A stretch of DNA of 64,000 nucleotides from Tistrella mobilis (lineage in GTDB: Bacteria; Pseudomonadota; Alphaproteobacteria; Tistrellales; Tistrellaceae). Position numbers and translations under genes: made by a program. The DNA is taken from the NCBI RefSeq assembly GCF_039634785.1, contig NZ_JBBIAB010000003.1, positions 325,724 to 389,723 on the forward strand, in the 5' to 3' direction. Positions 1 to 64,000 of the stretch are shown here, piece by piece. Positions within the stretch are counted from its first letter, which is position 1, and each line of letters begins with the position of its first letter. The notes under the pieces were generated by a model. It did not search any database. It was not told where the DNA came from and saw only the letters and a list, made by a program, of their open reading frames with translations.

Positions 1-1142
1 ATTTCTTCCCCTATATGCCCCCGGTCGGGGAGCTGATGGGCCAGAGCTTCGAAGACGTCATCCGCCACAGCATGGTGGCACCGGGTGTCGTGCTCGATCC
101 GCTGGCCCGGACCGATCCGGATGCCTATATCGCCAAGCGCCGCCACCGGCTGCACAACCCGAAGCCCCAGCCCTTCGAGCAGCTGACCGCCGGACGCTGG
201 CATCTGGTCCGCGAGGTCAGGGTGCCGGGCGTCGGCTTTTTCGGCCTGCGCAGCGATATCACCGACATCAAGCAGCGCGAGATCGAGCTGAAGATGGCGC
301 GCGACCACCTGGCCCGCCAGACCCAGCAGCTGGCGGAGGCCCGCGAGGTGGCGATCCGTGCCCGCGAGATCGCGATCGCCGCCCGCCTGGAAGCCGAGCG
401 CGCCAACACCGCCAAATCGGAATTCCTGGCGCGGGTCAGCCACGAGTTGCGCACCCCGCTGAACGCGATCCTGGGCTTTTCCGAAATCATCCGCGATCAG
501 CTGCTGGGCGATCAGGCGCCGCAGCGCTATGCCGAATACGCCGCCGACATTCACCATGCCGGTTCCCATCTGCTGAAGCTGATCGACGACATCCTCGACA
601 TGGCCAAGATCGAGGCCGGCCGGCTGGATCTGATGGTCGACGAGGTGGATCTCCACGGCCTGCTGCGCGAGCTGGTGCACACCTGCCGGCCGCTGGCCCG
701 CCGGAACACCAACCGGTTCGAGACGCAGATCCCCAACGACATCGGCACGTTGAAAGGCGATGTCACCCGGCTGCGGCAGGTGGTGCTGAACCTTCTGTCC
801 AATGCCTGCAAATTCACCCGCGGCGGCGCGGTGACCCTGGCCGCCCGACGGCTCGGCTCCGTCGACGGCCGGGGCGACCTGATCGAAATTACGGTCACCG
901 ATACCGGCATCGGCATGACCGAGGCGCAGCTTGCCCGGGTTTTCGAAGATTTCATCCAGGCCGATGCCTCCATCGCCCGCACCTATGGCGGCACGGGGCT
1001 GGGCCTGCCGATCTGCCGGCGGCTCTGCCTGCTGATGGGTGGGGATATCCGCCTGGACAGCAGCCCCGGCAGGGGCACCATCGCCCGGGTGATCCTGCCG
1101 GTGGCCGGCCCGCCCGGCATTCGCCCCGCCCCGGCCGACTGA
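1..1142 (+). CDS. PAS-containing sensor histidine kinase, 5' end outside window
   Basis: The reading frame is open from the first complete codon at position 3, so the gene begins upstream and only its last 380 codons are visible. Counting from the Met at position 15, a PAS/PAC end (GFFGLRSDITDIKQ, about residues 74-87) is followed by an Ala/Arg/Glu-rich helical linker. Next is a HisKA domain with the phospho-acceptor His in VSHELRTPLN (about residue 143). A HATPase domain follows with an N box (NLLSNACKF), G1 (DTGIGM) and G2 (GGTGLGL). No receiver domain follows before the stop. The family autophosphorylates on His and passes the phosphate to a response regulator, and none is adjacent here. 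The signal is unknown because the sensor N-terminus is missing. Confidence 0.9.
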   Translation, partial: FFPYMPPVGELMGQSFEDVIRHSMVAPGVVLDPLARTDPDAYIAKRRHRLHNPKPQPFEQLTAGRWHLVREVRVPGVGFFGLRSDITDIKQREIELKMARDHLARQTQQLAEAREVAIRAREIAIAARLEAERANTAKSEFLARVSHELRTPLNAILGFSEIIRDQLLGDQAPQRYAEYAADIHHAGSHLLKLIDDILDMAKIEAGRLDLMVDEVDLHGLLRELVHTCRPLARRNTNRFETQIPNDIGTLKGDVTRLRQVVLNLLSNACKFTRGGAVTLAARRLGSVDGRGDLIEITVTDTGIGMTEAQLARVFEDFIQADASIARTYGGTGLGLPICRRLCLLMGGDIRLDSSPGRGTIARVILPVAGPPGIRPAPAD

Positions 1143-1289
1143 CGCACCCCGCAACCATAAGGCGTTGCATCCAGCGACACGTCCCCGACAGCGCTTGCTA
1201 TTTCTCGCAAGGGTTGTTCATATAGGATTCAAAACAACATTAGGGTTTGCAACGACCGCAGCCGGCAGACGGATGCGGACGAAGGGGGG

Positions 1290-2285
1290 ATGATGTCGTC
1301 TGACACGCCGACCAGTGGATCGGTCCGCCCCAAAGCGGGGAGCGGTCTGGATCCGCGCCTCAGGCGGGCCCAGGCCCGCCACGCCTTCGCGATCCTGGTG
1401 CTGCCGGCCATCGGCAGCCTGATCGCCATCGGCCTCGCCGTCCATGACGGCGGCGTCCCGGCCGCGGCCCTGATTATTCTGCTCGTGTCCTATATGGCCA
1501 CCTATGCGGGCATCACCGTCGGGCTGCACCGGCTGTTCGCCCATCGCGCCTTCGAGACCACGCCATGGCTGCGGGCGGTGTTCGCCGTGCTCGGCTGCAT
1601 GGCGGCCCAGGGACCGGCGATCTACTGGGCGGCCAATCACCGGGTCCATCACATCCGTTCGGACCGTGACGGCGACCCGCACAGCCCGCGGATCGCGAAC
1701 GGGCGGCAGCTGGGGCGCTGGGAAGGGTTCTGGCACGCCCAGGCCGGCTGGACCTTCAGCCACCGCCCGGCGGATGTCTTCGCCGTGACCCGCGACCTGA
1801 CCCGCGACCGGCTGCTGATGTGGATCAACCAGCGCTATCTGTGGTGGGTGGCCCTGGGGCTGATCCTGCCGGCGCTCGCGGGTGCGCTCGCCATCGGCGG
1901 CATCCAGGGCGCGGTGCTGGGCCTGCTGTGGGGCGGCGCGGTGCGGCTGACCCTCAGCTACCACTTCACCAATGCGATCAATTCGCTCACCCACATGATC
2001 GGCACCCGGCCCTTCGGCGGCCGGAACACATCGACCAATCTGTGGCCGATCGCCCTGCCGACCCTGGGTGAGGCCTGGCACAACAACCACCATGCCTTCC
2101 CCACCTCCGCCCGCTTCGGCCTGGCGGTCTGGGAGGTGGATATCGGCTGGTGGATCATCCGCAGCCTGGAAGCCGTGGGGCTTGCCTGGAATGTCCGCCG
2201 CCCCCTGCCCGAGAGCATAAGCGCCAAGCGCGCCGCAGCCGCCGCAGGCATGCAGGTCGACGACGACGACCGCGTGACGGCCTGA
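1290..2285 (+). CDS. Membrane acyl desaturase (stearoyl-CoA/acyl-ACP type, possible acetylenase)
   Basis: This is a 331-aa integral membrane fatty acyl desaturase. It carries the three His boxes of the family: HRLFAHR at residues 80-86, HRVHH at 117-121 and HNNHH at 264-268, which bind the di-iron centre. Hydrophobic segments flank them at about 33-75, 92-113 and 185-215. Two ATGs lie in tandem (1290 and 1293) right after a G-rich Shine-Dalgarno, so the start is uncertain by one codon. It is followed at 190 bp by an ACP gene and then a fatty acyl-AMP ligase. The desaturase, ACP and ligase trio recalls JamABC/TtuABC, where the desaturase makes a terminal alkyne. A plain delta-9 desaturase is equally possible from sequence alone. 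Confidence 0.88.
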   Translation: MMSSDTPTSGSVRPKAGSGLDPRLRRAQARHAFAILVLPAIGSLIAIGLAVHDGGVPAAALIILLVSYMATYAGITVGLHRLFAHRAFETTPWLRAVFAVLGCMAAQGPAIYWAANHRVHHIRSDRDGDPHSPRIANGRQLGRWEGFWHAQAGWTFSHRPADVFAVTRDLTRDRLLMWINQRYLWWVALGLILPALAGALAIGGIQGAVLGLLWGGAVRLTLSYHFTNAINSLTHMIGTRPFGGRNTSTNLWPIALPTLGEAWHNNHHAFPTSARFGLAVWEVDIGWWIIRSLEAVGLAWNVRRPLPESISAKRAAAAAGMQVDDDDRVTA

Positions 2286-2342
2286 ATGCCCCGCCCGGCC
2301 GCCCTGATTGCGGCCGCATCTCACCCCGGGTGGCCTGATCAG

Positions 2343-2369
2343 AAATTATCGCGCTGGACGCGAAATTTT
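2343..2369 (+). terminator. Imperfect inverted repeat after the desaturase gene
   Basis: TCGCG (2349-2353) and CGCGA (2359-2363) form a 5-bp stem with a 5-nt loop. AAATT/AATTT arms extend it across one bulged base, and TTTTC follows. It could be a weak terminator of the desaturase transcript or an operator in front of the ACP gene. The 2286-2477 gap is AT-rich for this genome and also has a repeated ATATCA near 2386-2405, so the ACP operon may have its own promoter. I could not place a convincing -35/-10 pair. Confidence 0.35.
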
Positions 2370-2477
2370 CTCTGGTCTCAAGCGTATATCATGCGCATAT
2401 CAACCCAAGATTGAGTGTTTTCCAGCCTCTCTGACCCTTCCAACGCCGGGCGCAGCCCGCAGCCGGAGACTTGTTCC

Positions 2478-2774
2478 ATGAACACCCAGACCACGCTTCC
2501 TGGCGCCCAGCAGGCCGCCGCTGGTGCCCAGGCGGCCACCCGCCCCGATGCCGCGGCTATCGAGGCCTGGCTCGTCGACTATCTGGCCGACCGCCTGGGC
2601 CGCGATCGCTCCGAAATCCGCCGGACCGAACGCTTCGAGCGCATGGGCGTCGATTCGCTCGCCGTCGTTTCGATGACCGGCGAGCTGGAAGAATGGCTCG
2701 GCCGCAAGGTGGAGCCCACGCTCGCCTACGATCACCCCACCGTCCAGGATCTTGCAGCCGCCCTTGCCGGCTGA
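2478..2774 (+). CDS. Acyl carrier protein
   Basis: This is a 98-aa phosphopantetheine-binding carrier protein. The attachment Ser is S60 in GVDSLAVV, followed by the usual acidic helix and the DHPTVQDLA segment typical of PKS/NRPS-type carrier domains. The first 25 residues are an Ala/Gln-rich tail. I chose ATG 2478, which has GGAGAC upstream at a suitable distance; a longer frame from 2415 lacks a ribosome site. It lies between a desaturase and a fatty acyl-AMP ligase, the enzyme class that loads fatty acids onto such carriers. It is therefore probably the acyl scaffold of this cluster and not the housekeeping AcpP (inference). Confidence 0.9.
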   Translation: MNTQTTLPGAQQAAAGAQAATRPDAAAIEAWLVDYLADRLGRDRSEIRRTERFERMGVDSLAVVSMTGELEEWLGRKVEPTLAYDHPTVQDLAAALAG

Positions 2775-2801
2775 GGCCGTGCCCCGACCGGAGTTCGCGC
2801 C

Positions 2802-3701
2802 ATGTCACCTGATACCAACCAGATCCATCCCACCAGCCCCGCCGGCGGCCACCCCGGCACGTCGTCGGATGCGCTGCGTTCGCATTACGACATCGGGACC
2901 GACTTCTTCGGTCTGTGGCTCGACCCGTCGCTGACCTATTCCTGCGCGCTCTACGAGGCCGGCGATACCGATGATCCGGCGGGCTTCCTGGCCGCCCAGA
3001 CCCGCAAGCTGGACTTCCACATCGATCAGGCCCATGCCGCCGGCGCGGAGCGGGTGCTGGATATCGGCTGCGGCTGGGGTTCGATGATGCGGCGGCTGGC
3101 GGAGCGCGGCGCAGGCCACGTCACCGGCATGACCATGACCGAGGCCCATCGCACCCATGTGACGAGCTTCGGCGACCCCAGGCTCGAGGTCGCCCTGACC
3201 CCCTGGGCGGGGTTCGAGCCCGAGGCGCCCTATGACGCGATCGTGTCGCTGGAGGCCTTCGAACATTTCGCCCGGCTGGACTCGACCGAGGCGGAGAAGA
3301 AGGCCGGCTATCGCGCCTTCTTCGAACGCGCCCATTCCTGGCTGAAGCCGGGCGGGCGGATGTCGATCCAGACCATCGTCTACGGCCGGGCGACCAAGGC
3401 GGATTTCAGCGCCTTCTGCGCCGCCGAAGTCTTCCCCGACAGCGACCTGCCGCGCCTGCACGAGATCATGGAAGGCTGCGACCGCCTGTTCGAGGTGGAG
3501 CGCCTGCGGTGCGACCGCGAGATGTATGTCCGCACCTTCCAGAGCTGGCTCGACGGGCTTCGGGCCAATCGCGCGGCGGCCGAAGCCATCGTCGGTCCCG
3601 CCGTGGTCGATCGGTTCGAGAAGTATTGCGGCGTGTTCATGATCGGCTTCCACACCGGCGCCATGAACCTGGCCCGGATCGGCTTCCGCAAGGCCGGCTG
3701 A
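2802..3701 (+). CDS. Cyclopropane-fatty-acyl synthase-like SAM methyltransferase
   Basis: This 299-aa class I methyltransferase belongs to the CFA/mycolic-acid cyclopropane synthase family. The family signature HYDIGTDFFGLWLD (about residues 28-41) is followed by LTYSCALYE and the SAM-binding motif VLDIGCGWGS (85-94). The C-terminal FHTGAMNLARIGFRK also fits the family. It lacks the extra N-terminal domain of E. coli Cfa and is nearer in size to mycobacterial Cma/Mma enzymes. These enzymes transfer a methyl or methylene group from SAM to an acyl-chain double bond. Next to a desaturase, ACP and acyl-AMP ligase, the likely substrate is an unsaturated acyl-ACP (inference). The gene sits 27 bp after the ACP and 15 bp before the ligase, so co-transcription is likely. 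Confidence 0.87.
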   Translation: MSPDTNQIHPTSPAGGHPGTSSDALRSHYDIGTDFFGLWLDPSLTYSCALYEAGDTDDPAGFLAAQTRKLDFHIDQAHAAGAERVLDIGCGWGSMMRRLAERGAGHVTGMTMTEAHRTHVTSFGDPRLEVALTPWAGFEPEAPYDAIVSLEAFEHFARLDSTEAEKKAGYRAFFERAHSWLKPGGRMSIQTIVYGRATKADFSAFCAAEVFPDSDLPRLHEIMEGCDRLFEVERLRCDREMYVRTFQSWLDGLRANRAAAEAIVGPAVVDRFEKYCGVFMIGFHTGAMNLARIGFRKAG

Positions 3702-3716
3702 GCGAAGGGGGCATCG

Positions 3717-5501
<1,785 letters not shown>

Positions 5502-5504
5502 CGG

Positions 5505-6668
5505 ATGGAGCCCGCCTGGTCGGCGCAAGAGGAGCTGCGCATCTTCCGCCATGCCGTGCGCGGCTTTCTGGCCACGGAATTCGTGCCCCGGCTCGACGCC
5601 TGGCGCGCGCAGGGCATCGTCGACCGCCAGGCCTGGACGGCGGCGGGTGCGATGGGCCTGCTGCTGACCGAGCACGACCCGGATCTGGGCGGTGGCGGCG
5701 GCAGTTTCGCGACCGAGGCGATCGTCTACGAAGAGCTGGCGCGGATCGGCGACACATCCTTCTGCAAGGGCGTGCATGAATGCTGCGCGGGCTATATCCG
5801 CGCCTATGGCACGCCGGAACAACGGCGCCGCTGGCTGCCGGACCTTGCCGCCGGGCGGCGCATCGGCGCCATCGCCATGACCGAGCCCGGCAACGGATCG
5901 GATCTGAAGGCGGTGCGCACCACCGCCCGGCCGCAGGGGGACCACTATCTGGTCTCGGGCTCCAAGACCTTCATCTCCAACGGCGCCTCGGCCGATCTGA
6001 TCCTGCTGGTGGCGACCGTGGACCCGGCAGCGGGCGCGAAAGGCATCACCCTGCTGGTGCTGGAAACCGACGACCTGCCCGGCTTCCGCCGCGGCCGACG
6101 GCTTGCCAAGATGGGCCAGTGCGGCCAGGACACCTCGGAACTCTTTTTCGACGACATGATCGTGCCGGCCACCAACCGGCTGGGGGCGGCCGACGGTCTG
6201 GGGTTCGGCCAGCTGATGTCGCAGCTGGCCTATGAACGCCTGATCATCGCGGTGCAGGCGGTGACCTTTGCCGAGCGCGCGCTGGCGCTCGCCGTCGACC
6301 ATGCCATGACCCGCGAGACCTTCGGCCGGCCGCTGATCGACCATCAGGCGCTGCGCTTCGCCCTGGCCGATGCCCGTACCGAAGCCCATACCGGCCGGGT
6401 GCTGGTCGACGACTGCATCGCCCGCATCATTCAGGGCCGGCTGGACGCCGAAACCGCGGCCATGGCCAAGCTCTGGACCACCGAGATGCAGGGCCGGGTG
6501 GTCGATGCCTGCCTGCAGGTCTTCGGCGGGGCGGGCTACATGGCCGAACACCCGCTGGCACAGATGTATGTCGATGCCCGCGCCCAGCGGATCTATGCCG
6601 GCTCCAACGAGGTGATGAAGGAAATCGTCGCCCGCGGCCTGGCGACATTGAAGGGGTCCCCGCAATGA
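5505..6668 (+). CDS. Acyl-CoA (acyl-ACP) dehydrogenase, long-chain type
   Basis: This 387-aa FAD flavoprotein has the acyl-CoA dehydrogenase signatures AMTEPGNGSD (about 124-133) and GGAGYMAEHPL. The position of the usual short/medium-chain catalytic Glu carries Ala (IYAGSNEVMKE). A Glu is present instead at the long-chain/isovaleryl position in AYERLIIA (about E244), so the active site is probably intact but of the LCAD/IVD kind. The enzyme introduces an alpha,beta double bond. It starts 3 bp after the ligase stop and ends in an ATGA overlap with the next gene, implying tight coupling. In this context the substrate may be acyl-ACP (inference). Confidence 0.92.
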   Translation: MEPAWSAQEELRIFRHAVRGFLATEFVPRLDAWRAQGIVDRQAWTAAGAMGLLLTEHDPDLGGGGGSFATEAIVYEELARIGDTSFCKGVHECCAGYIRAYGTPEQRRRWLPDLAAGRRIGAIAMTEPGNGSDLKAVRTTARPQGDHYLVSGSKTFISNGASADLILLVATVDPAAGAKGITLLVLETDDLPGFRRGRRLAKMGQCGQDTSELFFDDMIVPATNRLGAADGLGFGQLMSQLAYERLIIAVQAVTFAERALALAVDHAMTRETFGRPLIDHQALRFALADARTEAHTGRVLVDDCIARIIQGRLDAETAAMAKLWTTEMQGRVVDACLQVFGGAGYMAEHPLAQMYVDARAQRIYAGSNEVMKEIVARGLATLKGSPQ

Positions 6669-7840
6669 CCGATACCCGGCCGCTCGACGCCCGGCGCGCC
6701 ATCGACGCCCGCGCGCTCTACGACCACCTGACCGGCAATGGCAGCCGGTTCCTGCGCGTGGGGGAGCTGCTGACCGCGGGGGCGGAAGCCGCCCCCGAGC
6801 TGCTGCCCGATGCGCAGACCCTTGCAGCCGAAGCCGCCCGGCCGCTTTCGGCCAAGACCGGGGTGGAGATGGCCCAGGCGCTGTTCCTGCAGGCGATCTT
6901 CGCCGACCGCGCCCGCGGCCTGCATCTTTGCCATGCGATGCAGCTGCCCCGCCCCGAGGCCGCCGCCAATGCCGCGCGGCTCGCCCGGGACGGCGTGCTG
7001 GATCTGGGTCTGGTCCGGGTGGAACGGCACGGCCGGCTGCTGGTGGTGGAGAACCGCAATGCCGGCCGGCTGAATGCCGAGGACGTGCCCACCATCGACG
7101 CGCTGGAACATGCGGTCGATGCCGCCCTGCTGGACGAAGAGAGCACCGCCTGCATCCTGCGCGGCGGCGTGGTCGACCATCCCCGCTATGCCGGGCGCCG
7201 GCTGGCGGGGGCCGGGCTGAACCTCACCGATCTCTACGAGGGCCGCGTGCCCTATGTGATGTATATCGAGCGCGAAATGGGCTGGGTCGCCAAGGTCTTC
7301 CGCGGCCTGGCGGCCCCCGACCGCCTGCCCGACGAACTGGCCGAGACGCGCGAGAAGGCCTGGATCGGGGTGATCGACGGCTTCGCGATCGGCGCCGCCA
7401 CCCAGGCGCTGCTGGTCTGCGACGCGGTGGTGGCAGAGGCCGGCAGCTGGTTCAACGTGCCCGCCCGCAAGGAAGGGCTGGTGCCGGGCTGCACCAATCT
7501 GCGCCTGCCGCGGATCATGGGCGACCGGCTGGCCCGCCAGATCATCATGAACGGCCGCACCATCCGCGTGGACGAGCCCGAAGCCCGGCTGCTGATCGAC
7601 CGCGTGGCCGAACCCGACGGGCTGGAGACCGCGATCGACGAGGTGGCGGCCGATCTGGTCGATGGCGGCGTGGTCTCGATCGCCGGCAACCGCCGCGCCT
7701 TCCGGGTGGCCCAGGAACCGCTGGACCTGTTCCGCGCCTATCTTGCGACCTATACCCGCGAGGTGGCGGTCTGCCATCTGAGCCCGGCGCTGGTCGCCAA
7801 TCTGGAGCGGCACTGGACCGGGCGGAAGGCGCGCGGCTGA
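6665..7840 (+). CDS. DpgC-like enoyl-CoA hydratase/isomerase family oxygenase
   Basis: This 391-aa crotonase-fold protein has a long helical N-terminal extension of about 115 residues. The core motif GGVVDHPRYAGRR (167-179), then AGAGLNLTDLY, and later GLVPGCTNLRLPR and EPEARLLIDRVAEPD, closely match DpgC. DpgC is the cofactor-free 3,5-dihydroxyphenylacetyl-CoA 1,2-dioxygenase of vancomycin-type pathways. None of the other dihydroxyphenylglycine genes (DpgA, B, D) is here, so the substrate is presumably different. The start ATG overlaps the dehydrogenase stop (ATGA), so the two proteins are probably made together and may act in sequence on the same acyl chain. Hydration or isomerisation instead of oxygenation remains possible. 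Confidence 0.82.
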   Translation: MTDTRPLDARRAIDARALYDHLTGNGSRFLRVGELLTAGAEAAPELLPDAQTLAAEAARPLSAKTGVEMAQALFLQAIFADRARGLHLCHAMQLPRPEAAANAARLARDGVLDLGLVRVERHGRLLVVENRNAGRLNAEDVPTIDALEHAVDAALLDEESTACILRGGVVDHPRYAGRRLAGAGLNLTDLYEGRVPYVMYIEREMGWVAKVFRGLAAPDRLPDELAETREKAWIGVIDGFAIGAATQALLVCDAVVAEAGSWFNVPARKEGLVPGCTNLRLPRIMGDRLARQIIMNGRTIRVDEPEARLLIDRVAEPDGLETAIDEVAADLVDGGVVSIAGNRRAFRVAQEPLDLFRAYLATYTREVAVCHLSPALVANLERHWTGRKARG

Positions 7841-7845
7841 GCGGC

Positions 7846-8195
7846 TCAGGCGGTCGCGACCCAGCCCCGCCAGGTGAAGGCGGCGAAAAACAGGCTGACG
7901 TCGCGGAAGCCGCCCTCCTCCAGGATCGCGGTGTCGGTGGCGGGGTCGAAGGTCATCAGGCTGCGGCGCACCGCTTCGCGGGCACCGTTGGTCTGTTCGA
8001 CATCCACGCCCATCGACACCGCATAGGCGGCATAGCGCGACAGCCAGAGATCGCGTTCCGCCGCCCCTTGCGGAAAGCTGGAATGGGCGGCGACGAACGG
8101 CGCGCCGGGCACCAGGCGGCGGTGGATCCCGGCCACCGTCCGCCGGCGTTCGGCCGCGTCGAGGAAATGCAGGGTCAGCAGGCAGGTCAACGGCC
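7846..8195 (-). pseudogene. 3' remnant of a SAM-dependent methyltransferase
   Basis: About 114 codons in one frame encode the C-terminal half of a class I methyltransferase. It reads LTLHFLDAAERRRTVAGI (post-motif region), then RLVPGAPFVAAHSSFPQG, and ends AAFTWRGWVATA. The SAM-binding N-terminal half is absent. Upstream in the same frame there is only non-protein-like sequence antisense to no family I know, because the DUF4864 gene occupies that DNA in another frame. The usual family length is about 220-240 aa. It is therefore a decayed fragment left by a deletion whose junction lies near 8190-8222. It stands tail-to-tail, 5 bp from the end of the DpgC-like gene. Confidence 0.7.
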
Positions 8196-8222
8196 GGGGA
8201 TCGCGCGGCAGCGGCGCTCGGA

Positions 8223-8729
8223 TCAGACCGCCTCGGCCGGGGTGTCGAACAGGAAACAGCCGGTGATGCGGTGCCGGCCGTCGACCATCTGCAGCGTGTA
8301 GACCGCCATCACCACCCCGCCTTTGCGGGTCTGCAGCATGGCCCGCTGCACGAAGCGGCCGTCGGCAAGGCGCCAGGCCGGGCCATAATCCACCCGCACG
8401 GGCCGGATCACGGCCGGATAGGCATGGTGCACCATGCGCAGAAAGCGATCGGGCGTGCCGAACCGCGCCTGAAGGGCGGGTGCCGCCATGGCGAACGCCG
8501 CGGCGGCATCGTCGCGGGCCAGCGCCGCAAGCTGGCGGTCGATGGCGGCAATCACCGCCGACCGCTCGGCCGCATCGGCCGCCACGGCCACGGGAGCCGC
8601 GGTCCGGGCCGGATGATCCGCCCGCGGGTGATCGGCCGCAACCACCACCAGCGCCGTGCCGATCAGCAGCGATGCCGCGATCTTGATCCATCCCCGGCCG
8701 ATGGCCGGCAAGCCTTGCTGACGGGACAT
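8223..8729 (-). CDS. DUF4864 family exported or membrane-anchored protein
   Basis: This 168-aa protein has an N-terminal hydrophobic segment (ASLLIGTALVVVAA, about residues 18-31) that is either a signal peptide or a membrane anchor. The remainder matches the DUF4864 pattern: a helical region with AIDRQLAALARDDAAAAFA, then FRLMVHHAYP-like wording (FLRMVHHAYPAV), and a C-terminal YTLQMVDGRHRITGCFLF sheet region. The fold is NTF2-like and the function is unknown. ATG 8729 has GGGAGG about seven bases upstream. Its 3' end abuts a methyltransferase remnant, suggesting that a deletion brought them together. Confidence 0.75.
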   Translation of the reverse strand: MSRQQGLPAIGRGWIKIAASLLIGTALVVVAADHPRADHPARTAAPVAVAADAAERSAVIAAIDRQLAALARDDAAAAFAMAAPALQARFGTPDRFLRMVHHAYPAVIRPVRVDYGPAWRLADGRFVQRAMLQTRKGGVVMAVYTLQMVDGRHRITGCFLFDTPAEAV

Positions 8730-8760
8730 CTCCGGGCCTCCCCCCTGTCGCCGCGCGCGT

Positions 8761-8783
8761 ACCCCATGTTCATGACATGGGGT
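8761..8783. repeat. Perfect 9-bp inverted repeat
   Basis: ACCCCATGT (8761-8769) and ACATGGGGT (8775-8783) form a perfect stem with a 5-nt loop. It lies between the stop of the 8808-9203 gene and the start of the DUF4864 gene, both on the minus strand. No T-run follows on either strand. It may be a hairpin terminator without a U tract or an operator for the DUF4864 gene. Confidence 0.5.
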
Positions 8784-8807
8784 GCCGCGGGGGAAGATCC
8801 AGGGTGA

Positions 8808-9203
8808 TCAGGCGGTTGCAAGGCGCGGCTGGCGAAGGCCCAGGAGCTGAAGCTCGACCAGCACCGCCACCACCACCGCCTGGCCGATGACCAGCGCATA
8901 GCCGGGGCCCGTCGGCTCCACCCAGCCCAGAACCAGAAGGGCGATGCTGTCGACGACCCAGAGCAGGTTCAGGATGGCGAGCGTGCGCACCGCCCCGCGG
9001 GGCAGCGGATCGCGCGTCGCAATCAGCAGAATGCCGCCCGCGATCACCACCAGGGCGATACCGGTAGCGGTCAGCAGCCCGCGCGGCAGGCCGGTCAGTT
9101 CGGCGACCGGGCCGCCGGCGATCAGGAACAGGGCAGCCATGCCAAGCCCGCTCAGGGCATCGAACCAGAGCACGCGGCGCAGCAGGGTCGGGTTGACGGT
9201 CAT
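8808..9203 (-). CDS. Small four-helix integral membrane protein, unknown function
   Basis: This 131-aa protein has four clear hydrophobic helices at about residues 15-33, 42-62, 72-94 and 100-122. A short charged N-terminus (MTVNPTLLRRVLWFD) precedes them. There is no catalytic motif. The arrangement resembles small conserved membrane proteins seen widely in proteobacteria, but I cannot assign a family. ATG 9203 has a purine-rich GGAGACCC stretch just upstream. It is probably transcribed alone, since a perfect inverted repeat separates it from the downstream DUF4864 gene. Confidence 0.7.
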   Translation of the reverse strand: MTVNPTLLRRVLWFDALSGLGMAALFLIAGGPVAELTGLPRGLLTATGIALVVIAGGILLIATRDPLPRGAVRTLAILNLLWVVDSIALLVLGWVEPTGPGYALVIGQAVVVAVLVELQLLGLRQPRLATA

Positions 9204-9334
9204 GACGGGTCTCCTTCAGGGAGCAGTGCCGGACGGGGCCCCTTGCCCGCCGTCCTGCCCCCATCAGACACCGGCGATCCCCCGCCGGCGATTATGCCGG
9301 AGGTAATGATCACGATGACGTTATGCCCCCCTTA

Positions 9335-9359
9335 TCATGAGGCTTTGTCATGAGGCTTT
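9335..9359. repeat. Tandem direct repeat TCATGAGGCTTT, two copies
   Basis: Two copies of TCATGAGGCTTT lie at 9335-9346 and 9348-9359 (13-bp period), in the divergent gap between the membrane protein (start 9203) and the HD hydrolase (start 9472). The spacing is near one helical turn, so it could bind a regulator of either gene. A TATATA near 9411 could serve as the -10 of the HD gene. Confidence 0.4.
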
Positions 9360-9471
9360 CATCGATGTGGCCGCATCATGACCCGCGACGAAACCGGAAA
9401 CGCTCCCCATATATAGTCGTCCCACCCGAGGCCGCAGCTCTTGCGGCCACCTTCGGAACGGACAGGAAAAC

Positions 9472-10086
9472 ATGACCGATGCCGAGCTTCATGGCTGCCT
9501 CGACTTTATCCGTCAGACTGAAAAGCTGAAGGACGTCCTGCGCAATTCCTACACCGCCTCCGGCCGTCACGAGAGCACTGCTGAGCACAGCTGGCGTCTG
9601 GCCCTGATGGCGATGGTGCTGGGCCCGGATCTGGGCCGGGATGGCGAGCCGGTCGACCTGCTGCGCGTGCTGAAGCTCTGCCTGATCCACGATCTGGGCG
9701 AGGCGATCGGCGGCGATGTGCCGGCGATCCGGCAGACCGGCGGACCGGACAAGGCGGCGCAGGAACGCGCCGACCTGATCACCCTGATGGAACCGCTGGA
9801 TGCCGCACGCCGCGCCGAATTCCTGGCGCTCTGGGATGATTACGAGGCGGCCGCCACGCCGGAGGCCCGGCTGGTCAAGGCGCTCGACAAGATGGAAACC
9901 ATCATTCAGCACAATCAGGGTGCCACCGCCCCCGATTTCGATCACGGCTTCAACCTGGATTACGGCCGTCGCTATGCCGAGGGTCACCCGCTGCTGGCCC
10001 GGCTGCGTCGCCTGGTCGATGCCGACACCCGCGCACGGATGGCGGAGGTGACCCCGCCGCCCAGGCGCACCGGCTCGGAGGGGTGA
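9472..10086 (+). CDS. HD-domain phosphohydrolase (YfbR/HDDC2-like 5'-deoxynucleotidase)
   Basis: This 204-aa HD-superfamily protein has a first metal-ligand His in STAEHSWRLA (H39), the paired HD in CLIHDLGEAIGG (H73, D74), and the distal Asp in LVKALDKMETIIQ (D139). The HD, glutamate and YfbR-like wording point to the group that removes phosphate from deoxynucleoside 5'-monophosphates. That activity is inferred from the family, not shown. The start at 9472 is preceded by CAGGAAAA. It is monocistronic, with a TetR gene convergent 16 bp downstream. Confidence 0.88.
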   Translation: MTDAELHGCLDFIRQTEKLKDVLRNSYTASGRHESTAEHSWRLALMAMVLGPDLGRDGEPVDLLRVLKLCLIHDLGEAIGGDVPAIRQTGGPDKAAQERADLITLMEPLDAARRAEFLALWDDYEAAATPEARLVKALDKMETIIQHNQGATAPDFDHGFNLDYGRRYAEGHPLLARLRRLVDADTRARMAEVTPPPRRTGSEG

Positions 10087-10101
10087 TGATCCGCCACCGC
10101 C

Positions 10102-10749
10102 TCAATCGGGCATGACCTGATCAGGCATGATCTGATCGGGCATGGCCTGATCGACCATGGCCAGCAGCTCGTCGCGCCCGGCGCCGTCGCGGGCCTGGAT
10201 CGACATGCCCTGGATGACGGCGCCGTAAAGCCGGGCCAGGGCCCCGGCATCGGTTCCGGCAGGCCAGCGCCCGGCAGCGATGCCGCGGCGGATGCAGGCG
10301 GCGATGGCCGCAATGGTATCGCGGCGCAGCCGTGCGGTCTCCGCCGCCACCGCATCATGCTCGGGCGCGCAGGTGATCAGGGCGGTGGAGATCAGGCAGC
10401 CGGCGGGTTGGCCGGGATCGGTGAAGGCGATGGCGGTTTCGCGCAGCAACCGCCGGATCGCCGCCCGGGGATCGGGCTCCTCGTCCAGCGCGCGGATCGT
10501 GAACAGCCCCGGCCCCGCACGATAGGCCGCCATCACCTCGCGATACAGCTCTTCCTTCGACCCGAAAGCGGCGTAGAGGCTGGGCGGGGTGATGCCCATC
10601 GCCTGGGTCAGGTCGGCAACCGAGGTGCCCTCATACCCCCGTTCCCAGAACAGGCGCATGGCGCGTGCCAGGGCCGCATCACGGTCGAAGCTGCGCGGGC
10701 GGCCACGGCCCTGACGCGGGGCCGGGGATGGGGATGACGGGTTTTTCAT
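10102..10749 (-). CDS. TetR/AcrR family transcriptional regulator
   Basis: This 215-aa repressor has a TetR HTH at about residues 24-70 (FDRDAALARAMRLFWERGYE, then GITPPSLYAAFGSKEELYRE). A ligand-binding helical domain and the motif GQPAGCLISTAL follow. The wording matches the YezE/NemR-like subgroup often tied to xenobiotic or reactive-compound responses. It is divergent from the beta-lactamase-fold hydrolase gene at 10832. An ATAGC-type palindrome overlaps its start codon and a second lies before the hydrolase, suggesting it represses both. Its C-terminus ends in DQAMPDQIMPDQVMPD, an in-frame tandem repeat of a 15-bp unit. Confidence 0.9.
   Translation of the reverse strand: MKNPSSPSPAPRQGRGRPRSFDRDAALARAMRLFWERGYEGTSVADLTQAMGITPPSLYAAFGSKEELYREVMAAYRAGPGLFTIRALDEEPDPRAAIRRLLRETAIAFTDPGQPAGCLISTALITCAPEHDAVAAETARLRRDTIAAIAACIRRGIAAGRWPAGTDAGALARLYGAVIQGMSIQARDGAGRDELLAMVDQAMPDQIMPDQVMPD
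10105..10162. repeat. 15-bp tandem repeat at the 3' end of the tetR gene
   Basis: Units start at 10105, 10120 and 10135, each of the form ATCNGGCATGNNCTG. A degenerate fourth unit starts at 10150. They lie immediately inside the stop codon (10102-10104) and encode repeated DQ-x-MP. Because the period is 15, the reading frame is kept and only the C-terminal tail is lengthened. Confidence 0.8.
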
Positions 10750-10761
10750 AGCGATCGATAT
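10748..10761. promoter_or_regulatory. TetR operator-like palindrome overlapping the tetR start codon
   Basis: ATAGCGATCGATAT is an imperfect dyad that overlaps the start codon of the tetR gene. It matches 11 of 14 bases of the second site at 10801-10814, on the other side of the divergent promoter region. This is the arrangement expected for an autorepressing TetR protein. Confidence 0.5.
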
Positions 10762-10800
10762 ATATTTCTGTTGCGCGGGGACAGGCATCTGCTCATTAAT

Positions 10801-10814
10801 ATAGCGACTGCTAT
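10801..10814. promoter_or_regulatory. TetR operator-like palindrome before the hydrolase gene
   Basis: ATAGC and GCTAT form a perfect dyad around GACT. It sits 18 bp before the hydrolase start codon at 10832 and is related to the site at 10748-10761. Repressor bound here would block translation-proximal transcription of the hydrolase. Confidence 0.55.
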
Positions 10815-10831
10815 TAAAATGGAGAAGCGCC

Positions 10832-12079
10832 ATGCGCAGCCTGTCCGTCGCCGCATCCCTTGCGGCGGTCACGCTCCCCCTCGCCCTGACGCCGGCCGCA
10901 GCCGACGACAAGACCAAGGCCGACAGGACCACGGGACACAAGACCTTGGGCGCCCGGATCGACCGGGTGGTCGACACGGCGATCGCCGAGGGGCGGATCG
11001 CCGGTGCCGTGGTCCTGGTCGCCGAGGACGGCCGGCTTGTCCATCGCCGCGCCGCCGGCCATCTGGACCGCGAGGCGGGCCTGCCGATGCGCGAGGATGC
11101 GATCTTCCGCTTCGCCTCGGTCAGCAAGCCCTTCGTGGCGGCGGCAGCGCTGGCCCTGGTCGATGACGGGGTTCTGGATCCCGACGCGCCGATCACTCGC
11201 CATCTGCCCGGTTTCCAGCCGGCAACCACAGATGGCGACCGGCCGGTGATCACGCTGCGCCAGTTGCTCAGCCACACCGCCGGGCTCGATTACGGTTTCT
11301 TCCAGCCGGCCGACGGCCCCTATGCCCGGGCGGGCATCTCGGACGGCCTGGATGATCGCCCCGGCCTGACCCTGGCCGAAAACCTGCGCCGGCTGGCCCT
11401 GGTGCCGCTGCGCAACCGGCCGGGTGCGGCCTGGCATTACTCGCTGGCGATCGATGTTGCCGGCGGGCTGATCGAAGCGGCGACCGGCCGCCCCCTGCCC
11501 GATGTGGTCCGCGAGAAGGTGACCGCGCCCCTCGGCCTTGAAGACACCGGCTTCACCGTCGCCGACACCACCCGGCTGGCGGTGGCTTATATGGACGGTC
11601 CCGAAGGCAGGGTCCCGCGGCGGATGGCGGCGGCCGAGGCGGTGCCCTTCGGCGGCAGCGCCGTGCATTACGCGCCGGGCCGGATCCTCGATCCCGATGC
11701 CTGGCCATCGGGTGGTGCCGGCATGGCGGGGACCGCCGCCGATGTCCTGGCGCTGCTGGAAGCGATCCGTACCGGCGGCGGCGGGGTGTTGAGCCCCGGA
11801 ATGGCGGCGGCTTTCGCCCGCCCGTCCACCGGCGACCTGCCGCTGGACGTGAGCGGCCCCGGCTGGGCCTTCGGGCTCGGCGCCGCGGTGCTGACCGATC
11901 CGGTCCTGGCCGGCAGCCCGCAAAGCCCGGGCACATGGGCCTGGGGTGGTGCCTATGGCCATTCCTGGTTCGTCGATCCGGTCCGGAAGCTGACCGTCGT
12001 GGCGATGACCAACACCGCCCTCGCCGGCATGACCGGGGCCTTCCCGGATGCCCTGCGCGATGCGATCTATGCCGACTGA
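10832..12079 (+). CDS. Exported serine hydrolase of the class C beta-lactamase family
   Basis: This 415-aa protein has a Sec signal peptide (residues 1 to about 25, ending TPAAADD). The catalytic SxxK is SVSK at residues 96-99, the YxN-type motif is HYSLAID (Tyr, Ser), and GHSW near residue 378 takes the place of the third KTG/HxG motif. The family includes esterases, D-aminopeptidases and penicillin-binding-protein-like hydrolases, so a true beta-lactamase is not implied. It is divergent from a TetR gene with paired operator-like sites. Its 3' end overlaps a convergent TetR gene by 13 bp. Confidence 0.88.
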   Translation: MRSLSVAASLAAVTLPLALTPAAADDKTKADRTTGHKTLGARIDRVVDTAIAEGRIAGAVVLVAEDGRLVHRRAAGHLDREAGLPMREDAIFRFASVSKPFVAAAALALVDDGVLDPDAPITRHLPGFQPATTDGDRPVITLRQLLSHTAGLDYGFFQPADGPYARAGISDGLDDRPGLTLAENLRRLALVPLRNRPGAAWHYSLAIDVAGGLIEAATGRPLPDVVREKVTAPLGLEDTGFTVADTTRLAVAYMDGPEGRVPRRMAAAEAVPFGGSAVHYAPGRILDPDAWPSGGAGMAGTAADVLALLEAIRTGGGGVLSPGMAAAFARPSTGDLPLDVSGPGWAFGLGAAVLTDPVLAGSPQSPGTWAWGGAYGHSWFVDPVRKLTVVAMTNTALAGMTGAFPDALRDAIYAD

Positions 12080-12687
12080 CCGGCCCCGCCCTGACCAACC
12101 CAACCCTCACCAGTCCCGCCCTCGGGCCAGAGGGCCGCAACCGTTCGGGCCACGATGGCCGGCACGGTGTCGCCGGGCGCGATGGCCAGCCGGCCGTCGA
12201 TGATCAGCATCGACAGGCCGTGAACCAGTGCCCAGCGCGCCCGAGCCAGATCGGGATCGATGTCGGGGGTTGCCCCCATCGCATGGGCGGCTTCGGCATC
12301 GGCGGCGATCAGCTGTTTCTGGGCCGGATCGAGCGGCCCGACCATCAACCGGAACAAGCCCGGATTTGCGCAGGCGAAGCTGACATAGGCCTGCGCTTGT
12401 GCCAATGATCGCGACCGGGGATCAACCCCCTGATCGGCCGCGGCTTTCAGCGCCGCCCCCAACTCGCGAAAGCCCTGCGCGGCCAGCTCGGCGAGCAGCG
12501 CCTCGCGGTTCTCGACATGGCGATAGGGCGCCATGGCCGAGACGCCCGCCTGGCGTGCCACCTCGCGCAGCGACAGCCGGTCATGGCCGTCCGCCTCGAC
12601 CAGGCGGCGGGCGGCCGCGATCAGCACCGGCTTCAGATCGCCGTGATGATAGCCGTGGGATTGTCGTGCCGCACCCGTCTCCCCCAT
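12067..12687 (-). CDS. TetR/AcrR family regulator with a WHG-type C-terminal domain
   Basis: This 206-aa repressor begins YHHGDLKPVLIAAARRLVEA, the pattern of the TetR group with a TetR_C_33/WHG ligand domain. The recognition helix is in REVARQAGVSAMAPYRHVEN. The C-terminal domain contains FRLMVGPLD and WALVHGLSMLI, as in that group. It is divergent from a glutathione S-transferase gene 100 bp away. A perfect ATGTTTAC/GTAAACAT palindrome between them is a convincing operator, so this protein probably represses itself and the transferase. Confidence 0.9.
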   Translation of the reverse strand: MGETGAARQSHGYHHGDLKPVLIAAARRLVEADGHDRLSLREVARQAGVSAMAPYRHVENREALLAELAAQGFRELGAALKAAADQGVDPRSRSLAQAQAYVSFACANPGLFRLMVGPLDPAQKQLIAADAEAAHAMGATPDIDPDLARARWALVHGLSMLIIDGRLAIAPGDTVPAIVARTVAALWPEGGTGEGWVGQGGAGQSA

Positions 12688-12710
12688 TGACGTCCCTCTC
12701 CTTCGCCTTA

Positions 12711-12729
12711 ATGTTTACGATGTAAACAT
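12711..12729. promoter_or_regulatory. TetR-type operator, perfect 8-3-8 palindrome
   Basis: ATGTTTAC, GAT, GTAAACAT form a perfect inverted repeat, AT-rich against a GC-rich background. The site is centred in the divergent gap between tetR (start 12687) and the glutathione transferase (start 12787). Its GTTTAC/GTAAAC half-sites are typical of TetR-family operators. It is the most likely binding site of the 12067-12687 protein. Confidence 0.75.
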
Positions 12730-12786
12730 ATGAGGGGCGGCCGGTCCAGTCGCCGGCAAGAGACAGGATCAAGGGGGCGAGGCATT

Positions 12787-13455
12787 ATGATCGTCGTGCA
12801 TCATCTGAACAATTCGCGCTCGCAGCGCGTGCTCTGGCTGCTGGAAGAGCTGGGGCTCGACTACGAGATCCGGCGCTATGAGCGCGACCCGGCAACCATG
12901 GAAGCGCCGGCCAGCCTGAAGGCGGTGCATCCGCTGGGCAAGTCGCCGGTGATCACAGATGGCGACGTCACCGTGGCCGAGACCGGTGCCATCGTCGACT
13001 ACATCCTGGAGCGTTATGGCGATGGCCGGCTGGTGCCGGCCGCCGGCACGCCCGAGCGGCTGCGCTGGCGCTATTGGATGCATTATGCCGAAGGCTCGGC
13101 GATGCCACTGCTGGTGATGAAGCTGGTGCTGATGCAGGTACCCGCTCGCAGTCCGGTGCTGATCCGGCCGCTGGCGCGCAAGATCACCGGCGCGATCAAT
13201 GCCGGCTTCGTCGACCCCCGGCTCAACACCAACCTCGCCTTCTGGGAAGCGGAACTCGCCCGCGGCCCCTGGTTCGCCGGGCCCGACTTCACCACCGCCG
13301 ACATCATGATGAGCTTCCCGGCCGAAGTGTCGGCACAGCGCATCGAAGGCGCGCGCAACGCCACACGCGTGCAGGATTTCGTGAAACGCATCCACGCCCG
13401 CCCGGCCTTCCGCCGCGCCCTGGAGCGCGGCGGCGCCTATGCCTATGCCGACTGA
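12787..13455 (+). CDS. Glutathione S-transferase
   Basis: This is a 222-aa cytosolic GST. The N-terminal thioredoxin-like domain starts IVVHHLNNSRSQRVLWLLEE, with the SRS/R pattern at the glutathione site and HPLGKSPVITDGD plus VAETGAIVDYILERY completing it. An all-helical C-terminal domain follows, containing GPDFTTADIMMSFP. ATG 12787 is chosen because AAGGGGG lies just before it; the longer frame from 12730 would run through the operator. It is probably induced when the divergent TetR repressor releases the site at 12711-12729. The role is presumably conjugation of an electrophile (family knowledge). Confidence 0.92.
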   Translation: MIVVHHLNNSRSQRVLWLLEELGLDYEIRRYERDPATMEAPASLKAVHPLGKSPVITDGDVTVAETGAIVDYILERYGDGRLVPAAGTPERLRWRYWMHYAEGSAMPLLVMKLVLMQVPARSPVLIRPLARKITGAINAGFVDPRLNTNLAFWEAELARGPWFAGPDFTTADIMMSFPAEVSAQRIEGARNATRVQDFVKRIHARPAFRRALERGGAYAYAD

Positions 13456-13494
13456 CGCCCGCCCGAAAGCCCGGCGTCACCCCTGAAGGCCCCC

Positions 13495-13653
13495 GCTCCC
13501 GCACGGTCCCGTGCGGGAGCAAGCCGCCATTGCGGCGGCGGCCAAGGGGTGCGGAAGCACCCGCTTGGGCCGAGGGACCACAAAGACTCCCGCCATTGCG
13601 GCGGCGGCCAAGGGCGCGGAAGCACCCGCTTGGGCCGAGGGACCACAAAGACT
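13495..13653. repeat. Dispersed hairpin repeat element, copy A (1.6 units)
   Basis: The element starts with a 12-bp inverted repeat (13495-13506 with 13509-13520). It continues AAGCCGCCATTGCGGCGG and then CCAAG, GGGTGC, GGAA, GCACCC, CTTGG, a second long stem, ending GACCACAAAGACT. The part from 13524 to 13588 is repeated almost exactly at 13590-13653. It fills the convergent gap between the transferase gene and the DUF4394 gene, whose stop codon it touches at 13652. Related copies occur at 14935-15025 (reversed) and 39856-39972. Confidence 0.85.
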
Positions 13654-14470
13654 ACTCCATCCAGGCGATGTCGGTGATGGGGGCCGGTGCGCCATCCACC
13701 AGGCGAAGCGGCGTGGCCTTGCCCGTGGCCAGATCCAGCTTGTGGATCACCCCGCCATTGACCATCCAGCCGGCCTCGCCACCCATCTCGGTCGAGACGA
13801 TGTTGAAGGCGATGGGGGTGTCGACGGTGACGCCCAGCCGGCCGATCGCGGTCAGCACGCCGTCATTCGGCGGTGCCTGCTTCACCAGGGCGCCGATCGT
13901 GGCGTCGATGTCGTAAAGCGCGGTGGCTTCGGCCTTCCGGCCGGTGCGCGAATTGGTATAGGCGCCGGCCACGATGTTCGGGGTCTCGCCCTTGTGCATG
14001 TCGGCATAGGCGAGCCGGCCATCGACCACCGCCTTGCCGTCGTCGACATTGACCCTGAGATTGGTGCCGTCGGGCGTCATCACCCGCAGCCGGTCGGCGG
14101 CCGGGTTGAAATCGACCGTCACACCATGGCGGGCCGACAGCTTCTCCGACAGGGTCGCCCGCACCGTCGCCTCGCCGGTGCCGGGATCGATGGTGACGAT
14201 CCGGCCATCGCCCGCCAGGCCGTAGAGCCGGCCATCCGCCGGCCGGACATCGATGCCGACCAGGCCGGGCACGCCCGAAATCGCGACCATGCCGGTCACC
14301 TTGCCGGTGGCCGGGTCGATCTGCACCAGGCTGCTGTCACCCGCAAGCCCCACCAGCGTGCCGGCAGAGGCCGTGGTCATGCCCGGCATCATCGCCAGCA
14401 TCGGCAGGGCCAGAGCGGCCGTGGCGGCAGCCCGGACGGCGCCGGTCTTCAGGTATTGAAAGCGTGTCAT
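13652..14470 (-). CDS. DUF4394 domain-containing exported protein
   Basis: This 272-aa protein has a signal peptide (about residues 1-36, ending TTASAG) and a DUF4394 body. The repeated blade-like pattern reads GLAGDSSLVQIDPATGKVTG, then GIDVRPADGRLYGLAGDGRI. These proteins look like beta-propeller-type secreted proteins of unknown role. ATG 14470 was chosen because it begins the signal peptide and has GGGAGA upstream; the longer frame from 14530 does not. The stop codon overlaps the end of the dispersed hairpin repeat. Confidence 0.85.
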   Translation of the reverse strand: MTRFQYLKTGAVRAAATAALALPMLAMMPGMTTASAGTLVGLAGDSSLVQIDPATGKVTGMVAISGVPGLVGIDVRPADGRLYGLAGDGRIVTIDPGTGEATVRATLSEKLSARHGVTVDFNPAADRLRVMTPDGTNLRVNVDDGKAVVDGRLAYADMHKGETPNIVAGAYTNSRTGRKAEATALYDIDATIGALVKQAPPNDGVLTAIGRLGVTVDTPIAFNIVSTEMGGEAGWMVNGGVIHKLDLATGKATPLRLVDGAPAPITDIAWME

Positions 14471-14647
14471 GGTCGGCGTCTCCCTCTCGTTCGGGGGCGG
14501 CGTCGGCGGGACGATCGGGTCCCGCTCCACCCATCAGGGAAACAACGCTGCGACCGGTCGGGATGGATGCACGGTCGTGGCGGATTTTTCCGTCCAGGCC
14601 TGCCCGGGCTGCCGGCGGGCGGGCCGGGTTGGACATTTTGCAATGCA

Positions 14648-14667
14648 TTATTTCAAACGTTCAATTG
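14648..14667. promoter_or_regulatory. AT-rich motif shared with the biotin carboxylase promoter
   Basis: The 20 bases here, centred on CAAACGTTC, match 16 of 20 with 22891-22910 upstream of the biotin carboxylase gene (TAAACGTTTG core). It lies directly upstream of, and partly overlaps, the TTGACT -35 of the candidate small RNA, where a regulator could block RNA polymerase. Confidence 0.35.
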
Positions 14668-14693
14668 ACTCGCGGGAAACTTTCCCCTACATA
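14665..14693 (+). promoter_or_regulatory. Sigma-70-type promoter of the candidate small RNA
   Basis: TTGACT (14665-14670), a 17-bp spacer and TACATA (14688-14693) form a good housekeeping promoter. The predicted start at about 14700 coincides with the 5' strand of the closing stem of the structured RNA that follows. Confidence 0.65.
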
Positions 14694-14699
14694 AGACCT

Positions 14700-14927
14700 G
14701 CGCTCACGAAAGGATCGGTCAGGAAACCCGGCGGACACTGTCGGAAACAGCCGGTCCCTGTTGAACGCCCTGATGACTGGCAATTCGGCGGCGCAGGCTG
14801 CGTCTCCCCGGCAGATCCGCCGCCGTTGCTCATCCGTCATCGGTCCCCCTCCTCTCCCCCATGAGTGAGCGGTGACGGATGTCGTCTCGGACGCCCGGCC
14901 CCTGGTGGCCCGGGCGTCCTTTTTTTT
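14700..14927 (+). ncRNA. Candidate structured small RNA (6S-like architecture, unassigned)
   Basis: No protein-like frame lies here, yet the sequence folds strongly. CGCTCAC (14701-14707) pairs perfectly with GTGAGCG (14865-14871), closing about 170 nt. Inside, CCGG (14728-14731) pairs with 14751-14754, and CTGT/ACAG pair within it. A long apical arm pairs 14772-14777 with 14836-14841, 14780-14783 with 14826-14829, and 14786-14793 with 14818-14825 (8 bp), capped by CTGC/GCAG. A sigma-70-type promoter lies just upstream and a strong terminator ends at 14927. Closing stem, open middle and long apical arm in about 170 nt recall 6S RNA, but I see no decisive sequence match and leave the family open. 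Confidence 0.6.
14889..14927 (+). terminator. Intrinsic terminator of the candidate small RNA
   Basis: GGACGCCCGG (14889-14898) pairs with CCGGGCGTCC (14910-14919), and eight T residues follow (14920-14927). This is a textbook factor-independent terminator on the plus strand. No plus-strand protein gene precedes it within 1.4 kb, so it most plausibly ends the small RNA. Confidence 0.88.
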
Positions 14928-14934
14928 GGGAGAG

Positions 14935-15025
14935 AGGAGTCTGTTTGGCCCTCGCCGGGCGGGCGCTCCGCGCCCTTGGCCGCCGCCGCAATGGCGGCTT
15001 GTTCCCGCACGGGGCGTGCGGGAGC
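14935..15025. repeat. Dispersed hairpin repeat element, copy B (reverse orientation)
   Basis: Read on the minus strand it begins with GCTCCCGCACG, three bases and CGTGCGGGAAC. It then runs AAGCCGCCATTGCGGCGG, CCAAGGGCGC, GGA, GCGCCC and ends CAAACAGACTCC. Compared with copy A the second stem has GGGCGC/GCGCCC in place of GGGTGC/GCACCC, a compensatory change. It lies downstream of the phzF stop codon (15077). Confidence 0.8.
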
Positions 15026-15076
15026 GGAGCCTGCATGGCTGAGATCGAGCCTCTGATCGGTCAGCGGCTGGGGCGA

Positions 15077-15940
15077 TCAGCCGATAGGGGCGGTCAGGCC
15101 GGAGATGCGGATGGGGCTGCCGGGTTCGGGGCCGAAGCTGGCGTGGATCAGGCTGGGGCGGCCCATGTCTTCGCCCTGCACCACCTGGATCGCCCCTTCC
15201 TCCAGCCAGCGGATGTCGCGCAGATAGCCGGCCAGCGCCGCCGCCGCGGCGCCGGTTGCCGGGTCCTCGTAGACCCCGCCGATGGCAAAGGGGTTGCGGG
15301 CGTGGAAGCGGGTGCGGCTTTCCGCGGTCACGAAGATGAAGGTGGCGAGCGACTGTTCCGCCTGCAGCGCCGCACCGCGCGCAAAGGCATACCCCAGCTG
15401 CGACAGGCGGCGGCGATCCTTCAGCGCCACCACCAGATGGTTGGCGCCGGCATGGATCAGCCGCACCGGCAGATGCGGGTCCAGATCCGCATCCGTCAGC
15501 CCGAATTCCTCCAGCACGCGCCGCACATAATCCGCCGGCGGCAGCCGGGTCCAGGTCGGCGGCGAGGTCAGCGCCGCGGCCCAGCCATCGCCTTCCGGGA
15601 TCGCCTCGACCGTGATCCGGCCGGCATTGAGGGTAAGATCATAGACCCCCGCCCCCACGCGGGCGCCAAGCGCCGCCCCAAGGGCGATGGTAGCATGGCC
15701 GCAGAACGGCACCTCCTGGCGCGGCGCGAAATAGCGCACCCGCCAGCCGCCCGCTGCCCCGCCCTGATCGGGAACCGCAAAGGCGGTTTCGGAATAGCCG
15801 ACCGCCTTCGCCACGGCCAGCATCTCGGCCTCGGTCGGCCAGCTGTCGGCAAAGACCACCCCGGCCGGATTGCCGCCATCGGCATCGGCGGTATCGGGGG
15901 TGAAGGCGGCAATCTTGAGCACGGTCTCTGGCTTCAACAC
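15077..15940 (-). CDS. PhzF family isomerase
   Basis: This 287-aa protein of the PhzF/diaminopimelate-epimerase fold has the N-terminal half GGNPAGVVFAD and GYSETAFAVP (the Glu is the family catalytic residue). It also has RYFAPRQEVPFCGHAT and the second-half EDPATGAAAAALAGYL. There is no ATG near the homologous start. GTG 15940 is preceded by GGAGG nine bases upstream and gives the usual family length. It is divergent from a MocR-type regulator with a GTGACAC/GTGTCAC pair between, so the regulator probably controls it. The substrate is unknown; only some family members work in phenazine synthesis. Confidence 0.85.
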   Translation of the reverse strand: MLKPETVLKIAAFTPDTADADGGNPAGVVFADSWPTEAEMLAVAKAVGYSETAFAVPDQGGAAGGWRVRYFAPRQEVPFCGHATIALGAALGARVGAGVYDLTLNAGRITVEAIPEGDGWAAALTSPPTWTRLPPADYVRRVLEEFGLTDADLDPHLPVRLIHAGANHLVVALKDRRRLSQLGYAFARGAALQAEQSLATFIFVTAESRTRFHARNPFAIGGVYEDPATGAAAAALAGYLRDIRWLEEGAIQVVQGEDMGRPSLIHASFGPEPGSPIRISGLTAPIG

Positions 15941-15987
15941 AGTCTCATCCCTCCGGTTGCCGCTGTCTTGAGGATGACCGTATGATG

Positions 15988-16020
15988 GTGACACCTGATG
16001 CTCAATCCCGATAGTGTCAC
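15988..16020. promoter_or_regulatory. Candidate MocR operator between phzF-like gene and its regulator
   Basis: GTGACAC (15988-15994) and GTGTCAC (16014-16020) form an inverted pair with centres about 26 bp apart. The site lies in the 111-bp divergent gap between the phzF-like gene and the MocR gene. Paired half-sites in a divergent promoter are usual for MocR regulators, which control the neighbouring gene and themselves. Confidence 0.5.
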
Positions 16021-16051
16021 GGTACACTTTTGACCGGAAGGCAGAACACCC

Positions 16052-17443
16052 ATGCGCCGCCCCTCGGACTGGACCCCCCGCCTGGCTGCGGGTGACGGCG
16101 CGCTGGCCGAACGGCTGGCCGCAGCGCTTGCCGACGACATCGCCCGCGGCCGCATCGCCCCGGGCGACCGGCTGCCGGCCCATCGCGATCTGGCCTGGCG
16201 GCTGGAAATCGGCCTCGGCACGGTCACCCGCGCCTATGCCCTGCTGGAACGGCGCGGGCTGGTGGTGCCCGAACGCGGCCGCGGCATGTTCGTGGCGGTG
16301 CCGCCCGCCCAGCCCCCGGGGCCGGTGGATCTGTGCGTCAACACACCGCCGCGCATGCTCGATACCCAGGCGCTTCGTGCCTCTCTGGCCCGGCTGGCGG
16401 CACGGATCGACATGTCGGGTTTCGGCAGCTACACGCCATCAGCCGGCACGCCGCAGCATCGGGCGATGATGGCGCGCTGGCTGGCCCGCGACCGGCTGGA
16501 GCTGCCGCCGTCGCGGCTGATGCTCACCTCGGGCGCCCAGCATGCCCTGGCGGTGGCGATCGCCACCGCCACCGGCGGCCGGCCGGGCACGATCCTGACC
16601 GAAAGCCTGACCTATCCCGGCATCATCACCATCGCCCGCCATGCCGGCCACCGGCTGCAACCGGTCATGGTCGATGACCAGGGCATGTGCCCCGACGCGC
16701 TGGACCGCGCCCTTCACACGGCGATGCGGGATGGGCGCCCGGGACGACGGCTGATCTACATCACCCCCACCCTGCACAACCCCACCGCCGCCAGCATGAG
16801 CCGCGCCCGGCGCGAGGCGATATCGGGTGTCGCCGCCGCCCATGATGCGGTGATCGTGGAGGACGACGTCTATGGCGTCTTCGCCGCCGGGGACATGCCG
16901 CCGCTGACCGCGCTCGCGCCCGATCGCTGCCTCTATGTCTCGGGCCTGTCGAAGAGCCTGAGCCCGGGGCTGCGCATCGGCGCCCTGGCGGTGCCGCCCG
17001 CCTTCCTGGAAGCCGCGGCCGATGCGCTCGCCGCCGGCGCGACCATGGCCCCGCCGCTCGGCTGCCTGCTGATGGAAAGCTGGCTGGAAGACGGAACCGC
17101 AGAGGCCGTGGAGCAGGCCGTGCGGGCGGAAAGCCGCGCACGCACCGCCCTCGCCCGCCGGCTGCTCGGCAAACATGTCGCGCCCCAGGAAACACCCGGC
17201 TTTCACATCTGGCTGCCGATGCCGCGCCCGCGCGCCGAAGCCCTGGCAATGGCCGCCGCCACCCGCGGCATCCGCGTCACCCCGCCCTCGGCACCGATGG
17301 TCGATGATCGCCCGGGCGCCCCTGCGGGCCTGCGCCTCTGCCTGGGCGGGCCATCGCCCGAGGCACTGACCACCGCCCTCAACGACATCGCCCGTCTTGT
17401 TGAGGAACGGGACACGGATCCGGCTGCCTATGTTGCAGTTTAG
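16052..17443 (+). CDS. MocR-type regulator (GntR wHTH fused to aminotransferase fold)
   Basis: This 463-aa protein has a GntR winged helix at about residues 20-85 (ALADDIARGRIAPGDRLPAH, then TVTRAYALLERRGLVVPERG). A fold-type I PLP aminotransferase domain follows. The PLP Lys is expected in YVSGLSKSLSPGLRIG, and the Asp/Tyr pair VEDDVYGVF is also present. MocR proteins use the aminotransferase domain as an effector sensor, usually without turnover. It is divergent from the phzF-like gene. The known members PdxR, GabR and TauR suggest an amine or amino-acid signal (inference). Confidence 0.9.
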   Translation: MRRPSDWTPRLAAGDGALAERLAAALADDIARGRIAPGDRLPAHRDLAWRLEIGLGTVTRAYALLERRGLVVPERGRGMFVAVPPAQPPGPVDLCVNTPPRMLDTQALRASLARLAARIDMSGFGSYTPSAGTPQHRAMMARWLARDRLELPPSRLMLTSGAQHALAVAIATATGGRPGTILTESLTYPGIITIARHAGHRLQPVMVDDQGMCPDALDRALHTAMRDGRPGRRLIYITPTLHNPTAASMSRARREAISGVAAAHDAVIVEDDVYGVFAAGDMPPLTALAPDRCLYVSGLSKSLSPGLRIGALAVPPAFLEAAADALAAGATMAPPLGCLLMESWLEDGTAEAVEQAVRAESRARTALARRLLGKHVAPQETPGFHIWLPMPRPRAEALAMAAATRGIRVTPPSAPMVDDRPGAPAGLRLCLGGPSPEALTTALNDIARLVEERDTDPAAYVAV

Positions 17444-17544
17444 GCCAGATAACGGGAAGAAGTGACGACTACTATACGTTATGATGCGTCGCAGGCCCCC
17501 GACGGATGGGACGATGAGCCCCAACAGCCTGCAAGGACATCATC

Positions 17545-19095
17545 ATGCGCGGATCGATCAGACATCATGCGGCCGCAGCTGTCATGGGTGCGGCTGCATT
17601 CCTGCCGGCAGCCCCGGCCGATGCCAAAAGCCTGGATTTCGACGTCACCGCCTACACCGACAACCAGACGCTGCATCCAAGCTTCTATTGCGAGCAGACC
17701 GGCGGGTCCAACACCACCCTCTCCTATCCCTACAAGCCGTCGGGCATCGAGTTCATGGGGACCACAGAGTCGGGCACATGCGACGTCTCGACCTATCTGG
17801 AACCGCACAGCGCCTTCAATTTCCACGCCATGGCCGGCAACACCAGCGCCCGGGAAATCTCCTATCAGATCAATCTCTACAATGATGAGATCGAGGGTAC
17901 CCAGATCACGCAGCAGGCGGCGCAGTTCTTCACCTACGGCAATGCGTCCTATGTGCTGAATTATGGCATCACCGACCTGCCGATGCCGTTCAACGACACC
18001 GCCTATCTCTATATCGGCAACGACCAGTCGGACTGGATGGCGGAACTGACCGGCAGCAGCGGCTATGCCGGCATCACCTTCGGTGATCTGCTCCTGCCCG
18101 CCGCGCATGATGCCGGCATGTTCCAGATTTCGGACAGCAACGCCGCCACCAGCAATCTGAAAGGGGTGTGCGGCACCAACGTGCCGGCCGAGTTCAACTT
18201 CCTGTGCCAGGAGGCGGAGTACGGCATAACCGCGCTTCAGAACGCATCGCTGACCCAGAAAGATGTGATTTACGACCAGCTGCGCATCGGCACCCGCTAT
18301 TTCGACATCCGCCCGGGCTATCCGATCGGCGATGCCAAGGCCAACGACACCAACACCACCCATATCCACAATTTCATCCCCGGCGCGCCGCTTGCCGGCA
18401 TGCTGGACGACGTCTCGCGCTTCCTGGGTGAACATACCGGCGAAATCGTCGTGCTGCGGATCCAGAGCAACGGCATCGATCACGGCTACTATCAATTCAT
18501 CTCCAGCACGGATCTGACCGCGGCGCTGGATCGCCATATTGCGGCCGGCATCGGCTATCGCCTGGTCGATGACCTCTCGACCCTCTCGGCCCAGACGCTG
18601 AAATCCGTCGTCGGCGCCGGCAAGCGGGTGATCGTGGTCTATGGCGCGGAGAAATCCGCGACCAACCCGAACGGCATTCCCGACATCAACGACAGCTATA
18701 ACGACAATGACTATCAGGCATCAATCCACAGCCCCACACCGGTCAACGGCGACGTTGCCACCACGCTGCAGGCCTGTTCCGGCGGTGGGGCCCAATACAC
18801 GCTGCTGCAATTGCAGAACACCGCCAGCGGCGCATTGGTGCCTTTCTACACCCAGATACAGTACTCGCCGCTGATCCTCGATGCAGCAGAGGTGATCGGC
18901 AACAGCGATTTCGGCAACATCCTGCAGGGCACCAAGCCCTGGTTCGATGCCGTCAACTATCCCTGGCTGCAGAGCAGCGACGCGCTGGCAGGGCTGGTCG
19001 CCTGCCACATGCCGGTGGTGATCCAGAACGATTTCGTGGATGTGGCCCTCAGCTCGCATGCGATCGGCCTGTCCAAATACCGCCACGACAACTGA
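17545..19095 (+). CDS. Secreted PLC-like phosphodiesterase-fold protein
   Basis: This 516-aa exported protein has a signal peptide (about 1-27, ending PADAKS). Residues about 28-170 form a beta-rich N-terminal domain. From about 175 the pattern LLLPAAHDAGMF and IGTRYFDIRPGYP, followed by THIHNFIPGAPL, matches the X-domain of phosphatidylinositol-specific phospholipase C. It supplies the two expected catalytic His residues (in AAHDAG and HIHNF). The C-terminal half also reads like this TIM barrel (EIVVLRIQSNGID). The wording is closer to fungal-type PLC-like phosphodiesterases. The substrate is unknown. ATG 17545 follows AAGGA. Confidence 0.75.
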   Translation: MRGSIRHHAAAAVMGAAAFLPAAPADAKSLDFDVTAYTDNQTLHPSFYCEQTGGSNTTLSYPYKPSGIEFMGTTESGTCDVSTYLEPHSAFNFHAMAGNTSAREISYQINLYNDEIEGTQITQQAAQFFTYGNASYVLNYGITDLPMPFNDTAYLYIGNDQSDWMAELTGSSGYAGITFGDLLLPAAHDAGMFQISDSNAATSNLKGVCGTNVPAEFNFLCQEAEYGITALQNASLTQKDVIYDQLRIGTRYFDIRPGYPIGDAKANDTNTTHIHNFIPGAPLAGMLDDVSRFLGEHTGEIVVLRIQSNGIDHGYYQFISSTDLTAALDRHIAAGIGYRLVDDLSTLSAQTLKSVVGAGKRVIVVYGAEKSATNPNGIPDINDSYNDNDYQASIHSPTPVNGDVATTLQACSGGGAQYTLLQLQNTASGALVPFYTQIQYSPLILDAAEVIGNSDFGNILQGTKPWFDAVNYPWLQSSDALAGLVACHMPVVIQNDFVDVALSSHAIGLSKYRHDN

Positions 19096-19101
19096 ACCGG
19101 G

Positions 19102-19141
19102 CACCGGTCCTGGTGGTCAGGGCCCGCCGTCAGGACCGGTG
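19102..19141. terminator. Bidirectional hairpin between convergent genes
   Basis: CACCGGTCCTG (19102-19112) pairs perfectly with CAGGACCGGTG (19131-19141) around an 18-nt loop. It sits between the stop codons of the PLC-like gene and the DUF6314 gene. No clear T-run follows, so it would act as an imperfect or factor-assisted terminator. Confidence 0.55.
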
Positions 19142-19573
19142 GCACCGGGTGATCGCGCGATAATCCTTGCGCGGTCCCCGCACCCGGATGTCGGTGGAAA
19201 AGGTCTGCGGCAGGTTCAGCCGGATGGTCGCCTCGTAAAGATCGGCGCCGCAGAGATGGCTGTCGGCCGCCTGCAGGCCGCCCGCGTCATCGGCCGCGAA
19301 ATCCAGCGTGACGAAGCGGGCGCCGGGGGTGGCGCCGTCGGCGAAATCGATCGCGATCCGGCCATCGCCCAGCAGCCGCCAGGTATAGGCGCGAAAGACA
19401 TCGAGCCGGCGGCCATCGGGCAGTTCCAGCGTGCCGGTCTCGCGATACTGCAACGCCCTGCGGTCGTCGCCGGGGGTGAACACCGCCTCGCCGCTCATCC
19501 GGCCCTGATCGGGGATCTCTCGCGCCAGCCGCCAGAGCCCGGCCAGGCCTGCAAAGGCCGCCGCCACATCCAC
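19130..19573 (-). CDS. DUF6314 family protein
   Basis: This 147-aa protein has a lipocalin-like beta pattern: LAGLWRLAREIPDQGRMSGE, YRETGTLELPDGR, AYTWRLLGDG, and a C-terminal HLCGADLYEATIRL plus VRGPRKDYRAITRC. These phrases are those of DUF6314, a small family often found beside or fused to flavin monooxygenases. It begins 5 bp after the stop of the monooxygenase gene and is evidently its operon partner. The function is unknown; a helper role for the monooxygenase is inference. Confidence 0.8.
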   Translation of the reverse strand: MDVAAAFAGLAGLWRLAREIPDQGRMSGEAVFTPGDDRRALQYRETGTLELPDGRRLDVFRAYTWRLLGDGRIAIDFADGATPGARFVTLDFAADDAGGLQAADSHLCGADLYEATIRLNLPQTFSTDIRVRGPRKDYRAITRCHRS

Positions 19574-19578
19574 CCGTT

Positions 19579-21132
19579 TCAGTCCTCCTGCAGCCGACCG
19601 GCCCCTTCGTGGCCGAACACGTCCTGACCGAACAGCACCGCCACTTCGGCCAGGGTGCCGAGGGCGATGTCTGGCCGGGCATGCCGGCCGCTCAGCCGAT
19701 ATTGCGCCGGAAGCACCGGTCCATGCCAGAGGAAGCGGCCGAGCGCTGTGCCGTCATGAAGCAGATCGGGCATCACCCCCAGCTTTTCCGCCAGCGCATC
19801 ACACATGGCGGGATAGTCGGCATGGGGGAATTGCGGCCGCGGCCGGGCATCGCGGATCGCCCGTTCCGCGGCAACGGCGCGCTCCAGGTCGAACGGATCG
19901 GGCCGGGGCAGTTTACCCGCCAGCACCGCCGCCGCCCAGCGGGCCTGAAGCTCCATCACCCCGAAATAGGGGCCGCGATACATGCCCACGAAGGCCAGAT
20001 CGGGCACGCCCTCAGGGAAGACGCAATGGCCGAGCAGAACCGGCTGCAGCCGGTCATGAGGGTCGTGGCCGATCGCCTCCAGAATGCCTGGGGCCAGCAT
20101 GGCGAGGGAGGGGCGGTAGCCGGTGGCGCAGATCAGCACGTCGAACCGGCTCTCGCGCCCGCCTTCCTGCAGGGTGAGCCTGGCCGGGTCGAAATCCGCC
20201 GCCCGCGCCAGCTCCAGCCGGCCCGACCGCACCGCCGCCGGCAGGGCATCCGAGATCACCATCGGCGCCGCCAGATCGTCCTCGGGCACATCGAGCAGCG
20301 GGTGCAAAAGGCGCTGATCACCGGCGATGCCGTCGAGCCAGGACCAGCGTTCCCGCCCGGCCGTCGCCCCGTCCAGCGCGGCCAGACGCTGGGCCCGGGC
20401 ACGAGAATTGATCACCAGATCCATCGGCAGGCGCAGACGGACGCGGTCGTCGCCGGCATCGGCCGGCACGAAGCCTGCCTCGGGCAGCACCGGCACCGCC
20501 CGCGGCACATACCAGGCCGGCCGGCGCATCAGCATCACCGTGCGCTCGGCCACCCCGGCAATCTCGGCGGCGATGTCGGCCCCGGAAAAGGCGCTGCCCA
20601 GCACCGCCACCCGCTTTCCGGCAAAGGCGGCCGGGTCCCGATAGGCGGCGGCATGCATCACCGGCCCGCCGATCGTCAGCCCCTGGGGCATCAGCGCTTC
20701 GGCAAAGACGCCCGAGGCCACGATCACCGCATCGGTGTCGTGGGTCTCGATCCGTCCGTCCGCTTCGACCATCAGGCGGAAACCGGGGGTGCGCGGGATC
20801 ACCGCCATCACCCGGTGGCCGGGGCGGATCGCCTCGTCCAGGCCGAAACGGGCAGCATAGCCGGCAAGATAGGCGGCAACCCGCCGCCCCTCGGGGAAAA
20901 GCGGCGTGGTCCGGTCGTGGGGATGGTCGGAAAAGACGCAGCTGTAGCGCGACAGATTGGTGCGGAGACTGTTCCAGACCAGACCGGGTTCTGTCCACAA
21001 CCCGCCCGGCCGGTCCTTGGCTTCGAAGGCGACCGCTTCCAGCCCCTCTTCGCGCGCGGATTTGAGCGCGGCAAGACCTGCGGGCCCCGCCCCGATGATC
21101 GCGACCCTGCGTGCCAACTGCCCGTCCCTCAT
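19579..21132 (-). CDS. Flavin-containing monooxygenase-like oxidoreductase
   Basis: This is a 517-aa FAD/NADPH enzyme. The N-terminal FAD-binding motif is VAIIGAGPAGLAALKSA and the internal NADPH motif is VAVLGSAFSGADIAAEIAG. The segment HAAAYRDPAAFAGKRV between them resembles the FMO signature. Family members oxygenate N, S or carbonyl groups. The frame can be extended to a TTG at 21168, but ATG 21132 gives a start just before the FAD motif; neither has a strong ribosome site. DUF6314 follows at 5 bp on the same strand. Confidence 0.83.
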   Translation of the reverse strand: MRDGQLARRVAIIGAGPAGLAALKSAREEGLEAVAFEAKDRPGGLWTEPGLVWNSLRTNLSRYSCVFSDHPHDRTTPLFPEGRRVAAYLAGYAARFGLDEAIRPGHRVMAVIPRTPGFRLMVEADGRIETHDTDAVIVASGVFAEALMPQGLTIGGPVMHAAAYRDPAAFAGKRVAVLGSAFSGADIAAEIAGVAERTVMLMRRPAWYVPRAVPVLPEAGFVPADAGDDRVRLRLPMDLVINSRARAQRLAALDGATAGRERWSWLDGIAGDQRLLHPLLDVPEDDLAAPMVISDALPAAVRSGRLELARAADFDPARLTLQEGGRESRFDVLICATGYRPSLAMLAPGILEAIGHDPHDRLQPVLLGHCVFPEGVPDLAFVGMYRGPYFGVMELQARWAAAVLAGKLPRPDPFDLERAVAAERAIRDARPRPQFPHADYPAMCDALAEKLGVMPDLLHDGTALGRFLWHGPVLPAQYRLSGRHARPDIALGTLAEVAVLFGQDVFGHEGAGRLQED

Positions 21133-21260
21133 CCCTCGGTCGATGCCGTGTCCGGAAACCTCCGCCAAAAATCAGAGAGCCTGATCCTGAGGCGCGATCA
21201 TCCGTGAACGATCATAAACCAGACGTCGCCAGAGATGCGAGAGCCGAGGGACGGGAAAGT

Positions 21261-21479
21261 TCAGCCGAGGCGCGCCAGGATCTGATCCTCGGCCACGGTG
21301 TCGCCCTCCGCGACCAGGATTTCGGTTACGGTGCCGTCCACCGGCGCATTGACCGGGATCTCCATCTTCATCGATTCCAGGATCAGGATCGGCTCGTCGG
21401 CCGCAACCCGGCCGCCGGCCGGCACCTCGATCTTCCACACCTTGCCGGCGATCTCGCTGCGGATCACTGTGTCAGCCAT
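21261..21479 (-). CDS. Biotin carboxyl carrier protein (single biotinyl domain)
   Basis: This 72-aa protein consists only of a biotinyl/lipoyl domain, with the biotinylation site ESMKMEIPV (the second Lys-flanked Met motif, MKM). It lacks the Pro/Ala-rich N-terminal part of AccB. It follows the biotin carboxylase gene on the minus strand at 49 bp and is presumably carboxylated by it. ATG 21479 follows GGAGACGTGCC. Confidence 0.9.
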   Translation of the reverse strand: MADTVIRSEIAGKVWKIEVPAGGRVAADEPILILESMKMEIPVNAPVDGTVTEILVAEGDTVAEDQILARLG

Positions 21480-21528
21480 GGCACGTCTCCTCATTTCTTC
21501 TGGGGGGATAGTCTCTTCAAGCGGCCGG

Positions 21529-22872
21529 TCAGGACGCCAGGATCTCGGCCGTCAACCCGGTATGGACCCGACCGGCGCGGAAGGCCGGATGGCCGATGGC
21601 CCGGCGCAGGAAGGGGATGTTGGTCCGGATGCCTTCGATGACGAAGCCCGCCAGGGCGGCATCCAACCGGTCCAGCGCCTCGTCGCGGGTGGCGCCGCGC
21701 GCGATCACCTTGGCGACCAGCGGATCGTAGAACGGCGTCACCCGGCCGCCCTCGCGATAGCCGGAATAGACCCGGACGGCCTCGGCGACGGGGGGCACGA
21801 AGCGGGTCAGCCGGCCGGCCGAGGGCAGGAAGCGCACGGGATCTTCGGCATAGACGCGGGCCTGCACGGCATGGCCGCGCGCCTCGGGCCGTCGGGGCAG
21901 AACCTGGTCCAGCGGCTCGCCCAGGGCCAGGCGGATCTGGGCGGCGACGATGTCGGTGCCGGTCACCTCCTCGGTGACGGCGTGTTCCACCTGCAACCGG
22001 GTGTTGACCTCCAGGAAGGCGAAACCCGTGCCCTCTTCCCACAACATCTCGACCGTGCCGAGATTGTCGTAGCCGAGCGCCCCCATCATGCCGGCGATGC
22101 GATCGCCCAGTGCCCCGACCTCGGCCCGGTCGAGCCCGGGGGCCGGCGCCTCCTCGATCACCTTCTGGTGGCGGCGCTGCAGCGAGCAGTCCCGTTCGGA
22201 CAGGCAGACCGCCCCGCCCCGGCCATCGGCCAGGATCTGGAATTCCACATGGCGCGGCCGTTCCATCAGCCGCTCCAGATAGATCTCGGCCGAGCCGAAA
22301 CTGCGCGCGGCCATGGTCCGCGCCCGCTCCAGCGCCTTGTCGAGTTCCGCCGCATCGCGCGCCGCCAGCATGCCGATGCCGCCGCCGCCCTGGGCGGGCT
22401 TGACCAGCACCGGATAGCCGATGGCATCGGCGGCGGCACGGGCCTCGGCCGCGTCCGCGCCCAGAAGGCCGCTGCTCGCCCCCATCGGCATGCCCTGTCC
22501 TGCCATCAACCTGCGGGCTCCGGTCTTGTGGCCCATCGCTTCCAGCCAGCGGGCATCGGGACCGATGAAGCAGAGCCCGGCCGCGCGCACCGCGGTGGCG
22601 AAGGCGGGGTTTTCCGACAGGAAGCCATAGCCCGGATGCACCGCGGTCGCCCCGGTGGCGGCCGCCGCCTCCAGCAGTTTCGGGATCGACAGATAGCTGT
22701 CGGCCGGCGTCTCGCCGCCCAGCGCATAGACGTCGTCGGCCAGGTCCAGCCATGCCCCCTCGGCATCGGCATCGGAATGGACCACCGCCACGCCCAGCCC
22801 CAGGCGCCGGCAGCTTTCGATGACGCGCGGCACCACCGCGCCCCGATTGGCGATCAGGACCTTGGCAGACAT
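21529..22872 (-). CDS. Biotin carboxylase (AccC-like)
   Basis: This 447-aa ATP-grasp enzyme has KVLIANRGAVVPRVIESCRR at the N-terminus, PVLVKPAQGGGGIGM (the glycine-rich ATP loop) and EVNTRLQVEHAVTEEVTG. It carboxylates the biotin of the carrier protein encoded next. No carboxyltransferase subunit is nearby, so the acceptor (acetyl-, propionyl-, methylcrotonyl-CoA or other) cannot be told. Usual housekeeping AccC wording is slightly altered (ANRGAVVPR in place of ANRGEIALR), suggesting a specialised carboxylase. An AAACGTTT palindrome lies about 26 bp upstream of the start. Confidence 0.88.
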   Translation of the reverse strand: MSAKVLIANRGAVVPRVIESCRRLGLGVAVVHSDADAEGAWLDLADDVYALGGETPADSYLSIPKLLEAAAATGATAVHPGYGFLSENPAFATAVRAAGLCFIGPDARWLEAMGHKTGARRLMAGQGMPMGASSGLLGADAAEARAAADAIGYPVLVKPAQGGGGIGMLAARDAAELDKALERARTMAARSFGSAEIYLERLMERPRHVEFQILADGRGGAVCLSERDCSLQRRHQKVIEEAPAPGLDRAEVGALGDRIAGMMGALGYDNLGTVEMLWEEGTGFAFLEVNTRLQVEHAVTEEVTGTDIVAAQIRLALGEPLDQVLPRRPEARGHAVQARVYAEDPVRFLPSAGRLTRFVPPVAEAVRVYSGYREGGRVTPFYDPLVAKVIARGATRDEALDRLDAALAGFVIEGIRTNIPFLRRAIGHPAFRAGRVHTGLTAEILAS

Positions 22873-22890
22873 GGGCGTTTCCCCGGCAGA

Positions 22891-22910
22891 TTATTTTAAA
22901 CGTTTGTTTG
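22891..22910. promoter_or_regulatory. AAACGTTT palindromic site upstream of biotin carboxylase
   Basis: AAACGTTT (22898-22905) lies in an AT-rich patch just upstream of the biotin carboxylase start. Sixteen of 20 bases agree with 14648-14667 before the candidate small RNA. It is probably an operator for a regulator not encoded here. The regulator family is not deducible from the site alone. Confidence 0.4.
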
Positions 22911-22989
22911 TCTTGAGAGGCTAGCCCATGCCCCGGGGTGAGACAAGCGCGATCCCCATCCCGCCACCGCCGGAATTGACAGAGAATAT

Positions 22990-23007
22990 GTTATGTTATT
23001 ACATTGC
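22990..23007 (+). promoter_or_regulatory. Zur-like box before the DUF1826 gene
   Basis: GTTATGTTATTACATTGC matches about 15 of 18 bases of the alphaproteobacterial Zur consensus GTTATGTTATAACATAAC. It ends four bases before the chosen start codon (23012). Zinc-loaded Zur here would block transcription, so the gene is probably induced by zinc starvation (inference). Confidence 0.6.
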
Positions 23008-23011
23008 TCTT

Positions 23012-23701
23012 ATGATCGATGCCACCGCCCTCCCCCATCCGGTTCCGCCCGGGGTCGCCATCCTGCATCCGCATGCAGGGGCGGCCTCGGCCCCGCTGCG
23101 CGCGCGACCGCCGCATCTGCCCGGCGTGGCGGTCACCGGCTGCGACCGGGCGCCGGGGCTGGCGCTGACCCTGCGCGACACCGCGATCGGCATCTGGTGG
23201 CGGGATCCGCCGCCGGTGGTGGCACTGCTGGATCAGGCCGCGGATGCCGCCCTGCCCGACGGGCGGCTGACCGTCGGGGCGGATCCCGCAATGATCGCCG
23301 CGGCCGCGGAGGACCTGGTCGGCACCGGCGGTCTGGCACTGCCGACGGCGCAGGCGCTGATCGCCGACCTGACCCAGGTGCTGACGCGCTTCGCCGCCGT
23401 CTCGCGGGCCCGTCATCTGGCGATCCGGCTGGAGGTGGTCTCGGGCCCCGCCTGCAGGCGCTTTCATCAGGACCATGTCCGGGCGCGGCTGCTGTGCAGC
23501 TATCGCGGCCCCGGCACAGAGCTGGCCCCACAGACGGTGGACAGGGATGCCGGGCCGGCGGCCCTGTGCCTCGGCACCGGCCATGTGGCGGTGCTGCGCG
23601 GCCATCGCCACCCGCTGGGCGCCGGCCGGGTGCTGCACCGGTCGCCCCAGGGGGTGAGCGCCCCCCGGCTGCTGCTGGCGGCCGATGCCGACCCGGACTG
23701 A
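23012..23701 (+). CDS. DUF1826 domain-containing protein, probably zinc-regulated
   Basis: This 229-aa protein has the DUF1826 core RLEVVSGPACRRFHQDHVRA, then RLLCSYRGPGTEL, with conserved His, Asp and Cys residues that could bind metal. To my knowledge DUF1826 genes recur beside zinc-starvation genes such as COG0523 GTPases, though none is next to this one. The frame extends upstream to 22928, but that would place the Zur-like box inside the coding region. ATG 23012 is preferred. It has no Shine-Dalgarno and the box ends at -5, so the mRNA may be nearly leaderless. Confidence 0.75.
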   Translation: MIDATALPHPVPPGVAILHPHAGAASAPLRARPPHLPGVAVTGCDRAPGLALTLRDTAIGIWWRDPPPVVALLDQAADAALPDGRLTVGADPAMIAAAAEDLVGTGGLALPTAQALIADLTQVLTRFAAVSRARHLAIRLEVVSGPACRRFHQDHVRARLLCSYRGPGTELAPQTVDRDAGPAALCLGTGHVAVLRGHRHPLGAGRVLHRSPQGVSAPRLLLAADADPD

Positions 23702-23788
23702 AGCTGTTCCCCCGACTGCAGCTGTCAGTTGATCCGGGGCACCGGCTTCCCGAAAATGGCGGGGTCCGCCATCCAGGAAGGCCCCGGC

Positions 23789-24610
23789 ATGAGTACCGCC
23801 CACGCACGGACGACGGCCCACAAGGCCGCCTCTTTCGGCGACCTGCTGCGCGACTGGCGCCAGCGCCGCCGGTTGAGCCAGCTGGCGCTGGCCAGCGAGG
23901 CCGAGATTTCCACCCGCCATCTCAGCTTCATGGAGACCGGCCGCGCCATGCCGAGCCGGACCATGGTCCTCAGGCTGGCCGAACAGCTGGAGGTGCCGCT
24001 GCGCGAGCGCAACGAGCTGCTGGTGGCGGCCGGCCATGCCCCGGAATTCGTCGAACGCCGGCTGGACGATCCGGCACTCGGCCCTGCCCGCCGGGCGGTC
24101 GAGCTGGTGCTGAAGGCCCATGAGCCCTTCCCCGCGATCGCGCTGGACCGGCACTGGACGATCATCGCCACCAATGATGCGGTGGCGCCGATACTGGAAG
24201 GGGTGGCGCCGCATCTTCTGACTGGCGCCATCAATGTGATGCGGCTGTCGCTGCACCCGGAAGGGCTGGCGCCGCGGATCCTGAACCTGGCCGAGGTCCG
24301 CGCCCATCTGCTCGACCGGCTGCGCCGGCAGATCGACATGAGCGCCGACCCGGTGCTGATCGATCTGATGGCCGAGGTGAAATCCTGGCCGGCGCCGATC
24401 CATATCGCAACCGCCGCCCTCGCCCACGACCCCTATGGCGGGCTGGTGGTGCCGGTGAAGCTGGCGAGCCCGGCCGGCCCGCTCACCCTGTTCAGCACCA
24501 CCACCGTCTTCGGCTCGCCGCTCGACATCACGCTTGCCGAACTTGCGATCGAGACCTTCTTTCCCGGCGATGAAGCGACGGCCCGGGCCTTCCGCGGTCA
24601 GCGCCCGTAG
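23789..24610 (+). CDS. XRE-family regulator with MmyB-like C-terminal domain
   Basis: This 273-aa protein has an HTH_31-type DNA-binding domain (FGDLLRDWRQRRRLSQLALA, then EISTRHLSFMETGRAMPSR, about residues 13-65). An MmyB-like ligand-binding domain follows (AIALDRHWTIIATND, then LGSPLDITLAELAIETFFP-type end, here GSPLDITLAELAIE). ATG 23789 follows AGGAAGG; the frame upstream to 23729 lacks a ribosome site. The ligand is unknown; MmyB-type domains are thought to bind fatty acids. Its 3' end overlaps a convergent gene by 13 bp. Confidence 0.87.
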   Translation: MSTAHARTTAHKAASFGDLLRDWRQRRRLSQLALASEAEISTRHLSFMETGRAMPSRTMVLRLAEQLEVPLRERNELLVAAGHAPEFVERRLDDPALGPARRAVELVLKAHEPFPAIALDRHWTIIATNDAVAPILEGVAPHLLTGAINVMRLSLHPEGLAPRILNLAEVRAHLLDRLRRQIDMSADPVLIDLMAEVKSWPAPIHIATAALAHDPYGGLVVPVKLASPAGPLTLFSTTTVFGSPLDITLAELAIETFFPGDEATARAFRGQRP

Positions 24611-25164
24611 CGCACCTCCAGCACGGCCTTGCCCAGCGCATGGGCGTTGGCGAAAAAGCCGATCAGCGCCGGCATGGCCTCGGGCGTCGCCACCGGCAGG
24701 GCCTCGATGCCCAGCGCCGTCAGCGTGAAGACATAGCGATGCTCGCGCCCCTCGGGCGGGCAGGCGCCGCCATAGCCGGGGACGCCGAAATCGGTGCGGG
24801 TTTCGACCGCACCGGCGGGCAGGCGTGTGGCATCGCCCGAGGCGCCGGTATCGAGGCCCTGCGCATCGGCCGGGATATTCGCCACCACCCAATGGGTCCA
24901 GCCGATACCGGTGGGGGCATCCGGATCATGCGCCGTCAGCACGAAGCTTCGGGTGCCCGCGGGCGCCCCCTCCCAGGTCAGCGCCGGAGACCGGTTGCCG
25001 CCGTCGCAGCCGAAGCCGTATGCGGCCGACAGCACCTGCGCGGCCGGCATCCGGCCATCGGGCATGTCGGGGCTGGTCAGGCGGAAGTCGCCGGCCGATG
25101 CAGGCATGGCGATCAGGGCCGCCATGGCGGCGGCTGCGACGGCGGAACAGATCCTGGCAGGCAT
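24598..25164 (-). CDS. Exported PEBP family protein (YbhB/YbcL-like)
   Basis: This 188-aa protein has a signal peptide (to about residue 24, MPASAGDF). The phosphatidylethanolamine-binding-protein fold is shown by GGNRSPALTWEGAPAGTRSF, TAHDPDAPTGIGWTHWVVAN and GYGGACPPEGREHRYVFTL. These carry the Asp-Pro-Asp and His ligand-pocket residues of the family. ATG 25164 has GAGG at nine bases. The role of bacterial PEBPs is unclear. The gene is monocistronic, convergent with the XRE gene. Confidence 0.9.
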   Translation of the reverse strand: MPARICSAVAAAAMAALIAMPASAGDFRLTSPDMPDGRMPAAQVLSAAYGFGCDGGNRSPALTWEGAPAGTRSFVLTAHDPDAPTGIGWTHWVVANIPADAQGLDTGASGDATRLPAGAVETRTDFGVPGYGGACPPEGREHRYVFTLTALGIEALPVATPEAMPALIGFFANAHALGKAVLEVRYGR

Positions 25165-25260
25165 GGGGGAGCACCTCACAGCGGGTTGTCATACTCGCGA
25201 TGGTGCCCGTACATGCATGCCGTCGCGCGCCCGATCCGATCGTATCGCGTGCCGATCCGA

Positions 25261-26139
25261 TCAGGCCGAGAGACGTGTCGGGGCCGGGGTCGGGGCCGAG
25301 GTCGGAGTCGGGGTCGGGGCCGGTACCGGCTCGGTCTGGTCGCGGATCGCTGCGGGCGGGTGGCCGAAGCGCTGGCGGAAACGGGCGGCGAAGCGCGAGG
25401 GGCTGTCATAGCCGACCAGGGCCGCGACGGTCGCCACCGGCTGGTCGGTCACCTGCAGCAGCATCAGCGCATGGGCCATGCGGGTCTCGGTCACCAGATC
25501 GGTGAGCGAGGTGCCCTCGGCCGCCAGCCTGCGGCGCAGTGTCGCCTCGCTCATGGCAAGCTGCGAGGCCACCTCCGCCGCCCGCCAGGGGGCCGCCAGA
25601 TCGCCTGCGACCAGGACGCGGATCCGCTGCGCGATGGCCGGCGGCACCGGCGGCGGGAAGGCACCGCCATGATGGGCGATCCAGCCCAGAACCTCGCGCA
25701 TCCGCTGCACGGCCACGGTTTCCGGCACCGCGGCCGGATCGGCGACCGCCGCCCGCGCCCGCTCATAGGCTTCCAGAAAATCCGGCGCCATGGCCGGGAT
25801 GGCGAGGGCTCGGGCAATCGGCCGCACGGCGTCGGGCACCGCGAAGCCCGCGATCACGGCCTGATCGATGACCAGGAAATCGGCGGCATAAACCCCGCCG
25901 TCAGGCCGGTTGACCACGTCGAAGACCTCGCCGCCCGCAATCGCCGCCGCCCCGCCGGCCGGGATCACCGTCTCGGTCCCGGCCGCGCGCAACAGCTTGA
26001 GACCGCGGCGGACCACCATCAGGGTCGGCTGATCGACCGCGATCCGGGTCAGCAGCAATTCCCGGCGCTGCAGCACCCGGGCGATCACCCCCACCCCGTT
26101 GCGCAGAATCACCCGGCGATCCGTCAGCATGTCTTTCAC
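25261..26139 (-). CDS. AraC family transcriptional regulator
   Basis: This 292-aa regulator has an N-terminal sensor domain of about 165 residues. Two C-terminal HTH motifs follow (APWRAAEVASQLAMSEATLR and QPVATVAALVGYDSPSRFAA, then FRQRFGHPPAAIR). The tail after the DNA-binding domain is a Pro/Thr low-complexity run (APTPTPTSAPTPAPT) from a short GGxxGGGxxG-type DNA repeat at 25275-25330. It is divergent from an EamA transporter gene 152 bp away, which is its likely target (inference). Confidence 0.9.
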   Translation of the reverse strand: MKDMLTDRRVILRNGVGVIARVLQRRELLLTRIAVDQPTLMVVRRGLKLLRAAGTETVIPAGGAAAIAGGEVFDVVNRPDGGVYAADFLVIDQAVIAGFAVPDAVRPIARALAIPAMAPDFLEAYERARAAVADPAAVPETVAVQRMREVLGWIAHHGGAFPPPVPPAIAQRIRVLVAGDLAAPWRAAEVASQLAMSEATLRRRLAAEGTSLTDLVTETRMAHALMLLQVTDQPVATVAALVGYDSPSRFAARFRQRFGHPPAAIRDQTEPVPAPTPTPTSAPTPAPTRLSA

Positions 26140-26291
26140 CTCTCACCGCGCCTGCGATCGCCCCGGGGCGTGGCGACGGGGCTTCCCGTGCACGCCCGGC
26201 GCGCTATGCTGCGACCCCGACGAGATCCCTTGCCCGGGCCGATGCTGTCCGGACAGTCTTCCCCCGCCGGCACCGGCTTCGCAAGGCTTGC

Positions 26292-27215
26292 ATGTTCATG
26301 GCGCTCTCCACACAGGCGCGCGGCACCGCGCTTGCCACCGCAGGCATTCTGACCCTTACACCAGACACGCTTCTGGTGCGGTTGATCGCCGCCGATCCCT
26401 GGCTGCTGCTGTTCTGGCGCGGCGGGCTGATGGCGCTGACCATCCTGATCGCCTGGTGGGCGGTGACCCGCGAACCGCCCTGGCGGGCGCTCACCCGCAT
26501 CGGCCGCACCGGCTGGGCCTCGGGCATGGCGCTGGGGCTTGGATCCGTCTGCTTCATCCTGTCGCTGAACTACACCGCGGTCGCCAATACGCTGGTGATC
26601 ATTTCCTCCGGCTCGCTGTTCGGCGCGCTGCTGTCGCGCGCCTTTCTGGGCGAGCCGGTGCCGCTGCGCACCTGGGCCGCCATCGGTGCGGCCCTGGCGG
26701 GCATCGCCCTTCTGGTCTTCGGCGGCCGGATCTTCGGCGACGATACGGCGGGCCAGACCGGCAGCCGGCTGGGCGACCTGATCGCGCTGGTCGCCGCCCT
26801 GCTGATGGCGATCCATCTGGTGATCCTGCGCGCCAGCGGCGGCCGCATCCCCTCAACCCCCGTGGTCGGGGTGGGCGGGCTGACCTGCTGCATCACCGGC
26901 CTTGCGGTCGCACTGGGCCTTGGCCTGCGGCCGCTGCTGCCGGATGCGGATGTCGTGCCGCTGGTGCTGGTCTACGGGCTGGTGGTGCTGCCGGTCTCTT
27001 TCGCGCTGATCTCGTCCGCGCCCCGCTACATTCCGGCGGCCGAGGTCAGCCTGATCATGCTGGCAGAGGCGGTGATCGGCCCGTTCTGGGTCTGGCTGGC
27101 GGTCGATGAAGTGCCGCCCACCGCCACCTTCGCCGGCGGCGCGGTGGTGCTGACCACCCTGGTCCTGCACGGCATCGCCGGTTTCCGCGCCGAGCGGCGC
27201 CGGCGTCTGGCCTGA
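26292..27215 (+). CDS. EamA family (DMT superfamily) transporter
   Basis: This 307-aa membrane protein has ten predicted helices in two EamA repeats. The first contains LLLFWRGGLMALTILIAWW, and the boundary near residue 145-160 is GSRLGDLIALVAALLMAIH. The end of repeat one has YTAVANTLVIISSGSLFGA, a typical DMT phrase, and the second repeat has SSAPRYIPAAEVSLIMLAE. It probably exports a metabolite. It is divergent from the AraC gene and convergent with lysE. Confidence 0.9.
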   Translation: MFMALSTQARGTALATAGILTLTPDTLLVRLIAADPWLLLFWRGGLMALTILIAWWAVTREPPWRALTRIGRTGWASGMALGLGSVCFILSLNYTAVANTLVIISSGSLFGALLSRAFLGEPVPLRTWAAIGAALAGIALLVFGGRIFGDDTAGQTGSRLGDLIALVAALLMAIHLVILRASGGRIPSTPVVGVGGLTCCITGLAVALGLGLRPLLPDADVVPLVLVYGLVVLPVSFALISSAPRYIPAAEVSLIMLAEAVIGPFWVWLAVDEVPPTATFAGGAVVLTTLVLHGIAGFRAERRRRLA

Positions 27216-27218
27216 GGG

Positions 27219-27860
27219 TCAGCCGGGGCTCCGGCGCATCAGCGCCGTGGCGAGCCCGGCCCCGATCATCAGCGTGCCGCCGGTGCGGTTGACCGCCCGC
27301 TGCACGGCCGGACGCCGGATCACCCGCCGCGCCCGCGCGGCCCCCAGCCCGTAGAGCGACACATTGAGGACGGCGAGGCCGATGAAAGTCGCCTCGAGGA
27401 TCGCCATCTGCGGCAGCAGCGGCGCCGTGGGGTCGATGAATTGCGGCAGGAAGGCCACGAAGAACACGATGCCCTTGGGGTTGAGCGCGGTCACCAGCCA
27501 GGCATGCAGGAACACCCGGCCGAGCCGGGTTTCAGCGGGCGGCGCCTCGGCGACCAGCCCCGCCGCATCGACGGCGACCGGCGCCCGCCAGAGCTTCAGC
27601 CCCAGCCAGACCAGATAGGCGGCGCCCGCGATCTTCACGATGGTGAAGACGGTGGCCGAGGTGGCAAGCAGCGCCCCCATGCCGGCCATCGACGCCGTCA
27701 TCGCGGTCAGATCCCCCAGCGCCACCCCGCCAACCACCGCACCGGCGGTGCGGCGGCCATGGGACAGCGCATAGGAGATGACCAGAAGCACGGTCGGCCC
27801 CGGCATGACGAGCAGCGCCGCCGAGGCGGCGGCGAAGGCGATCCAGGTTTCAGGCGACAT
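27219..27860 (-). CDS. LysE family amino-acid exporter
   Basis: This 213-aa protein has six predicted helices. The LysE/RhtB signatures are VMPGPTVLLVISYALSHGRR and GVALGDLTAMTASMAGMG near the start, and TALNPKGIVFFVAFLPQFID in the middle. It exports amino acids or related small molecules by family analogy. Its ATG (27860) directly follows the U-tract of a strong terminator hairpin whose 3' arm contains the GGGAGGGGAG ribosome site, so read-through and translation are probably coupled to that hairpin. Confidence 0.92.
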   Translation of the reverse strand: MSPETWIAFAAASAALLVMPGPTVLLVISYALSHGRRTAGAVVGGVALGDLTAMTASMAGMGALLATSATVFTIVKIAGAAYLVWLGLKLWRAPVAVDAAGLVAEAPPAETRLGRVFLHAWLVTALNPKGIVFFVAFLPQFIDPTAPLLPQMAILEATFIGLAVLNVSLYGLGAARARRVIRRPAVQRAVNRTGGTLMIGAGLATALMRRSPG

Positions 27861-27895
27861 AAAAAACTCCCCTCCCGATGGTCTCGGGAGAGGAG
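27861..27895 (-). terminator. Intrinsic terminator of mutAB overlapping the lysE ribosome site
   Basis: On the minus strand a 12-bp stem (27884-27895 with 27867-27878, one T-G pair) and a 5-nt loop are followed by six T residues (27861-27866). The lysE ATG comes next. The only upstream minus-strand genes are mutA-mutB. The hairpin therefore ends that operon and also hides the lysE Shine-Dalgarno. Confidence 0.82.
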
Positions 27896-27933
27896 CAATC
27901 CACGGATCCGCGTCCGCGACAAGAGGCAGCTGG

Positions 27934-28037
27934 TCTCAGTCCGCGAAGGCAGAGCCCGGCCTCAGTCCGCGAAGGCAGAGCCCGGTCTCAGTCCGCGAAG
28001 GCAGAGCCCGGCCTTAATCCGCGAAGGCAGAGCCTTC
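27934..28037. repeat. 26-bp tandem repeat, four copies, at the mutB 3' end
   Basis: Units start at 27934, 27960, 27986 and 28012. The first three are nearly identical (TCAGTCCGCGAAGGCAGAGC core). The fourth is the actual 3' end of mutB and includes its stop codon (28014-28016). The array therefore appears to have grown by copying the end of the gene downstream. Confidence 0.92.
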
Positions 28038-30203
28038 GGGCCGCGGCTGGGTATAACCCAGGCGCAGGTTCAGCTTCTCCAGCAGGTCGATCGCCGCCTC
28101 GGCGATGACCGTGCCGGGCGGGTAGACCGCAGCGGCGCCGCCGTCCAGCAGGGCCTGGAAGTCCTGGGGCGGGATCACGCCGCCGACCACGATCATCACA
28201 TTGTCCTTGCCCTGGGCATCCAGTTCCGCCCGCAGTTCCGGCACGAGCGTCAGATGACCGGCGGCGAGGGAGCTGGCACCCACGACATGGGCATCGGTTT
28301 CGGCCGCGGCCTTTGCTGCCTCTTCCGGGGTCTGGAACAGCGGGCCGATTTCGACGTCGAAGCCCAGATCCGAGAAGGCGGTGGCGATCACCTTCTGGCC
28401 GCGGTCATGGCCGTCCTGACCCATCTTGGCGAGCATGATCCGCGGCGCGCGGCCGTCCAGATCCTTGAAGGCGCGGATCATCTCGCGCGCCCGCTCGACC
28501 ACCGCATTGCCCTCGCCCACTTCCGGCAGATAGATGCCGCTGTTGACGCGGATCTGTGCCGCATGGCGGTTGAAGACCTTCTCCAGTGCGAAGGAAATCT
28601 CGCCCACCGTCGCCTTGGCGCGGGCGGCCGCGACCGAGAGTTCCAGCAGGTTGCCATTGCTGCGGGCGCCGGCTTCCAGCGCGGCCAGCGCCGCATCGAC
28701 ATCGGCCTGGCTGCGCTCGGCCTTCAGCCGCGCAAGCTTTTCCAGCTGCTGGCGCCGCACACCCTCGTTGTCGACCTTCAGCACCGGAATGTCGTCTTCC
28801 TGATCCGGACGGTAGCGGTTGACGCCGACCACGCTTTGCCGGCCGCTGTCGATCCGGGCCTGGGTGCGCGCGGCGGATTCTTCGATCCGCAGCTTGGGCA
28901 CGCCGGCCTCGATCGCCTTGGTCATGCCGCCCAGCGCCTCGACCTCTTCGATATGGGCCAGCGCGCGCTGCGCCAGATCATGGGTCAGCCGCTCGACATA
29001 ATGGCTGCCGCCCCAGGCGTCGATCAGCCTGGTCAGGCCGCTTTCGGTCTGCAGGAACAGCTGGGTGTTGCGGGCGATGCGGGCCGAGAAATCGGTCGGC
29101 AGCGCGATCGCCTCGTCCAGCGAATTGGTGTGCAGGCTCTGGGTCTGGCCGGCGGCCGCCGCCATCGCCTCGACGCAGGTGCGCGCGACGTTGTTGAACA
29201 CGTCCTGCGCCGCCAGCGACCAGCCCGAGGTCTGGCTGTGGGTGCGCAGCGACAGCGAGCGCGGATCCTTGGGATTGAAATGCTGCTTCACGAGCTTCGC
29301 CCAGAGCAGGCGCGCCGCCCGCATCTTGGCCGTCTCCATGAAGTAGTTCATCCCGATCGCCCAGAAGAAACTGAGCCGCGGCGCGAACCGGTCGACATCC
29401 ATGCCGGCGGCGACACCGGCGCGGATGTATTCGATGCCGTCGGCCAGCGTATAGGCCAGTTCCAGATCGGCCGAGGCGCCGGCTTCCTGCATGTGGTAGC
29501 CGGAGATCGAGATCGAGTTGAAGCGCGGCATCTCCTTCGCCGTATAGGCGAAGATGTCCGAGATGATCCTCATCGACGGCGCGGGCGGATAGATATAGGT
29601 GTTCCGCACCATGAATTCTTTGAGGATGTCGTTCTGAACCGTGCCGGTCAGCTTGTCGTGCGGCACGCCCTGTTCTTCGGCCGCCACGATATAGAGCGCC
29701 ATCACCGGCAGGATCGCGCCGTTCATGGTCATCGACACGCTCATCTGATCGAGCGGGATGCCGCTGAACAGGGTGCGCATGTCGTAGATCGAATCGATCG
29801 CGACACCGGCCATGCCGACATCGCCCTTCACCCGCGGATGATCGCTGTCATAGCCGCGATGGGTGGCAAGGTCGAAGGCGACCGACAGGCCCTTCTGGCC
29901 GGCCGCGAGATTGCGGCGGTAGAAGGCGTTGGAGTCTTCCGCGGTCGAAAAGCCCGCATACTGGCGGATCGTCCACGGATTGGTGGCATACATGGTGGGA
30001 TAGGGGCCGCGCACATAGGGCGCCACACCCGGATAGGTGCCGGTGAAGTCGATGCCGGCCAGCGCATCGGGCCCGTAGGCCGGCTTCACCTCGATGCCTT
30101 CGGGCGTGACCCAGGGCTCGACCGCGGCCGCCACATCGGGGGCGGCGGCAGGGGTGACGGCGTCGAAATCCAGGGCGGCGAAATCGGGAAGCGTACGTGC
30201 CAT
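28014..30203 (-). CDS. mutB: Methylmalonyl-CoA mutase, catalytic large subunit
   Basis: This 729-aa enzyme interconverts methylmalonyl-CoA and succinyl-CoA using adenosylcobalamin. The TIM-barrel part contains [20 protein letters not shown] and [18 protein letters not shown]. The C-terminal B12 domain has the base-off motif in [20 protein letters not shown] (Asp, His, Gly of DxHxxG) and [11 protein letters not shown] 30203 begins the usual ARTLPDF-type N-terminus, 4 bp after the small-subunit stop. The 3' end is embedded in a 26-bp repeat array and a terminator follows. A bluB gene for the B12 lower ligand lies about 14 kb away. Confidence 0.96.
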
Positions 30204-30207
30204 CGGA

Positions 30208-32112
30208 TCAGGCCTCCGTACCGGCGGAAGGGGTGGCCACGGCCGCATGGGCCTCGGCAAGCAAAGCGAGCGCATCCATGCCGGCGGCAAGGAAGCGCGA
30301 GACACCGGCCCCGGTCAGCGCCGCCTCCAGCTCGCCCGGGCGGCCGGCCAGCCAGACATGGGCGGCACCGGCCGCCTTCAGCGCGGCAGCCGCGGCTGCC
30401 GCCTCTTCGGCATAGCGGGCATCCGACGAGCAGAGCACGGCAAGGCGCGCATCGGCCGGCAGACCATCGATGCCGTCATGAATATCGGCATCGATACCGC
30501 CCGCGGCCAGCAGGTTGCGGGTGAAGGTCAGCCGGGCGGTATAGTCGGCCGGCGTACCCAGCGTCACCAGCAGCGCCTTCGGATACGAGCCGTCGGCCGT
30601 GAGGCCGCGGGCGGCCTCGCGCAGCCGCTCGTAAGGCTCGGCCAGGCGCATGGGGGCAAGCGGGGTGCAGGCGGATGCCGGGCCGTCGGCCGCGATCTCG
30701 GGCATCGGCCGGGCGAAGGACGCGGGGTCGACCTCGTCCATGGTGGGGGCGACATCGCCCAGATTGGGGAATTCCGAGACGCCGATCAGGCCGGTCTGGC
30801 GCTTCGCCACCGCGGCCTCGATCGCGGCCCGGGTGGCGGCGGCACGCTCCTGCACGATGCCGGCTTCCAGCGCCGCGATCAGGCCGCCGGCCTGCTCGAT
30901 CGCCTGGAAGGCGGCCCAGCCGGCGCGGGCGAAGCCGTCGGTCAGCTGCTCCAGCGCCCAGGCGCCGGCGGCGGGGTCGGCAACCCGGCCCAGATGGCTT
31001 TCCTCCATCAGCACCAGCTGGGTGTTGCGGGCCTGGCGGCGGGCAAGCGCGCCCGGATGGCCGATCGCATCGGTGAAGGGGGCGAGCACGACCACATCGG
31101 CGCCGCCCACCGCACCGGCAAAGCCGGCCGCGGTCAGCCGCAGCAGGTTCACCCAGGGGTCGACCTTCGAAAGCATGCGTGCCGACGACCGCGCCTCGAT
31201 CCGGGCCGGAACCTCCACGCCGGAGGCAGCGGTGATCCGCCCCCAGATCGCCCGCGCCGCACGCAGCTTGGCGAGCGAGGTGAAGTACTCGCCATCGACC
31301 GCAAGGCCAAGCGTGACGCGGGCGAAGGCCTCCTCGACCCCGAAGCCCGCCTCGACCAGCGCCTTCACGTAAAGCACGGCGGCCGCCGCCATCACGCCCA
31401 GTTCCTGGGCCTCGCCGCCGCCGGCCTCGTGGACCACCTGGCCCGAGGCGCGCAGGAAGCGGGCTTCCAGCAGATCCGGCGCCAGGCGCTTCGCCAGCGC
31501 CGCCGCCCGGGCGACCCGGGCCTGAACCGATCCGGGTGCGGTACCGCTGGCCGCAAAGGCCGAAACCGGATCCATGTTGAAGGCGAGCGGCGCGCGGATG
31601 GCGCCGGGCTGGCTGCGGGCGAAACCGGCGAGCCAGCCGGCCGCCTCGACATCGAGTGCGCCGGCATCGAGCCCGACCGGCGCCAGATCGATCATCACGC
31701 CGTCGAGCACCGTCGCCAGATCCTCGGCCGAGACCGCGGCGATGCCGTCGCGGCCGGTCGGGTCCAGGCGCAGCAGCACCGAGGCGGCGCCGTTCTCCAG
31801 ATCCTCGAGCACCTGGGTATTGGCGGTGGCGGGATCGGGGTGGCGGATCAGCGTGCGCAGATCCCAGGGCCGCGCCGCATCACCCGTGGCGGGGCGCGGC
31901 AGCATCCGGGCGGCGATGCCGTCTTCGGGCGTGTAGAGCGGCTCGACGCTCAACCCCTCCCGGGTCTTCCAGCGCAGCTTCTTCTCGTAGGGTGCGCCCT
32001 TCAGCGTCTTCTCGACCAGGGCCATCCAGGCATCCCGCGACGGCGGATCGAAATCCGCGGCCAGCGGGGTGGCGGGTTCGAGGGGATTGCTCGTCTGCAC
32101 AGGTTTCACCAC
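30208..32112 (-). CDS. mutA: Methylmalonyl-CoA mutase, small (structural) subunit
   Basis: This protein of about 634 aa is homologous to the large subunit but with a degenerate C-terminal cobalamin domain. No DxHxxG is present; the region reads [20 protein letters not shown]. The N-terminal part [20 protein letters not shown], then [11 protein letters not shown], is typical of MutA. There is no ATG at the expected site. GTG 32112 fits the family start, with GTG 32109 or a longer GTG start at 32175 possible. It forms the heterodimer partner of MutB and is first in the operon. A TACCGC/GCGGTA dyad lies 154 bp upstream. Confidence 0.92.
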
Positions 32113-32265
32113 GGTTTTTTCCGATCCGGCATCTTCTGGCGCCTTCGGACGCGGCCCCGCGGGCACTGCCTGCACGGGTCTGCCGAAGGCGGGTTCGGCG
32201 TTTCCTTATCCTTGCGTCCGGAACCGGGCAATGCACCGTCGTCCGGACATGGGTCGCAAGACATA

Positions 32266-32280
32266 TACCGCAAAGCGGTA
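32266..32280. promoter_or_regulatory. Candidate operator upstream of mutAB
   Basis: TACCGC and GCGGTA form a perfect dyad around AAA in the 256-bp gap between mutA and the upstream enoyl-CoA hydratase gene. It could be an operator for propionate-linked control, or a minor hairpin. No T-run follows. Confidence 0.4.
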
Positions 32281-32368
32281 GCAGACTGGAAACACGAACC
32301 GCATCGCAGCAACACCCGGCACGTCGGGAACCGCGTGCGAATATGCACGGGCAGCGCGGCAGAGGGGG

Positions 32369-33058
32369 TCAGCGCAGCGTCGCCAGATCGGCTGCCAGCC
32401 CGTCCAGTGCCGCGCGGATCAGGGGGCCGCGCAGCCGCGCCTTGGTTGCGGCATAGGCGGCGGGCGACAGACGCTCGGCCAGATCCCGGGCCATGCGCTC
32501 CGCCCGGGCGACGGTGCTGGCGGGGTCGACCTCGATATCGTCGATCAGATTCTCGGCCAGCGCCGCCTCGGCCGAGAAGGCTTCGGCATGCAGCAGCGCC
32601 CGCGCCTCCAGATGCCGGGGCACCACGCTTTGCGCCACCATCAGCATCCAGGCCGGCAGCGGCATGCCGATCGCGGTCTCGTTCAATTGCAGCCGATAGG
32701 GGCCGGCGGTCATGCAGCGCATGTCGCAGGCATAGGCCAGGATCGCACCGCCGGCAATGGCATGGCCGGTCAGGGCGGCCACCGTCGGCAGGCCCAGCCC
32801 GTGCAGGCGCAGCACCAGCCGCGAGAACTGCTCGAAAAAGGCAATGAACCCGGGGCCGGACATGCCGGGCAGAATCTTCAGGTTCAGCCCGGCCGAAAAC
32901 ATGCCGTCGCGCCCGGCCAGCACCAGGGCGCGGGCCTCCGCCGCCTCGACCTCGTCCAGCGCCGCATCCAGCCGGGTGAACCAACCGACGTCGAGCGCAT
33001 TGGCCTTGCCGTCGTCGAAGCGGACGGTGGCGACCCCGTCCCGGAAGCTGGTCTCCAT
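32369..33058 (-). CDS. Enoyl-CoA hydratase/isomerase family protein
   Basis: This 229-aa crotonase-family protein has the oxyanion-hole segments AGRDGMFSAGLNLKIL and ALTGHAIAGGAILAYACDMR. It is shorter than typical hydratases (about 260 aa). The first catalytic Glu of crotonase is not evident where LNETAIGMPLPAWM lies, so isomerase or hydrolase activity is also possible. ATG 33058 follows GGGAGGAGA. It lies upstream of mutAB on the same strand but 256 bp away, so it may be a separate unit of acyl-CoA metabolism. Confidence 0.85.
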   Translation of the reverse strand: METSFRDGVATVRFDDGKANALDVGWFTRLDAALDEVEAAEARALVLAGRDGMFSAGLNLKILPGMSGPGFIAFFEQFSRLVLRLHGLGLPTVAALTGHAIAGGAILAYACDMRCMTAGPYRLQLNETAIGMPLPAWMLMVAQSVVPRHLEARALLHAEAFSAEAALAENLIDDIEVDPASTVARAERMARDLAERLSPAAYAATKARLRGPLIRAALDGLAADLATLR

Positions 33059-33191
33059 GGAATGCGTCTCCTCCCTGACATGGCCTGAACGCCGATGGCC
33101 CCAACGACGGCGGCCCCCGCCCCGCCCTCTGATCCGGGGCGGGTTGCGGGGGCCGCTATCATAGCGCGTCCGGGTGGAAGCCGTCACGCGG

Positions 33192-33251
33192 GTGCGGGCC
33201 AAGTGGGTGCGGGCCAAGTGGGCGCACGCCAGGTGGGCGCACGCCGGAGAG
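33192..33251. repeat. 15-bp tandem repeat, four copies
   Basis: Units start at 33192, 33207, 33222 and 33237, with the forms GTGCGGGCCAAGTGG (first two) and GCGCACGCCAGGTGG (third, and a degenerate fourth). They lie between the start region of the enoyl-CoA hydratase gene and the stop of the DUF1344-like gene at 33258. No function is apparent. Confidence 0.85.
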
Positions 33252-33257
33252 GGGCCA

Positions 33258-33689
33258 TCAGCTGCCGCGGCTGCGCGGCTGGATGCCCAGCCAGCCACCG
33301 CCGCCGGTGCCGCCGGCGCCGATGGTGTTGCCGTTGCCGCCGGTGCCTTCGACGCTGTCGGTCACGCCCTTCAGGATCGAGGTGGCGCGGTTGAAGCCGT
33401 CATCGGCGTGATAGGTGATGGTCACCACCTCGCCGCGCGCGACCTCGGTCATCCGCGGGTCGCCGATCAGGAAGGCGGTGCCGTCCATCAGGGTCAGGAA
33501 GGCGCCGTCGGCCTGATAGACCACGCCCTGCCTGGTGTGGGTGCCGGAGACATCGGCTGCCGCGGCGGTAAGCGGCGCGGCGGCGGCCTGCTCTGGCGTC
33601 ACGGCATGGCGCTGATCATTGGCGGCACTGGCCATGCCGGCACCGGCAAGGGTGAAGGCGGCGACAAACAGGGGGAGGGACTTGCGCAT
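33258..33689 (-). CDS. Small exported protein with DUF1344-like domain (paralogue 1)
   Basis: This 143-aa protein has a signal peptide (to about residue 22, GMASAAND). A small beta domain reads RQGVVYQADGAFLTLMDGT, then VVTITYHADDGFNRATSI. It ends in a Gly/Thr-rich tail. It is clearly related to the next gene (33929-34423): both have the MRK(S/T)LP start, RQG, the DPxM motif, VTxTYxxDxGxNxATS and the final PRxxGS. This is a tandem duplication. The role is unknown; DUF1344 proteins are small periplasmic proteins. Confidence 0.78.
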   Translation of the reverse strand: MRKSLPLFVAAFTLAGAGMASAANDQRHAVTPEQAAAAPLTAAAADVSGTHTRQGVVYQADGAFLTLMDGTAFLIGDPRMTEVARGEVVTITYHADDGFNRATSILKGVTDSVEGTGGNGNTIGAGGTGGGGWLGIQPRSRGS

Positions 33690-33928
33690 GATCTTGGGTC
33701 CTCTGTTCCGGGGACGGTGCCGTCGGGCACCGCATGCCCCTCGAAACCACAGGCGCCCGCAGCCGTTCCCGGGGTCATGGTTTTGCCCCGATCTCGTCGC
33801 AGCCCCGCGCGCCGGCCATCAAAATGCCGCAGCCGACACGCGAACGCCCGCCATCCCGGGGGCAGTCCGGGATGACGGGCGTCCTCGATCGGCATCAGGG
33901 ATGCCGAAAGGCATTGGCGGCTGACGGG

Positions 33929-34423
33929 TCAGCTGCCCTTGGCGCGGGGCTGGGCGCCCATCTGGCCGCCGCCGCCGGTCGCCGACGAGCCGGTGGTGGT
34001 CGAATCGGTGCCGGTGCCGCTCAGGCTGTCGGTCGCACCCTTGCGCACCGAGGTGGCCTTGTTGGTGCCGCCGTCCTGATTGTAGGTGACGGTGACCTTG
34101 TCACCGGCCTTCACGTCGCTCATCTGCGGGTCGTCGACCTGGAACTTCGTGCCGTCTTCCAGGGTCACGCTGTCGCCGCTGACGCTGGCGACGGTGCCCT
34201 GCCTGGTCATGGTGCCGGCGCCGGCACCCGTGCCGCCCGGAGCGGCAGCGCCCGAGCCGGTGCCGATGCCCGGCGTGGTGCCCGGATTGGTCGGATTGGC
34301 GTTCTGCGAGCTGCCGGTGGTTCCGCCGGCGCCGGACGGCGTGCCGGAGGTGCCGGCCGCGGTGGCGAGCGAGGCGCCGCCGAGCATGAGGGCGGTCACG
34401 AGAACGGGCAGGGTCTTACGCAT
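33929..34423 (-). CDS. Small exported protein with DUF1344-like domain (paralogue 2)
   Basis: This 164-aa protein has a signal peptide (ending LATAAGTS) and then a Gly/Ser/Thr/Pro-rich linker of about 45 residues. A DUF1344-like domain follows (RQGTVASVSGDSVTLEDGT, then KAGDKVTVTYNQDGGTNKAT). It ends in another Gly/Thr-rich tail finishing PRAKGS. ATG 34423 has GGAG upstream. It lies 239 bp upstream of its shorter paralogue on the same strand. The two differ mainly in the length of the low-complexity linker. Confidence 0.78.
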   Translation of the reverse strand: MRKTLPVLVTALMLGGASLATAAGTSGTPSGAGGTTGSSQNANPTNPGTTPGIGTGSGAAAPGGTGAGAGTMTRQGTVASVSGDSVTLEDGTKFQVDDPQMSDVKAGDKVTVTYNQDGGTNKATSVRKGATDSLSGTGTDSTTTGSSATGGGGQMGAQPRAKGS

Positions 34424-34626
34424 CGGGGGAGGTCTCCATACTGAGCAAGGCAACTGCGTGCCTTGCCGGGGGTCTGAGGCGTGGCGGGGCGCCATCCGCC
34501 TCTTGCCCCCTTCAACGGATGGGGGCGACGACCGTTCCGCCCCCTGCCCGAATTATTCGCCAGGCCCCCTCCCCCCATCGACGGGCTTGGCATCGCCATC
34601 CTGCGCGAGTATGTTCACGCAATCTT

Positions 34627-34645
34627 GATAATAAGAATCATTCGC
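34627..34645 (+). promoter_or_regulatory. Fur-like box before the TonB receptor
   Basis: GATAATAAGAATCATTCGC matches about 15 of 19 bases of the classical Fur consensus GATAATGATAATCATTATC. It lies 45 bp upstream of the receptor start codon. Iron-dependent repression of the receptor and the ABC gene is expected. Confidence 0.72.
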
Positions 34646-34689
34646 AATTTAGCGACGAGTCCCTTCCAACGAGAAAGGGATCGGTCCGA

Positions 34690-36996
34690 ATGAACACCAC
34701 ACGGCTGACGAACGGCCTTGGCCATGGGCTGCTGGCCCTCTGCCTCACCCTGCCCGCCACCGCCTTCGGCCAGAGCGCGGCACAACCGGTGGCCGCAGAA
34801 CGTGAAGACGACGACAGGACGGAAGGCGCAGACGCGCCGGCGGGCACAGGCGAAAGACTGCCGCCGCTGTCGGTGATCGCCACCCGCGGCACCCGGTCGG
34901 TCGACGACATCCCGGGTAATGTGACGGTGATCGACAGGCAGGAACTGGACCTGCGCATGGTGGAGGATATCGGCGAACTGGTCCGGCACCTGCCGGGCAT
35001 CCAGGTCGACCGCCAGACCAGCGGCACCAACCCCTTCGGCGATCGCACCGGCTTCACCATCCGCGGCGTGTCGGGCAACCGCATCCTGACCCTGGTCGAC
35101 GGCAGCCGGACCCTGGAGCGGATCACCGACAACACCCGCGACGTGGTCGAGCTGACCCATATGAAACGGGTGGAGATCCAACGCGGCCCGGCCTCGGCAC
35201 TCTGGGGCAGCGATGCGCTGGGCGGCGTGGTGGCCTTCGAGACCATGGACCCGGAGGACTATCTGGCGGTCAGCGGCCGCGACACCGCCTTCCGCTTCGA
35301 CACCACCCATTCGACGCTGGACGACGCGACCGGCGGCGTCGGGGCGGCGGCGCTGCGCTATGGCGATTTTGCGGCTTCGCTGTCGCTGGGCCGGCGTGTG
35401 GGCCACGAGCCCGAGAACCGCAATGCCCGCAGCTCCAAGGCGGCCGGGGCGGTCTGGGACTGCTATCGCAATCCCGGCGCCACGCCCTGCGGCCAGCTCG
35501 ATCCGGCCGATATCCGCGCGGACAATGTGCTCGCCAAACTGGTCTGGACGCCCGGCAGCGATCATCGCATCGGCCTGACGCTGGAGCATTTCGAGCGCGA
35601 GACCGAGGTCGAGCAGCTTTACGACCACGGCTATGACGCGGCCGGCAATTTCGTCGCGAATTACGACCGGACCCAGACGCTCAGCCGGCAGCGCATCGCG
35701 CTGGAGCATGACTGGACGGTGGATTTCGGCCCGATCGAGACGATCCGCTGGCAGCTCTCGCATTCCCCGCAGAAGAGCAGGCGCGAGGGGACACGCGATC
35801 GCATCCTCGCCAACGGCAGCAGCGAAACCCGCCACGACTATCTGGAATACGAGGAAGCCTTCACAGAATTCGATGCCCAGTTCGATGGTGGTTTTGCGAC
35901 CGGCCCGCTCAGCCACCGCCTGACCTGGGGTATCGACGGCGACTATACCGAAACCGATTACGAGCGCATCGACACCACGGTCAACCACACCACCGGCACC
36001 ACCACGGTGGCCCGCGCCGGCGGCTTCAACTTCGCCAACGCCACCACGATCCGCGCCGATGCCTATGTCCAGGACGAGATCGGGCTCTGGAACGGAAGGT
36101 TGCGGGTGACCCCGGCGTTGCGCCTGGCGCATTACGCGATCGATCCCCATCCGAATGCCGATTACAAGCCGGTGGACGGGGCCGAACCGCGCAAGGTGAC
36201 CGAGACCGAGCCGACCTGGAAACTGGGCGCGGTGCTGGATCTGGACGACAGCTATTCGGTCTATGCCCAGTATGCCGAGGGCTTCAAGATGCCGACGGCC
36301 CAGCAGCTTTATACCTCGCTGCCCAGCACGAGCTTCAACCTGGTCCCCAATCCGAACCTGCGCCCGGAATCGGTGAAGAATTACGAGGCGGGCCTGCGCG
36401 GGCGCTTCCGCGACGGCAGTTTCTCGGTGGGCGGCTTCTATGCCGACTATACCGATTTCATCCAGTCCTTCGTCTTCCTGCCCAATGGCGACATCACCTA
36501 TGACAACCTGACCACGGTGAAGGTCTGGGGCCTGGAAGCCTCGGGCGAACTCTATCTGGACGATCTCTGGAGCGTGACCGGCGCGCTCTCGGCCCAGCGC
36601 GGCAAGCAGCAGGCCTCACCGGGTGAGGACACCACCGCCTTCGACGGCGCCATTCCGCTGGGTGGCACGCTGGGGCTGCATTACGACGACAGCGGGATGG
36701 GGCTGCGTGCCAGCCTTTACGGCACCTTCCAGCGCGGCGTGACCCGCACCGCCGGCAGCAATGCCTATAAGCCCGGCGGCTATGGCGTGTTCGATTTCGC
36801 CGCCGCCTGGACGCCCGCGCACTGGATCACGCTCCGCCTCGGCATCGACAACATCTTCGACAAGCGCTATTTCCCGAGTTCGGCCACGGCCTATGCCGCC
36901 CAGCCCTCCGGCACCTCGGTCGCCAACACCAACCCGATCGAGGCGCAGGTCCAGCCGGGCCGCGCGTTCTCGCTCGGCGCAACGCTGACCTTCTGA
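34690..36996 (+). CDS. TonB-dependent receptor, haemoglobin/haem type
   Basis: This 768-aa outer-membrane protein has a signal peptide (to about residue 26, TAFGQSAA). The plug has GNVTVIDRQELDLRMVEDIG, LVRHLPGIQVDRQ and VEIQRGPASALWGSDALGG. The barrel ends with a C-terminal Phe (GATLTF). The segment NPFGDRTGFTIRGVSGNRIL, and DGSRTLERITD, fit the haemoglobin/transferrin/lactoferrin receptor subfamily. ATG 34690 follows AAAGGGA; the frame upstream lacks a leader. A Fur-like box precedes it and an ABC gene follows after 4 bp. Confidence 0.93.
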   Translation: MNTTRLTNGLGHGLLALCLTLPATAFGQSAAQPVAAEREDDDRTEGADAPAGTGERLPPLSVIATRGTRSVDDIPGNVTVIDRQELDLRMVEDIGELVRHLPGIQVDRQTSGTNPFGDRTGFTIRGVSGNRILTLVDGSRTLERITDNTRDVVELTHMKRVEIQRGPASALWGSDALGGVVAFETMDPEDYLAVSGRDTAFRFDTTHSTLDDATGGVGAAALRYGDFAASLSLGRRVGHEPENRNARSSKAAGAVWDCYRNPGATPCGQLDPADIRADNVLAKLVWTPGSDHRIGLTLEHFERETEVEQLYDHGYDAAGNFVANYDRTQTLSRQRIALEHDWTVDFGPIETIRWQLSHSPQKSRREGTRDRILANGSSETRHDYLEYEEAFTEFDAQFDGGFATGPLSHRLTWGIDGDYTETDYERIDTTVNHTTGTTTVARAGGFNFANATTIRADAYVQDEIGLWNGRLRVTPALRLAHYAIDPHPNADYKPVDGAEPRKVTETEPTWKLGAVLDLDDSYSVYAQYAEGFKMPTAQQLYTSLPSTSFNLVPNPNLRPESVKNYEAGLRGRFRDGSFSVGGFYADYTDFIQSFVFLPNGDITYDNLTTVKVWGLEASGELYLDDLWSVTGALSAQRGKQQASPGEDTTAFDGAIPLGGTLGLHYDDSGMGLRASLYGTFQRGVTRTAGSNAYKPGGYGVFDFAAAWTPAHWITLRLGIDNIFDKRYFPSSATAYAAQPSGTSVANTNPIEAQVQPGRAFSLGATLTF

Positions 36997-37000
36997 CCCG

Positions 37001-38776
37001 ATGACGGTCACCGCCGATCCCGGCCGCCCAGGCGGCCGGGCACGCGGCACCGCCCGCCGCCATCGCGGCGGGCGGCTGCGTTGTTTCCTGCGTCTGGCCC
37101 TGCCCTTCTTCCTCAGGCCTGCGGGCCGGGCGGCGGCGCTTAAATTCACCCTCGCCTTCGGCCTCGCCATCGCCGCGGTCTGGATCGGCTTCGAACGCAA
37201 TGCCTGGAACCAGACCTTCTTCGGCGCGCTGGAGCGGCGCGATGCCGACGCCGTGTTTCGGGCGACGCTCGACTGGATCTGGCTGCTGGCGCTGCTGGTC
37301 GGTGTTTCGGTCCAGCGGGCCTATCTGGAACGCATGGTCGAGATCGAATGGCGGACCTGGCTGACCCGCCGCCTGCTCGACCGCTGGCTGGGGCGCGGCG
37401 GGCTCTGGCGACTGGAGAGCGCCGGCGGGATCGACAATCCGGACCAGCGTGTGGCAGAAGATGCCCGGCTGCTGTCGTCGCTGACCGTGGAACTGACGCT
37501 GCGGGTGCTGCTCGATGTGGTCGAGCTTGGCCTCTATATCGGCGTGCTCTGGTATCTGTCGGGCACGCTCGCTTTGCCGCTGCCGGGGGGCGGCAGCCTG
37601 GATCTGCCCGGCTATATGGTGATCGCGGCGGTGCTCTATGCCGGCATCGCCAATCTGGTCGCCCATCGTCTGGGCCGGCCGCTCGCCGGGCTCGCCGCCC
37701 GGCAGCAGCACCGCGAGGCCGATTTCCGCTTCGGCCTTGCACGGCTGCGCGATGCGGCGGTGGAGGTCGTCCTGCTCGGCGGCGGCCGACGCGAGGCCGG
37801 GCTTGCCGCCGGCCGGTTCGATGCCGTGCGCCGGAACGCGCTCGACCTTGCCCGCCGCCACCGGATCTATGCCCTGTTCCAGACCCCGTTCAGCTATACC
37901 GTGCTCAACATCTCGATGTTCGTAACGGCACCCGCCTATCTGGCCGGCCAGCTGGATCTGGGCGGCATGATGCAGGCGCGCGGCGCCTTCTCGACGGTGG
38001 TCGCAAGCTTCGCGACCCTGGTCTTCGTCTATCCGAAAGTCGCCGAACTGATGGCGGTGCTCGGGCGGCTGGAAGCCTTCGAACAGGCGCTGGCCGATCG
38101 CGGCCCCCGGCTCTGCCCGCATCCGGCCGGGCGTGCCGCAGCGACGGATGCGCTGATCCTGGAAAGGGTAGCCGTCACAACCCCCGACGGAAAACCGCTG
38201 ACCCGGCCGATCGATCTGGTGCTGCGGCCGGGCGAGAAAGTCGCGCTCACCGGCGCGTCGGGCACGGGCAAAAGCCTGCTGCTTTCTGCCATCGCCGGCG
38301 CCTGGCCGCATGTCACCGGCAGGATCGAGCGGCCGCAGGCGGGCTGGCCGCCGGTGGTCGTGCCCCAGCGCCCCTATCTGCCCGGTCTCGCCCTCGGCGA
38401 CGCCCTGCTCTATCCGGCAGAGGGGGGCAGCCGGGCGGACGCCGCAGGGCTGCTGGACGCCGTGGGGCTCGGCCGGCTGGTCGCCGATCTGGACGGCCCG
38501 CCCCGCGACTGGGACCGGCAGCTTTCACCCGGGGAGCGTCAGCGCCTGGCCCTGGTCCGCGCCCTGCTCCGCCGGCCGCGCTGGCTGCTGATCGACGAGG
38601 CGACCTCGGCGCTGGATGCCGAGGCCGAGACGCGGGTGCTGGCACTGATCGACCGGATGCACCCGCCGCCGGCGGTACTGATGGTGGCGCACCGCCCGGC
38701 GGCGATCGCCGCCTGCGACCGGGTGGTGGCGCTGCACCCGGCGGCAGATGTTCCGGCGGATCAGGCGCCGGCCTGA
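37001..38776 (+). CDS. SbmA/YddA-type ABC transporter (fused permease and ATPase)
   Basis: This 591-aa half-transporter has an ABC_membrane_2 transmembrane domain (residues about 25-350; YLERMVEIEWRTWLTRRLLD and LLDRWLGRGGLWRL fit the family). Its ATPase domain has Walker A GASGTGKS, signature LSPGERQRLAL and Walker B WLLIDEATSALD. Similar proteins (YddA, BacA-related, mycobacterial Rv1819c) move peptides or cobalamin. It starts 4 bp after the TonB receptor stop, so the two are co-transcribed and probably Fur-controlled. The direction of transport is not clear from sequence. The end overlaps a convergent gene by 16 bp. Confidence 0.9.
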   Translation: MTVTADPGRPGGRARGTARRHRGGRLRCFLRLALPFFLRPAGRAAALKFTLAFGLAIAAVWIGFERNAWNQTFFGALERRDADAVFRATLDWIWLLALLVGVSVQRAYLERMVEIEWRTWLTRRLLDRWLGRGGLWRLESAGGIDNPDQRVAEDARLLSSLTVELTLRVLLDVVELGLYIGVLWYLSGTLALPLPGGGSLDLPGYMVIAAVLYAGIANLVAHRLGRPLAGLAARQQHREADFRFGLARLRDAAVEVVLLGGGRREAGLAAGRFDAVRRNALDLARRHRIYALFQTPFSYTVLNISMFVTAPAYLAGQLDLGGMMQARGAFSTVVASFATLVFVYPKVAELMAVLGRLEAFEQALADRGPRLCPHPAGRAAATDALILERVAVTTPDGKPLTRPIDLVLRPGEKVALTGASGTGKSLLLSAIAGAWPHVTGRIERPQAGWPPVVVPQRPYLPGLALGDALLYPAEGGSRADAAGLLDAVGLGRLVADLDGPPRDWDRQLSPGERQRLALVRALLRRPRWLLIDEATSALDAEAETRVLALIDRMHPPPAVLMVAHRPAAIAACDRVVALHPAADVPADQAPA

Positions 38777-39711
38777 TCCAGCGCCGTCATCTCTTCGGCG
38801 GTCAGCGACAGATCCAGCGCCTTAACCAGGCTGTTCAGCTGGGCGAGGCTGGTGGCGCTGGCGATCGGCGCGGTGACGCCGGGGCTGGCGATCATCCAGG
38901 CCAGCGCCACCTCGGCCGGGGTCGCGCCATGGGCCTCTGCGACCCGGTCGAGGGCGGCCAGGATGGCGAAGCCCCGCGGGTTCAGATATTTGCCGACCCG
39001 GCTGCCGCGCTGGCTCTGCGAGAGATCGGCCTCCGACCGGTACTTGCCCGAGAGGAAGCCCGAAGCCAGGCTGAAATAGGGAATGACGCCCAGCCCGCGG
39101 GCCATGCACAGATCCCTGAGCGGGCCTTCGAAGCTGCTGCGGTCATAGAGATTGTATTCCGGCTGCAACGTCTCATAACGGGCAAGCCCGCCGGCGGTGG
39201 AGATGTCGAGCGCTTCCGACAGCTGATCGGCCGTGAAGTTCGACGCGCCGATCGCCCGCACCTTGCCGGCCTTCACCAGCCGGTCGAAAGCTTCCAGCGT
39301 CTCGTCCTGGGGCGTGTCGGCATCGGGATAATGGGCCTGATAGAGATCGATATGGTCGGTCTGCAGGCGGCGGAGCGAGGCCTCGACGCAGCGCTCAATC
39401 CGCGCGGCCTTCAGGCCCTTGTCGTCGGGCCGCATCGGGGCGCCGACCTTGGTCAGGATCTTGACCTTCGCCCGCTTCGCCGGGTTGGCGGCCAGCCATC
39501 TGCCGATGATGGTCTCGGACTCGCCACCCTCATGCCCGTCGACCCAGACCGAATAGACGTCGGCGGTGTCGATCGCATCGATACCGGCATCGACCAGGGC
39601 ATCGAGCAGGGTGAAGGAGGTCGGCTCGTCGGCGGTCCAGCCGAACACGTTGCCGCCGAAAACCAGCGGCACGATTTCAAGGCCGGACTGGCCGAGCTGG
39701 CGCGTCTGCAT
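38761..39711 (-). CDS. Aldo/keto reductase
   Basis: This 316-aa NADPH-dependent TIM-barrel oxidoreductase has the catalytic tetrad visible. Asp and Tyr are in DTADVYS, Lys is in KVKILTKVGAP and His is in DLYQAHYPD. FGGNVFGWT and AYYSLASGFLSGKYR-like wording (PYFSLASGFLSGKYR) fit the AKR11/YajO-type group. ATG 39711 begins QTRQLGQSGLEI, the usual start. The substrate is unknown. It is convergent with the ABC gene and is separated from the upstream SDR gene by the dispersed hairpin repeat. Confidence 0.92.
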   Translation of the reverse strand: MQTRQLGQSGLEIVPLVFGGNVFGWTADEPTSFTLLDALVDAGIDAIDTADVYSVWVDGHEGGESETIIGRWLAANPAKRAKVKILTKVGAPMRPDDKGLKAARIERCVEASLRRLQTDHIDLYQAHYPDADTPQDETLEAFDRLVKAGKVRAIGASNFTADQLSEALDISTAGGLARYETLQPEYNLYDRSSFEGPLRDLCMARGLGVIPYFSLASGFLSGKYRSEADLSQSQRGSRVGKYLNPRGFAILAALDRVAEAHGATPAEVALAWMIASPGVTAPIASATSLAQLNSLVKALDLSLTAEEMTALDQAGA

Positions 39712-39855
39712 GGGGGAACCTCTCCTGATCCAGGAACGCCCGCAGATGCCGCCTCCCCGGAAAAGCTCCGGGGCCGGCTGCGGGCGACCCATGGTCGCGC
39801 GCCCCCGGCCCCGTATGCAAGCCGTCAGCGTCCCCAGCCCTCGCCACTCAGCATC

Positions 39856-39972
39856 GTCGGTCGCCGACGCGACCGACAAGCCGCCATTGCGGCGGCGGCC
39901 AAGGGTGCGGCAGCACCCGCCCGGCGAGGGTCAGACAAACTCACCCGCCCGGCGAGGGACCAGACAGACTCC
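39856..39972. repeat. Dispersed hairpin repeat element, copy C
   Basis: A first hairpin is formed by GTCGGTCGC (39856-39864) and GCGACCGAC (39869-39877). Then AAGCCGCCATTGCGGCGG and CCAAGGGTGC, GGCA, GCACCC follow. The tail CACCCGCCCGGCGAGGG is itself repeated (39914 and 39942 regions), ending ACAGACTCC. The first hairpin has a different sequence from copies A and B but the same layout. It ends three bases before the SDR stop codon (39976). Confidence 0.85.
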
Positions 39973-39975
39973 TTC

Positions 39976-40734
39976 TCAGATGCAGCGCCCGCCATCGACT
40001 TCCATGCAGACGCCGGTCAGGAACGAAGCGGCATCCGAGGCGAGGAAGGCGGTGGCTTCGGCCACGTCGCGGGCCGAAGACAGGCGGCCGAGCGGAATGG
40101 TCTCGATGATCTTGGCGCGCGCCTCGGGCGTGTCGGGCTGGCCGAGGAAGGCGCTGGTCAGGCCGGTCGGGCCCATCACCGGGTTGACGGCGCAAACCCG
40201 GATGTTGTCGGGCGCCAGTTCCACCGCCATGGTCTTGGTGATGACCACGGCCGCGCCCTTGCTGCCGTTGTACCAGACCAGACCCGGGCGCGGACGCACG
40301 GCGGCGGTGGAGGCGATGTTGATCATCACGCCGCCCTTCTGGGCGCGGAACACCGGCACGGCATGCTTTGCCGCCCAGAACAGGCTCTTGACGTTGACGT
40401 CGAAGACCTTGTCGAAGGTCGCCTCGTCGACATCGGTCATGGGCCCGCGGTTGTGGGTATAGCCGGCATTGTTCACCAGCACGTCCAGCCGGCCGAAGGC
40501 ATCGGTCGCCGCCTTGATCATGCCCGCGGTGCCGGCATCGGTCGCCACGTCGGCATGCACATAGACCGCCTCGGCGCCGGTCGCCTTGATCTCGGCCGTC
40601 ACCCGCTCACCGCCGGCATCGTTGATGTCGGCGACCACGACTTTGGCGCCCTTCTCGGCGAACAGCCTGGCGATGCCCTCGCCGAAACCCGAACCGCCGC
40701 CGGTGACGATCGCAACCTTGCCCGTCAGGCTCAT
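39976..40734 (-). CDS. Short-chain dehydrogenase/reductase
   Basis: This 252-aa classical SDR has the NAD(P) motif VTGGGSGFGEGIA, NNAGY, the catalytic Ser in NIASTAA and YxxxK as WYNGSKGAA. PVMGPTGL and GVCMEVDGGRCI occur at the end. The Asp at the end of beta-2 (VVVADIND) suggests NAD preference. ATG 40734 follows AGGAGAGGAG. The wording resembles 3-oxoacyl-ACP reductase/glucose dehydrogenase-type SDRs; the substrate is unknown. Confidence 0.92.
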   Translation of the reverse strand: MSLTGKVAIVTGGGSGFGEGIARLFAEKGAKVVVADINDAGGERVTAEIKATGAEAVYVHADVATDAGTAGMIKAATDAFGRLDVLVNNAGYTHNRGPMTDVDEATFDKVFDVNVKSLFWAAKHAVPVFRAQKGGVMINIASTAAVRPRPGLVWYNGSKGAAVVITKTMAVELAPDNIRVCAVNPVMGPTGLTSAFLGQPDTPEARAKIIETIPLGRLSSARDVAEATAFLASDAASFLTGVCMEVDGGRCI

Positions 40735-41122
40735 CTTCTGCTCCTCTCCTGGAACGATCGGCCGGTGCCCTACCGGCCACGGCATCCGGCCCCCGTCTGA
40801 TGGTGCGGGCGGGGTTTCCGGACCGGCCTCCGATCTCCCGTCCACCTCCGGCGACGGGGCGTCCACTCTCGGAAAACGCGAGCGGACAGCGAAGACATTC
40901 GCGGACAATAGCACGTCGGACGGCGCTGGGAAGAGCCTGCCAGCGCCTCTGAACCCAAGGAAATCCGCCGATGCCCGCCTTGCGCGGAGCGTGCGGCGCA
41001 CCATTCCCGCCGCAGTCCCTGGGCACAACTATTCGTTTCAAATTGACACAGAAACTTGCCGCCCGCACAGTCGACCGCAACGGCCCGAAGCAGCGGCCGG
41101 CAGAATAGGGAGAACACGTCTG
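40735..41122. other. 388-bp divergent intergenic region without a gene
   Basis: No convincing coding frame lies here. GCGGACA occurs twice in direct orientation about 21 bp apart (near 40882 and 40901) and may be a regulator site for the SDR. TTGACA at 41043-41048 could be the -35 of the thioredoxin-NHL gene, with a poor -10 (CACAGT) 17 bp on. Nothing else is evident. Confidence 0.4.
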
Positions 41123-42586
41123 ATGGCGATCCGCGCCCCGCATTTCCCCACCGACGGCGTCACCTGGTTCAATCTCGCAGGCCCGCCGCCAACCCTGCAG
41201 GACCTGCGCGGCCGGCTGGTGATCCTGGATTTCTGGACCTTCTGCTGCATCAACTGCATGCATGTGCTGCCGGTGCTGGCCGAGATCGAGCGGCGCTATC
41301 CCGACACCGTGGCGGTGATCGGCGTCCACAGCCCGAAATTCACCGCCGAGCGCGACCCCGCCAAGGTCGCCGGCGCGATCGCCCGCTACGGCATCACCCA
41401 TCCTGTGATCCACGACCCCGAGATGCGGATGTGGCGCGAATATGCCATCCGCGCCTGGCCGACGCTGGGTTTCATCGGCCCCGACGGCGCCTATCTGGGG
41501 GCGGCCCCCGGCGAGCCGGCGCTGGAGAAGCTGGTGGAACTGGTCGATCGGGTGCTTGAAGAGGCGCGCGAGGGCGGCAGTCTCGCGCCCGCCACGCTCG
41601 ATCTGGCGCCGGCCCCCGAACCCGCGCGGCTGCTGCGCCACCCGGCGAAGCTCAAGGAATTCCGCTATGGCCGCGGCTCTGCCGGCTGGGCGATCGCCGA
41701 TGCCGGCCATCACCAGATCGCGCTGTTCGACAATGCCGGCAACGAGATCCGCCGCGTGGGATCGGGCGAGCCCGGGCTGGTCGACGGGCCGGCCGAGAGC
41801 GCACGCTTCCAGCGGCCGCAGGGGCTGATCGCCGCCGATGGCGCGATCTTCGTCGCCGACACCTGGAACCACGCCGTGCGCCGGATCGATGTGGCGAGCG
41901 GCGAGGTCACCACCATCGCCGGCACCGGCCGGCGTGGCCCGATCCTGAAGGTCGCCGCCCCCGCCATCGATACCGCCCTGGCCAGCCCCTGGGATCTGGA
42001 ATATCGCGAGGGCGTGCTGTATGTCGCCAATGCCGGCACCCATCAGCTGGCGCGGATCGATCTTGAGACCGGCGTGCTGGAACCGCTGGCCGGCACCGGC
42101 GCCGAGGCGCTGGTCGACGGCCCGGCCGATCAGGCGGCGCTGGCCCAGCCCTCGGCGCTGGCGCTGAAGGAAGATCAGCTCTGGTTCATCGATGCCGAAA
42201 CCTCCAGCCTGCGGCGGCTGGATCTTACAGGCGGCATGGTCTCGACCCTGGTCGGTGACGGGCTGTTCGAGTTCGGCATGGTCGACGGGCCGGCCCGGAC
42301 CGCGCGCTTTCAGCACCCGCTGGGCCTCTGTTTCGACATGAACGGCAACATCCTCGTCGCCGACGCCTATAATGATGCGATCCGGGTGGTGGATCCGGAA
42401 ACCGGCATGGTCTCCAGCCTCGACGATCCGCCCTATGACTGTTTCGACGATCTCTGCCGCCCGCTGTCGGAACCGGCAGGCGTTGCGGTGGATGATGACG
42501 GGGTGGTCTTCGTGGCCGATACCGGCAATGACCGGATTTTCCTGTATCACGACGTGTTCCGGACCAGCCGGACGTGGGCCGAATGA
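41123..42586 (+). CDS. Thioredoxin-like/NHL-repeat protein (NHLRC2-like)
   Basis: This 487-aa protein has an N-terminal thioredoxin-like domain with the redox pair in FWTFCCINCMHVLP (CxxC-type CINC). An NHL-repeat beta-propeller follows from about residue 170, with repeated phrases such as LVDGPAESARFQRPQGL, VADTWNHAVRRID and VANAGTHQLARID. The two-part layout is that of NHLRC2-type proteins. There is no signal peptide. The stop codon overlaps an ATG (ATGA), the first of three copies of a 20-21-bp unit before the GNAT start. Confidence 0.9.
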   Translation: MAIRAPHFPTDGVTWFNLAGPPPTLQDLRGRLVILDFWTFCCINCMHVLPVLAEIERRYPDTVAVIGVHSPKFTAERDPAKVAGAIARYGITHPVIHDPEMRMWREYAIRAWPTLGFIGPDGAYLGAAPGEPALEKLVELVDRVLEEAREGGSLAPATLDLAPAPEPARLLRHPAKLKEFRYGRGSAGWAIADAGHHQIALFDNAGNEIRRVGSGEPGLVDGPAESARFQRPQGLIAADGAIFVADTWNHAVRRIDVASGEVTTIAGTGRRGPILKVAAPAIDTALASPWDLEYREGVLYVANAGTHQLARIDLETGVLEPLAGTGAEALVDGPADQAALAQPSALALKEDQLWFIDAETSSLRRLDLTGGMVSTLVGDGLFEFGMVDGPARTARFQHPLGLCFDMNGNILVADAYNDAIRVVDPETGMVSSLDDPPYDCFDDLCRPLSEPAGVAVDDDGVVFVADTGNDRIFLYHDVFRTSRTWAE

Positions 42587-42631
42587 CGCAGACGGGGGGC
42601 GGAATGACGCAGACGGGGGCCGAATGACGCA
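42581..42631. repeat. Tandem repeat of the stop/start junction, three copies
   Basis: GAATGACGCAGACGGGGG recurs at 42581, 42602 and 42622 (periods 21 and 20). Each copy holds TGA and an overlapping ATG. The first TGA ends the NHL gene. The ATG of the third copy starts the GNAT gene. The first two ATGs share a frame that ends at the third TGA (42625-42627), a 14-codon mini-frame. Confidence 0.9.
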
Positions 42632-43151
42632 GACCAGGCCCCGGGCGGATGACCTGCTGATCCGCCCCGCCCGCCCCGACGAGGCGGCGGCGCTGGCCGC
42701 GATCGAGGATGCCGCGGCGGCACAATTCGCCCGGATCGGGATGGATCTGGGTGCTGCTGCCTCGGATCCGGCCGCCATCGCCGCACGGGCGGCCGAGGGG
42801 GCCGTGCTGGCCGCAAGCCTGGGCGGCCGGCTGACGGGCTTTGCCATCGTCACCGTGGTGGACGGCAACGCGCATCTTGCGGAACTCGACGTGGCGCCGG
42901 ATGTCCAGCGCCGGGGCATCGGCCGCCGCCTGATCGAGGCCGTGGCCGATCGGGCGCGTGCGGCAGGCCATCACCGCCTCACCCTCACCACCTTTCGCGA
43001 CGTGCCCTGGAACGGCCCCTGGTACCGCCGGCTGGGGTTCACGGAGATTGCCCCCGCCGCCCAGGGGCCGGCGCTCAGACAGATCCGGCAGGACGAGGCC
43101 CGGCGGATCGACCCGCTCGGACCGCGGATCGCCATGGCAAGACCGCTCTGA
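42624..43151 (+). CDS. GNAT family N-acetyltransferase
   Basis: This 175-aa protein has the acetyl-CoA-binding motif VAPDVQRRGIGRRLIEAV and the later NGPWYRRLGFTEI. These are classical GNAT motifs A and B. It starts at the third copy of a repeated ATGA-containing unit, 38 bp after the NHL gene stop. The original arrangement was probably a simple ATGA overlap. The substrate is unknown. Confidence 0.9.
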   Translation: MTQTRPRADDLLIRPARPDEAAALAAIEDAAAAQFARIGMDLGAAASDPAAIAARAAEGAVLAASLGGRLTGFAIVTVVDGNAHLAELDVAPDVQRRGIGRRLIEAVADRARAAGHHRLTLTTFRDVPWNGPWYRRLGFTEIAPAAQGPALRQIRQDEARRIDPLGPRIAMARPL

Positions 43152-43157
43152 TCCGGC

Positions 43158-43913
43158 TCAGAGCCGGCCGAGCAGTTCGTCGACGAAAGCGGGGACGATC
43201 AGGCTTGCCGGGCCGTAGCGGGTTTCGGTGAACAGGCTGGCGCCCTCCGACGGCTCAAGGTTCAGTTCCAGCGTATGGGCCATGCCGCGATGGCGGACAT
43301 CGGCCACGAAACCCGCCGCCGGATAGACCGTGCCCGAGGTGCCGACCGAGACGAACAGCCCGCACTCGGCCAGCGCCGCCCAGATCCGCTCCATCTCGAA
43401 CGGCATTTCGCCGAACCAGACGATATGCGGCCGCATCCGCCCGGTCGATCCGCAGCCGCCGCAGGCCGAGGCCTCGTCGAGATCGGCCAGGTGATGGGCG
43501 ACCGCCTCGCACTCCAGACAGCGCACCTTGGCCAGTTCGCCATGCATATGGATCAGATTGCGGCTGCCGGCCCGCTCGTGCAGGTCGTCGACATTCTGGG
43601 TCACCACCAGAACCCCGCCCGGCCAGGCCGCCTCCAGCCGGGCCAGCGCCTGATGCGCGGGATTGGGCTGAACGCTCGCCAGCTGGGTGCGCCGGCTGTT
43701 GTAGAAGCCCTGGACCAGGGCGGGGTTGCGGGCAAAACCTTCGGGCGTCGCCAGGTCTTCCAGGCTGTGGCGCCGCCACACCCCGTCGGCATCGCGGAAG
43801 GTGTCGAGCCCGCTTTCCTTCGAAATGCCGGCCCCCGTCAGCACCACGATCGGCAGGTCGGGGGTCACGTCGTCCAGGCTCGTCTCAGGGTCGAAACGGT
43901 CGATCCAGCGCAT
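43158..43913 (-). CDS. cobB: Sir2-type NAD-dependent protein deacylase
   Basis: This 251-aa sirtuin has IVVLTGAGISKESGLDTFRD at the NAD site, VVTQNVDDLHERAG and the catalytic His in NLIHMHGEL. Its zinc site uses two Cys pairs (CLEC and CGGCGS). WFGEMPFEMERIW follows. It removes acyl groups from protein lysines using NAD and makes nicotinamide. ATG 43913 fits the family. It is followed by no gene on the same strand and its end is close to the GNAT end; an acetyltransferase and deacetylase lying tail-to-tail is suggestive but may be chance. Confidence 0.93.
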   Translation of the reverse strand: MRWIDRFDPETSLDDVTPDLPIVVLTGAGISKESGLDTFRDADGVWRRHSLEDLATPEGFARNPALVQGFYNSRRTQLASVQPNPAHQALARLEAAWPGGVLVVTQNVDDLHERAGSRNLIHMHGELAKVRCLECEAVAHHLADLDEASACGGCGSTGRMRPHIVWFGEMPFEMERIWAALAECGLFVSVGTSGTVYPAAGFVADVRHRGMAHTLELNLEPSEGASLFTETRYGPASLIVPAFVDELLGRL

Positions 43914-43963
43914 CGGGGCTCACTCGCGAGAAGAGGACGAGAGGAAAAATGCGGCACTGCGGC

Positions 43964-44608
43964 TCAACGCCGCAGCACCTGCCGGCAGTCGGGCCGGCGG
44001 TCCTGCCAGCCCTGGCGCTCCAGCTCCGGCACCTCCTGCTCATCGGCCGCCCGGCCGAGACACAGATAGCCGATGAAGCCCCAGCCGGCCGGCACATCCA
44101 GCAGCTGCACCACCGGTGCGGGATCCAGGATCGAGACCCAGCCCAACCCCACATCATGGGCACGTGCCGCCAGCCATAATGTATGGATGGCGAGCACCGC
44201 CGAATAGGCCACGGTTTCGGGCATGGTCCGGCGGCCGAGCCCGTGGCCCTGTTCAGGATCGGTGACCGCGAAGACCGCAAGCTGCAGCGGCGCCTTGTCG
44301 AGCCCTTCCAGTTTCAGCGCCCGATAGGCGGCGCGGCGCGGATCGGCCTGGGCGGTCGCCGCGGCCTCGTTCGCCTTCAGCACCTCGGCGCGGATGGCGG
44401 CACGCAAAGCCGGCGTGTCGACCCGCACGAAGCGCCAGGGCTGGGAATTGCCCACGGAGGGCGCGAGACAGGCGAGATCGAGCAGCCGGTCGATCAGCTC
44501 TTCAGGCAGCGGATCGGTGCGGAACCGGCGCACATCCCGGCGCCAGCGCAGCAGCGTCTCCAGCATCGCCTGGAAGTCGGGATCGAAAACCGGTGCTGCG
44601 CTCGCCAT
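43964..44608 (-). CDS. bluB: BluB, 5,6-dimethylbenzimidazole synthase
   Basis: This 214-aa flavin enzyme of the nitroreductase fold matches BluB. It reads LLRWRRDVRRFRTDPLPEEL, APSVGNSQPWRFVRVD, RRTMPETVAYSAVLAIHTLW, and VGLGWVSILDP with PAGWGFIGYLCLG. BluB uses FMN and oxygen to make the lower ligand of vitamin B12. Its presence implies that the organism makes cobamide, which the mutAB enzyme needs. ATG 44608 follows GGAGAGC. No other cobalamin gene is adjacent. Confidence 0.92.
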   Translation of the reverse strand: MASAAPVFDPDFQAMLETLLRWRRDVRRFRTDPLPEELIDRLLDLACLAPSVGNSQPWRFVRVDTPALRAAIRAEVLKANEAAATAQADPRRAAYRALKLEGLDKAPLQLAVFAVTDPEQGHGLGRRTMPETVAYSAVLAIHTLWLAARAHDVGLGWVSILDPAPVVQLLDVPAGWGFIGYLCLGRAADEQEVPELERQGWQDRRPDCRQVLRR

Positions 44609-44625
44609 TCATCAGCTCTCCGTCA

Positions 44626-44661
44626 GTCAGCGCCCATCGACCCGTCAGCGCCCGTCGATGA
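44626..44661. repeat. 18-bp tandem duplication at a stop codon
   Basis: GTCAGCGCCCATCGACCC (44626-44643) and GTCAGCGCCCGTCGATGA (44644-44661) are adjacent copies. The second holds the stop codon of the 44645-45040 gene. It belongs to the set of stop-codon duplications seen in this window. Confidence 0.7.
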
Positions 44662-45040
44662 TCGACCCGCGGCGGACGCGGAACTGCGTGCCGTCATCCA
44701 GCTTGTGCAGCCCGTCCTCCAGCCGGCGGCGGGTGCCGTCGGGGTTCATCACCGTCGCCTGCATGCGGAACTCGGTCGCGTATTGCGAGGGGCCGATCAT
44801 GACGGTGCGGCCGTCGGACAGCATGCGGATCACCGTGTTGGGCGGCAGCGGCGGCGGCACCTCGGCCTCGCCGGGCGCGGCCGGGCCTCCGGGGACCGCC
44901 GGCGTCGTCGGCTGCGGCTGAAGGTTGCGGTCCGGCGGGATCTGGGCGGCGGCAGGGGCCATCCAAAGACAGGTGATCGTCAAAAGTGCAGAAAAGATCA
45001 GCGGCAGGCGGCTCGGGGAGGAACCGGGACGGGCGAGCAT
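44645..45040 (-). CDS. Small exported protein with Pro-rich segment, unknown function
   Basis: This 131-aa protein has a signal peptide (LPLIFSALLTITCLWMAPA, ending about AAAQ), then a Pro/Ala-rich segment (about 30-65). A short domain follows with RMLSDGRTVMIGPSQYATEF, and DGTQFRVRRGSIIDGR at the end. It resembles no family I can name. ATG 45055 is an alternative start. The gene is 36 bp upstream of bluB on the same strand but separated by an 18-bp duplication of its own stop region. Confidence 0.65.
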   Translation of the reverse strand: MLARPGSSPSRLPLIFSALLTITCLWMAPAAAQIPPDRNLQPQPTTPAVPGGPAAPGEAEVPPPLPPNTVIRMLSDGRTVMIGPSQYATEFRMQATVMNPDGTRRRLEDGLHKLDDGTQFRVRRGSIIDGR

Positions 45041-45121
45041 GGGTGATGCGACCATTCGACAGACTTGGGGGCGCGGCAGGATCCGCCGGCGACCGGCGGA
45101 TCAACCATTGATGCATAGCAT

Positions 45122-47302
45122 TTAGATGTCGGCGCCGCGAATCTTCTGCAAGCTCTCGATCAGGGGATCGTCACCATCCTCGTCGCTCTCGTCCTCCTCG
45201 CCCCCATCCTCGTCGCCGTCATCCTCGCCGACAGGGGGCAGGCCACCGCCGGTTTCGGTCACAAGCCGCCAGGCCGGCAACAGCACCCGGACCGTGGTTC
45301 CGACCCCGGGCTCGCTTTCCAGCACCACCTCGCCGTCATGCAGGTCGACCATCGCCTTGACCAGCGACATGCCGAGCCCGGTGCCCTCGTAGCGGCGCGA
45401 CAGCGAACTGTCGACCTGTTCGAAGGGCTGGAAGACCCGCGGGATATCGTCTTCGGCGATGCCGATGCCGGTATCGGCGACATAGAGTTCGATCGTGCCG
45501 CCCTCGCCCTCGGCCGCCCCCGGCACGGCCGGGCCGGGATTGCGGCGCACGCCCAGCTCGACCCGTCCGCCCGGATCGGTGAACTTCACCGCATTGGACA
45601 ACAGGTTCAGCAGCACCTGGGTCAGCTTGCGCTCATCGGCCTTCAGATCGGCGCGGCGCAGTTCATCGGGCAGTTCCACCACCAGATCCAGACCGCCACG
45701 CCGGGCGCGCTCGGCCACCATCCGGCGGCTGCGCTCCAGCAGGAAGCGGATCGGAACCTCGCTTTCCTCGACCGCAAGCTTGCCCGCCTCGGCCTTGGAC
45801 AGATCCAGGATGTCGTTGATCAGCGACAGCAGATGCTGGCCCGACTGGCGGATGTCGGCGACATATTCTTCCTGCTTGGCGCTCATCGGCCCGAACAGCC
45901 CCGACTGGAGCATTTCCGAAAAGCCCAGAATCGCATTCAGGGGCGTGCGCAGCTCGTGGCTCATATTGGCCAGAAACTCGGCTTTGCTGCGTGCGGCCGC
46001 CAGCGCCGCATCGCGGGCCAGACTCATGCCTTCGGCCAGTTCCACCAGCCGGGCGGTCTGCTCCTCCAGCCGCTCGCGCGTGTCCTGCAGCTCGTGCAGG
46101 TTCTCCTCGAGCTGGCGTTCCTTGACCTTGATGTCGGTCGCATCGACATGCACGCCGACCACCAGCCCGCCGCTCATCAGCCGTTCGCGGATCTGCAGCC
46201 AGCGGCCGTCGACATTGCGCTGCTCGATGATGCCGATCGGGTTGCGGTGCTTGCGCACGCGTTGGGCGATCCAGGCCTCCCGATCGGCCAGACCCACGTC
46301 GATCCGGCCGGAATCGATCTCTTCCCGCAGCATGTCGACGAAGGGCGTGCCTGGCCGGGTCAGGTGGTCCGGCACGCCATAGAATTCGCGATAGCGGCTG
46401 TTGCAGAACACCAGCCGGTCCTCGGCGTCGAACAGGACCAGCCCGGCCGACATGGCGTCCAGCGCCTCGTCGAGCACGCGATGGGTGCGCTCGGCCGCCT
46501 GGGTCTCGCGGCGCTGGTCGGAAATGTCGATCAGGGTCCAGGCGATGCGGTCCAGCCGGCCGTCCTGCAGACGATCGGCCATCGCGGTGATCCGCAGCCA
46601 GCGCACCTCCGTGCTGGCGCCGAGCTGGCATTCCACCGACAGCCGGTCGCGGGTGCCGCGGCGCATCTCGTCGAGCAGCCCGGCCAGCCGCTCGCCCACC
46701 ACCCCCATGCGTGCCAGCAGATCGGCGAAGGATTCGGCCCGGCCCGCCCAAGACAACAGCGTCCGGGCCCGCTTGTCCGAAACCCGGACCCGCCCGTCGG
46801 CATCGGTGACGACCAGCCCCACCTCGGCGGCTTCCACGTCCAGCCCCATTTCGGGGTCGGCCAGAAAGTCCTGCGGGACGGCGGCGAGTGTCGAGGCCAT
46901 GGCTTCGGGCAGGTCGATGGCGATACCGCGCAGCGTGGCGACACCGGTCGCCGACATCACCGGCGCGCCAAGCGCCACGATCACTCCGCCGCCCATCCAG
47001 CGCCGGGGCGCATCGGGCAGAAAGGCGCGGCGCAGCATGTCTTCAAGGTCGCCGGCCAGCACGGCCGGGCAAAGCCGGCGGGCAAGATCGGCCAGCGGCA
47101 GCGGGCGCTGCGGCTGATCGGCAAGATGACCGACGGGAACATCGCCAGCCACGCCCGGCCGGGCAACCAGCACAAAGCCGCAACCGGGCGCCGCCCCGCC
47201 ATCGAGGCCGGAGCCGCCCGTCGTCGCCACCATGCGGACCTCGTCGGTCCGCGCCACATCGCAAGCCGTTACCGACGCTTTATCGCCCATGCCCTCGTTC
47301 AC
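45122..47302 (-). CDS. PAS-containing sensor histidine kinase with acidic tail
   Basis: This 726-aa cytosolic kinase has at least two PAS-like domains in the first 390 residues (LVLFDAEDRLVFCNSRYREF is one, with a PAC end ATDIKVKERQLEEN). A coiled-coil linker follows, then HisKA with His in ANMSHELRTPLNAI. HATPase has NLLSNAVKFTD, DTGIGIAEDDI and YEGTGLGMSL. The tail is a strongly acidic run of about 30 residues before LIESLQKIRGADI. No receiver domain follows. Start GTG 47302 has GGTGAG upstream; ATG 47290 is possible. The neighbouring DUF2336 gene is on the same strand upstream. Confidence 0.92.
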   Translation of the reverse strand: MNEGMGDKASVTACDVARTDEVRMVATTGGSGLDGGAAPGCGFVLVARPGVAGDVPVGHLADQPQRPLPLADLARRLCPAVLAGDLEDMLRRAFLPDAPRRWMGGGVIVALGAPVMSATGVATLRGIAIDLPEAMASTLAAVPQDFLADPEMGLDVEAAEVGLVVTDADGRVRVSDKRARTLLSWAGRAESFADLLARMGVVGERLAGLLDEMRRGTRDRLSVECQLGASTEVRWLRITAMADRLQDGRLDRIAWTLIDISDQRRETQAAERTHRVLDEALDAMSAGLVLFDAEDRLVFCNSRYREFYGVPDHLTRPGTPFVDMLREEIDSGRIDVGLADREAWIAQRVRKHRNPIGIIEQRNVDGRWLQIRERLMSGGLVVGVHVDATDIKVKERQLEENLHELQDTRERLEEQTARLVELAEGMSLARDAALAAARSKAEFLANMSHELRTPLNAILGFSEMLQSGLFGPMSAKQEEYVADIRQSGQHLLSLINDILDLSKAEAGKLAVEESEVPIRFLLERSRRMVAERARRGGLDLVVELPDELRRADLKADERKLTQVLLNLLSNAVKFTDPGGRVELGVRRNPGPAVPGAAEGEGGTIELYVADTGIGIAEDDIPRVFQPFEQVDSSLSRRYEGTGLGMSLVKAMVDLHDGEVVLESEPGVGTTVRVLLPAWRLVTETGGGLPPVGEDDGDEDGGEEDESDEDGDDPLIESLQKIRGADI

Positions 47303-47430
47303 ACCGTCTCACCCCAACCCACCGTGGCACGGCGGGGATCCGGATCACCTGACCGTTCATCCGCAAGTGTATTGTCCTTACGGAAGCGAGGCCACATGAA
47401 CCGGAATGCGCGGGGGTGATTCCGGTCCCG

Positions 47431-48534
47431 TCAGGCCGCCCGGTCGCCGGATGCCAGGCGGCTGATCAGATAGTCGAGATTATCGCTGTCGATGCCCTCG
47501 ACCTGGGTCAGCACACGCTCGATCAGGGTCGAGCGGTATCTGATCCGGTCTCCAGGCCGGCCGTCATACTGCATTTCACGCGCCACGTCGATGGCCGTCA
47601 TCATCGCATGCGCCAGCGCGTCCGGAATCCGGGCGGTCTGCAGCAGGCGCTCCAGCCCCTTGCGGCCCGGATCGTCGATCAGCCGCTGGGCATTCATCAG
47701 CGCCACGCCGGCCAGACGCGCGATGCCGCGGTCGAAAAAGCCCCGATCGCCGATGCACAGCGCCCGGAACAGGATGGTGGGCGTCAGCCGGCGGGCGGCA
47801 TAAAGCACGTCGATCAGCTCGTCCGGATCCTCGGCACGGGACGGATCGACCAGGCCGATCACCGCCCGTTCGCGGCCGGCGAGCGCCAGATCCAGCGCCA
47901 GGCCCGCAGGCACGTCGGGCCGCTTGACCAGCTGGGTGCGCAGCCGATCGGACACGACCGAGACCAGCCGCTCCGACACCTTCACCGGCAGCACCGGCCG
48001 GGCGATGACGCCAGCCTGAACGTTTTCGCTGGCCGGGAAACGGTCGATGGCGGTCAGCAGGGTCTTTTCGCCCAGCTCGGCCCCGGGATTGCCCACCACC
48101 GTCGCGACGGCGCCTTCGGCACCATGGCGGACGATCGTGTCCCCCAGTTCAGCCGAGATGGTCTTGCGACGGGCCACCGCTTCCTGTGCCGCACCGGTCT
48201 GGGCACGGACGATTTCGATCAGATCCTCGTCGGTCAGAACCTCCGAGAATTCCAGGATCGGCGTCGCCACCGGCACGACGTCACGCGCCAGCGTGCGGGC
48301 AACATCGCTGGGCACACCCGGATTGTCCTTCAGGGCCTCGGCGAGGGCGGAGCGGACCCGCACCTCGGCATCACGCAGCATCAGCCGGAAAATATCCTCG
48401 GCCAGCCGGCGCTCGCTGTCGCTGAGTTCTCCGTCGGCATGAACGGCGGCGACTTTGCGGGCAACGTCTTCGCGCCGCGCAGCCGTTGGCTCGGACAGCA
48501 GCTTGCGGATGTCTTCTTCGCTCAATTTAGCCAT
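47431..48534 (-). CDS. DUF2336 domain-containing protein
   Basis: This 367-aa all-helical protein begins KLSEEDIRKLLSEPTAARRE, then VRSALAEALKDNPGVPSDVA and PILEFSEVLTDEDLIEIVRA. These are the typical HEAT-like DUF2336 phrases found in alphaproteobacteria. Such proteins have been linked to general stress or cell-cycle signalling kinases. Here a PAS histidine kinase lies downstream on the same strand, 128 bp away. ATG 48534 follows GGGGGAGG; the longer frame is not needed. Confidence 0.88.
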   Translation of the reverse strand: MAKLSEEDIRKLLSEPTAARREDVARKVAAVHADGELSDSERRLAEDIFRLMLRDAEVRVRSALAEALKDNPGVPSDVARTLARDVVPVATPILEFSEVLTDEDLIEIVRAQTGAAQEAVARRKTISAELGDTIVRHGAEGAVATVVGNPGAELGEKTLLTAIDRFPASENVQAGVIARPVLPVKVSERLVSVVSDRLRTQLVKRPDVPAGLALDLALAGRERAVIGLVDPSRAEDPDELIDVLYAARRLTPTILFRALCIGDRGFFDRGIARLAGVALMNAQRLIDDPGRKGLERLLQTARIPDALAHAMMTAIDVAREMQYDGRPGDRIRYRSTLIERVLTQVEGIDSDNLDYLISRLASGDRAA

Positions 48535-48881
48535 GACGACCTCCCCCGTTCCGTCGCGCCGCCGGACGATCTGCCCCATGCGGGCGGGCGATCCCCGGGC
48601 TTCGGTCACGGCGTGAACGCCTACAGCTTACGCGATTGGCCGGGACAGCGCCACGCAGGACAGGGTTAACACGTTCTTCACGATGTTTTCGTCAAGAATA
48701 CCCGGCAAAAATACCCGGAAAACGGGTGTGCCGCCCCGCCCCTGCCGCCGCCCTGCGGTGATAGGACGCACAGTCGACCCCGATGGCTTATTCTAGATTG
48801 GCGCCCGAGAGACAGCCGTGATCCGCCGGGGCAACGGCGTGCGCGGCCGAGACGCAGATACATGAGGATGAGACAAGATCA
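48535..48881. other. 347-bp divergent intergenic region without a gene
   Basis: No coding frame is convincing. A small dyad (ACCCG, GAAAA, CGGGT near 48713-48728) is followed on the minus strand by ATTTTTG. A TATTCT near 48789 could be the -10 of the cytochrome gene. The remainder shows nothing I can name. Confidence 0.4.
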
Positions 48882-49301
48882 ATGAAGACCCGTTTCCGCA
48901 TCGCAGCCAGCTTCCGCATCGCAACCAGCTTCCGCATCGCAACCCTGGCCGGCCTCGCCGGCCTGATGCTCGCCGCAGGCCCCGCCGCCGCCGAGGGTGA
49001 CGCCGCCAAGGGCGAGAAGATCTTCGCCCGCTGCAAGGCCTGCCACACCATCGAGGCCGGCGGCCCCAACCGCGTCGGCCCCAATCTCCACGGCGTCTAC
49101 GGCCGCGAGGCCGGCAAGGCCGAGGGCTTCAAGTATTCGAATGCCGTGGCCGAGTCCGGCGTGGTCTGGACCCCTGAAAACCTCGACACCTACCTCACGG
49201 CCCCCGCAAAGTTCATCAAGGGCAACCGCATGGCCTTCGCCGGGCTTGCAAAGCCGGAAGAACGCGCCGACATCATCGCCTATCTCGCCAGCCAGAAATG
49301 A
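48882..49301 (+). CDS. Cytochrome c family protein with repeated signal-peptide start
   Basis: This 139-aa periplasmic c-type cytochrome has the haem motif CKACH (in [15 protein letters not shown]). The methionine axial ligand is expected in [29 protein letters not shown] and [10 protein letters not shown] are typical of class I cytochrome c2-like proteins. The signal peptide begins with three copies of FRIA(A/T)S (DNA period 18 bp) before [18 protein letters not shown]. This lengthens the positively charged n-region. It probably carries electrons between respiratory complexes. Confidence 0.93.
48893..48946. repeat. 18-bp in-frame tandem repeat in the cytochrome signal peptide
   Basis: Three units of the form TTCCGCATCGCANCCAGC encode [12 protein letters not shown] and FRIATL. 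The period keeps the frame, so the leader is only lengthened. Confidence 0.85.
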
Positions 49302-49340
49302 GCCGGAGCGCCCCAAGCGGTCACCGGCCCGGAAGGATCA

Positions 49341-50039
49341 TTGACCGACAGCGCCGGACCTGACGTCTTCACCGCCGCCGCCCTGGCCCGACATCTGGGC
49401 CGGGTGATCGCCGCCCCCACCAACGCCGATGCCGGGGCGCATGCCACCCTGGAGGCGGCGGTGACGGCGGCGCGCGGCTGTACGCTCTGTGCGCCGCATC
49501 TGCCGCGCGGCCCCCGCCCGGTGCTTCGGGCCGGCGCGAGCGCCCGCATTCTGATCGTCGGGCAGGCGCCGGGCACGAAGGTTCACGAGACCGGTCTGCC
49601 CTGGAACGATGCCAGCGGCGACCGGCTGCGCGACTGGACCGGGCTCGATCGCGAGGTCTTTTACGATCCGGCCCGCATCGCCATCATACCCATGGGGTTC
49701 TGCTATCCGGGCCGCGGCACCGGCGGCGACCTGCCGCCCCGGCCGGAATGCGCCCCGGCCTGGCATCCGCGGCTGCTGCCGCATCTGCCCGAACTGCGCC
49801 TGGTGATCCTGGCCGGCGCCTATGCGATCGGCGCCTATGCCCGGCCGCTGCTCGGCCCTGCCTTCGCACGTGCACCACTCTCGGACGTGGTCGCAGCCTG
49901 GGAAACCCTGCCCCCGGGCATCATGCCCCTGCCCCATCCCTCCCCCCGCAACCGACGCTGGCTGCGCGACCGGCCCTGGTTCGAAGACCGTGTGGTGCCG
50001 GCGCTAAAGCAGCGGGTGGATCATGCGCTCGGGCGATGA
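49341..50039 (+). CDS. Uracil-DNA glycosylase family protein
   Basis: This 232-aa protein of the UDG superfamily has ILIVGQAPGTKVHETGLPWN, then SGDRLRDWTGLDREVFYDP and the C-terminal LPHPSPRNRRWLRDRPWF. The Cys residues in RGCTLCAPHLPRG resemble the start of the small Fe-S or zinc-type members. Whether it removes uracil or does another job is uncertain. The start is TTG 49341 with GGAAGG five to ten bases before it. It follows the cytochrome gene at 39 bp. Confidence 0.85.
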   Translation: MTDSAGPDVFTAAALARHLGRVIAAPTNADAGAHATLEAAVTAARGCTLCAPHLPRGPRPVLRAGASARILIVGQAPGTKVHETGLPWNDASGDRLRDWTGLDREVFYDPARIAIIPMGFCYPGRGTGGDLPPRPECAPAWHPRLLPHLPELRLVILAGAYAIGAYARPLLGPAFARAPLSDVVAAWETLPPGIMPLPHPSPRNRRWLRDRPWFEDRVVPALKQRVDHALGR

Positions 50040-50253
50040 CGCAGCGCAGTCTTTCGTGTCGCACTGCAAGAAAAACCGGTAACACGACGTCGTCACAGAT
50101 CAGCCTTTTCCATTTATTTCAAGACCATGCATGCAGGCTTCTTGTGCCGTTTCTGTCGCACGGCGCCTGAAACTGCGTTAGGATTTCACCCAGAGAGAGA
50201 CGATCGCCGGCATGACCGGCGCCACGTCTCCGATCCTGGGGAGGACCTACACG

Positions 50254-52296
50254 ATGGTGGCCATGCATGTGCGGGACCATATCGAGGAAGTCGTGCGTGT
50301 CGTCTCGACCGAGACGCCTGAGCCCGGCACTGCGGCGCGGGTCCCTCGGGGCCTTGCCCGGCCGCAGCTGCGCGCCTCCCCCTTCCGTGATGCGCAGCGG
50401 GGCGACATCCCGCTGCGCGACGGGCTGATCCGCGACAGCTGGCGGCGCTGTGTCGCGACCCACGGCCTTGACCCCACCCGGCTGCAGGAAGCCCGCATCC
50501 TGCCCGAGGCACGGGTGCGCGAGCATCGCGAACGGCTGGAAGACCTGATCCGCACCGCCCGCTTCGGCCTGGAAAGCCTGCATCGTCGCATCGCCGGCCA
50601 GGGCTATGTGCTGCTGCTGTCGGATGCGCGCGGGGTGACGGTCGATTTCATGGGCGATCCCACTTTCGACAATCATCTGCGCCGGGCGGGGCTGTATCTG
50701 GGATCGGACTGGAACGAGGCCCATGCCGGCACCTGTGGCGTGGGGCTGTGCATCGCCTCGGGCGAGGCGCTGACCGTGCATCAGACCGATCATTTCGACG
50801 CCACCCATGTCGGGCTGACCTGCACCTGTGCGCCGATCCACGATGTCGACGGCCGCCTCGCCGCCGTGCTCGACATCTCGGCCCTGCGTTCCCCCACGCC
50901 TAAGGACAGCCAGCATCTGGCCCTGCAGCTGGTGCAGGACTACGCCCATACCATCGAAATGGCCAATCTGGAGCGGCGCTTCCGCGACCGCTGGCTGGTC
51001 CGCTTCAGCCTGTCGCCGGATTTCGTCGAGGCCGACCCGGATTGTGCGGTGGCGCTGGACGATGACGGCCGCATCCTGGGCATGACCGACCGGGCCCGCC
51101 GTCTGCTCGCCGGCCAGAGCGACGGCAGCGCCCGCGACCCTTCGGCAGTGATCGGGCGGCATTTCAACGAGTTGGTCGATTTCGACGTCGAGCGCCTGGG
51201 CGAGCTGGGCCGCGGGGCTGCGACCGAATCCTGCGGCATCGAGGTCCGCTCGGGCCGCATGCTCTATGCCCATGCCGCCCCGCCCGGCCCGGCCCCCGCC
51301 GCCCGCAGCCGCCCCGACACGCTCCGCCGCGGCACCCATGGCCTGCCGGCACCGCTCGCCGCCCTCACCGGCGGCGACCCTGCCATCCTGGCCATGCTGG
51401 GCCGCGCCGCCCGGCTGGTCGAGGCGCCGGTCGCGATCATGATCCGCGGCGAAACCGGCACGGGGAAGGAATATCTCGCCAAGGCGCTGCACCAGTCGCG
51501 CCGCAAGCCCGGCCCCTTCGTGGCGGTCAACTGCGCAGCCCTGCCCGAAAGCCTGATCGAAAGCGAGCTGTTCGGCCATGTCCCCGGCGCCTTCACCGGC
51601 GCCCGCGCCCGCGGCCATGCCGGACTGATCCGCGAGGCATCGGGCGGCACGCTGTTCCTGGACGAAATCGGCGACATGCCGCTCGCCCTTCAGGGGCGGC
51701 TGCTCAGGGTGCTGGCCGAACGCGAGGTGCTGCCGGTCGGCGGCGCCCGGCCGGTGCCGGTCGACATCCGGGTGATCTCGGCCAGCCATCGCGACCTGAT
51801 GGCCGAGGTACGCGCCGGCCGCTTCCGCGAAGATCTGTACTACCGCCTGAACGGCGCCCTGCTGACCCTGCCACCGCTCAGGGAACGCGCCGATCTGGAC
51901 TGGCTGGTCGGCCGGATGCTGGCCGACGGCGCGACCGATCCCGCCGGCCACCGCCTGGACCCGCAGGCCCGGCTGCGCCTGCGCGCCCATCACTGGCCGG
52001 GCAATCTGCGGGAACTGGCCAATGCGCTGGTCTGCGCCCGGGCGGTCTCCACCGGCGGCGTGATCCGGGTCACCGACCTGCCCGAAGACCTGCAGGCCCC
52101 GGCACTCAGCGCCCAGGCCCATGCCATCGGCCCCCATCCGCGGGCGCGGGAAGATGCCGAGATGCTGCGCATGGTGCTGAAATCCCACCGCTGGAACGTC
52201 TCGGCCGCCGCCCGGGCGCTCGGCATCGACCGCACCACCGTCCACCGCCGCATGCGCCGCCTGGGCATCCGCCCGCCGCATCGGGTGGAGGGGTGA
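50254..52296 (+). CDS. acoR: AcoR-type sigma-54-dependent activator of acetoin catabolism
   Basis: This 680-aa enhancer-binding protein has an N-terminal GAF-like sensor region (about 75-200, with VGLTCTCAPIHDVDGRLAAV). The AAA+ domain has Walker A GETGTGKE, the sigma-54 contact motif GAFTGA and Walker B GGTLFLDEIGD. The Fis-type C-terminal HTH is WNVSAAARALGIDRTTVHRR. The layout equals AcoR. The target is the acoX-acoABC operon downstream, which has a near-perfect -24/-12 promoter. ATG 50254 follows GGGGAGG; ATG 50212 in the same frame is possible. Confidence 0.93.
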   Translation: MVAMHVRDHIEEVVRVVSTETPEPGTAARVPRGLARPQLRASPFRDAQRGDIPLRDGLIRDSWRRCVATHGLDPTRLQEARILPEARVREHRERLEDLIRTARFGLESLHRRIAGQGYVLLLSDARGVTVDFMGDPTFDNHLRRAGLYLGSDWNEAHAGTCGVGLCIASGEALTVHQTDHFDATHVGLTCTCAPIHDVDGRLAAVLDISALRSPTPKDSQHLALQLVQDYAHTIEMANLERRFRDRWLVRFSLSPDFVEADPDCAVALDDDGRILGMTDRARRLLAGQSDGSARDPSAVIGRHFNELVDFDVERLGELGRGAATESCGIEVRSGRMLYAHAAPPGPAPAARSRPDTLRRGTHGLPAPLAALTGGDPAILAMLGRAARLVEAPVAIMIRGETGTGKEYLAKALHQSRRKPGPFVAVNCAALPESLIESELFGHVPGAFTGARARGHAGLIREASGGTLFLDEIGDMPLALQGRLLRVLAEREVLPVGGARPVPVDIRVISASHRDLMAEVRAGRFREDLYYRLNGALLTLPPLRERADLDWLVGRMLADGATDPAGHRLDPQARLRLRAHHWPGNLRELANALVCARAVSTGGVIRVTDLPEDLQAPALSAQAHAIGPHPRAREDAEMLRMVLKSHRWNVSAAARALGIDRTTVHRRMRRLGIRPPHRVEG

Positions 52297-52353
52297 GGCG
52301 CGGCAGGCCATAAACTCCTGCCCCGCCCGCAATCCGCCGCGGGAACAGCCTGC

Positions 52354-52608
52354 TTACAGCTCGTCGAGTGATACTCTGACGACCGGGGCATTCGCCCGTG
52401 CGTCTGCAATCGCGCCAAGTTCCAGATCTTCCAGACAGTCTTGCAACGCCTCGTAGCCGGCAGCCGACAGGCAATAGAACATCACCCTGCCGTTTTCCAG
52501 AACGGCGACGGGACGATCCCCATATGCAGCGATCGCTGCCTTCGGGTCCCTTTTCAGATCGCAGAGGGTGATCGTCGCGATATTGGTTTCCAGATCAGCC
52601 ATCCGCAT
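52354..52608 (-). CDS. Phd/YefM-type (StbD-like) antitoxin without adjacent toxin
   Basis: This 84-aa protein reads ITLCDLKRDPKAAIAAYGDR, then PVAVLENGRVMFYCLSAAGY and EALQDCLEDLEL. This matches the StbD/YefM antitoxin pattern, in which the N-terminus binds DNA and the C-terminus neutralises a RelE/ParE-type toxin. No toxin frame lies downstream on the minus strand (the acoR end is 58 bp away) or upstream. It therefore looks like an orphan. GGTGAGGGG precedes ATG 52608; ATG 52602 is also possible. Confidence 0.82.
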   Translation of the reverse strand: MRMADLETNIATITLCDLKRDPKAAIAAYGDRPVAVLENGRVMFYCLSAAGYEALQDCLEDLELGAIADARANAPVVRVSLDEL

Positions 52609-52709
52609 CCCCTCACCCCAAAAGCGCACATTGTTCTGCATGTCTCGCGTCGCGATTATGGCCCAGATCGGCGCGCCCGCCAACCTGCGGCACCCGCATC
52701 GCCCGTGGC

Positions 52710-52723
52710 GCCACAGCTGTGGC
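52710..52723. promoter_or_regulatory. Candidate AcoR upstream activating site
   Basis: GCCACAGCTGTGGC is a perfect 14-bp palindrome about 66 bp before the -24 element at 52789. A half-site GCCACAG recurs at 52740-52746. The position suits an enhancer-binding protein. Confidence 0.6.
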
Positions 52724-52788
52724 AGGGTGCACGCGACACGCCACAGCGGCATTCGCCCAAGCATTTGATTCTGCTCAAAACATAGAAC

Positions 52789-52803
52789 TGGCCCGCCTTT
52801 TGC
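52789..52803 (+). promoter_or_regulatory. Sigma-54 promoter of the aco operon
   Basis: TGGCCCG, four bases, TTGC agree with all but one of the fixed bases of the sigma-54 consensus TGGCACG-N4-TTGC. The expected start is near 52815, giving a leader of about 35 nt before acoX (52850). Confidence 0.8.
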
Positions 52804-52849
52804 CACTCTCAGCCCGGACCGCACCGTCAGATGTGCGGCGTCAAGATGG

Positions 52850-53941
52850 ATGAGGGGCATGGAAACGCGACGAGACGACGCAGCGCCGCCTGCGGGCGCG
52901 CCGCTGGTGGGTGTGATCGCCAATCCGGTCTCCGCGCGGGATATCCGCCGGGTGATCGCCAACGCCACCAGCCTGCAGATCGCCGACCGGGCCAATATCG
53001 TGCTCCGGATTCTGGCCTGTCTGCGCCATTTCGGCATCAGCCGGGTGGTGATGATGCCGGATACAGGCGGGGTGCGGTCGCATGTGAAGCGCGGCCTGCA
53101 CCAATCGGCCAATCGTGGCGACGGCCGCTTCCCGGCGGTCGAGTGGCTGGACATGGCCGTCACCGCCACCGCCGACGACAGCATCGAGGCCGCCCGGCGC
53201 ATGGCCGCCATGGGTGTGGCGGTGATCGTGGTTCTGGGCGGCGACGGCACCCATCGCGCCGTTGCCTCGGCCTGCGGCCGCGTGCCGATCGCCGGCGTGT
53301 CGACCGGTACCAACAACGCCTTTCCCGACACCCGCGAGGCCACCGTCACCGGGCTGGCCGTGGGGCTGGCCGCCGCAGGCCTGGTACCGGCCGAGGTGGC
53401 CTTCCGCCCCAACAAGCGTCTGGAGGTGACCGTCGCCGGCCGCACCGAAACCGCGCTGGTCGATGTGGCGGTGGTGGCAGAACGCTATGTGGGGGCCCGC
53501 GCGCTCTGGCGGACGGAAAGCTTCCGCGAGCTTTTCGTCACCTTCGGCGACCCGCGCACCATCGGCATGTCGGCCATCGCCGGGCTTTCGGCGCCGGTCG
53601 ACCGCGAGGCCCCCTTCGGTCGCCATCTGCGCTTCGCCGACCCCGCCCATGCGGAACGGGTGCTGCATGCCCCGATCGCCCCCGGGCTGATCCTGCCGGT
53701 CGGCATCGATGCCATCGCCCGGCTGGATCCCGACCAGCCGGTGCGGGTGACGGCCGAGGCCGGCTCTCTCGCCTTCGACGGCGAGCGCGAAATCGCCTTC
53801 ACCGCAGCGGACGCCCCCACCGTCACGCTGCGCACCGATGCCTTCCGCACCGTCGATGTCGAGGCCTGCATGGCCCATGCCGCGGCGGAAGGCCTGTTCT
53901 TCGACAGGATGCGGGCACCGGCTGCCAGCCCCCACACCTGA
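52850..53941 (+). CDS. acoX: AcoX, ATP-NAD kinase-family protein of the acetoin operon
   Basis: This 363-aa protein has the NAD-kinase-like motif VVLGGDGTHRAVASACG and GVSTGTNNAFPDTREA. It begins GVIANPVSARDIRRVIANAT. This is the AcoX family, which starts many acetoin dehydrogenase operons; its biochemical role remains unsettled. ATG 52850 or 52859 may be used; the latter follows GAGGGG too closely. The end of the gene is tandemly repeated (18-19-bp unit, three copies). acoA follows after 86 bp. Confidence 0.92.
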   Translation: MRGMETRRDDAAPPAGAPLVGVIANPVSARDIRRVIANATSLQIADRANIVLRILACLRHFGISRVVMMPDTGGVRSHVKRGLHQSANRGDGRFPAVEWLDMAVTATADDSIEAARRMAAMGVAVIVVLGGDGTHRAVASACGRVPIAGVSTGTNNAFPDTREATVTGLAVGLAAAGLVPAEVAFRPNKRLEVTVAGRTETALVDVAVVAERYVGARALWRTESFRELFVTFGDPRTIGMSAIAGLSAPVDREAPFGRHLRFADPAHAERVLHAPIAPGLILPVGIDAIARLDPDQPVRVTAEAGSLAFDGEREIAFTAADAPTVTLRTDAFRTVDVEACMAHAAAEGLFFDRMRAPAASPHT

Positions 53942-53983
53942 CAACACCCCCCGCACCTGACGACACCCCCGCACCTGATCTCA
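53929..53983. repeat. 18-19-bp tandem repeat, three copies, at the acoX stop codon
   Basis: Units of the form CCCCC(G/A)CACCTGA(C/T)NNCA start at 53929, 53947 and 53966. The first holds the acoX stop (TGA, 53939-53941). The repeats fill half of the gap before acoA. Confidence 0.8.
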
Positions 53984-54027
53984 ACCACGAAGGCGGACAC
54001 ACCGCCACCATCCAGGGAGGATGACCG

Positions 54028-55032
54028 ATGCCGGATTCAAAGCCCGCCCGTCCCGACGGGCCGCTGCCGCTCGATCACGACCGGCTGCTCCACGCCTACC
54101 GGATCATGCGCACCATCCGCGATTTCGAGGAACGCCTGCATGTCGATTTCGGCCGCGGCGACATCCCCGGCTTCGTGCATCTCTATGCCGGCGAAGAGGC
54201 GACGGCCGCCGGCATCATGATGCATCTGAACGATCAGGACCGCATCGCCTCCACCCATCGCGGCCATGGCCATTGCATCGCCAAGGGCGTCGACGTGATG
54301 GGCATGATGGCCGAGATCTACGGCAAGACCACCGGATCCTGCCGCGGCAAGGGCGGCTCCATGCACATCGCCGACCTGTCCAAGGGCATGATGGGCGCCA
54401 ACGGCATCCTCGGCGCCGGTGCGCCGCTGGTCTGCGGCGCGGCGCTGGCCGCCAAGGTGCTGGGCCACAAGGGTGTCGGCATCAGCTTCGTCGGCGACGG
54501 CGCCTCCAACCAGGGCACCTTCCTTGAAAGCCTGAACCTGGCCGCCGTCTGGAATCTGCCGGCGATCTTCGTGGTCGAGAACAACGGCTATGCCGAAAGC
54601 ACCGCCTTCGAATGGGCGGTCGCGGCCGACAGCTATGTCGACCGAGCGACCGGCTTCGGCCTGCCCGGCGTCACCGTCGATGGCACCGATTTCTTTGCGG
54701 TCTACGAGGCGGCGGGCGAGGTGATCGCCCGGGCGCGCGAGGGCGGCGGGCCGTCGCTGCTGGAATGCAAGATGGTCCGCTTCTTCGGCCATTTCGAAGG
54801 TGATGCCCAGACCTATCGCGCCAAGGGCGAGCTGGAGCGTATCCGCGCCGAGCAGGACTGCATCCGGATCTTCCGCAGCCGCGTCACCGGTGCGGGCGTG
54901 GTGACCGATGCCGAATGCGACGCGATCGATGCCGAGGTGGCAGAGCTGATCGAGCGCGCCGTGCAGGCCGCCAAGGACGCGCCGATGCCGTCCCCGGCGG
55001 ATCTCCTCACCGACGTCTACGTCTCGTATTGA
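54028..55032 (+). CDS. acoA: Acetoin dehydrogenase E1 component, alpha subunit
   Basis: This is a 334-aa thiamine-diphosphate enzyme subunit. The ThDP motif runs from SFVGDGASNQGTFLESLN to VVENNGYAES (GDG to NN). GKGGSMHIADLSKGMMGANG is typical of the alpha subunits of the pyruvate/acetoin type. With AcoB it cleaves acetoin and passes the acetyl unit to the lipoyl arm of AcoC, releasing acetaldehyde. The start at 54028 lies seven bases after GGGAGG. It is the second gene of the aco operon. Confidence 0.95.
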   Translation: MPDSKPARPDGPLPLDHDRLLHAYRIMRTIRDFEERLHVDFGRGDIPGFVHLYAGEEATAAGIMMHLNDQDRIASTHRGHGHCIAKGVDVMGMMAEIYGKTTGSCRGKGGSMHIADLSKGMMGANGILGAGAPLVCGAALAAKVLGHKGVGISFVGDGASNQGTFLESLNLAAVWNLPAIFVVENNGYAESTAFEWAVAADSYVDRATGFGLPGVTVDGTDFFAVYEAAGEVIARAREGGGPSLLECKMVRFFGHFEGDAQTYRAKGELERIRAEQDCIRIFRSRVTGAGVVTDAECDAIDAEVAELIERAVQAAKDAPMPSPADLLTDVYVSY

Positions 55033-55066
55033 GCCGGTCCGGCTCTTCTTCCGGAGGATTTCCGTC

Positions 55067-56074
55067 ATGGCCCGCAAGATCAGCATGAAAGATGCCATCA
55101 ACGAGGCGCTGGACCAGGAGATGACCCGCGACCCCACTGTCATCATGATGGGTGAGGACATCGTGGGCGGCACCGGTGCCAGCGGCGAGGCCGACGCCTG
55201 GGGCGGCGTTCTGGGCGTCACCAAGGGGCTCTACGCCAAGCATGGCGACCGGCTGATGGATACGCCGCTGTCTGAAAGCGCCTATGTCGGCGCTGCGATC
55301 GGCGCCGCCACCTGCGGTCTGCGCCCCGTCGCGGAGCTGATGTTCATCGACTTCATGGGCGTGTGCTTCGACCAGATCTACAACCAGGCCGCCAAGTTCC
55401 GCTACATGTTCGGCGGCAAGGCCGAAACGCCGGTCACCATCCGCGCCATGGTCGGCGGCGGCTTCCGGGCGGCGGCACAGCACAGCCAGATGCTGACCCC
55501 GCTGTTCACCCACATCCCCGGGCTCAAGGTCGTCTGCCCGTCGAATGCCTATGACGCCAAGGGCCTGCTGATCCAGTCGATCCGCGACAACGACCCGGTG
55601 ATCTTCTGCGAGCACAAGGCGCTCTACGGCCACGAGACCGACGTGCCGGCCGAATCCTATGCCATCCCCTTCGCCGAGGCGGCGGTGGTGCGCGAGGGCG
55701 GCGACGTCACCATCGTGACCTACGGCCTGATGGTCCATCGCGCCCAGGAGGCCGCCGCCCTGCTGGCGAAGGACGGGATCGAGGCCGAGATCATCGATCT
55801 GCGCACGCTCTCGCCGCTCGACATGGACACCGTTCTGGAAAGCGTCGAGGCGACCGGCCGGCTGGTGGTGGTCGACGAGGCGCATCCGCGCTGCTCGATC
55901 GCGACCGACATCGCCGCCCGGGTGACGCAGGACGCCTTCAAGGCGCTGAAGGCCGCGCCGCGCATGGTGACCGCACCCCATACCCCGGTGCCGTTCTCGC
56001 CCACCCTCGAAGACCTGTTCCTGCCCTCGGGCCAGGCGATCGCCGAGGCCGCCCGCGCGACCATCGGCCGCTGA
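55067..56074 (+). CDS. acoB: Acetoin dehydrogenase E1 component, beta subunit
   Basis: This 335-aa protein of the transketolase C-terminal type begins MKDAINEALDQEMTRDPTVI, then MMGEDIVGGTGASGEADAWG and DTPLSESAYVGAAIGAATCG. RPVAELMFIDFMGVCFDQIY and later EIIDLRTLSPLDMDT are also typical of E1-beta. It forms the alpha2beta2 E1 with AcoA. ATG 55067 follows GGAGGA, 34 bp after acoA. Confidence 0.96.
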   Translation: MARKISMKDAINEALDQEMTRDPTVIMMGEDIVGGTGASGEADAWGGVLGVTKGLYAKHGDRLMDTPLSESAYVGAAIGAATCGLRPVAELMFIDFMGVCFDQIYNQAAKFRYMFGGKAETPVTIRAMVGGGFRAAAQHSQMLTPLFTHIPGLKVVCPSNAYDAKGLLIQSIRDNDPVIFCEHKALYGHETDVPAESYAIPFAEAAVVREGGDVTIVTYGLMVHRAQEAAALLAKDGIEAEIIDLRTLSPLDMDTVLESVEATGRLVVVDEAHPRCSIATDIAARVTQDAFKALKAAPRMVTAPHTPVPFSPTLEDLFLPSGQAIAEAARATIGR

Positions 56075-56092
56075 CCAGGAGACGAAACCGCA

Positions 56093-57205
56093 ATGAGTGA
56101 CGACCGCATCAAGCCGCTGGTGATGCCGAAATGGGGCCTGTCCATGCAGGAGGGCCGCCTCGCCGCCTGGCTGGTCGAGGAAGGGGCCGACATGTCGGTC
56201 GGCGACGAGATCATGGAGGTCGAGACCGACAAGATCACCAATGTCGTGGAGGCGGCCGATGCCGGCCGTCTCCGCCGCCGGGTCGGCCAGGAGGGCGAGG
56301 TCTATCCGGTGAAGGCCCTGCTGGGCGTGCTGGCCCCGCCCGAGGTCGACGATGCCGCGATCGATGCCTTCGTCGCCGCCTATGAGGTGCCGGCCGCGGG
56401 CGGTGACGACGAGGACACGGCCCCCGCCCATGCCTTCGTCGACACCCCGGCCGGCCGGCTGCGCCATGCCAGCCGCGGCGACAGCGGCCCCCATGTCGTG
56501 CTGATCCACGGCTTCGGCGGCGATCTCGACAACTGGCTGTTCAACATCGACGATCTGGCCGGCGCCGCCCGGGTTCATGCCCTCGACCTGCCCGGCCATG
56601 GCCAGTCCTCCAAGGATGTGGGGACCGGCGATCTGGAGGCACTGGCCACCGCGGTGCTCGCCTTCATGGACAGCCAGGAGATCGAGGCCGCCCATCTGGT
56701 CGGCCATTCGATGGGGGGTGCGGTCTCGGCCCATATCGCCACCACAAGGCCCGGGCGCGCCCGGTCCCTGACCCTGATCGCCTCGGCCGGGCTGGGGGAC
56801 GACATCGACCAGGGCTATATCGACGGCTTCGTCACCGCGGCCTCGCGCCGCGATCTGAAGCCCGTGCTCTCCAAGCTCTTCGCCGACCAGGCCCTGGTCG
56901 GGCGGCGGCTGGTCGACGACCTGCTGAAATACAAGCGCCTCGACGGGGTCGATGCGGCGCTGGCGAAGCTCCGCGACGGGCTGTTCGCGGGCGGACGCCA
57001 GAAGACCCCGCTCGCCGGTGCCATCGCCGCCGCCGATCTGCCGGTGCTGGTGATCTGGGGCACAGAGGACCGGGTGATCCCGGCCGCCCATGCCACTGCC
57101 GTGCCCGGGGCCACGGTCGAGGTCCTGCCCGATGCCGGCCACATGGTCCAGATGGAAGCGGCTGCCCGGGTCAACGAACTGATCCGGCGCCATATCGGAG
57201 GATGA
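56093..57205 (+). CDS. acoC: AcoC: lipoyl domain fused to alpha/beta hydrolase-fold E2
   Basis: This 370-aa protein has an N-terminal lipoyl domain (LVMPKWGLSMQEGRLAAWLV, with the lipoyl-Lys in VETDKITNV). An alpha/beta-hydrolase-fold domain from about residue 120 follows. It has the oxyanion HGFGGDLDNW, nucleophile elbow GHSMGG and catalytic His in DAGHMVQME. This fusion is the special form of E2 in acetoin dehydrogenases, which moves the acetyl group to CoA. The E3 gene is not in the window, so dihydrolipoamide dehydrogenase must be supplied elsewhere. Confidence 0.95.
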   Translation: MSDDRIKPLVMPKWGLSMQEGRLAAWLVEEGADMSVGDEIMEVETDKITNVVEAADAGRLRRRVGQEGEVYPVKALLGVLAPPEVDDAAIDAFVAAYEVPAAGGDDEDTAPAHAFVDTPAGRLRHASRGDSGPHVVLIHGFGGDLDNWLFNIDDLAGAARVHALDLPGHGQSSKDVGTGDLEALATAVLAFMDSQEIEAAHLVGHSMGGAVSAHIATTRPGRARSLTLIASAGLGDDIDQGYIDGFVTAASRRDLKPVLSKLFADQALVGRRLVDDLLKYKRLDGVDAALAKLRDGLFAGGRQKTPLAGAIAAADLPVLVIWGTEDRVIPAAHATAVPGATVEVLPDAGHMVQMEAAARVNELIRRHIGG

Positions 57206-57209
57206 TCCC

Positions 57210-58004
57210 ATGACCGCCTCTCTCCCCCTTTCCGGTCGCCGCACGGTGGTGACCGGCGCCGGCCGCGGCATCGGTGCCGCCATCGCCCGCGGGCTTGCCG
57301 CCCAGGGTGCGGCGGTGATGATCGCCGATCTCAACCCCGACACCGCCGCCGGCGTGGCGGACGAGATCCGCAAGGCCGGCGGCAAGGCCGCCTCCACCGC
57401 GGTCGACGTGCGCGAGCGGGCCTCGGTCGCGGCCATGCTCGACCGGACGATCGCGGAATTCGGCGGGCTGGACGTGGTGTTCAACAATGCCGGCATCGCC
57501 CAGGTCCGCCCCTTCCTCGCCATCACCGAAGACGACTGGCGGACGGTGATGGACGTGAACGGGCTGGGCGTGCTGATCGGCATGCAGGAAGCGATCACCC
57601 GCCTGCGCACCCAGGGCACGGGCGGTGCGATCATCAACACCGCCTCCATCGCCGGCAAGCAGGGCTACGAACCGCTGGCCCATTATTCCGCCAGCAAGTT
57701 CGCGGTCGTCGCCCTGACCCAGGCGGCGGCGCGGGCCTTCGGGGCGGAGAATATCCGGGTGAATGCGATCTGCCCCGGCGTGGTCGCGACCGATATGTGG
57801 AAGCTGATCGATCAGGGCTTCCGCGACTCAGGCCTCACCGGCCGCGAGAACGAGGCCTTCGATCAGTTCGCCGCCGGCGCCGTGCTCGGCCGCCCCTCCA
57901 GGGCCGAGGATCTGGTGGGCGTGGCCTGTTTCCTGGCATCCGATGCCGCCGCCTTCATGACCGGCCAGACCCTGCTGGTCGACGGCGGGATGGTGATGGA
58001 CTGA
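57210..58004 (+). CDS. SDR, probable acetoin/2,3-butanediol dehydrogenase
   Basis: This is a 264-aa classical SDR. TVVTGAGRGIGAAIARGLAA, NNAGIAQVRPF, NTASIAGKQG (Ser) and YSASKFAVVAL (Tyr, Lys) are followed by CPGVVATDMWKLID. That last phrase is common in meso-2,3-butanediol dehydrogenases/acetoin reductases. It begins 4 bp after acoC and ends the operon before a strong terminator. It probably converts 2,3-butanediol to acetoin (or diacetyl to acetoin), feeding AcoAB. Confidence 0.9.
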   Translation: MTASLPLSGRRTVVTGAGRGIGAAIARGLAAQGAAVMIADLNPDTAAGVADEIRKAGGKAASTAVDVRERASVAAMLDRTIAEFGGLDVVFNNAGIAQVRPFLAITEDDWRTVMDVNGLGVLIGMQEAITRLRTQGTGGAIINTASIAGKQGYEPLAHYSASKFAVVALTQAAARAFGAENIRVNAICPGVVATDMWKLIDQGFRDSGLTGRENEAFDQFAAGAVLGRPSRAEDLVGVACFLASDAAAFMTGQTLLVDGGMVMD

Positions 58005-58043
58005 CCTCCCGGATCCACACCTTCTTCCCCACCGCCGTCCCCG

Positions 58044-58075
58044 CCCCGCCCCGGCTCCACCCGGGGCGGGGTTTT
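58044..58075 (+). terminator. Intrinsic terminator of the aco operon
   Basis: CCCCGCCCCGG (58044-58054) pairs perfectly with CCGGGGCGGGG (58061-58071) around a 6-nt loop, followed by TTTT. It lies 40 bp after the SDR stop. Confidence 0.88.
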
Positions 58076-58180
58076 CATGTCTTGTCCTTTAAACGACCGG
58101 TTCCCCACCTCGTCGCACAACGCTAATGTTGCGCTTCAATGACGCCGGGTGACGATGCGGCAACCTTCAGGAGCGCATGA

Positions 58181-60283
58181 ATGCGGATCTTGCGACAGGG
58201 ATCTCTGACGTTCCGGATCACCGCCGGCATGGCCACGGTGCTGGTGATCTCGGTCGTGGCCATCGCGGTCACCCTGCTCTCCCTGTCGCGTCAGGCCGCC
58301 GAAGACGCGGCCATGGCCCATCTTGCGGAACTCGCCACCGGTCAGGCGGCGGTGATCCGCGCCGATATCGGCCAGGCGGTCGACGACGCCCGCGCGCTCG
58401 CCCGTGCTGTCGCCGTGGAACAGGCGCGCCCCGCCCCCGACCGGCGGGTGGTCGATGCCCATCTGGCGCGCCTTGCCGGCGAACGGCCGGCCTATGCCGG
58501 TGTCTGGGTGGACATGGCGCCCGACGCCTTCGACCGCCGTGATGCCGAATATGCTGCGGCCCGTGCCGCGGCAGGGGATGCACCGGCGGAAATCCTGGCA
58601 CTGCCAGGCACCGGCCGGATGAGCCTGCTCTGGTATCCGGACGAAACGACGGGGCGCCCGGTCGCCGATGCCACCGACGGCGCCGCCTTCGACGAGGTGA
58701 TGACCAAGGAATATTACCGCGCCGCCGCCCGGGCCCGCGGCGCCGCCGTCACCCTGCCCTATCTCGACGACTTCACCAGGGCGCTGATGACCAGCACGGT
58801 GATGCCGGTGATGGCCGGGGGGAAAATCCTCGGGGTTGCGGGCGTGGACATCACGCTCGCCGGCATCGCCGAACGACTGTCGGCTATCCGGCCCTATGGC
58901 ACGGGCTGGCTGGCGGTGGTGGCAAGCGACGGCAGCTATGTCGCCCATCCGGACCCGGCCCGGCTCTCGCATGCCGATGACGACCTGCCCGGCGCGCTCC
59001 GGCAGGCGATTGCGGCCGGCCGCAGCATGACTGCGGCCGCTGAACTGGATGGCACGCCCCATCACCTGCACCTTGAACCGCTCACCTTCAACGAGGCGGC
59101 GGGGCGCTGGACCCTGGTCGTCGCCGTGCCGCGCGACGCCTTCATGGCCGAGGCCGACCGGCTGCTGATCAGCTGCCTTGCAGCCGGCGGGCTGGCGCTG
59201 CTGCTGGGGCTGATCATCGCCTGGCTGCTGGGCCGCGGCATTTCGCGCCCGGTTCAGGCGATGACCGGCGTGATGGGCCGGCTGGCCGGCGGAGACCTGA
59301 CGGTCGACATCCCGGCCCGCGGCCAGCGCGACGAGCTGGGCGACATGGCCCGGGCGCTCGACCTGTTCCGCGAGACGGCCCTGCATGCCCGCGATCTCGA
59401 CGCCGCCGACCGCGCCGCCCGCACCCGGAGCGAGGCGCGGGCCGCCGCCCTTGCCGAGGCCCAGGCGGAATTCGACAGCCGGGCCGGCGCCCTGGTCGAG
59501 GTTCTGGCCCGCTCCGCGGCCGACCTCAACGATACCGCCCATGCCCTGTCGGGCATCGCCGAGGCCACGCGTGGGCGGTCCGACGAGGTGGCGGAGGAAG
59601 CCGAACGGGCGACCCGCAGTGTCGAAACCGTGGCCGGTGCCACGGCCGACCTTGCCCGGACCTTCGAAGACATCCGCCGCCGGGTCGACCGCTCGGTGGG
59701 TGATGCCGAAGCCGCCGAGGCCGAAACCCGGCGCACCGATATGGCCGTCGCCCGGCTGACCGAGAATGCCGGCCGGATCGGCGAGGTGGTCGATATGATC
59801 CGCGGCATCGCCGAGCAGACCAATCTTCTGGCCCTCAACGCCACGATCGAGGCGGCACGGGCCGGCGAGGCCGGCAAGGGCTTCGCGGTGGTGGCCGCCG
59901 AGGTGAAGCAACTGGCCGACCAGACCGCGCGGCTGACCGACGACATTCTGGTGCAGGTGACCGGCATCCGCGATGCCACGACCGAGACCGCCCGGTCGAT
60001 TTCCGCCGTCGGCAGCGCCATCGACGGGTTGACCGGCACCGCCCGCGACATCCGCGCGGCCGTGGAAGAACAGGACCGCGCCACCCGCGACATCGCCCGC
60101 AACCTTCAGGACGCCGCCGGCGCGACCCGTCAGGCTGCCGGGCGCATGGCCGATATCCGGGCGGCTGCGGGGGAAACCGGCACCGCCGCCGGCCGCGTTC
60201 TGGCCGCCGCAGAGGCCGTCGGCCGCGATTCGGCCGGGCTTGCCGCGGAAGTCCGGCGCTTCGGCGAGATCACCCGCGATTGA
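58181..60283 (+). CDS. Methyl-accepting chemotaxis protein with Cache sensor
   Basis: This 700-aa chemoreceptor has TM1 at about residues 10-32 and a large dCache-type periplasmic domain (about 35-325; [25 protein letters not shown] and [15 protein letters not shown] are typical). TM2 lies at about 328-350, then HAMP ([20 protein letters not shown]). The signalling domain has the hairpin tip [20 protein letters not shown] and [20 protein letters not shown]. It senses a small ligand and drives CheA. Its position after the aco operon hints at acetoin or a related ligand (inference). Confidence 0.95.
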
Positions 60284-60307
60284 GACGACGTGCCTTGTGA
60301 CGTCGTC
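60284..60307. terminator. Hairpin after the chemoreceptor gene
   Basis: GACGACGT (60284-60291) pairs perfectly with ACGTCGTC (60300-60307) around an 8-nt loop, one base after the stop codon. No U tract follows, so termination activity is uncertain. Confidence 0.45.
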
Positions 60308-60353
60308 ATCCGTTCAGATCAGGCTGGGAGGCCCGCCGGTCGTTAGGTGACCA

Positions 60354-61457
60354 TCAGGCCGAAACCGACGCAATTCCCGCGGCGACGATATCCGCCTCGC
60401 TCATGCCCCTGCGCCAGTGGGAGAAGGCGATCATGCGATCGGCGGGGATGCCGAGCTCCGCCTTCAGAAAGCCGCGCATCTCGCGGAAGGCGGTGTATTC
60501 GGCACCGATCCAGGCGAAGATGTCGCCGTGATCGGCCGGCACCGCCACCTGCCGCAGGGCATCGATCAGCAGGCTTGTGGTCCCCGGCGCCGCGGCACCG
60601 CGATGCAGCCAGCGGATCTGCACCCCGGGCGGGGCGGCGATCGCCTGTTCCTCGGCGGCATCGGCGACCTCGATCAGCGCCACGCCCTCAACCGCGGCCG
60701 GCAGCCCTTCCAGGATCCGGGCCATGCCGGGCAGGCCGGTTTCGTCACCGGCCAGCAGATACCACCCGGCCGGCTTCGGCCCGTTGGCGGCCGGGCCCAG
60801 AATGCCCACGACATCCCCCGGCGCCGCATCCCGCGCCCAGGCGGCGCCGGGGCCCGCACCGTCATGGAGCACGAAATCGATGTCGAGCAGGCCGGCCGCG
60901 GCATCGATCCGGCGGATGGTGAAGATGCGAGAGGGCAGCACCCCGCTGTCGGGCCAGAGGATCCGGCCGTGATCGTCCAGTTCGGGCCAGCGCGGGGCGG
61001 TGACGCCCTTTTCCTGAAACAACAGCCGGCAATGGATCTGGTCGGGCACCGCGTAGCGGCCCAGATCCCGGCCGGCGAAGGTGATCCGGCGCATGCGCGG
61101 CGTCAGCTGCGCAACGGTGCGGACGGTCAGCACGCGCAGATCCTGCGGCAAAGCGGCGCCCACGGTATCGCCGGTCCAGGCGATCCGAAGCCCTTCGGGC
61201 CGGGCGACGAAATCGATCAGCCCGGTCAGCTCGTGCTTCAGGCGGTTGAAGGCCGCGGGATCCGAGGCTTCGACCAGCAGCCGCAGCACCCCCTGCCCCG
61301 GCATCAGCCGGGCCCGGCCGAAACCGGCCTCGACCACATGATCATTCCCCTCGGCCCTGAGCGTCATGTTATGGGCCGAGAGCGAGGCGATGATGGTGTC
61401 GAAATACCGGTCGAGACTGGCAAAGGCGATCTCGGCCTCGGCCTTGAAGCGTGGCAT
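60354..61457 (-). CDS. Siderophore-interacting protein (ferric reductase) with DUF2218 domain
   Basis: This 367-aa protein has a DUF2218 domain in residues about 1-95 (NMTLRAEGNDHVVEAGFGRA). An SIP FAD-binding domain follows (TPRMRRITFAGRDLGRYAVP; the FAD motif is SRIFTIRRID), then a C-terminal NADPH domain (LLAGDETGLPGMARILE; FAWIGAEYTAFREMRGFL). The enzyme reduces ferric iron in the imported siderophore. It is last in a minus-strand operon behind a TonB receptor and a binding protein. The DUF2218 fusion is known in some proteobacteria, and its role is unclear. Confidence 0.92.
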   Translation of the reverse strand: MPRFKAEAEIAFASLDRYFDTIIASLSAHNMTLRAEGNDHVVEAGFGRARLMPGQGVLRLLVEASDPAAFNRLKHELTGLIDFVARPEGLRIAWTGDTVGAALPQDLRVLTVRTVAQLTPRMRRITFAGRDLGRYAVPDQIHCRLLFQEKGVTAPRWPELDDHGRILWPDSGVLPSRIFTIRRIDAAAGLLDIDFVLHDGAGPGAAWARDAAPGDVVGILGPAANGPKPAGWYLLAGDETGLPGMARILEGLPAAVEGVALIEVADAAEEQAIAAPPGVQIRWLHRGAAAPGTTSLLIDALRQVAVPADHGDIFAWIGAEYTAFREMRGFLKAELGIPADRMIAFSHWRRGMSEADIVAAGIASVSA

Positions 61458-61497
61458 GGGGCTCGTCCTTCAGATTGTCTTGTTTTTCGAGCGGGTC

Positions 61498-62634
61498 TCA
61501 GCCCGCAAGGCTCACCCAGCAGGGGCCGGGCAGCGGTTCGGCAAGGAAGCGGCGGCCGATCTCGTCGAGCGTCGCCGCAGGGTCGAGATCGGCGAACAGC
61601 GCCGGATGCAGCCAGGTGGCGGCAATCTCGACGAACAGGATGTTGAGCGGAGCGACCGTCAGCAGCCCCGTCCACACCCCATGCACCCGCCGGTCGCGGA
61701 CGGCCGGCAGCGTCTCGAAACCGGTGCGCGCGACCAGCCGGGCAAGGCCGGCGCGCGCGGCTGCCGGGTCGAGCCCCGGGCCGATGCCCGGCCGGATATC
61801 GCCGCCATAGGCACCGCCCGAGGCGATATAGACCGCCGGCGCCTCGGTCATCAGCTGCTCGATCGGCAGCTTGACGTACCAGGACGCCTGAACGGCCGAG
61901 AGGTTGCTGCCGCCGGCAAGGGCCAGAAGGTCGCCCCAGATCCGCCGCCCGGCCGCCCAGCAGCAATCGTCATAGGTCGACTGAACCTCCAGATAGGCGC
62001 GGGTCGGCGCCACGCCGGCAAGGCGGCCGGTCACCCGCGCCAGGCGGTCGGCGACGAAATCCGTGAAGGCGCGGGCGCGGGCGGGCACACCCAGCACATC
62101 GCCCCACATCCGCATCGCCCGGCCCATGTCGCCGATCGGGTCGCCGGCCGCACCTGCCGGCGGTGCGGCATTGCTGGCGGCATTGCTGAACACCACCGGA
62201 ATGCCGGCGGCGGCCAGCTGGCCGACCAGCCGCCCCTCGCCCAGCTCCGGCACCATAAAGGCGGAGGCGACCACCAGATCGGGGGTGAGCGACAGGATAT
62301 GCTCCACCGACAGCGTGTCGGGCGTCTGGCCGCCGACCTCGGCGATCAGGCTGCCATCGGGCCGCGTTTCATAACGCCGGCGCAGAAGATCGCTGTCGAA
62401 CCTGGCCACATCCGCCCAGCCGACCACCAGCCGCGACGGATCGGGGTGCAGCAGGGCCATGCTGATCACGTCGCGCGCATCCAGCAGCACGATGCGCGCC
62501 ACCGGCCTCGCCAGTTCGACCCTCCGGCCGATCACGTCGGTGACGACCATCCCGCCGCCTGCGGCGCGGGCGAGCGTCGGGGCTGCGGCAGCCGCCCCCA
62601 GCAGGGCCAGAAAACTGCGGCGATCGAGATCCAT
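61498..62634 (-). CDS. Tat-exported iron-siderophore ABC substrate-binding protein
   Basis: This 378-aa periplasmic binding protein of the FecB/BtuF type starts with a twin-arginine signal (DRRSFLALLGAAAAA, cleaved after ARA). The domain starts MVVTDVIGRRVELARPVARI, then LDARDVISMALLHPDPSRLV and LTPDLVVASAFMVPE. ATG 62634 follows GAGGGG by about ten bases. A GTG at 62652 overlapping the receptor stop (GTGA) is possible. It captures ferric siderophore for an inner-membrane ABC permease, which is not in the window. Confidence 0.92.
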   Translation of the reverse strand: MDLDRRSFLALLGAAAAAPTLARAAGGGMVVTDVIGRRVELARPVARIVLLDARDVISMALLHPDPSRLVVGWADVARFDSDLLRRRYETRPDGSLIAEVGGQTPDTLSVEHILSLTPDLVVASAFMVPELGEGRLVGQLAAAGIPVVFSNAASNAAPPAGAAGDPIGDMGRAMRMWGDVLGVPARARAFTDFVADRLARVTGRLAGVAPTRAYLEVQSTYDDCCWAAGRRIWGDLLALAGGSNLSAVQASWYVKLPIEQLMTEAPAVYIASGGAYGGDIRPGIGPGLDPAAARAGLARLVARTGFETLPAVRDRRVHGVWTGLLTVAPLNILFVEIAATWLHPALFADLDPAATLDEIGRRFLAEPLPGPCWVSLAG

Positions 62635-62648
62635 CAGAGACCGGCCCC

Positions 62649-64000
62649 TCACCAGCTGTAGCGCAGCCCGGCCAGCACCTCGGTGCCGTTGCCGTACTGG
62701 CAGTAAAAGCCGCTGGTGCAGCTCGTGTAATAGGTCTTGTCGAACAGGTTGGTGGCATTCAGCGTCACCTGGGTGCCCTGCAGCGACGGGGACAGCCGGG
62801 CCAGATCATAGCGCAGCGCCACATCGACCAGGGTGAAGCCGTCGGCCTTGAAGCTGTTGATGTCGTCGGCATAGCTGCTGCCGACCACACGCACACCCGC
62901 CCCCAGGGTCAGACCGTCGAGCGCGCCGGCATCGACGGCGTAATTGGCCCAGACCGACCCGTGATAGGCCGGCACCGCCTGCGGGCGCTTGCCGATATTG
63001 GCAGCGACCGTCGATTTCGTGACCTCGGTGTCGAGCAGGGTGAGGGCTGCGATCACCTCCAGACTGGCCGTCACATTGCCGCGGGCTTCGAACTCGACGC
63101 CCCGCGAACGGACCTCGCCCTGCTGGACATTGAAGCCGGGCGTGCTGCCGGGGGTGAGAACATTCTCCTGCCGGATCTGGAAGGCGGAGACGGTGAACAG
63201 CGCCTTCATGAACTCCGGCTCGTACTTCACCCCCACTTCCCACTGCTCGGCCTCGGTCGGATCGAAGGGCCGGCCCGACGCATCGACGCCGATCACCGGC
63301 TCGAACGAGGTCGAATAGCTGACATAGGGGGCGATGCCGTTGTCGAACCGATAGAGCAGGCCGGCCCGATAGCTCGGCGACCGGCTCGACTGGTCGCTGG
63401 TGGTGCCGGCCAGGCGGTTCCGGCTCTCCTGCTCCGTCCAGTCATAGCGCGCGCCCAGCAGCAGGCGCCAGCCGCCCAGGCTCATCTGGTCCTGCAGATA
63501 GACGCCCGTCTGCTCCAGGGTCTGGCGGCTGTCGATGACGGCCGCAAGCGCCCCCACCGGCAGGCCATAGCGCGGATTGCCCAGATCCAGCGGCTCGGCC
63601 GCCCCCATCTCATAGGTCCAGTCGCTCACCGCATGCTGATAGTCGACGCCGATGATCGTCTGATGCCCCACGGCACCCGTGGCGAAATCGACCTGCGCCC
63701 GGTTGTCGGTGGCGACACCTTCAACCGTTTCTGTCGAGCGCAGGGCGACGCGCGGCAGCAGCCCGCCCGCCGTGATCCCGCCCGCCATCTGCAGGCTCTG
63801 GAAATCCAGGTCGATTTCGGAATAGCGGGTCTTCGAGCTGACGCTCACCATGTCGTTGATCCGATGGTCGAAACTGTAGCCGATGGCGCGCTGGGTGCGG
63901 TCATAGCTGTCGAAAGCCGGATCGCCGACATTGTCGTCGCGGCCGAGCCCGCCCTTCCAGGCATCCGGCGCCAGTTCCTGCGGATAGGTGGAGTTGAAAT
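62649..64000 (-). CDS. TonB-dependent siderophore receptor, 5' part outside window
   Basis: The visible 450 codons are the beta-barrel part of an outer-membrane siderophore receptor. They include GVYLQDQMSLGGWRLLLGAR, YVSYSTSFEPV, EQWEVGVKYEPEF, LNATNLFDKTYYTSC and the terminal aromatic LRYSW. The frame stays open to the window edge, so the plug and signal peptide lie outside. The wording fits the FhuA/FpvA-like (TonB-siderophore) group. It is the first visible gene of the siderophore operon and its stop overlaps or nearly touches the next gene. Confidence 0.94.
   Translation of the reverse strand, partial: FNSTYPQELAPDAWKGGLGRDDNVGDPAFDSYDRTQRAIGYSFDHRINDMVSVSSKTRYSEIDLDFQSLQMAGGITAGGLLPRVALRSTETVEGVATDNRAQVDFATGAVGHQTIIGVDYQHAVSDWTYEMGAAEPLDLGNPRYGLPVGALAAVIDSRQTLEQTGVYLQDQMSLGGWRLLLGARYDWTEQESRNRLAGTTSDQSSRSPSYRAGLLYRFDNGIAPYVSYSTSFEPVIGVDASGRPFDPTEAEQWEVGVKYEPEFMKALFTVSAFQIRQENVLTPGSTPGFNVQQGEVRSRGVEFEARGNVTASLEVIAALTLLDTEVTKSTVAANIGKRPQAVPAYHGSVWANYAVDAGALDGLTLGAGVRVVGSSYADDINSFKADGFTLVDVALRYDLARLSPSLQGTQVTLNATNLFDKTYYTSCTSGFYCQYGNGTEVLAGLRYSW

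What the first reader, a model, noticed from the sequence alone, without database searches (positions are those of the whole stretch)
1290..7840. Compact acyl-tailoring cluster: desaturase, ACP, CFA-type methyltransferase, FAAL, LCAD-type dehydrogenase, DpgC-like oxygenase
Seen: six genes on one strand, the last five with gaps of 27, 15, 3 and -4 bp, encode every part needed to load a fatty acid on a dedicated carrier and modify it. The steps would be desaturation, methylation or cyclopropanation, alpha,beta-dehydrogenation and a crotonase-fold oxygenation or hydration. Known: FAALs load ACPs; CFA enzymes act on double bonds; DpgC uses oxygen without cofactor. Inference: this is a self-contained pathway to an unusual lipid or signal, with no PKS or NRPS. 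I do not know a described cluster with this exact set.
Basis: partly seen in the sequence, partly recalled or inferred. Interest (0 to 1): 0.85.

Follow-up and report, generated by a model that had tools for sequence, protein, structure and literature searches.

The report
Carrier-bound fatty acid tailoring operon
A plasmid-type operon of the bacterium Tistrella appears to hang a fatty acid on its own carrier protein, desaturate and methylate it, and then oxidise it with an unusual oxygen-using enzyme; parts of it recur in distant bacteria in front of different partners, but this exact combination was seen only in Tistrella and its product is unknown.

Summary
Six intact genes at the stated positions encode a desaturase, an ACP, a CMAS/CFA-family methyltransferase, a FAAL, an LCAD-type dehydrogenase and a DpgC-family protein (gaps 129, 27, 15, 3, -4). 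All are conserved with dN/dS 0.04-0.30 in Tistrella mobilis. The ligase is a FAAL, not a CoA ligase (501 bits to a solved FAAL domain; best CoA ligase 98). No PKS/NRPS is nearby.

The full set was found only in Tistrella. A core, desaturase-ACP-methyltransferase plus FAAL, recurs in Polaromonas, other Burkholderiales, Thalassospira, Pseudonocardia and Rhodococcus. There it feeds type I PKSs or is paired with a P450 and a thioesterase; in Sphingobium a LuxI synthase replaces the desaturase. So it is a JamABC-like portable cassette with an added methyltransferase, and Tistrella couples it to ACAD + DpgC.

(1) The methyltransferase has Glu/Gln where cyclopropane synthases have Gly/His, as in hydroxymycolate synthase MmaA4, so cyclopropanation is unlikely. 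(2) The DpgC-like protein lacks both hydratase glutamates and keeps Glu189/Arg254/Gln299/Ala319, so oxygenation is likelier than hydration. It is a divergent member (14 family-conserved positions changed). My best mechanism, oxygenative release of a 2-oxo fatty acid from ACP, is inference.

The parts
1290..2285 (+). membrane fatty acid desaturase (FADS type, histidine boxes HRLFAHR / HRVHH / HNNHH)
   Evidence: Pfam FA_desaturase 1.5e-21; best plasmid-collection hits are the desaturases of the same cassette in Polaromonas (49%) and Rhodococcus (44%)
2349..2363 (+). terminator-like hairpin between desaturase and ACP (weak, consensus only)
   Evidence: scan, 4 sites found versus 1.8 expected in the region
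2415..2774 (+). stand-alone acyl carrier protein, GVDSLA phosphopantetheine site; likely true start ATG 2478
   Evidence: PP-binding 3e-15; Ser conserved in ACPs of the related cassettes; GGAG upstream of ATG 2478
2802..3701 (+). CMAS/CFA-family S-adenosylmethionine methyltransferase, single-domain, with Glu151/Gln190 in the MmaA4-like positions
   Evidence: Pfam CMAS 1.8e-52; PDB alignments; family alignment and tree
3717..5501 (+). stand-alone fatty acyl-AMP ligase (FAAL)
   Evidence: best solved relatives are FAALs (7r7g 501 bits, 3kxw 394, FadD32 about 290; best CoA ligase 98); NCBIfam FAAL models 370-385 bits
5505..6668 (+). LCAD-type acyl-CoA/acyl-ACP dehydrogenase; helix-G glutamate (AYERL) present, Ala at the MCAD Glu376 position (IYAG)
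   Evidence: Acyl-CoA_dh N/M/C domains; human LCAD 8w0t 7e-85 and 2pg0 1e-90
6665..7840 (+). DpgC-family crotonase-fold protein, predicted cofactor-free oxygenase
   Evidence: NF042432 2.3e-95; DpgC 2np9/5kag 1e-76, aligned residues Glu189/Arg254/Gln299/Ala319 conserved

Best explanation
A self-contained acyl-ACP tailoring operon. The FAAL adenylates a free fatty acid and loads it on the dedicated ACP (inferred from family). The membrane desaturase supplies a cis double bond (inferred; before or after loading). The CMAS-type methyltransferase transfers a methyl group from SAM to that double bond on the ACP-bound chain; its Glu/Gln active-site pair predicts that the carbocation is not closed to a cyclopropane but is quenched as in hydroxymycolate synthase MmaA4, giving a methyl-branched carbinol (or methyl-alkene). 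The LCAD-type dehydrogenase makes the 2-enoyl thioester. The DpgC-like enzyme deprotonates it to a (di)enolate, adds O2 at the alpha carbon without a cofactor and in doing so cleaves the thioester, releasing a methyl-branched 2-oxo (probably 3-enoic) fatty acid. This would explain why the operon has no thioesterase although related cassettes carry a P450 plus a thioesterase in the same place. Shown here: gene identities, FAAL rather than CoA ligase, conservation and selection, recurrence of the core, residue patterns. Inferred: substrate, order of steps, product and its role. My confidence by step: ACP-bound tailoring operon about 0.85; non-cyclopropane methyl product about 0.5; ACAD acting on acyl-ACP about 0.6; DpgC-type alpha-oxygenation about 0.5; oxygenative release as 2-oxo acid about 0.3.
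For: Tight five-gene operon whose methyltransferase is kept in all three Tistrella genomes searched, with purifying selection on all six genes. FAAL identity. Core cassette desaturase-ACP-MT-FAAL in Polaromonas, Pseudonocardia, Thalassospira, Rhodococcus opacus and Burkholderiales genomes, always with an ACP beside the MT where it could be read. MT: Glu151 aligns with MmaA4 Glu146 (a residue that binds an active-site water, PMC8708032) and Gln190 with the Gln of MmaA4; CmaA1, CmaA2, PcaA, MmaA2 and UmaA have Gly/His there; the His is a bicarbonate ligand strictly conserved in cyclopropane synthases (PMC9821293). DpgC: Glu189, Arg254, Gln299, Ala319 equivalents kept (Glu139, Arg203, Gln247, Ala267), while the two glutamates of enoyl-CoA hydratase are Gln and Ala as in DpgC. 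DpgC relatives sit beside dpgA/B and beside phenylglycine pgl genes, whose PglA is proposed to oxidise the alpha carbon of phenylacetyl-CoA (PMC7089894). FAAL-ACP-ACAD sets that dehydrogenate a loaded fatty acid are known in friulimicin-type pathways (PMC9113097). Thioesterase (PF00975) and P450 in the matching position in Thalassospira.
Against: No biochemistry or metabolite. The DpgC-like protein has 14 changes at positions conserved in the other family members, including the oxyanion-hole Gly296 (Ala244) and Phe231 (Ala181), sits on a long branch and has the highest dN/dS of the operon (0.30): it may have another reaction. The Gln is shared by a wide subfamily of methyltransferases and the Glu also occurs in one unrelated alphaproteobacterial copy, and MmaA4 Ser178 is Ile here, so the MmaA4 resemblance is partial. 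The ACAD is nearest to ordinary LCADs, not to known acyl-ACP dehydrogenases such as MbtN. The tailored chain could be handed to a PKS/NRPS elsewhere in the genome.
Confidence: 0.45

Rival explanations
1. Starter-unit factory for a remote assembly line: the operon makes a methylated, 2-enoyl acyl-ACP that is handed to a PKS or NRPS encoded elsewhere, as the same core does in cis in Burkholderiales.
For: In Polaromonas and two Burkholderiales genomes the core lies directly beside ketosynthase/PKS genes, and the Tistrella methyltransferase groups with these copies (support 83/86 and 90/87). The Tistrella FAAL is closest to NRPS-loading FAALs of cyanobacteria and Burkholderia (51% and 48%). The genome has several large PKS proteins.
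Against: No ketosynthase on the contig closer than about 233 kb; no PKS/NRPS in the window or 20 kb upstream. A DpgC-type oxygenase that cleaves the thioester would end the chain, not pass it on.
Confidence: 0.2
2. Dedicated signal or membrane-lipid pathway with hydratase-type or isomerase-type crotonase chemistry (RpfF/DSF-like or dienoyl-AHL-like) rather than oxygenation.
For: Crotonase-fold proteins act in acyl signal synthesis (crotonase gene needed for a 2,4-dienoyl AHL in Mesorhizobium, PMC10470506). The DpgC-like protein has lost conserved positions of its family. The same ACP-MT-FAAL core is linked to a LuxI synthase in Sphingobium.
Against: Both catalytic glutamates of the hydratase/RpfF type are absent (Gln247, Ala267), and DpgC-specific residues are kept. 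No LuxI or LuxR gene recognised at the Tistrella locus.
Confidence: 0.15
3. Catabolic operon: the enzymes degrade or salvage an unusual fatty acid or aryl-acid, with ACAD and DpgC acting on CoA thioesters.
For: Proteobacterial DpgC relatives lie beside CoA ligases, a CoA transferase, an enoyl-CoA hydratase and SDR genes (L012, L066; assigned by BLAST or by eye from sequence). The ACAD is LCAD-like.
Against: The operon has a FAAL and ACP in place of a CoA ligase, plus a desaturase and a methyltransferase that build rather than degrade; no thiolase or hydroxyacyl-CoA dehydrogenase in the operon.
Confidence: 0.1
4. The methyltransferase makes a cyclopropane, so the product is a cyclopropyl 2-oxo or 2-enoic acid.
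For: CMAS family (1.8e-52), and the catalytic Glu (E140 of CmaA1) is kept.
Against: His167 of CmaA1 is Gln and the Gly of the SxGAFEHF motif is Glu.
Confidence: 0.2

Closest known systems
JamABC alkyne cassette and polyyne clusters (FAAL, membrane desaturase, ACP)
   Same: stand-alone FAAL, membrane desaturase and dedicated ACP encoded together and moved between lineages (PMC8406139, PMC11837247)
   Different: adds a CMAS-type methyltransferase, an ACAD and a DpgC-like protein; no polyyne desaturase triad, rubredoxin or thioesterase; acetylenase activity of the desaturase not tested
Mycolic acid modification (desaturase, MmaA/CmaA methyltransferases on carrier-bound meromycolate, FadD32 FAAL)
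   Same: same logic of desaturation, SAM-dependent methylation on the double bond and a FAAL; methyltransferase residues like MmaA4
   Different: no FAS-II/Pks13 condensation, distant identity (best PDB hits about 120 bits), ends in ACAD and a DpgC-like enzyme
Lipopeptide initiation (FAAL-ACAD-ACP of friulimicin, taromycin and relatives)
   Same: FAAL, ACP and an acyl dehydrogenase encoded together
   Different: no NRPS with a C-III domain; ACAD nearest to catabolic LCADs; extra desaturase, methyltransferase and DpgC-like protein
DpgC and PglA (alpha-oxygenation of arylacetyl-CoA in glycopeptide and phenylglycine biosynthesis)
   Same: fold and key residues Glu189, Arg254, Gln299, Ala319
   Different: no DpgA/B/D, Pgl or aromatic genes; linked to a fatty acyl-ACP; 14 family-conserved positions changed

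Membership tests
Fatty acyl-AMP ligases (FAAL) | sequence closer to FAALs than to acyl-CoA ligases | tested here: met
   501/394/298 bits to solved FAALs versus at most 98 bits to CoA ligases; NCBIfam FAAL models
Fatty acyl-AMP ligases (FAAL) | transfers acyl-AMP to an ACP, not to CoA | not testable with these tools
   needs enzyme assay
CMAS/CFA methyltransferases | CMAS family match and SAM motif, catalytic Glu of the AFEHF motif | tested here: met
   Pfam CMAS 1.8e-52; LDIGCGWG and AFEHF present
Cyclopropane synthases (CmaA1, PcaA, Cfa) | Gly/His pair of the bicarbonate site (Gly137/His167 of CmaA1) | tested here: not met
   Glu151 and Gln190 instead
Hydroxymycolate synthase MmaA4 type | Glu146 plus Gln at the His167 position, Ser178 | tested here: inconclusive
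   Glu and Gln met, Ser178 is Ile; whole protein only about 113 bits
DpgC-type dioxygenases | Glu189, Arg254, Gln299, Ala319 and absence of both hydratase Glu | tested here: met
DpgC-type dioxygenases | oxyanion-hole Gly296 and score over the equivalog cut-off | tested here: not met
   Ala244; 320 bits versus cut-off 530
Enoyl-CoA hydratases / RpfF | two catalytic glutamates (rat ECH Glu144 and Glu164) | tested here: not met
   aligned positions are Gln247 and Ala267
JamABC cassette | FAAL + desaturase + ACP encoded together | tested here: met
JamABC cassette | desaturase acts as acetylenase on acyl-ACP | not testable with these tools
   activity and JamB phylogeny not available here
Acyl-ACP dehydrogenases (LipB/MbtN type) | closer to these than to catabolic LCADs | tested here: not met
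   MbtN model 120 bits versus acryloyl-CoA reductase 262; LCAD 8w0t 289 bits; LipB itself not compared

The most novel reading that the evidence does not exclude
A DpgC-type cofactor-free oxygenase recruited from arylacetyl-CoA chemistry to a fatty acyl-ACP, where it both oxygenates the alpha carbon and releases the chain, giving a methyl-branched 2-oxo-3-enoic fatty acid: a new way to end a fatty-acid-derived pathway without thioesterase, PKS or NRPS.
Probability: 0.27. Interest if true: 0.78.

Novelty: new variant of a known kind. Interest (0 to 1): 0.56.

Why it matters
It shows a mobile acyl-tailoring cassette (desaturase-ACP-methyltransferase with a FAAL) that different lineages plug into different partners: PKSs, P450 plus thioesterase, a LuxI signal synthase (there without the desaturase), or, only in Tistrella, ACAD plus a DpgC-like oxygenase. 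If the Tistrella version works as proposed it would be, as far as I could find, the first DpgC-type oxygenation of a fatty acyl chain and a compact, easily expressed six-gene route to an unknown lipid or signal in a genus known for the anticancer didemnins.

Tried and rejected
Whole set conserved in distant taxa: not found. The nearest DpgC relatives (Burkholderiales MAGs L010/L011, 52%) stand alone; L012 and L066 lie in CoA-catabolic surroundings. Other alphaproteobacterial methyltransferase hits (L031-L036) are not in ACP/FAAL cassettes. CoA-ligase reading of the AMP-binding gene rejected. Hydratase/RpfF reading of the crotonase-fold protein rejected on residues. PADLOC search gave only a weak generic methyltransferase match (mad2), judged irrelevant. 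Two genome-search runs with loci as centre failed and were replaced by genome handles. One structure search failed for wrong coordinates. Structure prediction was not run because sequence matches to solved structures were already decisive for the folds. JamB desaturase phylogeny could not be tested. An ACP between methyltransferase and desaturase in L058 could not be read as a clean ORF.
Full report
What is there. The window lies in a Tistrella genome (G000:C3:325724-389723); the same genes are at 95-99% protein identity on plasmid pTM3 of T. mobilis KA081020-065. Pfam and NCBIfam give FA_desaturase, PP-binding, CMAS, AMP-binding (FAAL models), acyl-CoA dehydrogenase and DpgC, all with very low E-values. 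Between Tistrella genomes dN/dS is 0.11 (desaturase), 0.04 (ACP), 0.07 (MT), 0.22 (FAAL), 0.10 (ACAD) and 0.30 (DpgC-like), so all six are maintained. All three Tistrella genomes searched carry the MT. The desaturase is separated from the ACP by 129 bp (192 bp if the ACP starts at ATG 2478) with a weak hairpin; the last five genes are tightly packed. A PAS-containing histidine kinase lies 147 bp upstream and starts before the window; a link to the operon is not shown.

The ligase. The best solved relatives are FAALs (7r7e-g about 500 bits, 3kxw 394, FadD32 about 290); the best CoA ligase gets 98 bits. In the plasmid collection the Tistrella FAAL is closer to FAAL parts of cyanobacterial and Burkholderia NRPS proteins (51%, 48%) than to the FAALs of the related cassettes (38-43%), whereas its desaturase and methyltransferase are closest to the cassette copies (49% and 51% to Polaromonas). 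The operon therefore looks mosaic.

A recurring core. The methyltransferase led to the same neighbourhood elsewhere. Desaturase-ACP-MT followed by a desaturase and ketosynthase proteins, with a FAAL upstream, in Polaromonas JS666 plasmid 2. Desaturase-ACP-MT-P450-hydrolase-FAAL in Pseudonocardia alni and Thalassospira marina, the Thalassospira hydrolase being a PF00975 thioesterase. Desaturase-ACP-MT-P450-FAAL in Rhodococcus opacus. FAAL-desaturase-desaturase-ACP-MT-KS-P450-hydrolase-PKS and FAAL-desaturase-MT-PKS-PKS in two Burkholderiales genomes. LuxI-ACP-MT-FAAL in two Sphingobium plasmids. Samples of 385 Alphaproteobacteria, 399 members of the phylum and 349 Burkholderiales (partly overlapping groups) gave the cassette only in Tistrella and those two Burkholderiales genomes, so it is rare and patchy, as expected for a horizontally moving cassette. 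In the methyltransferase tree Tistrella groups with the Burkholderiales PKS-linked copies (83/86, 90/87), moderate support.

The methyltransferase. Aligned with solved enzymes, CmaA1, CmaA2, PcaA, MmaA2 and UmaA have Gly and His at the positions where Tistrella has Glu151 (SLEAFEHF) and Gln190 (SIQTIV); MmaA4 (hydroxymycolate synthase) has Glu146 and Gln. The His is one of the bicarbonate ligands described as strictly conserved in cyclopropane synthases (PMC9821293), and Glu146 of MmaA4 binds an active-site water (PMC8708032). The related cassette enzymes have Gly plus Gln. Inference: no cyclopropane; probably a methyl carbinol or methyl alkene. Caution: MmaA4 Ser178 is Ile here and overall similarity is low.

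The dehydrogenase. LCAD type: human LCAD and 2pg0 are the best solved relatives, with Ala at the MCAD Glu376 position and the helix-G Glu present (sequence, known families). Friulimicin-type clusters show that ACAD proteins encoded with FAAL and ACP dehydrogenate the starter acid (PMC9113097); that this ACAD uses acyl-ACP is inference, and its nearest relatives are catabolic.

The DpgC-like protein. DpgC (2np9, 5kag) is by far the best solved relative (1e-76; next 2e-13). Using the printed alignment, DpgC Glu189, Arg254, Gln299 and Ala319 correspond to Glu139, Arg203, Gln247 and Ala267 and are invariant across 13 compared members, including those beside dpgA/B and those beside pgl phenylglycine genes. 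Gln299 and Ala319 stand where enoyl-CoA hydratase has its two catalytic glutamates, so a hydratase or RpfF role is unlikely (the roles of these DpgC residues are from my knowledge of the DpgC structure papers, not retrieved here). PglA of the phenylglycine pathway is proposed to oxidise phenylacetyl-CoA at the alpha carbon (PMC7089894), which shows that a phenol is not needed; that the homologues in L040/L043 are PglA is my reading of their neighbours. Against a simple DpgC label: 14 positions conserved in the other members are changed, among them the oxyanion-hole glycine (Ala244) and Phe231 (Ala181); the branch is long; and the equivalog cut-off is not reached. In the tree it falls with proteobacterial homologues, which occur alone or next to CoA-catabolic genes.

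Putting it together. Loading (FAAL, ACP), desaturation, methylation, alpha,beta-dehydrogenation and alpha-oxygenation with thioester cleavage form a coherent order, and the last step would replace the P450 plus thioesterase found in the sister cassettes. The identity of the parts and the recurrence of the core are shown; substrate, order, product and biological role are inferred. A remote PKS partner cannot be excluded, but the nearest ketosynthase on the contig is about 233 kb away.

Novelty. The parts are known and the FAAL-desaturase-ACP triad is the JamABC plan (PMC8406139, PMC11837247). I found no paper on a triad with a CMAS-type methyltransferase, nor on a DpgC-type enzyme acting on a fatty acyl chain, in ten full-text searches of open papers; subscription papers are largely missing from that library. 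I rate it a new variant of a known kind, of moderate to good interest.

Noticed in passing
L018:7884-11764 and L019:7878-11639 (Sphingobium plasmids pSRL2 and pTomMM15a): A LuxI-family AHL synthase gene (PF00765 3.7e-25 in L018; close homologue in L019) overlaps the ACP gene, which is followed by the same methyltransferase and a FAAL: a candidate dedicated supply of a methyl-modified acyl chain to a quorum-sensing signal.
   Followed up: partly
L057 and L058 (two Burkholderiales genomes), L014 (Polaromonas JS666 plasmid 2): FAAL-desaturase-ACP-methyltransferase cassettes directly beside type I PKS genes, so the cassette probably makes an unusual PKS starter unit; products unknown.
   Followed up: partly
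L066:8112-12290 and L012:8790-12290: Proteobacterial DpgC-family genes beside CoA ligase and other acyl-CoA genes, suggesting an undescribed catabolic use of cofactor-free alpha-oxygenation.
   Followed up: no
L034:3980-6390 and L035:9040-11464: CMAS-type methyltransferase genes next to a roughly 485-residue protein with a PilZ domain and a methyltransferase-like domain, in two alphaproteobacterial genomes.
   Followed up: no
L036:6014-8746: CMAS-type methyltransferase beside a FAD_binding_4 oxidoreductase, an arrangement resembling the 10-methyl fatty acid (BfaA/BfaB) pair as I recall it.
   Followed up: no
window 1-1142: PAS histidine kinase 147 bp upstream of the desaturase on the same strand, conserved in T. 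mobilis (95%) with no response regulator seen beside it; it starts before the window.
   Followed up: partly

Follow-up and report, generated by a model that had tools for sequence, protein, structure and literature searches.

We describe a small RNA (sRNA) gene in a 64-kb window of a Tistrella genome, the window being the whole stretch of DNA analysed here. The locus is very probably a real, stand-alone sRNA gene that has so far gone uncatalogued, and we put at roughly 0.52 the probability that its product is independently transcribed, acts in trans and represses mRNAs through C-rich loops. The source genome (6.16 Mb) is alphaproteobacterial and carries the window in its contig C3; NCBI places Tistrella in the Geminicoccales. 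The window stretch is 98.8% identical to plasmid pTM3 (1.13 Mb) of Tistrella mobilis KA081020-065. Three Tistrella genomes were available, namely the source, KA081020-065 of the same species and G001 of a different species, and the sRNA locus is present in all of them, with a single copy in the source genome. The DUF4394 and PhzF-like genes that flank the sRNA (Table 1) also bracket it in G001, as seen by comparing the two genomes over several kb, while a GST gene and a MocR-type regulator lie farther away. Downstream of the terminator nothing gene-like was found on the plus strand, and since the first recognised gene on that strand does not appear before position 16052, the sRNA is not a leader. 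The window also holds a G+C-rich dyad repeat of about 62 bp with the core TTGGCCGCCGCCGCAATGGCGG, located at 14944-14998, at 13524-13611 (two copies, minus strand) and at 39881-39902. This repeat is positioned after gene ends and is dispersed in all three Tistrella genomes, and in G001 it forms tandem arrays that vary in copy number; it looks like a REP-like intergenic element.

Table 1. Coordinates of the sRNA locus, its predicted parts and the flanking genes in the window.
Feature	Position	Strand	Remarks
A+T-rich invariant stretch	14648-14664	+	just upstream of the -35 element; identical in 3/3 genomes
-35 element TTGACT	14665-14670	+	identical in 3/3 Tistrella genomes
-10 element TACATA	14688-14693	+	TACACA in G001; 17-nt spacer to -35
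Predicted small RNA, about 227 nt	14701-14927	+	fold z -3.0; conservation above neutral
5' hairpin domain with unpaired CAGGAAAC internal loop	14701-14767	+	interspecies changes at paired sites keep pairing
Central three-way domain with two hairpin arms	14772-14886	+	predicted fold
First-arm apical loop GUCUCCCCG, 4C motif	14802-14810	+	unpaired probability 0.9-1.0; identical in 3/3 genomes
Second arm	14831-14881	+	stem from CAUCCGUCAUCG, pairs with the 3' side up to 14881
17-nt pyrimidine run UCCCCCUCCUCUCCCCC	14844-14860	+	holds open 5C loop UCCCCCAU; anti-Shine-Dalgarno-like
Intrinsic terminator	14889-14927	+	10-bp stem, then T8; conserved in 3/3 genomes
DUF4394 gene	13652-14530	minus	flanks the sRNA
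PhzF-like protein gene	15077-16183	minus	flanks the sRNA

The preliminary description of this locus had proposed a TTGACT-N17-TACATA promoter and a strong terminator with eight T residues. Both are present and, at the sequence level, they give the RNA the promoter of its own and the intrinsic terminator that are looked for in a base-pairing sRNA. The promoter was not listed by a strict E. coli sigma-70 scan; the pattern TTGAC-N16-18-CTANAW, which we take to resemble Caulobacter-type promoters, has a single match in the 64 kb, exactly at this position, with 0.02 matches expected. The sequence suggests a conserved alphaproteobacterial promoter of the housekeeping type, and the positions of the two elements predict a transcription start at about 14700. 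The stretch immediately upstream of the -35 element is a possible UP element or regulator site. Within the spacer, GAAACTTTCC at 14676-14685 includes a short inverted repeat, invariant in the three Tistrella genomes, which could be an operator. At the other end, the terminator pairs ten G+C bases (14889-14898 with 14910-14919) ahead of the T residues at 14920-14927, the tail being one T shorter in KA081020-065.

Between the source genome and G001, identity reaches 91-97% in a block from about 14637 to 14930. The intergenic flank upstream of the sRNA is scrambled, with 41-68% identity and indels, and variable repeat DNA follows downstream of the block. Within the 227 nt of the RNA, ten substitutions and one gap separate these two genomes (95.6% identity), whereas in the adjacent DUF4394 gene 85.5% of the four-fold degenerate sites are identical (Fisher p = 0.0008); one substitution separates the source from KA081020-065. 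The RNA is most likely kept by selection in the genus Tistrella, judging from these alignments.

The full RNA folds at -103.2 kcal/mol, when compared to -88.8 +/- 4.8 kcal/mol for shuffled sequences, and none of 200 shuffles folded as well. The predicted architecture consists of the 5' hairpin domain, the three-way domain and the terminator, and not of one closed rod. All seven substitutions that fall in paired columns between the source and G001 keep a standard pair, and in the second arm G001 has C-G for U-G at one pair and U-G for U-A at another, both of them compatible changes. Random substitutions of the same kind harm the fold more, as judged by the energy of the RNA's own fold (P = 0.016) and by the minimum free energy (MFE, P = 0.022), with P = 0.07 for the count of broken pairs when substitutions are placed at random. 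Since none of the pairs has changed on both sides in these three genomes from two species, the changes that support the fold are all of the compatible kind. Loss of the stems in relatives had been named at the outset as grounds for giving up the RNA; within the limits of three genomes, the related species has retained them. Both C-rich apical loops, GUCUCCCCG and UCCCCCAU, are predicted to be open and are invariant in the three genomes, in each of which the accessibility of 14855-14862 is about 1.0. A pyrimidine run of 17 nt is reached in 0.9% of the shuffles (P = 0.009).

A 7-bp closing stem at the predicted 5' end had also been described. The complementarity exists (CGCUCAC/GUGAGCG, 14701-14707 with 14865-14871) and survives in G001, where one C-G pair has become U-G, but the stem accounts for no more than 0.8% of the predicted ensemble (probability 0.008), forcing it costs 2.6 kcal/mol, and the predicted fold of the full RNA pairs both arms elsewhere. 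A 7-bp complement of this sort occurs in 2.5-6% of shuffles. Because a fragment ending at 14875 prefers this pairing and the finished RNA does not, the stem could, in the folding model, be a transient pairing.

We then considered how such an RNA might work. A housekeeping-type promoter would start the sRNA of about 227 nt at about 14700, and the intrinsic terminator would end it at about 14927. The sRNA would act in trans, its apical loops GUCUCCCCG and UCCCCCAU pairing with G-rich ribosome-binding sites. By masking these sites on several mRNAs, the pairing would repress translation, whether or not Hfq assists; an hfq gene was found in the source genome (110 bits). We favour masking in trans because the C-rich loops are open and invariant and because there are precedents in sX13 and in the anti-Shine-Dalgarno (aSD)-loop sRNAs. 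By analogy, the chances that the Tistrella sRNA works like these C-rich-loop sRNAs are about even.

In Xanthomonas, sX13 represses mRNAs independently of Hfq, by means of apical C-rich loops matching G-rich motifs near start codons (PMC3771888). It is the model for the mechanism proposed for the Tistrella sRNA, with which it shares stable stems and C-rich (4C/5C) apical loops (PMC3771888), although sX13 has three stems and a family model of 115 positions (RF02232). Membership in this family was rejected: KA081020-065 scores 20.4 bits where the cut-off is 50, and neither the window nor G001 gives a match at E <= 10. The aSD-loop sRNAs, whose C-rich loops are the complement of Shine-Dalgarno sequences, are known in alphaproteobacteria, from Rhizobiales and Rhodobacter, and SmelA075/SmelA099 and RS0680a are like the Tistrella sRNA in being alphaproteobacterial and in having C-rich anti-Shine-Dalgarno loops (PMC3927594). 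They consist of two to four hairpins that resemble one another and all carry CCUCCUCCC, and they occur in several copies per genome, whereas the Tistrella sRNA has CCCCCUCCUCUCCCCC in one arm, a long 5' domain and one genome copy. Genome-wide, the loop's G-rich complement shows no excess over a reversed control, and no specific conserved target was found. DUF4394 was rejected as a local target, since it ranks 34th of 48 and does no better than shuffled loops. In two genomes, GGGAGAGAGGAG at 14928-14941, just after the terminator, complements the C-rich loop; a pairing of the loop with this stretch upon read-through was dropped because the stretch is missing in KA081020-065.

No part of the window matched an Rfam family at gathering thresholds, and a permissive search of the sRNA locus in the three Tistrella genomes returned nothing near a cut-off. 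The ylbH leader, on the minus strand, scored 22-25 bits against a cut-off of 50, and Hrs13, sX12 and BcKCsr2 were all far below theirs. The alphaproteobacterial sRNA ar7 (RF02342) aligns with the Tistrella sRNA over its full length, at 17 bits against a cut-off of 60, and equal or higher scores are reached at unrelated places in that genome. Two covariance models, R1 for the 3' part and R2 for the 5' domain, were run against 385 alphaproteobacterial genomes. Convincing matches were found in Tistrella only, the R2 matches outside the genus being at chance level for 385 genomes, and a match to R1 in G262 is essentially the terminator hairpin. The blastn matches in G042 and G053 cover 25-32 nt, and the one in G042 is inside an open reading frame. 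In the contigs of 84,980 species, a 20-base loop pattern was found only in Tistrella and in three unrelated contigs, none of which fits the model over its full length and two of which fit it over the short pattern stretch only. The sRNA thus appears restricted to Tistrella so far, as read from its absence elsewhere in this sample and its presence in three Tistrella genomes. A literature search found no description of small RNAs in Tistrella. That the locus encodes a new structured small RNA between a promoter and a terminator of its own, as the preliminary description proposed, is backed by conservation, by folding and by the lack of an Rfam match.

Other readings of the locus carry less weight than repression in trans through C-rich loops. 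A real small RNA could have another function, as a cis-acting or replicon-linked regulator or as a structural RNA of unknown partner. We regard this as rather unlikely, though deserving of some credit: the locus is on a 1.13-Mb plasmid in T. mobilis KA081020-065, and the tightly conserved 5' domain and promoter are without known counterpart, but the evidence singles out no particular alternative target or partner, and the plus strand is devoid of anything gene-like between the terminator and 16052. More speculative, and in our view unlikely, is a new Tistrella-only sRNA family, borne in at least one strain by a large secondary replicon, that would be a two-module regulator without known counterpart and would combine the C-rich loops with a 5' domain having its own protein or ligand partner.

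It is improbable that the RNA works through protein binding and not through mRNA pairing, for instance by binding CsrA through GGA motifs. A CsrA gene was found in the source genome (75 bits), and the RNA has six GGA, one of them in the clearly open loop CAGGAAAC; however, six is near chance, the shuffles having 4.5, and three of the six are buried in stems, one of these in the terminator. Known CsrA sponges have GGA in most hairpin loops, an arrangement that the Tistrella RNA does not display. The lack of GGA enrichment, together with the fact that most of the motifs do not lie open, makes a CsrA sponge less likely. We see even less reason to believe that there is no functional RNA and that a promoter-like and a terminator-like sequence are paired by chance in a conserved intergenic region. 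Folding does come easily to G+C-rich DNA, but the conserved block coincides with the limits from promoter to terminator, conservation exceeds that of neutral sites, and the substitutions spare the fold.

The preliminary description had further held that no protein frame competes, which overstates the case: a minus-strand open reading frame of 59 aa (14661-14840) lies behind the Shine-Dalgarno-like run GGGGGAGAGGAGGGGG, though its substitution pattern is non-coding. Substitutions look coding in none of the six frames (in minus frame 0, for example, 5 are silent and 11 are changing), and the Shine-Dalgarno-like run arises only as the opposite strand of the C-rich loop. It is highly improbable that a small protein gene runs from 14840 to 14661, upstream of DUF4394. 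The spacing from GGGGGAGAGGAGGGGG to the ATG (GTG in G001) is good, and in each of the three genomes the frame has no stop until close to its end; nevertheless, most in-frame substitutions alter amino acids, including R to E, L to P and E to K, the frame stops earlier in KA081020-065, at codon 57, no relative was found outside Tistrella among plasmids, and the conservation spans promoter through terminator in the plus direction, against a minus-strand gene.

The earlier suggestion that the architecture resembles 6S RNA was not borne out. The source genome has its own 6S RNA (C40:21290-21497), with an RF00013 score of 45.2 bits, 47.3 bits in G001 and a cut-off of 46.4; it may escape annotation pipelines because it scores just under that cut-off. 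This RNA has 208 bases, against 187 positions in the model, and the gene beside it reads as zapA-like. The zapA side is the usual location of 6S RNA. Because the canonical 6S RNA sits there, and the neighbours of the sRNA are DUF4394 and PhzF, the sRNA is not 6S RNA. It is like 6S RNA in its similar length and in being predicted to form its own transcription unit, but its MFE structure is multi-domain and lacks the 6S layout of a long rod that has a closing stem, a central bubble and a terminal hairpin. That it is a 6S-type RNA, mimicking an open promoter and binding RNA polymerase, is the least credible reading, for a size of about 170-230 nt and a possible 7-bp closing stem retained in G001 are set against the absence of an RF00013 match at the locus even at E <= 10, the rarity of that stem in the ensemble, a fold without central bubble and a true 6S RNA elsewhere in the genome.

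Tistrella is a genus known for didemnin production. The reach of the finding beyond Tistrella is limited; within the genus, a strongly conserved stand-alone RNA is an entry point to RNA regulation. If it represses mRNAs through its loops as we propose, the sRNA may be one more example of a C-rich-loop sRNA that arose in a separate lineage.
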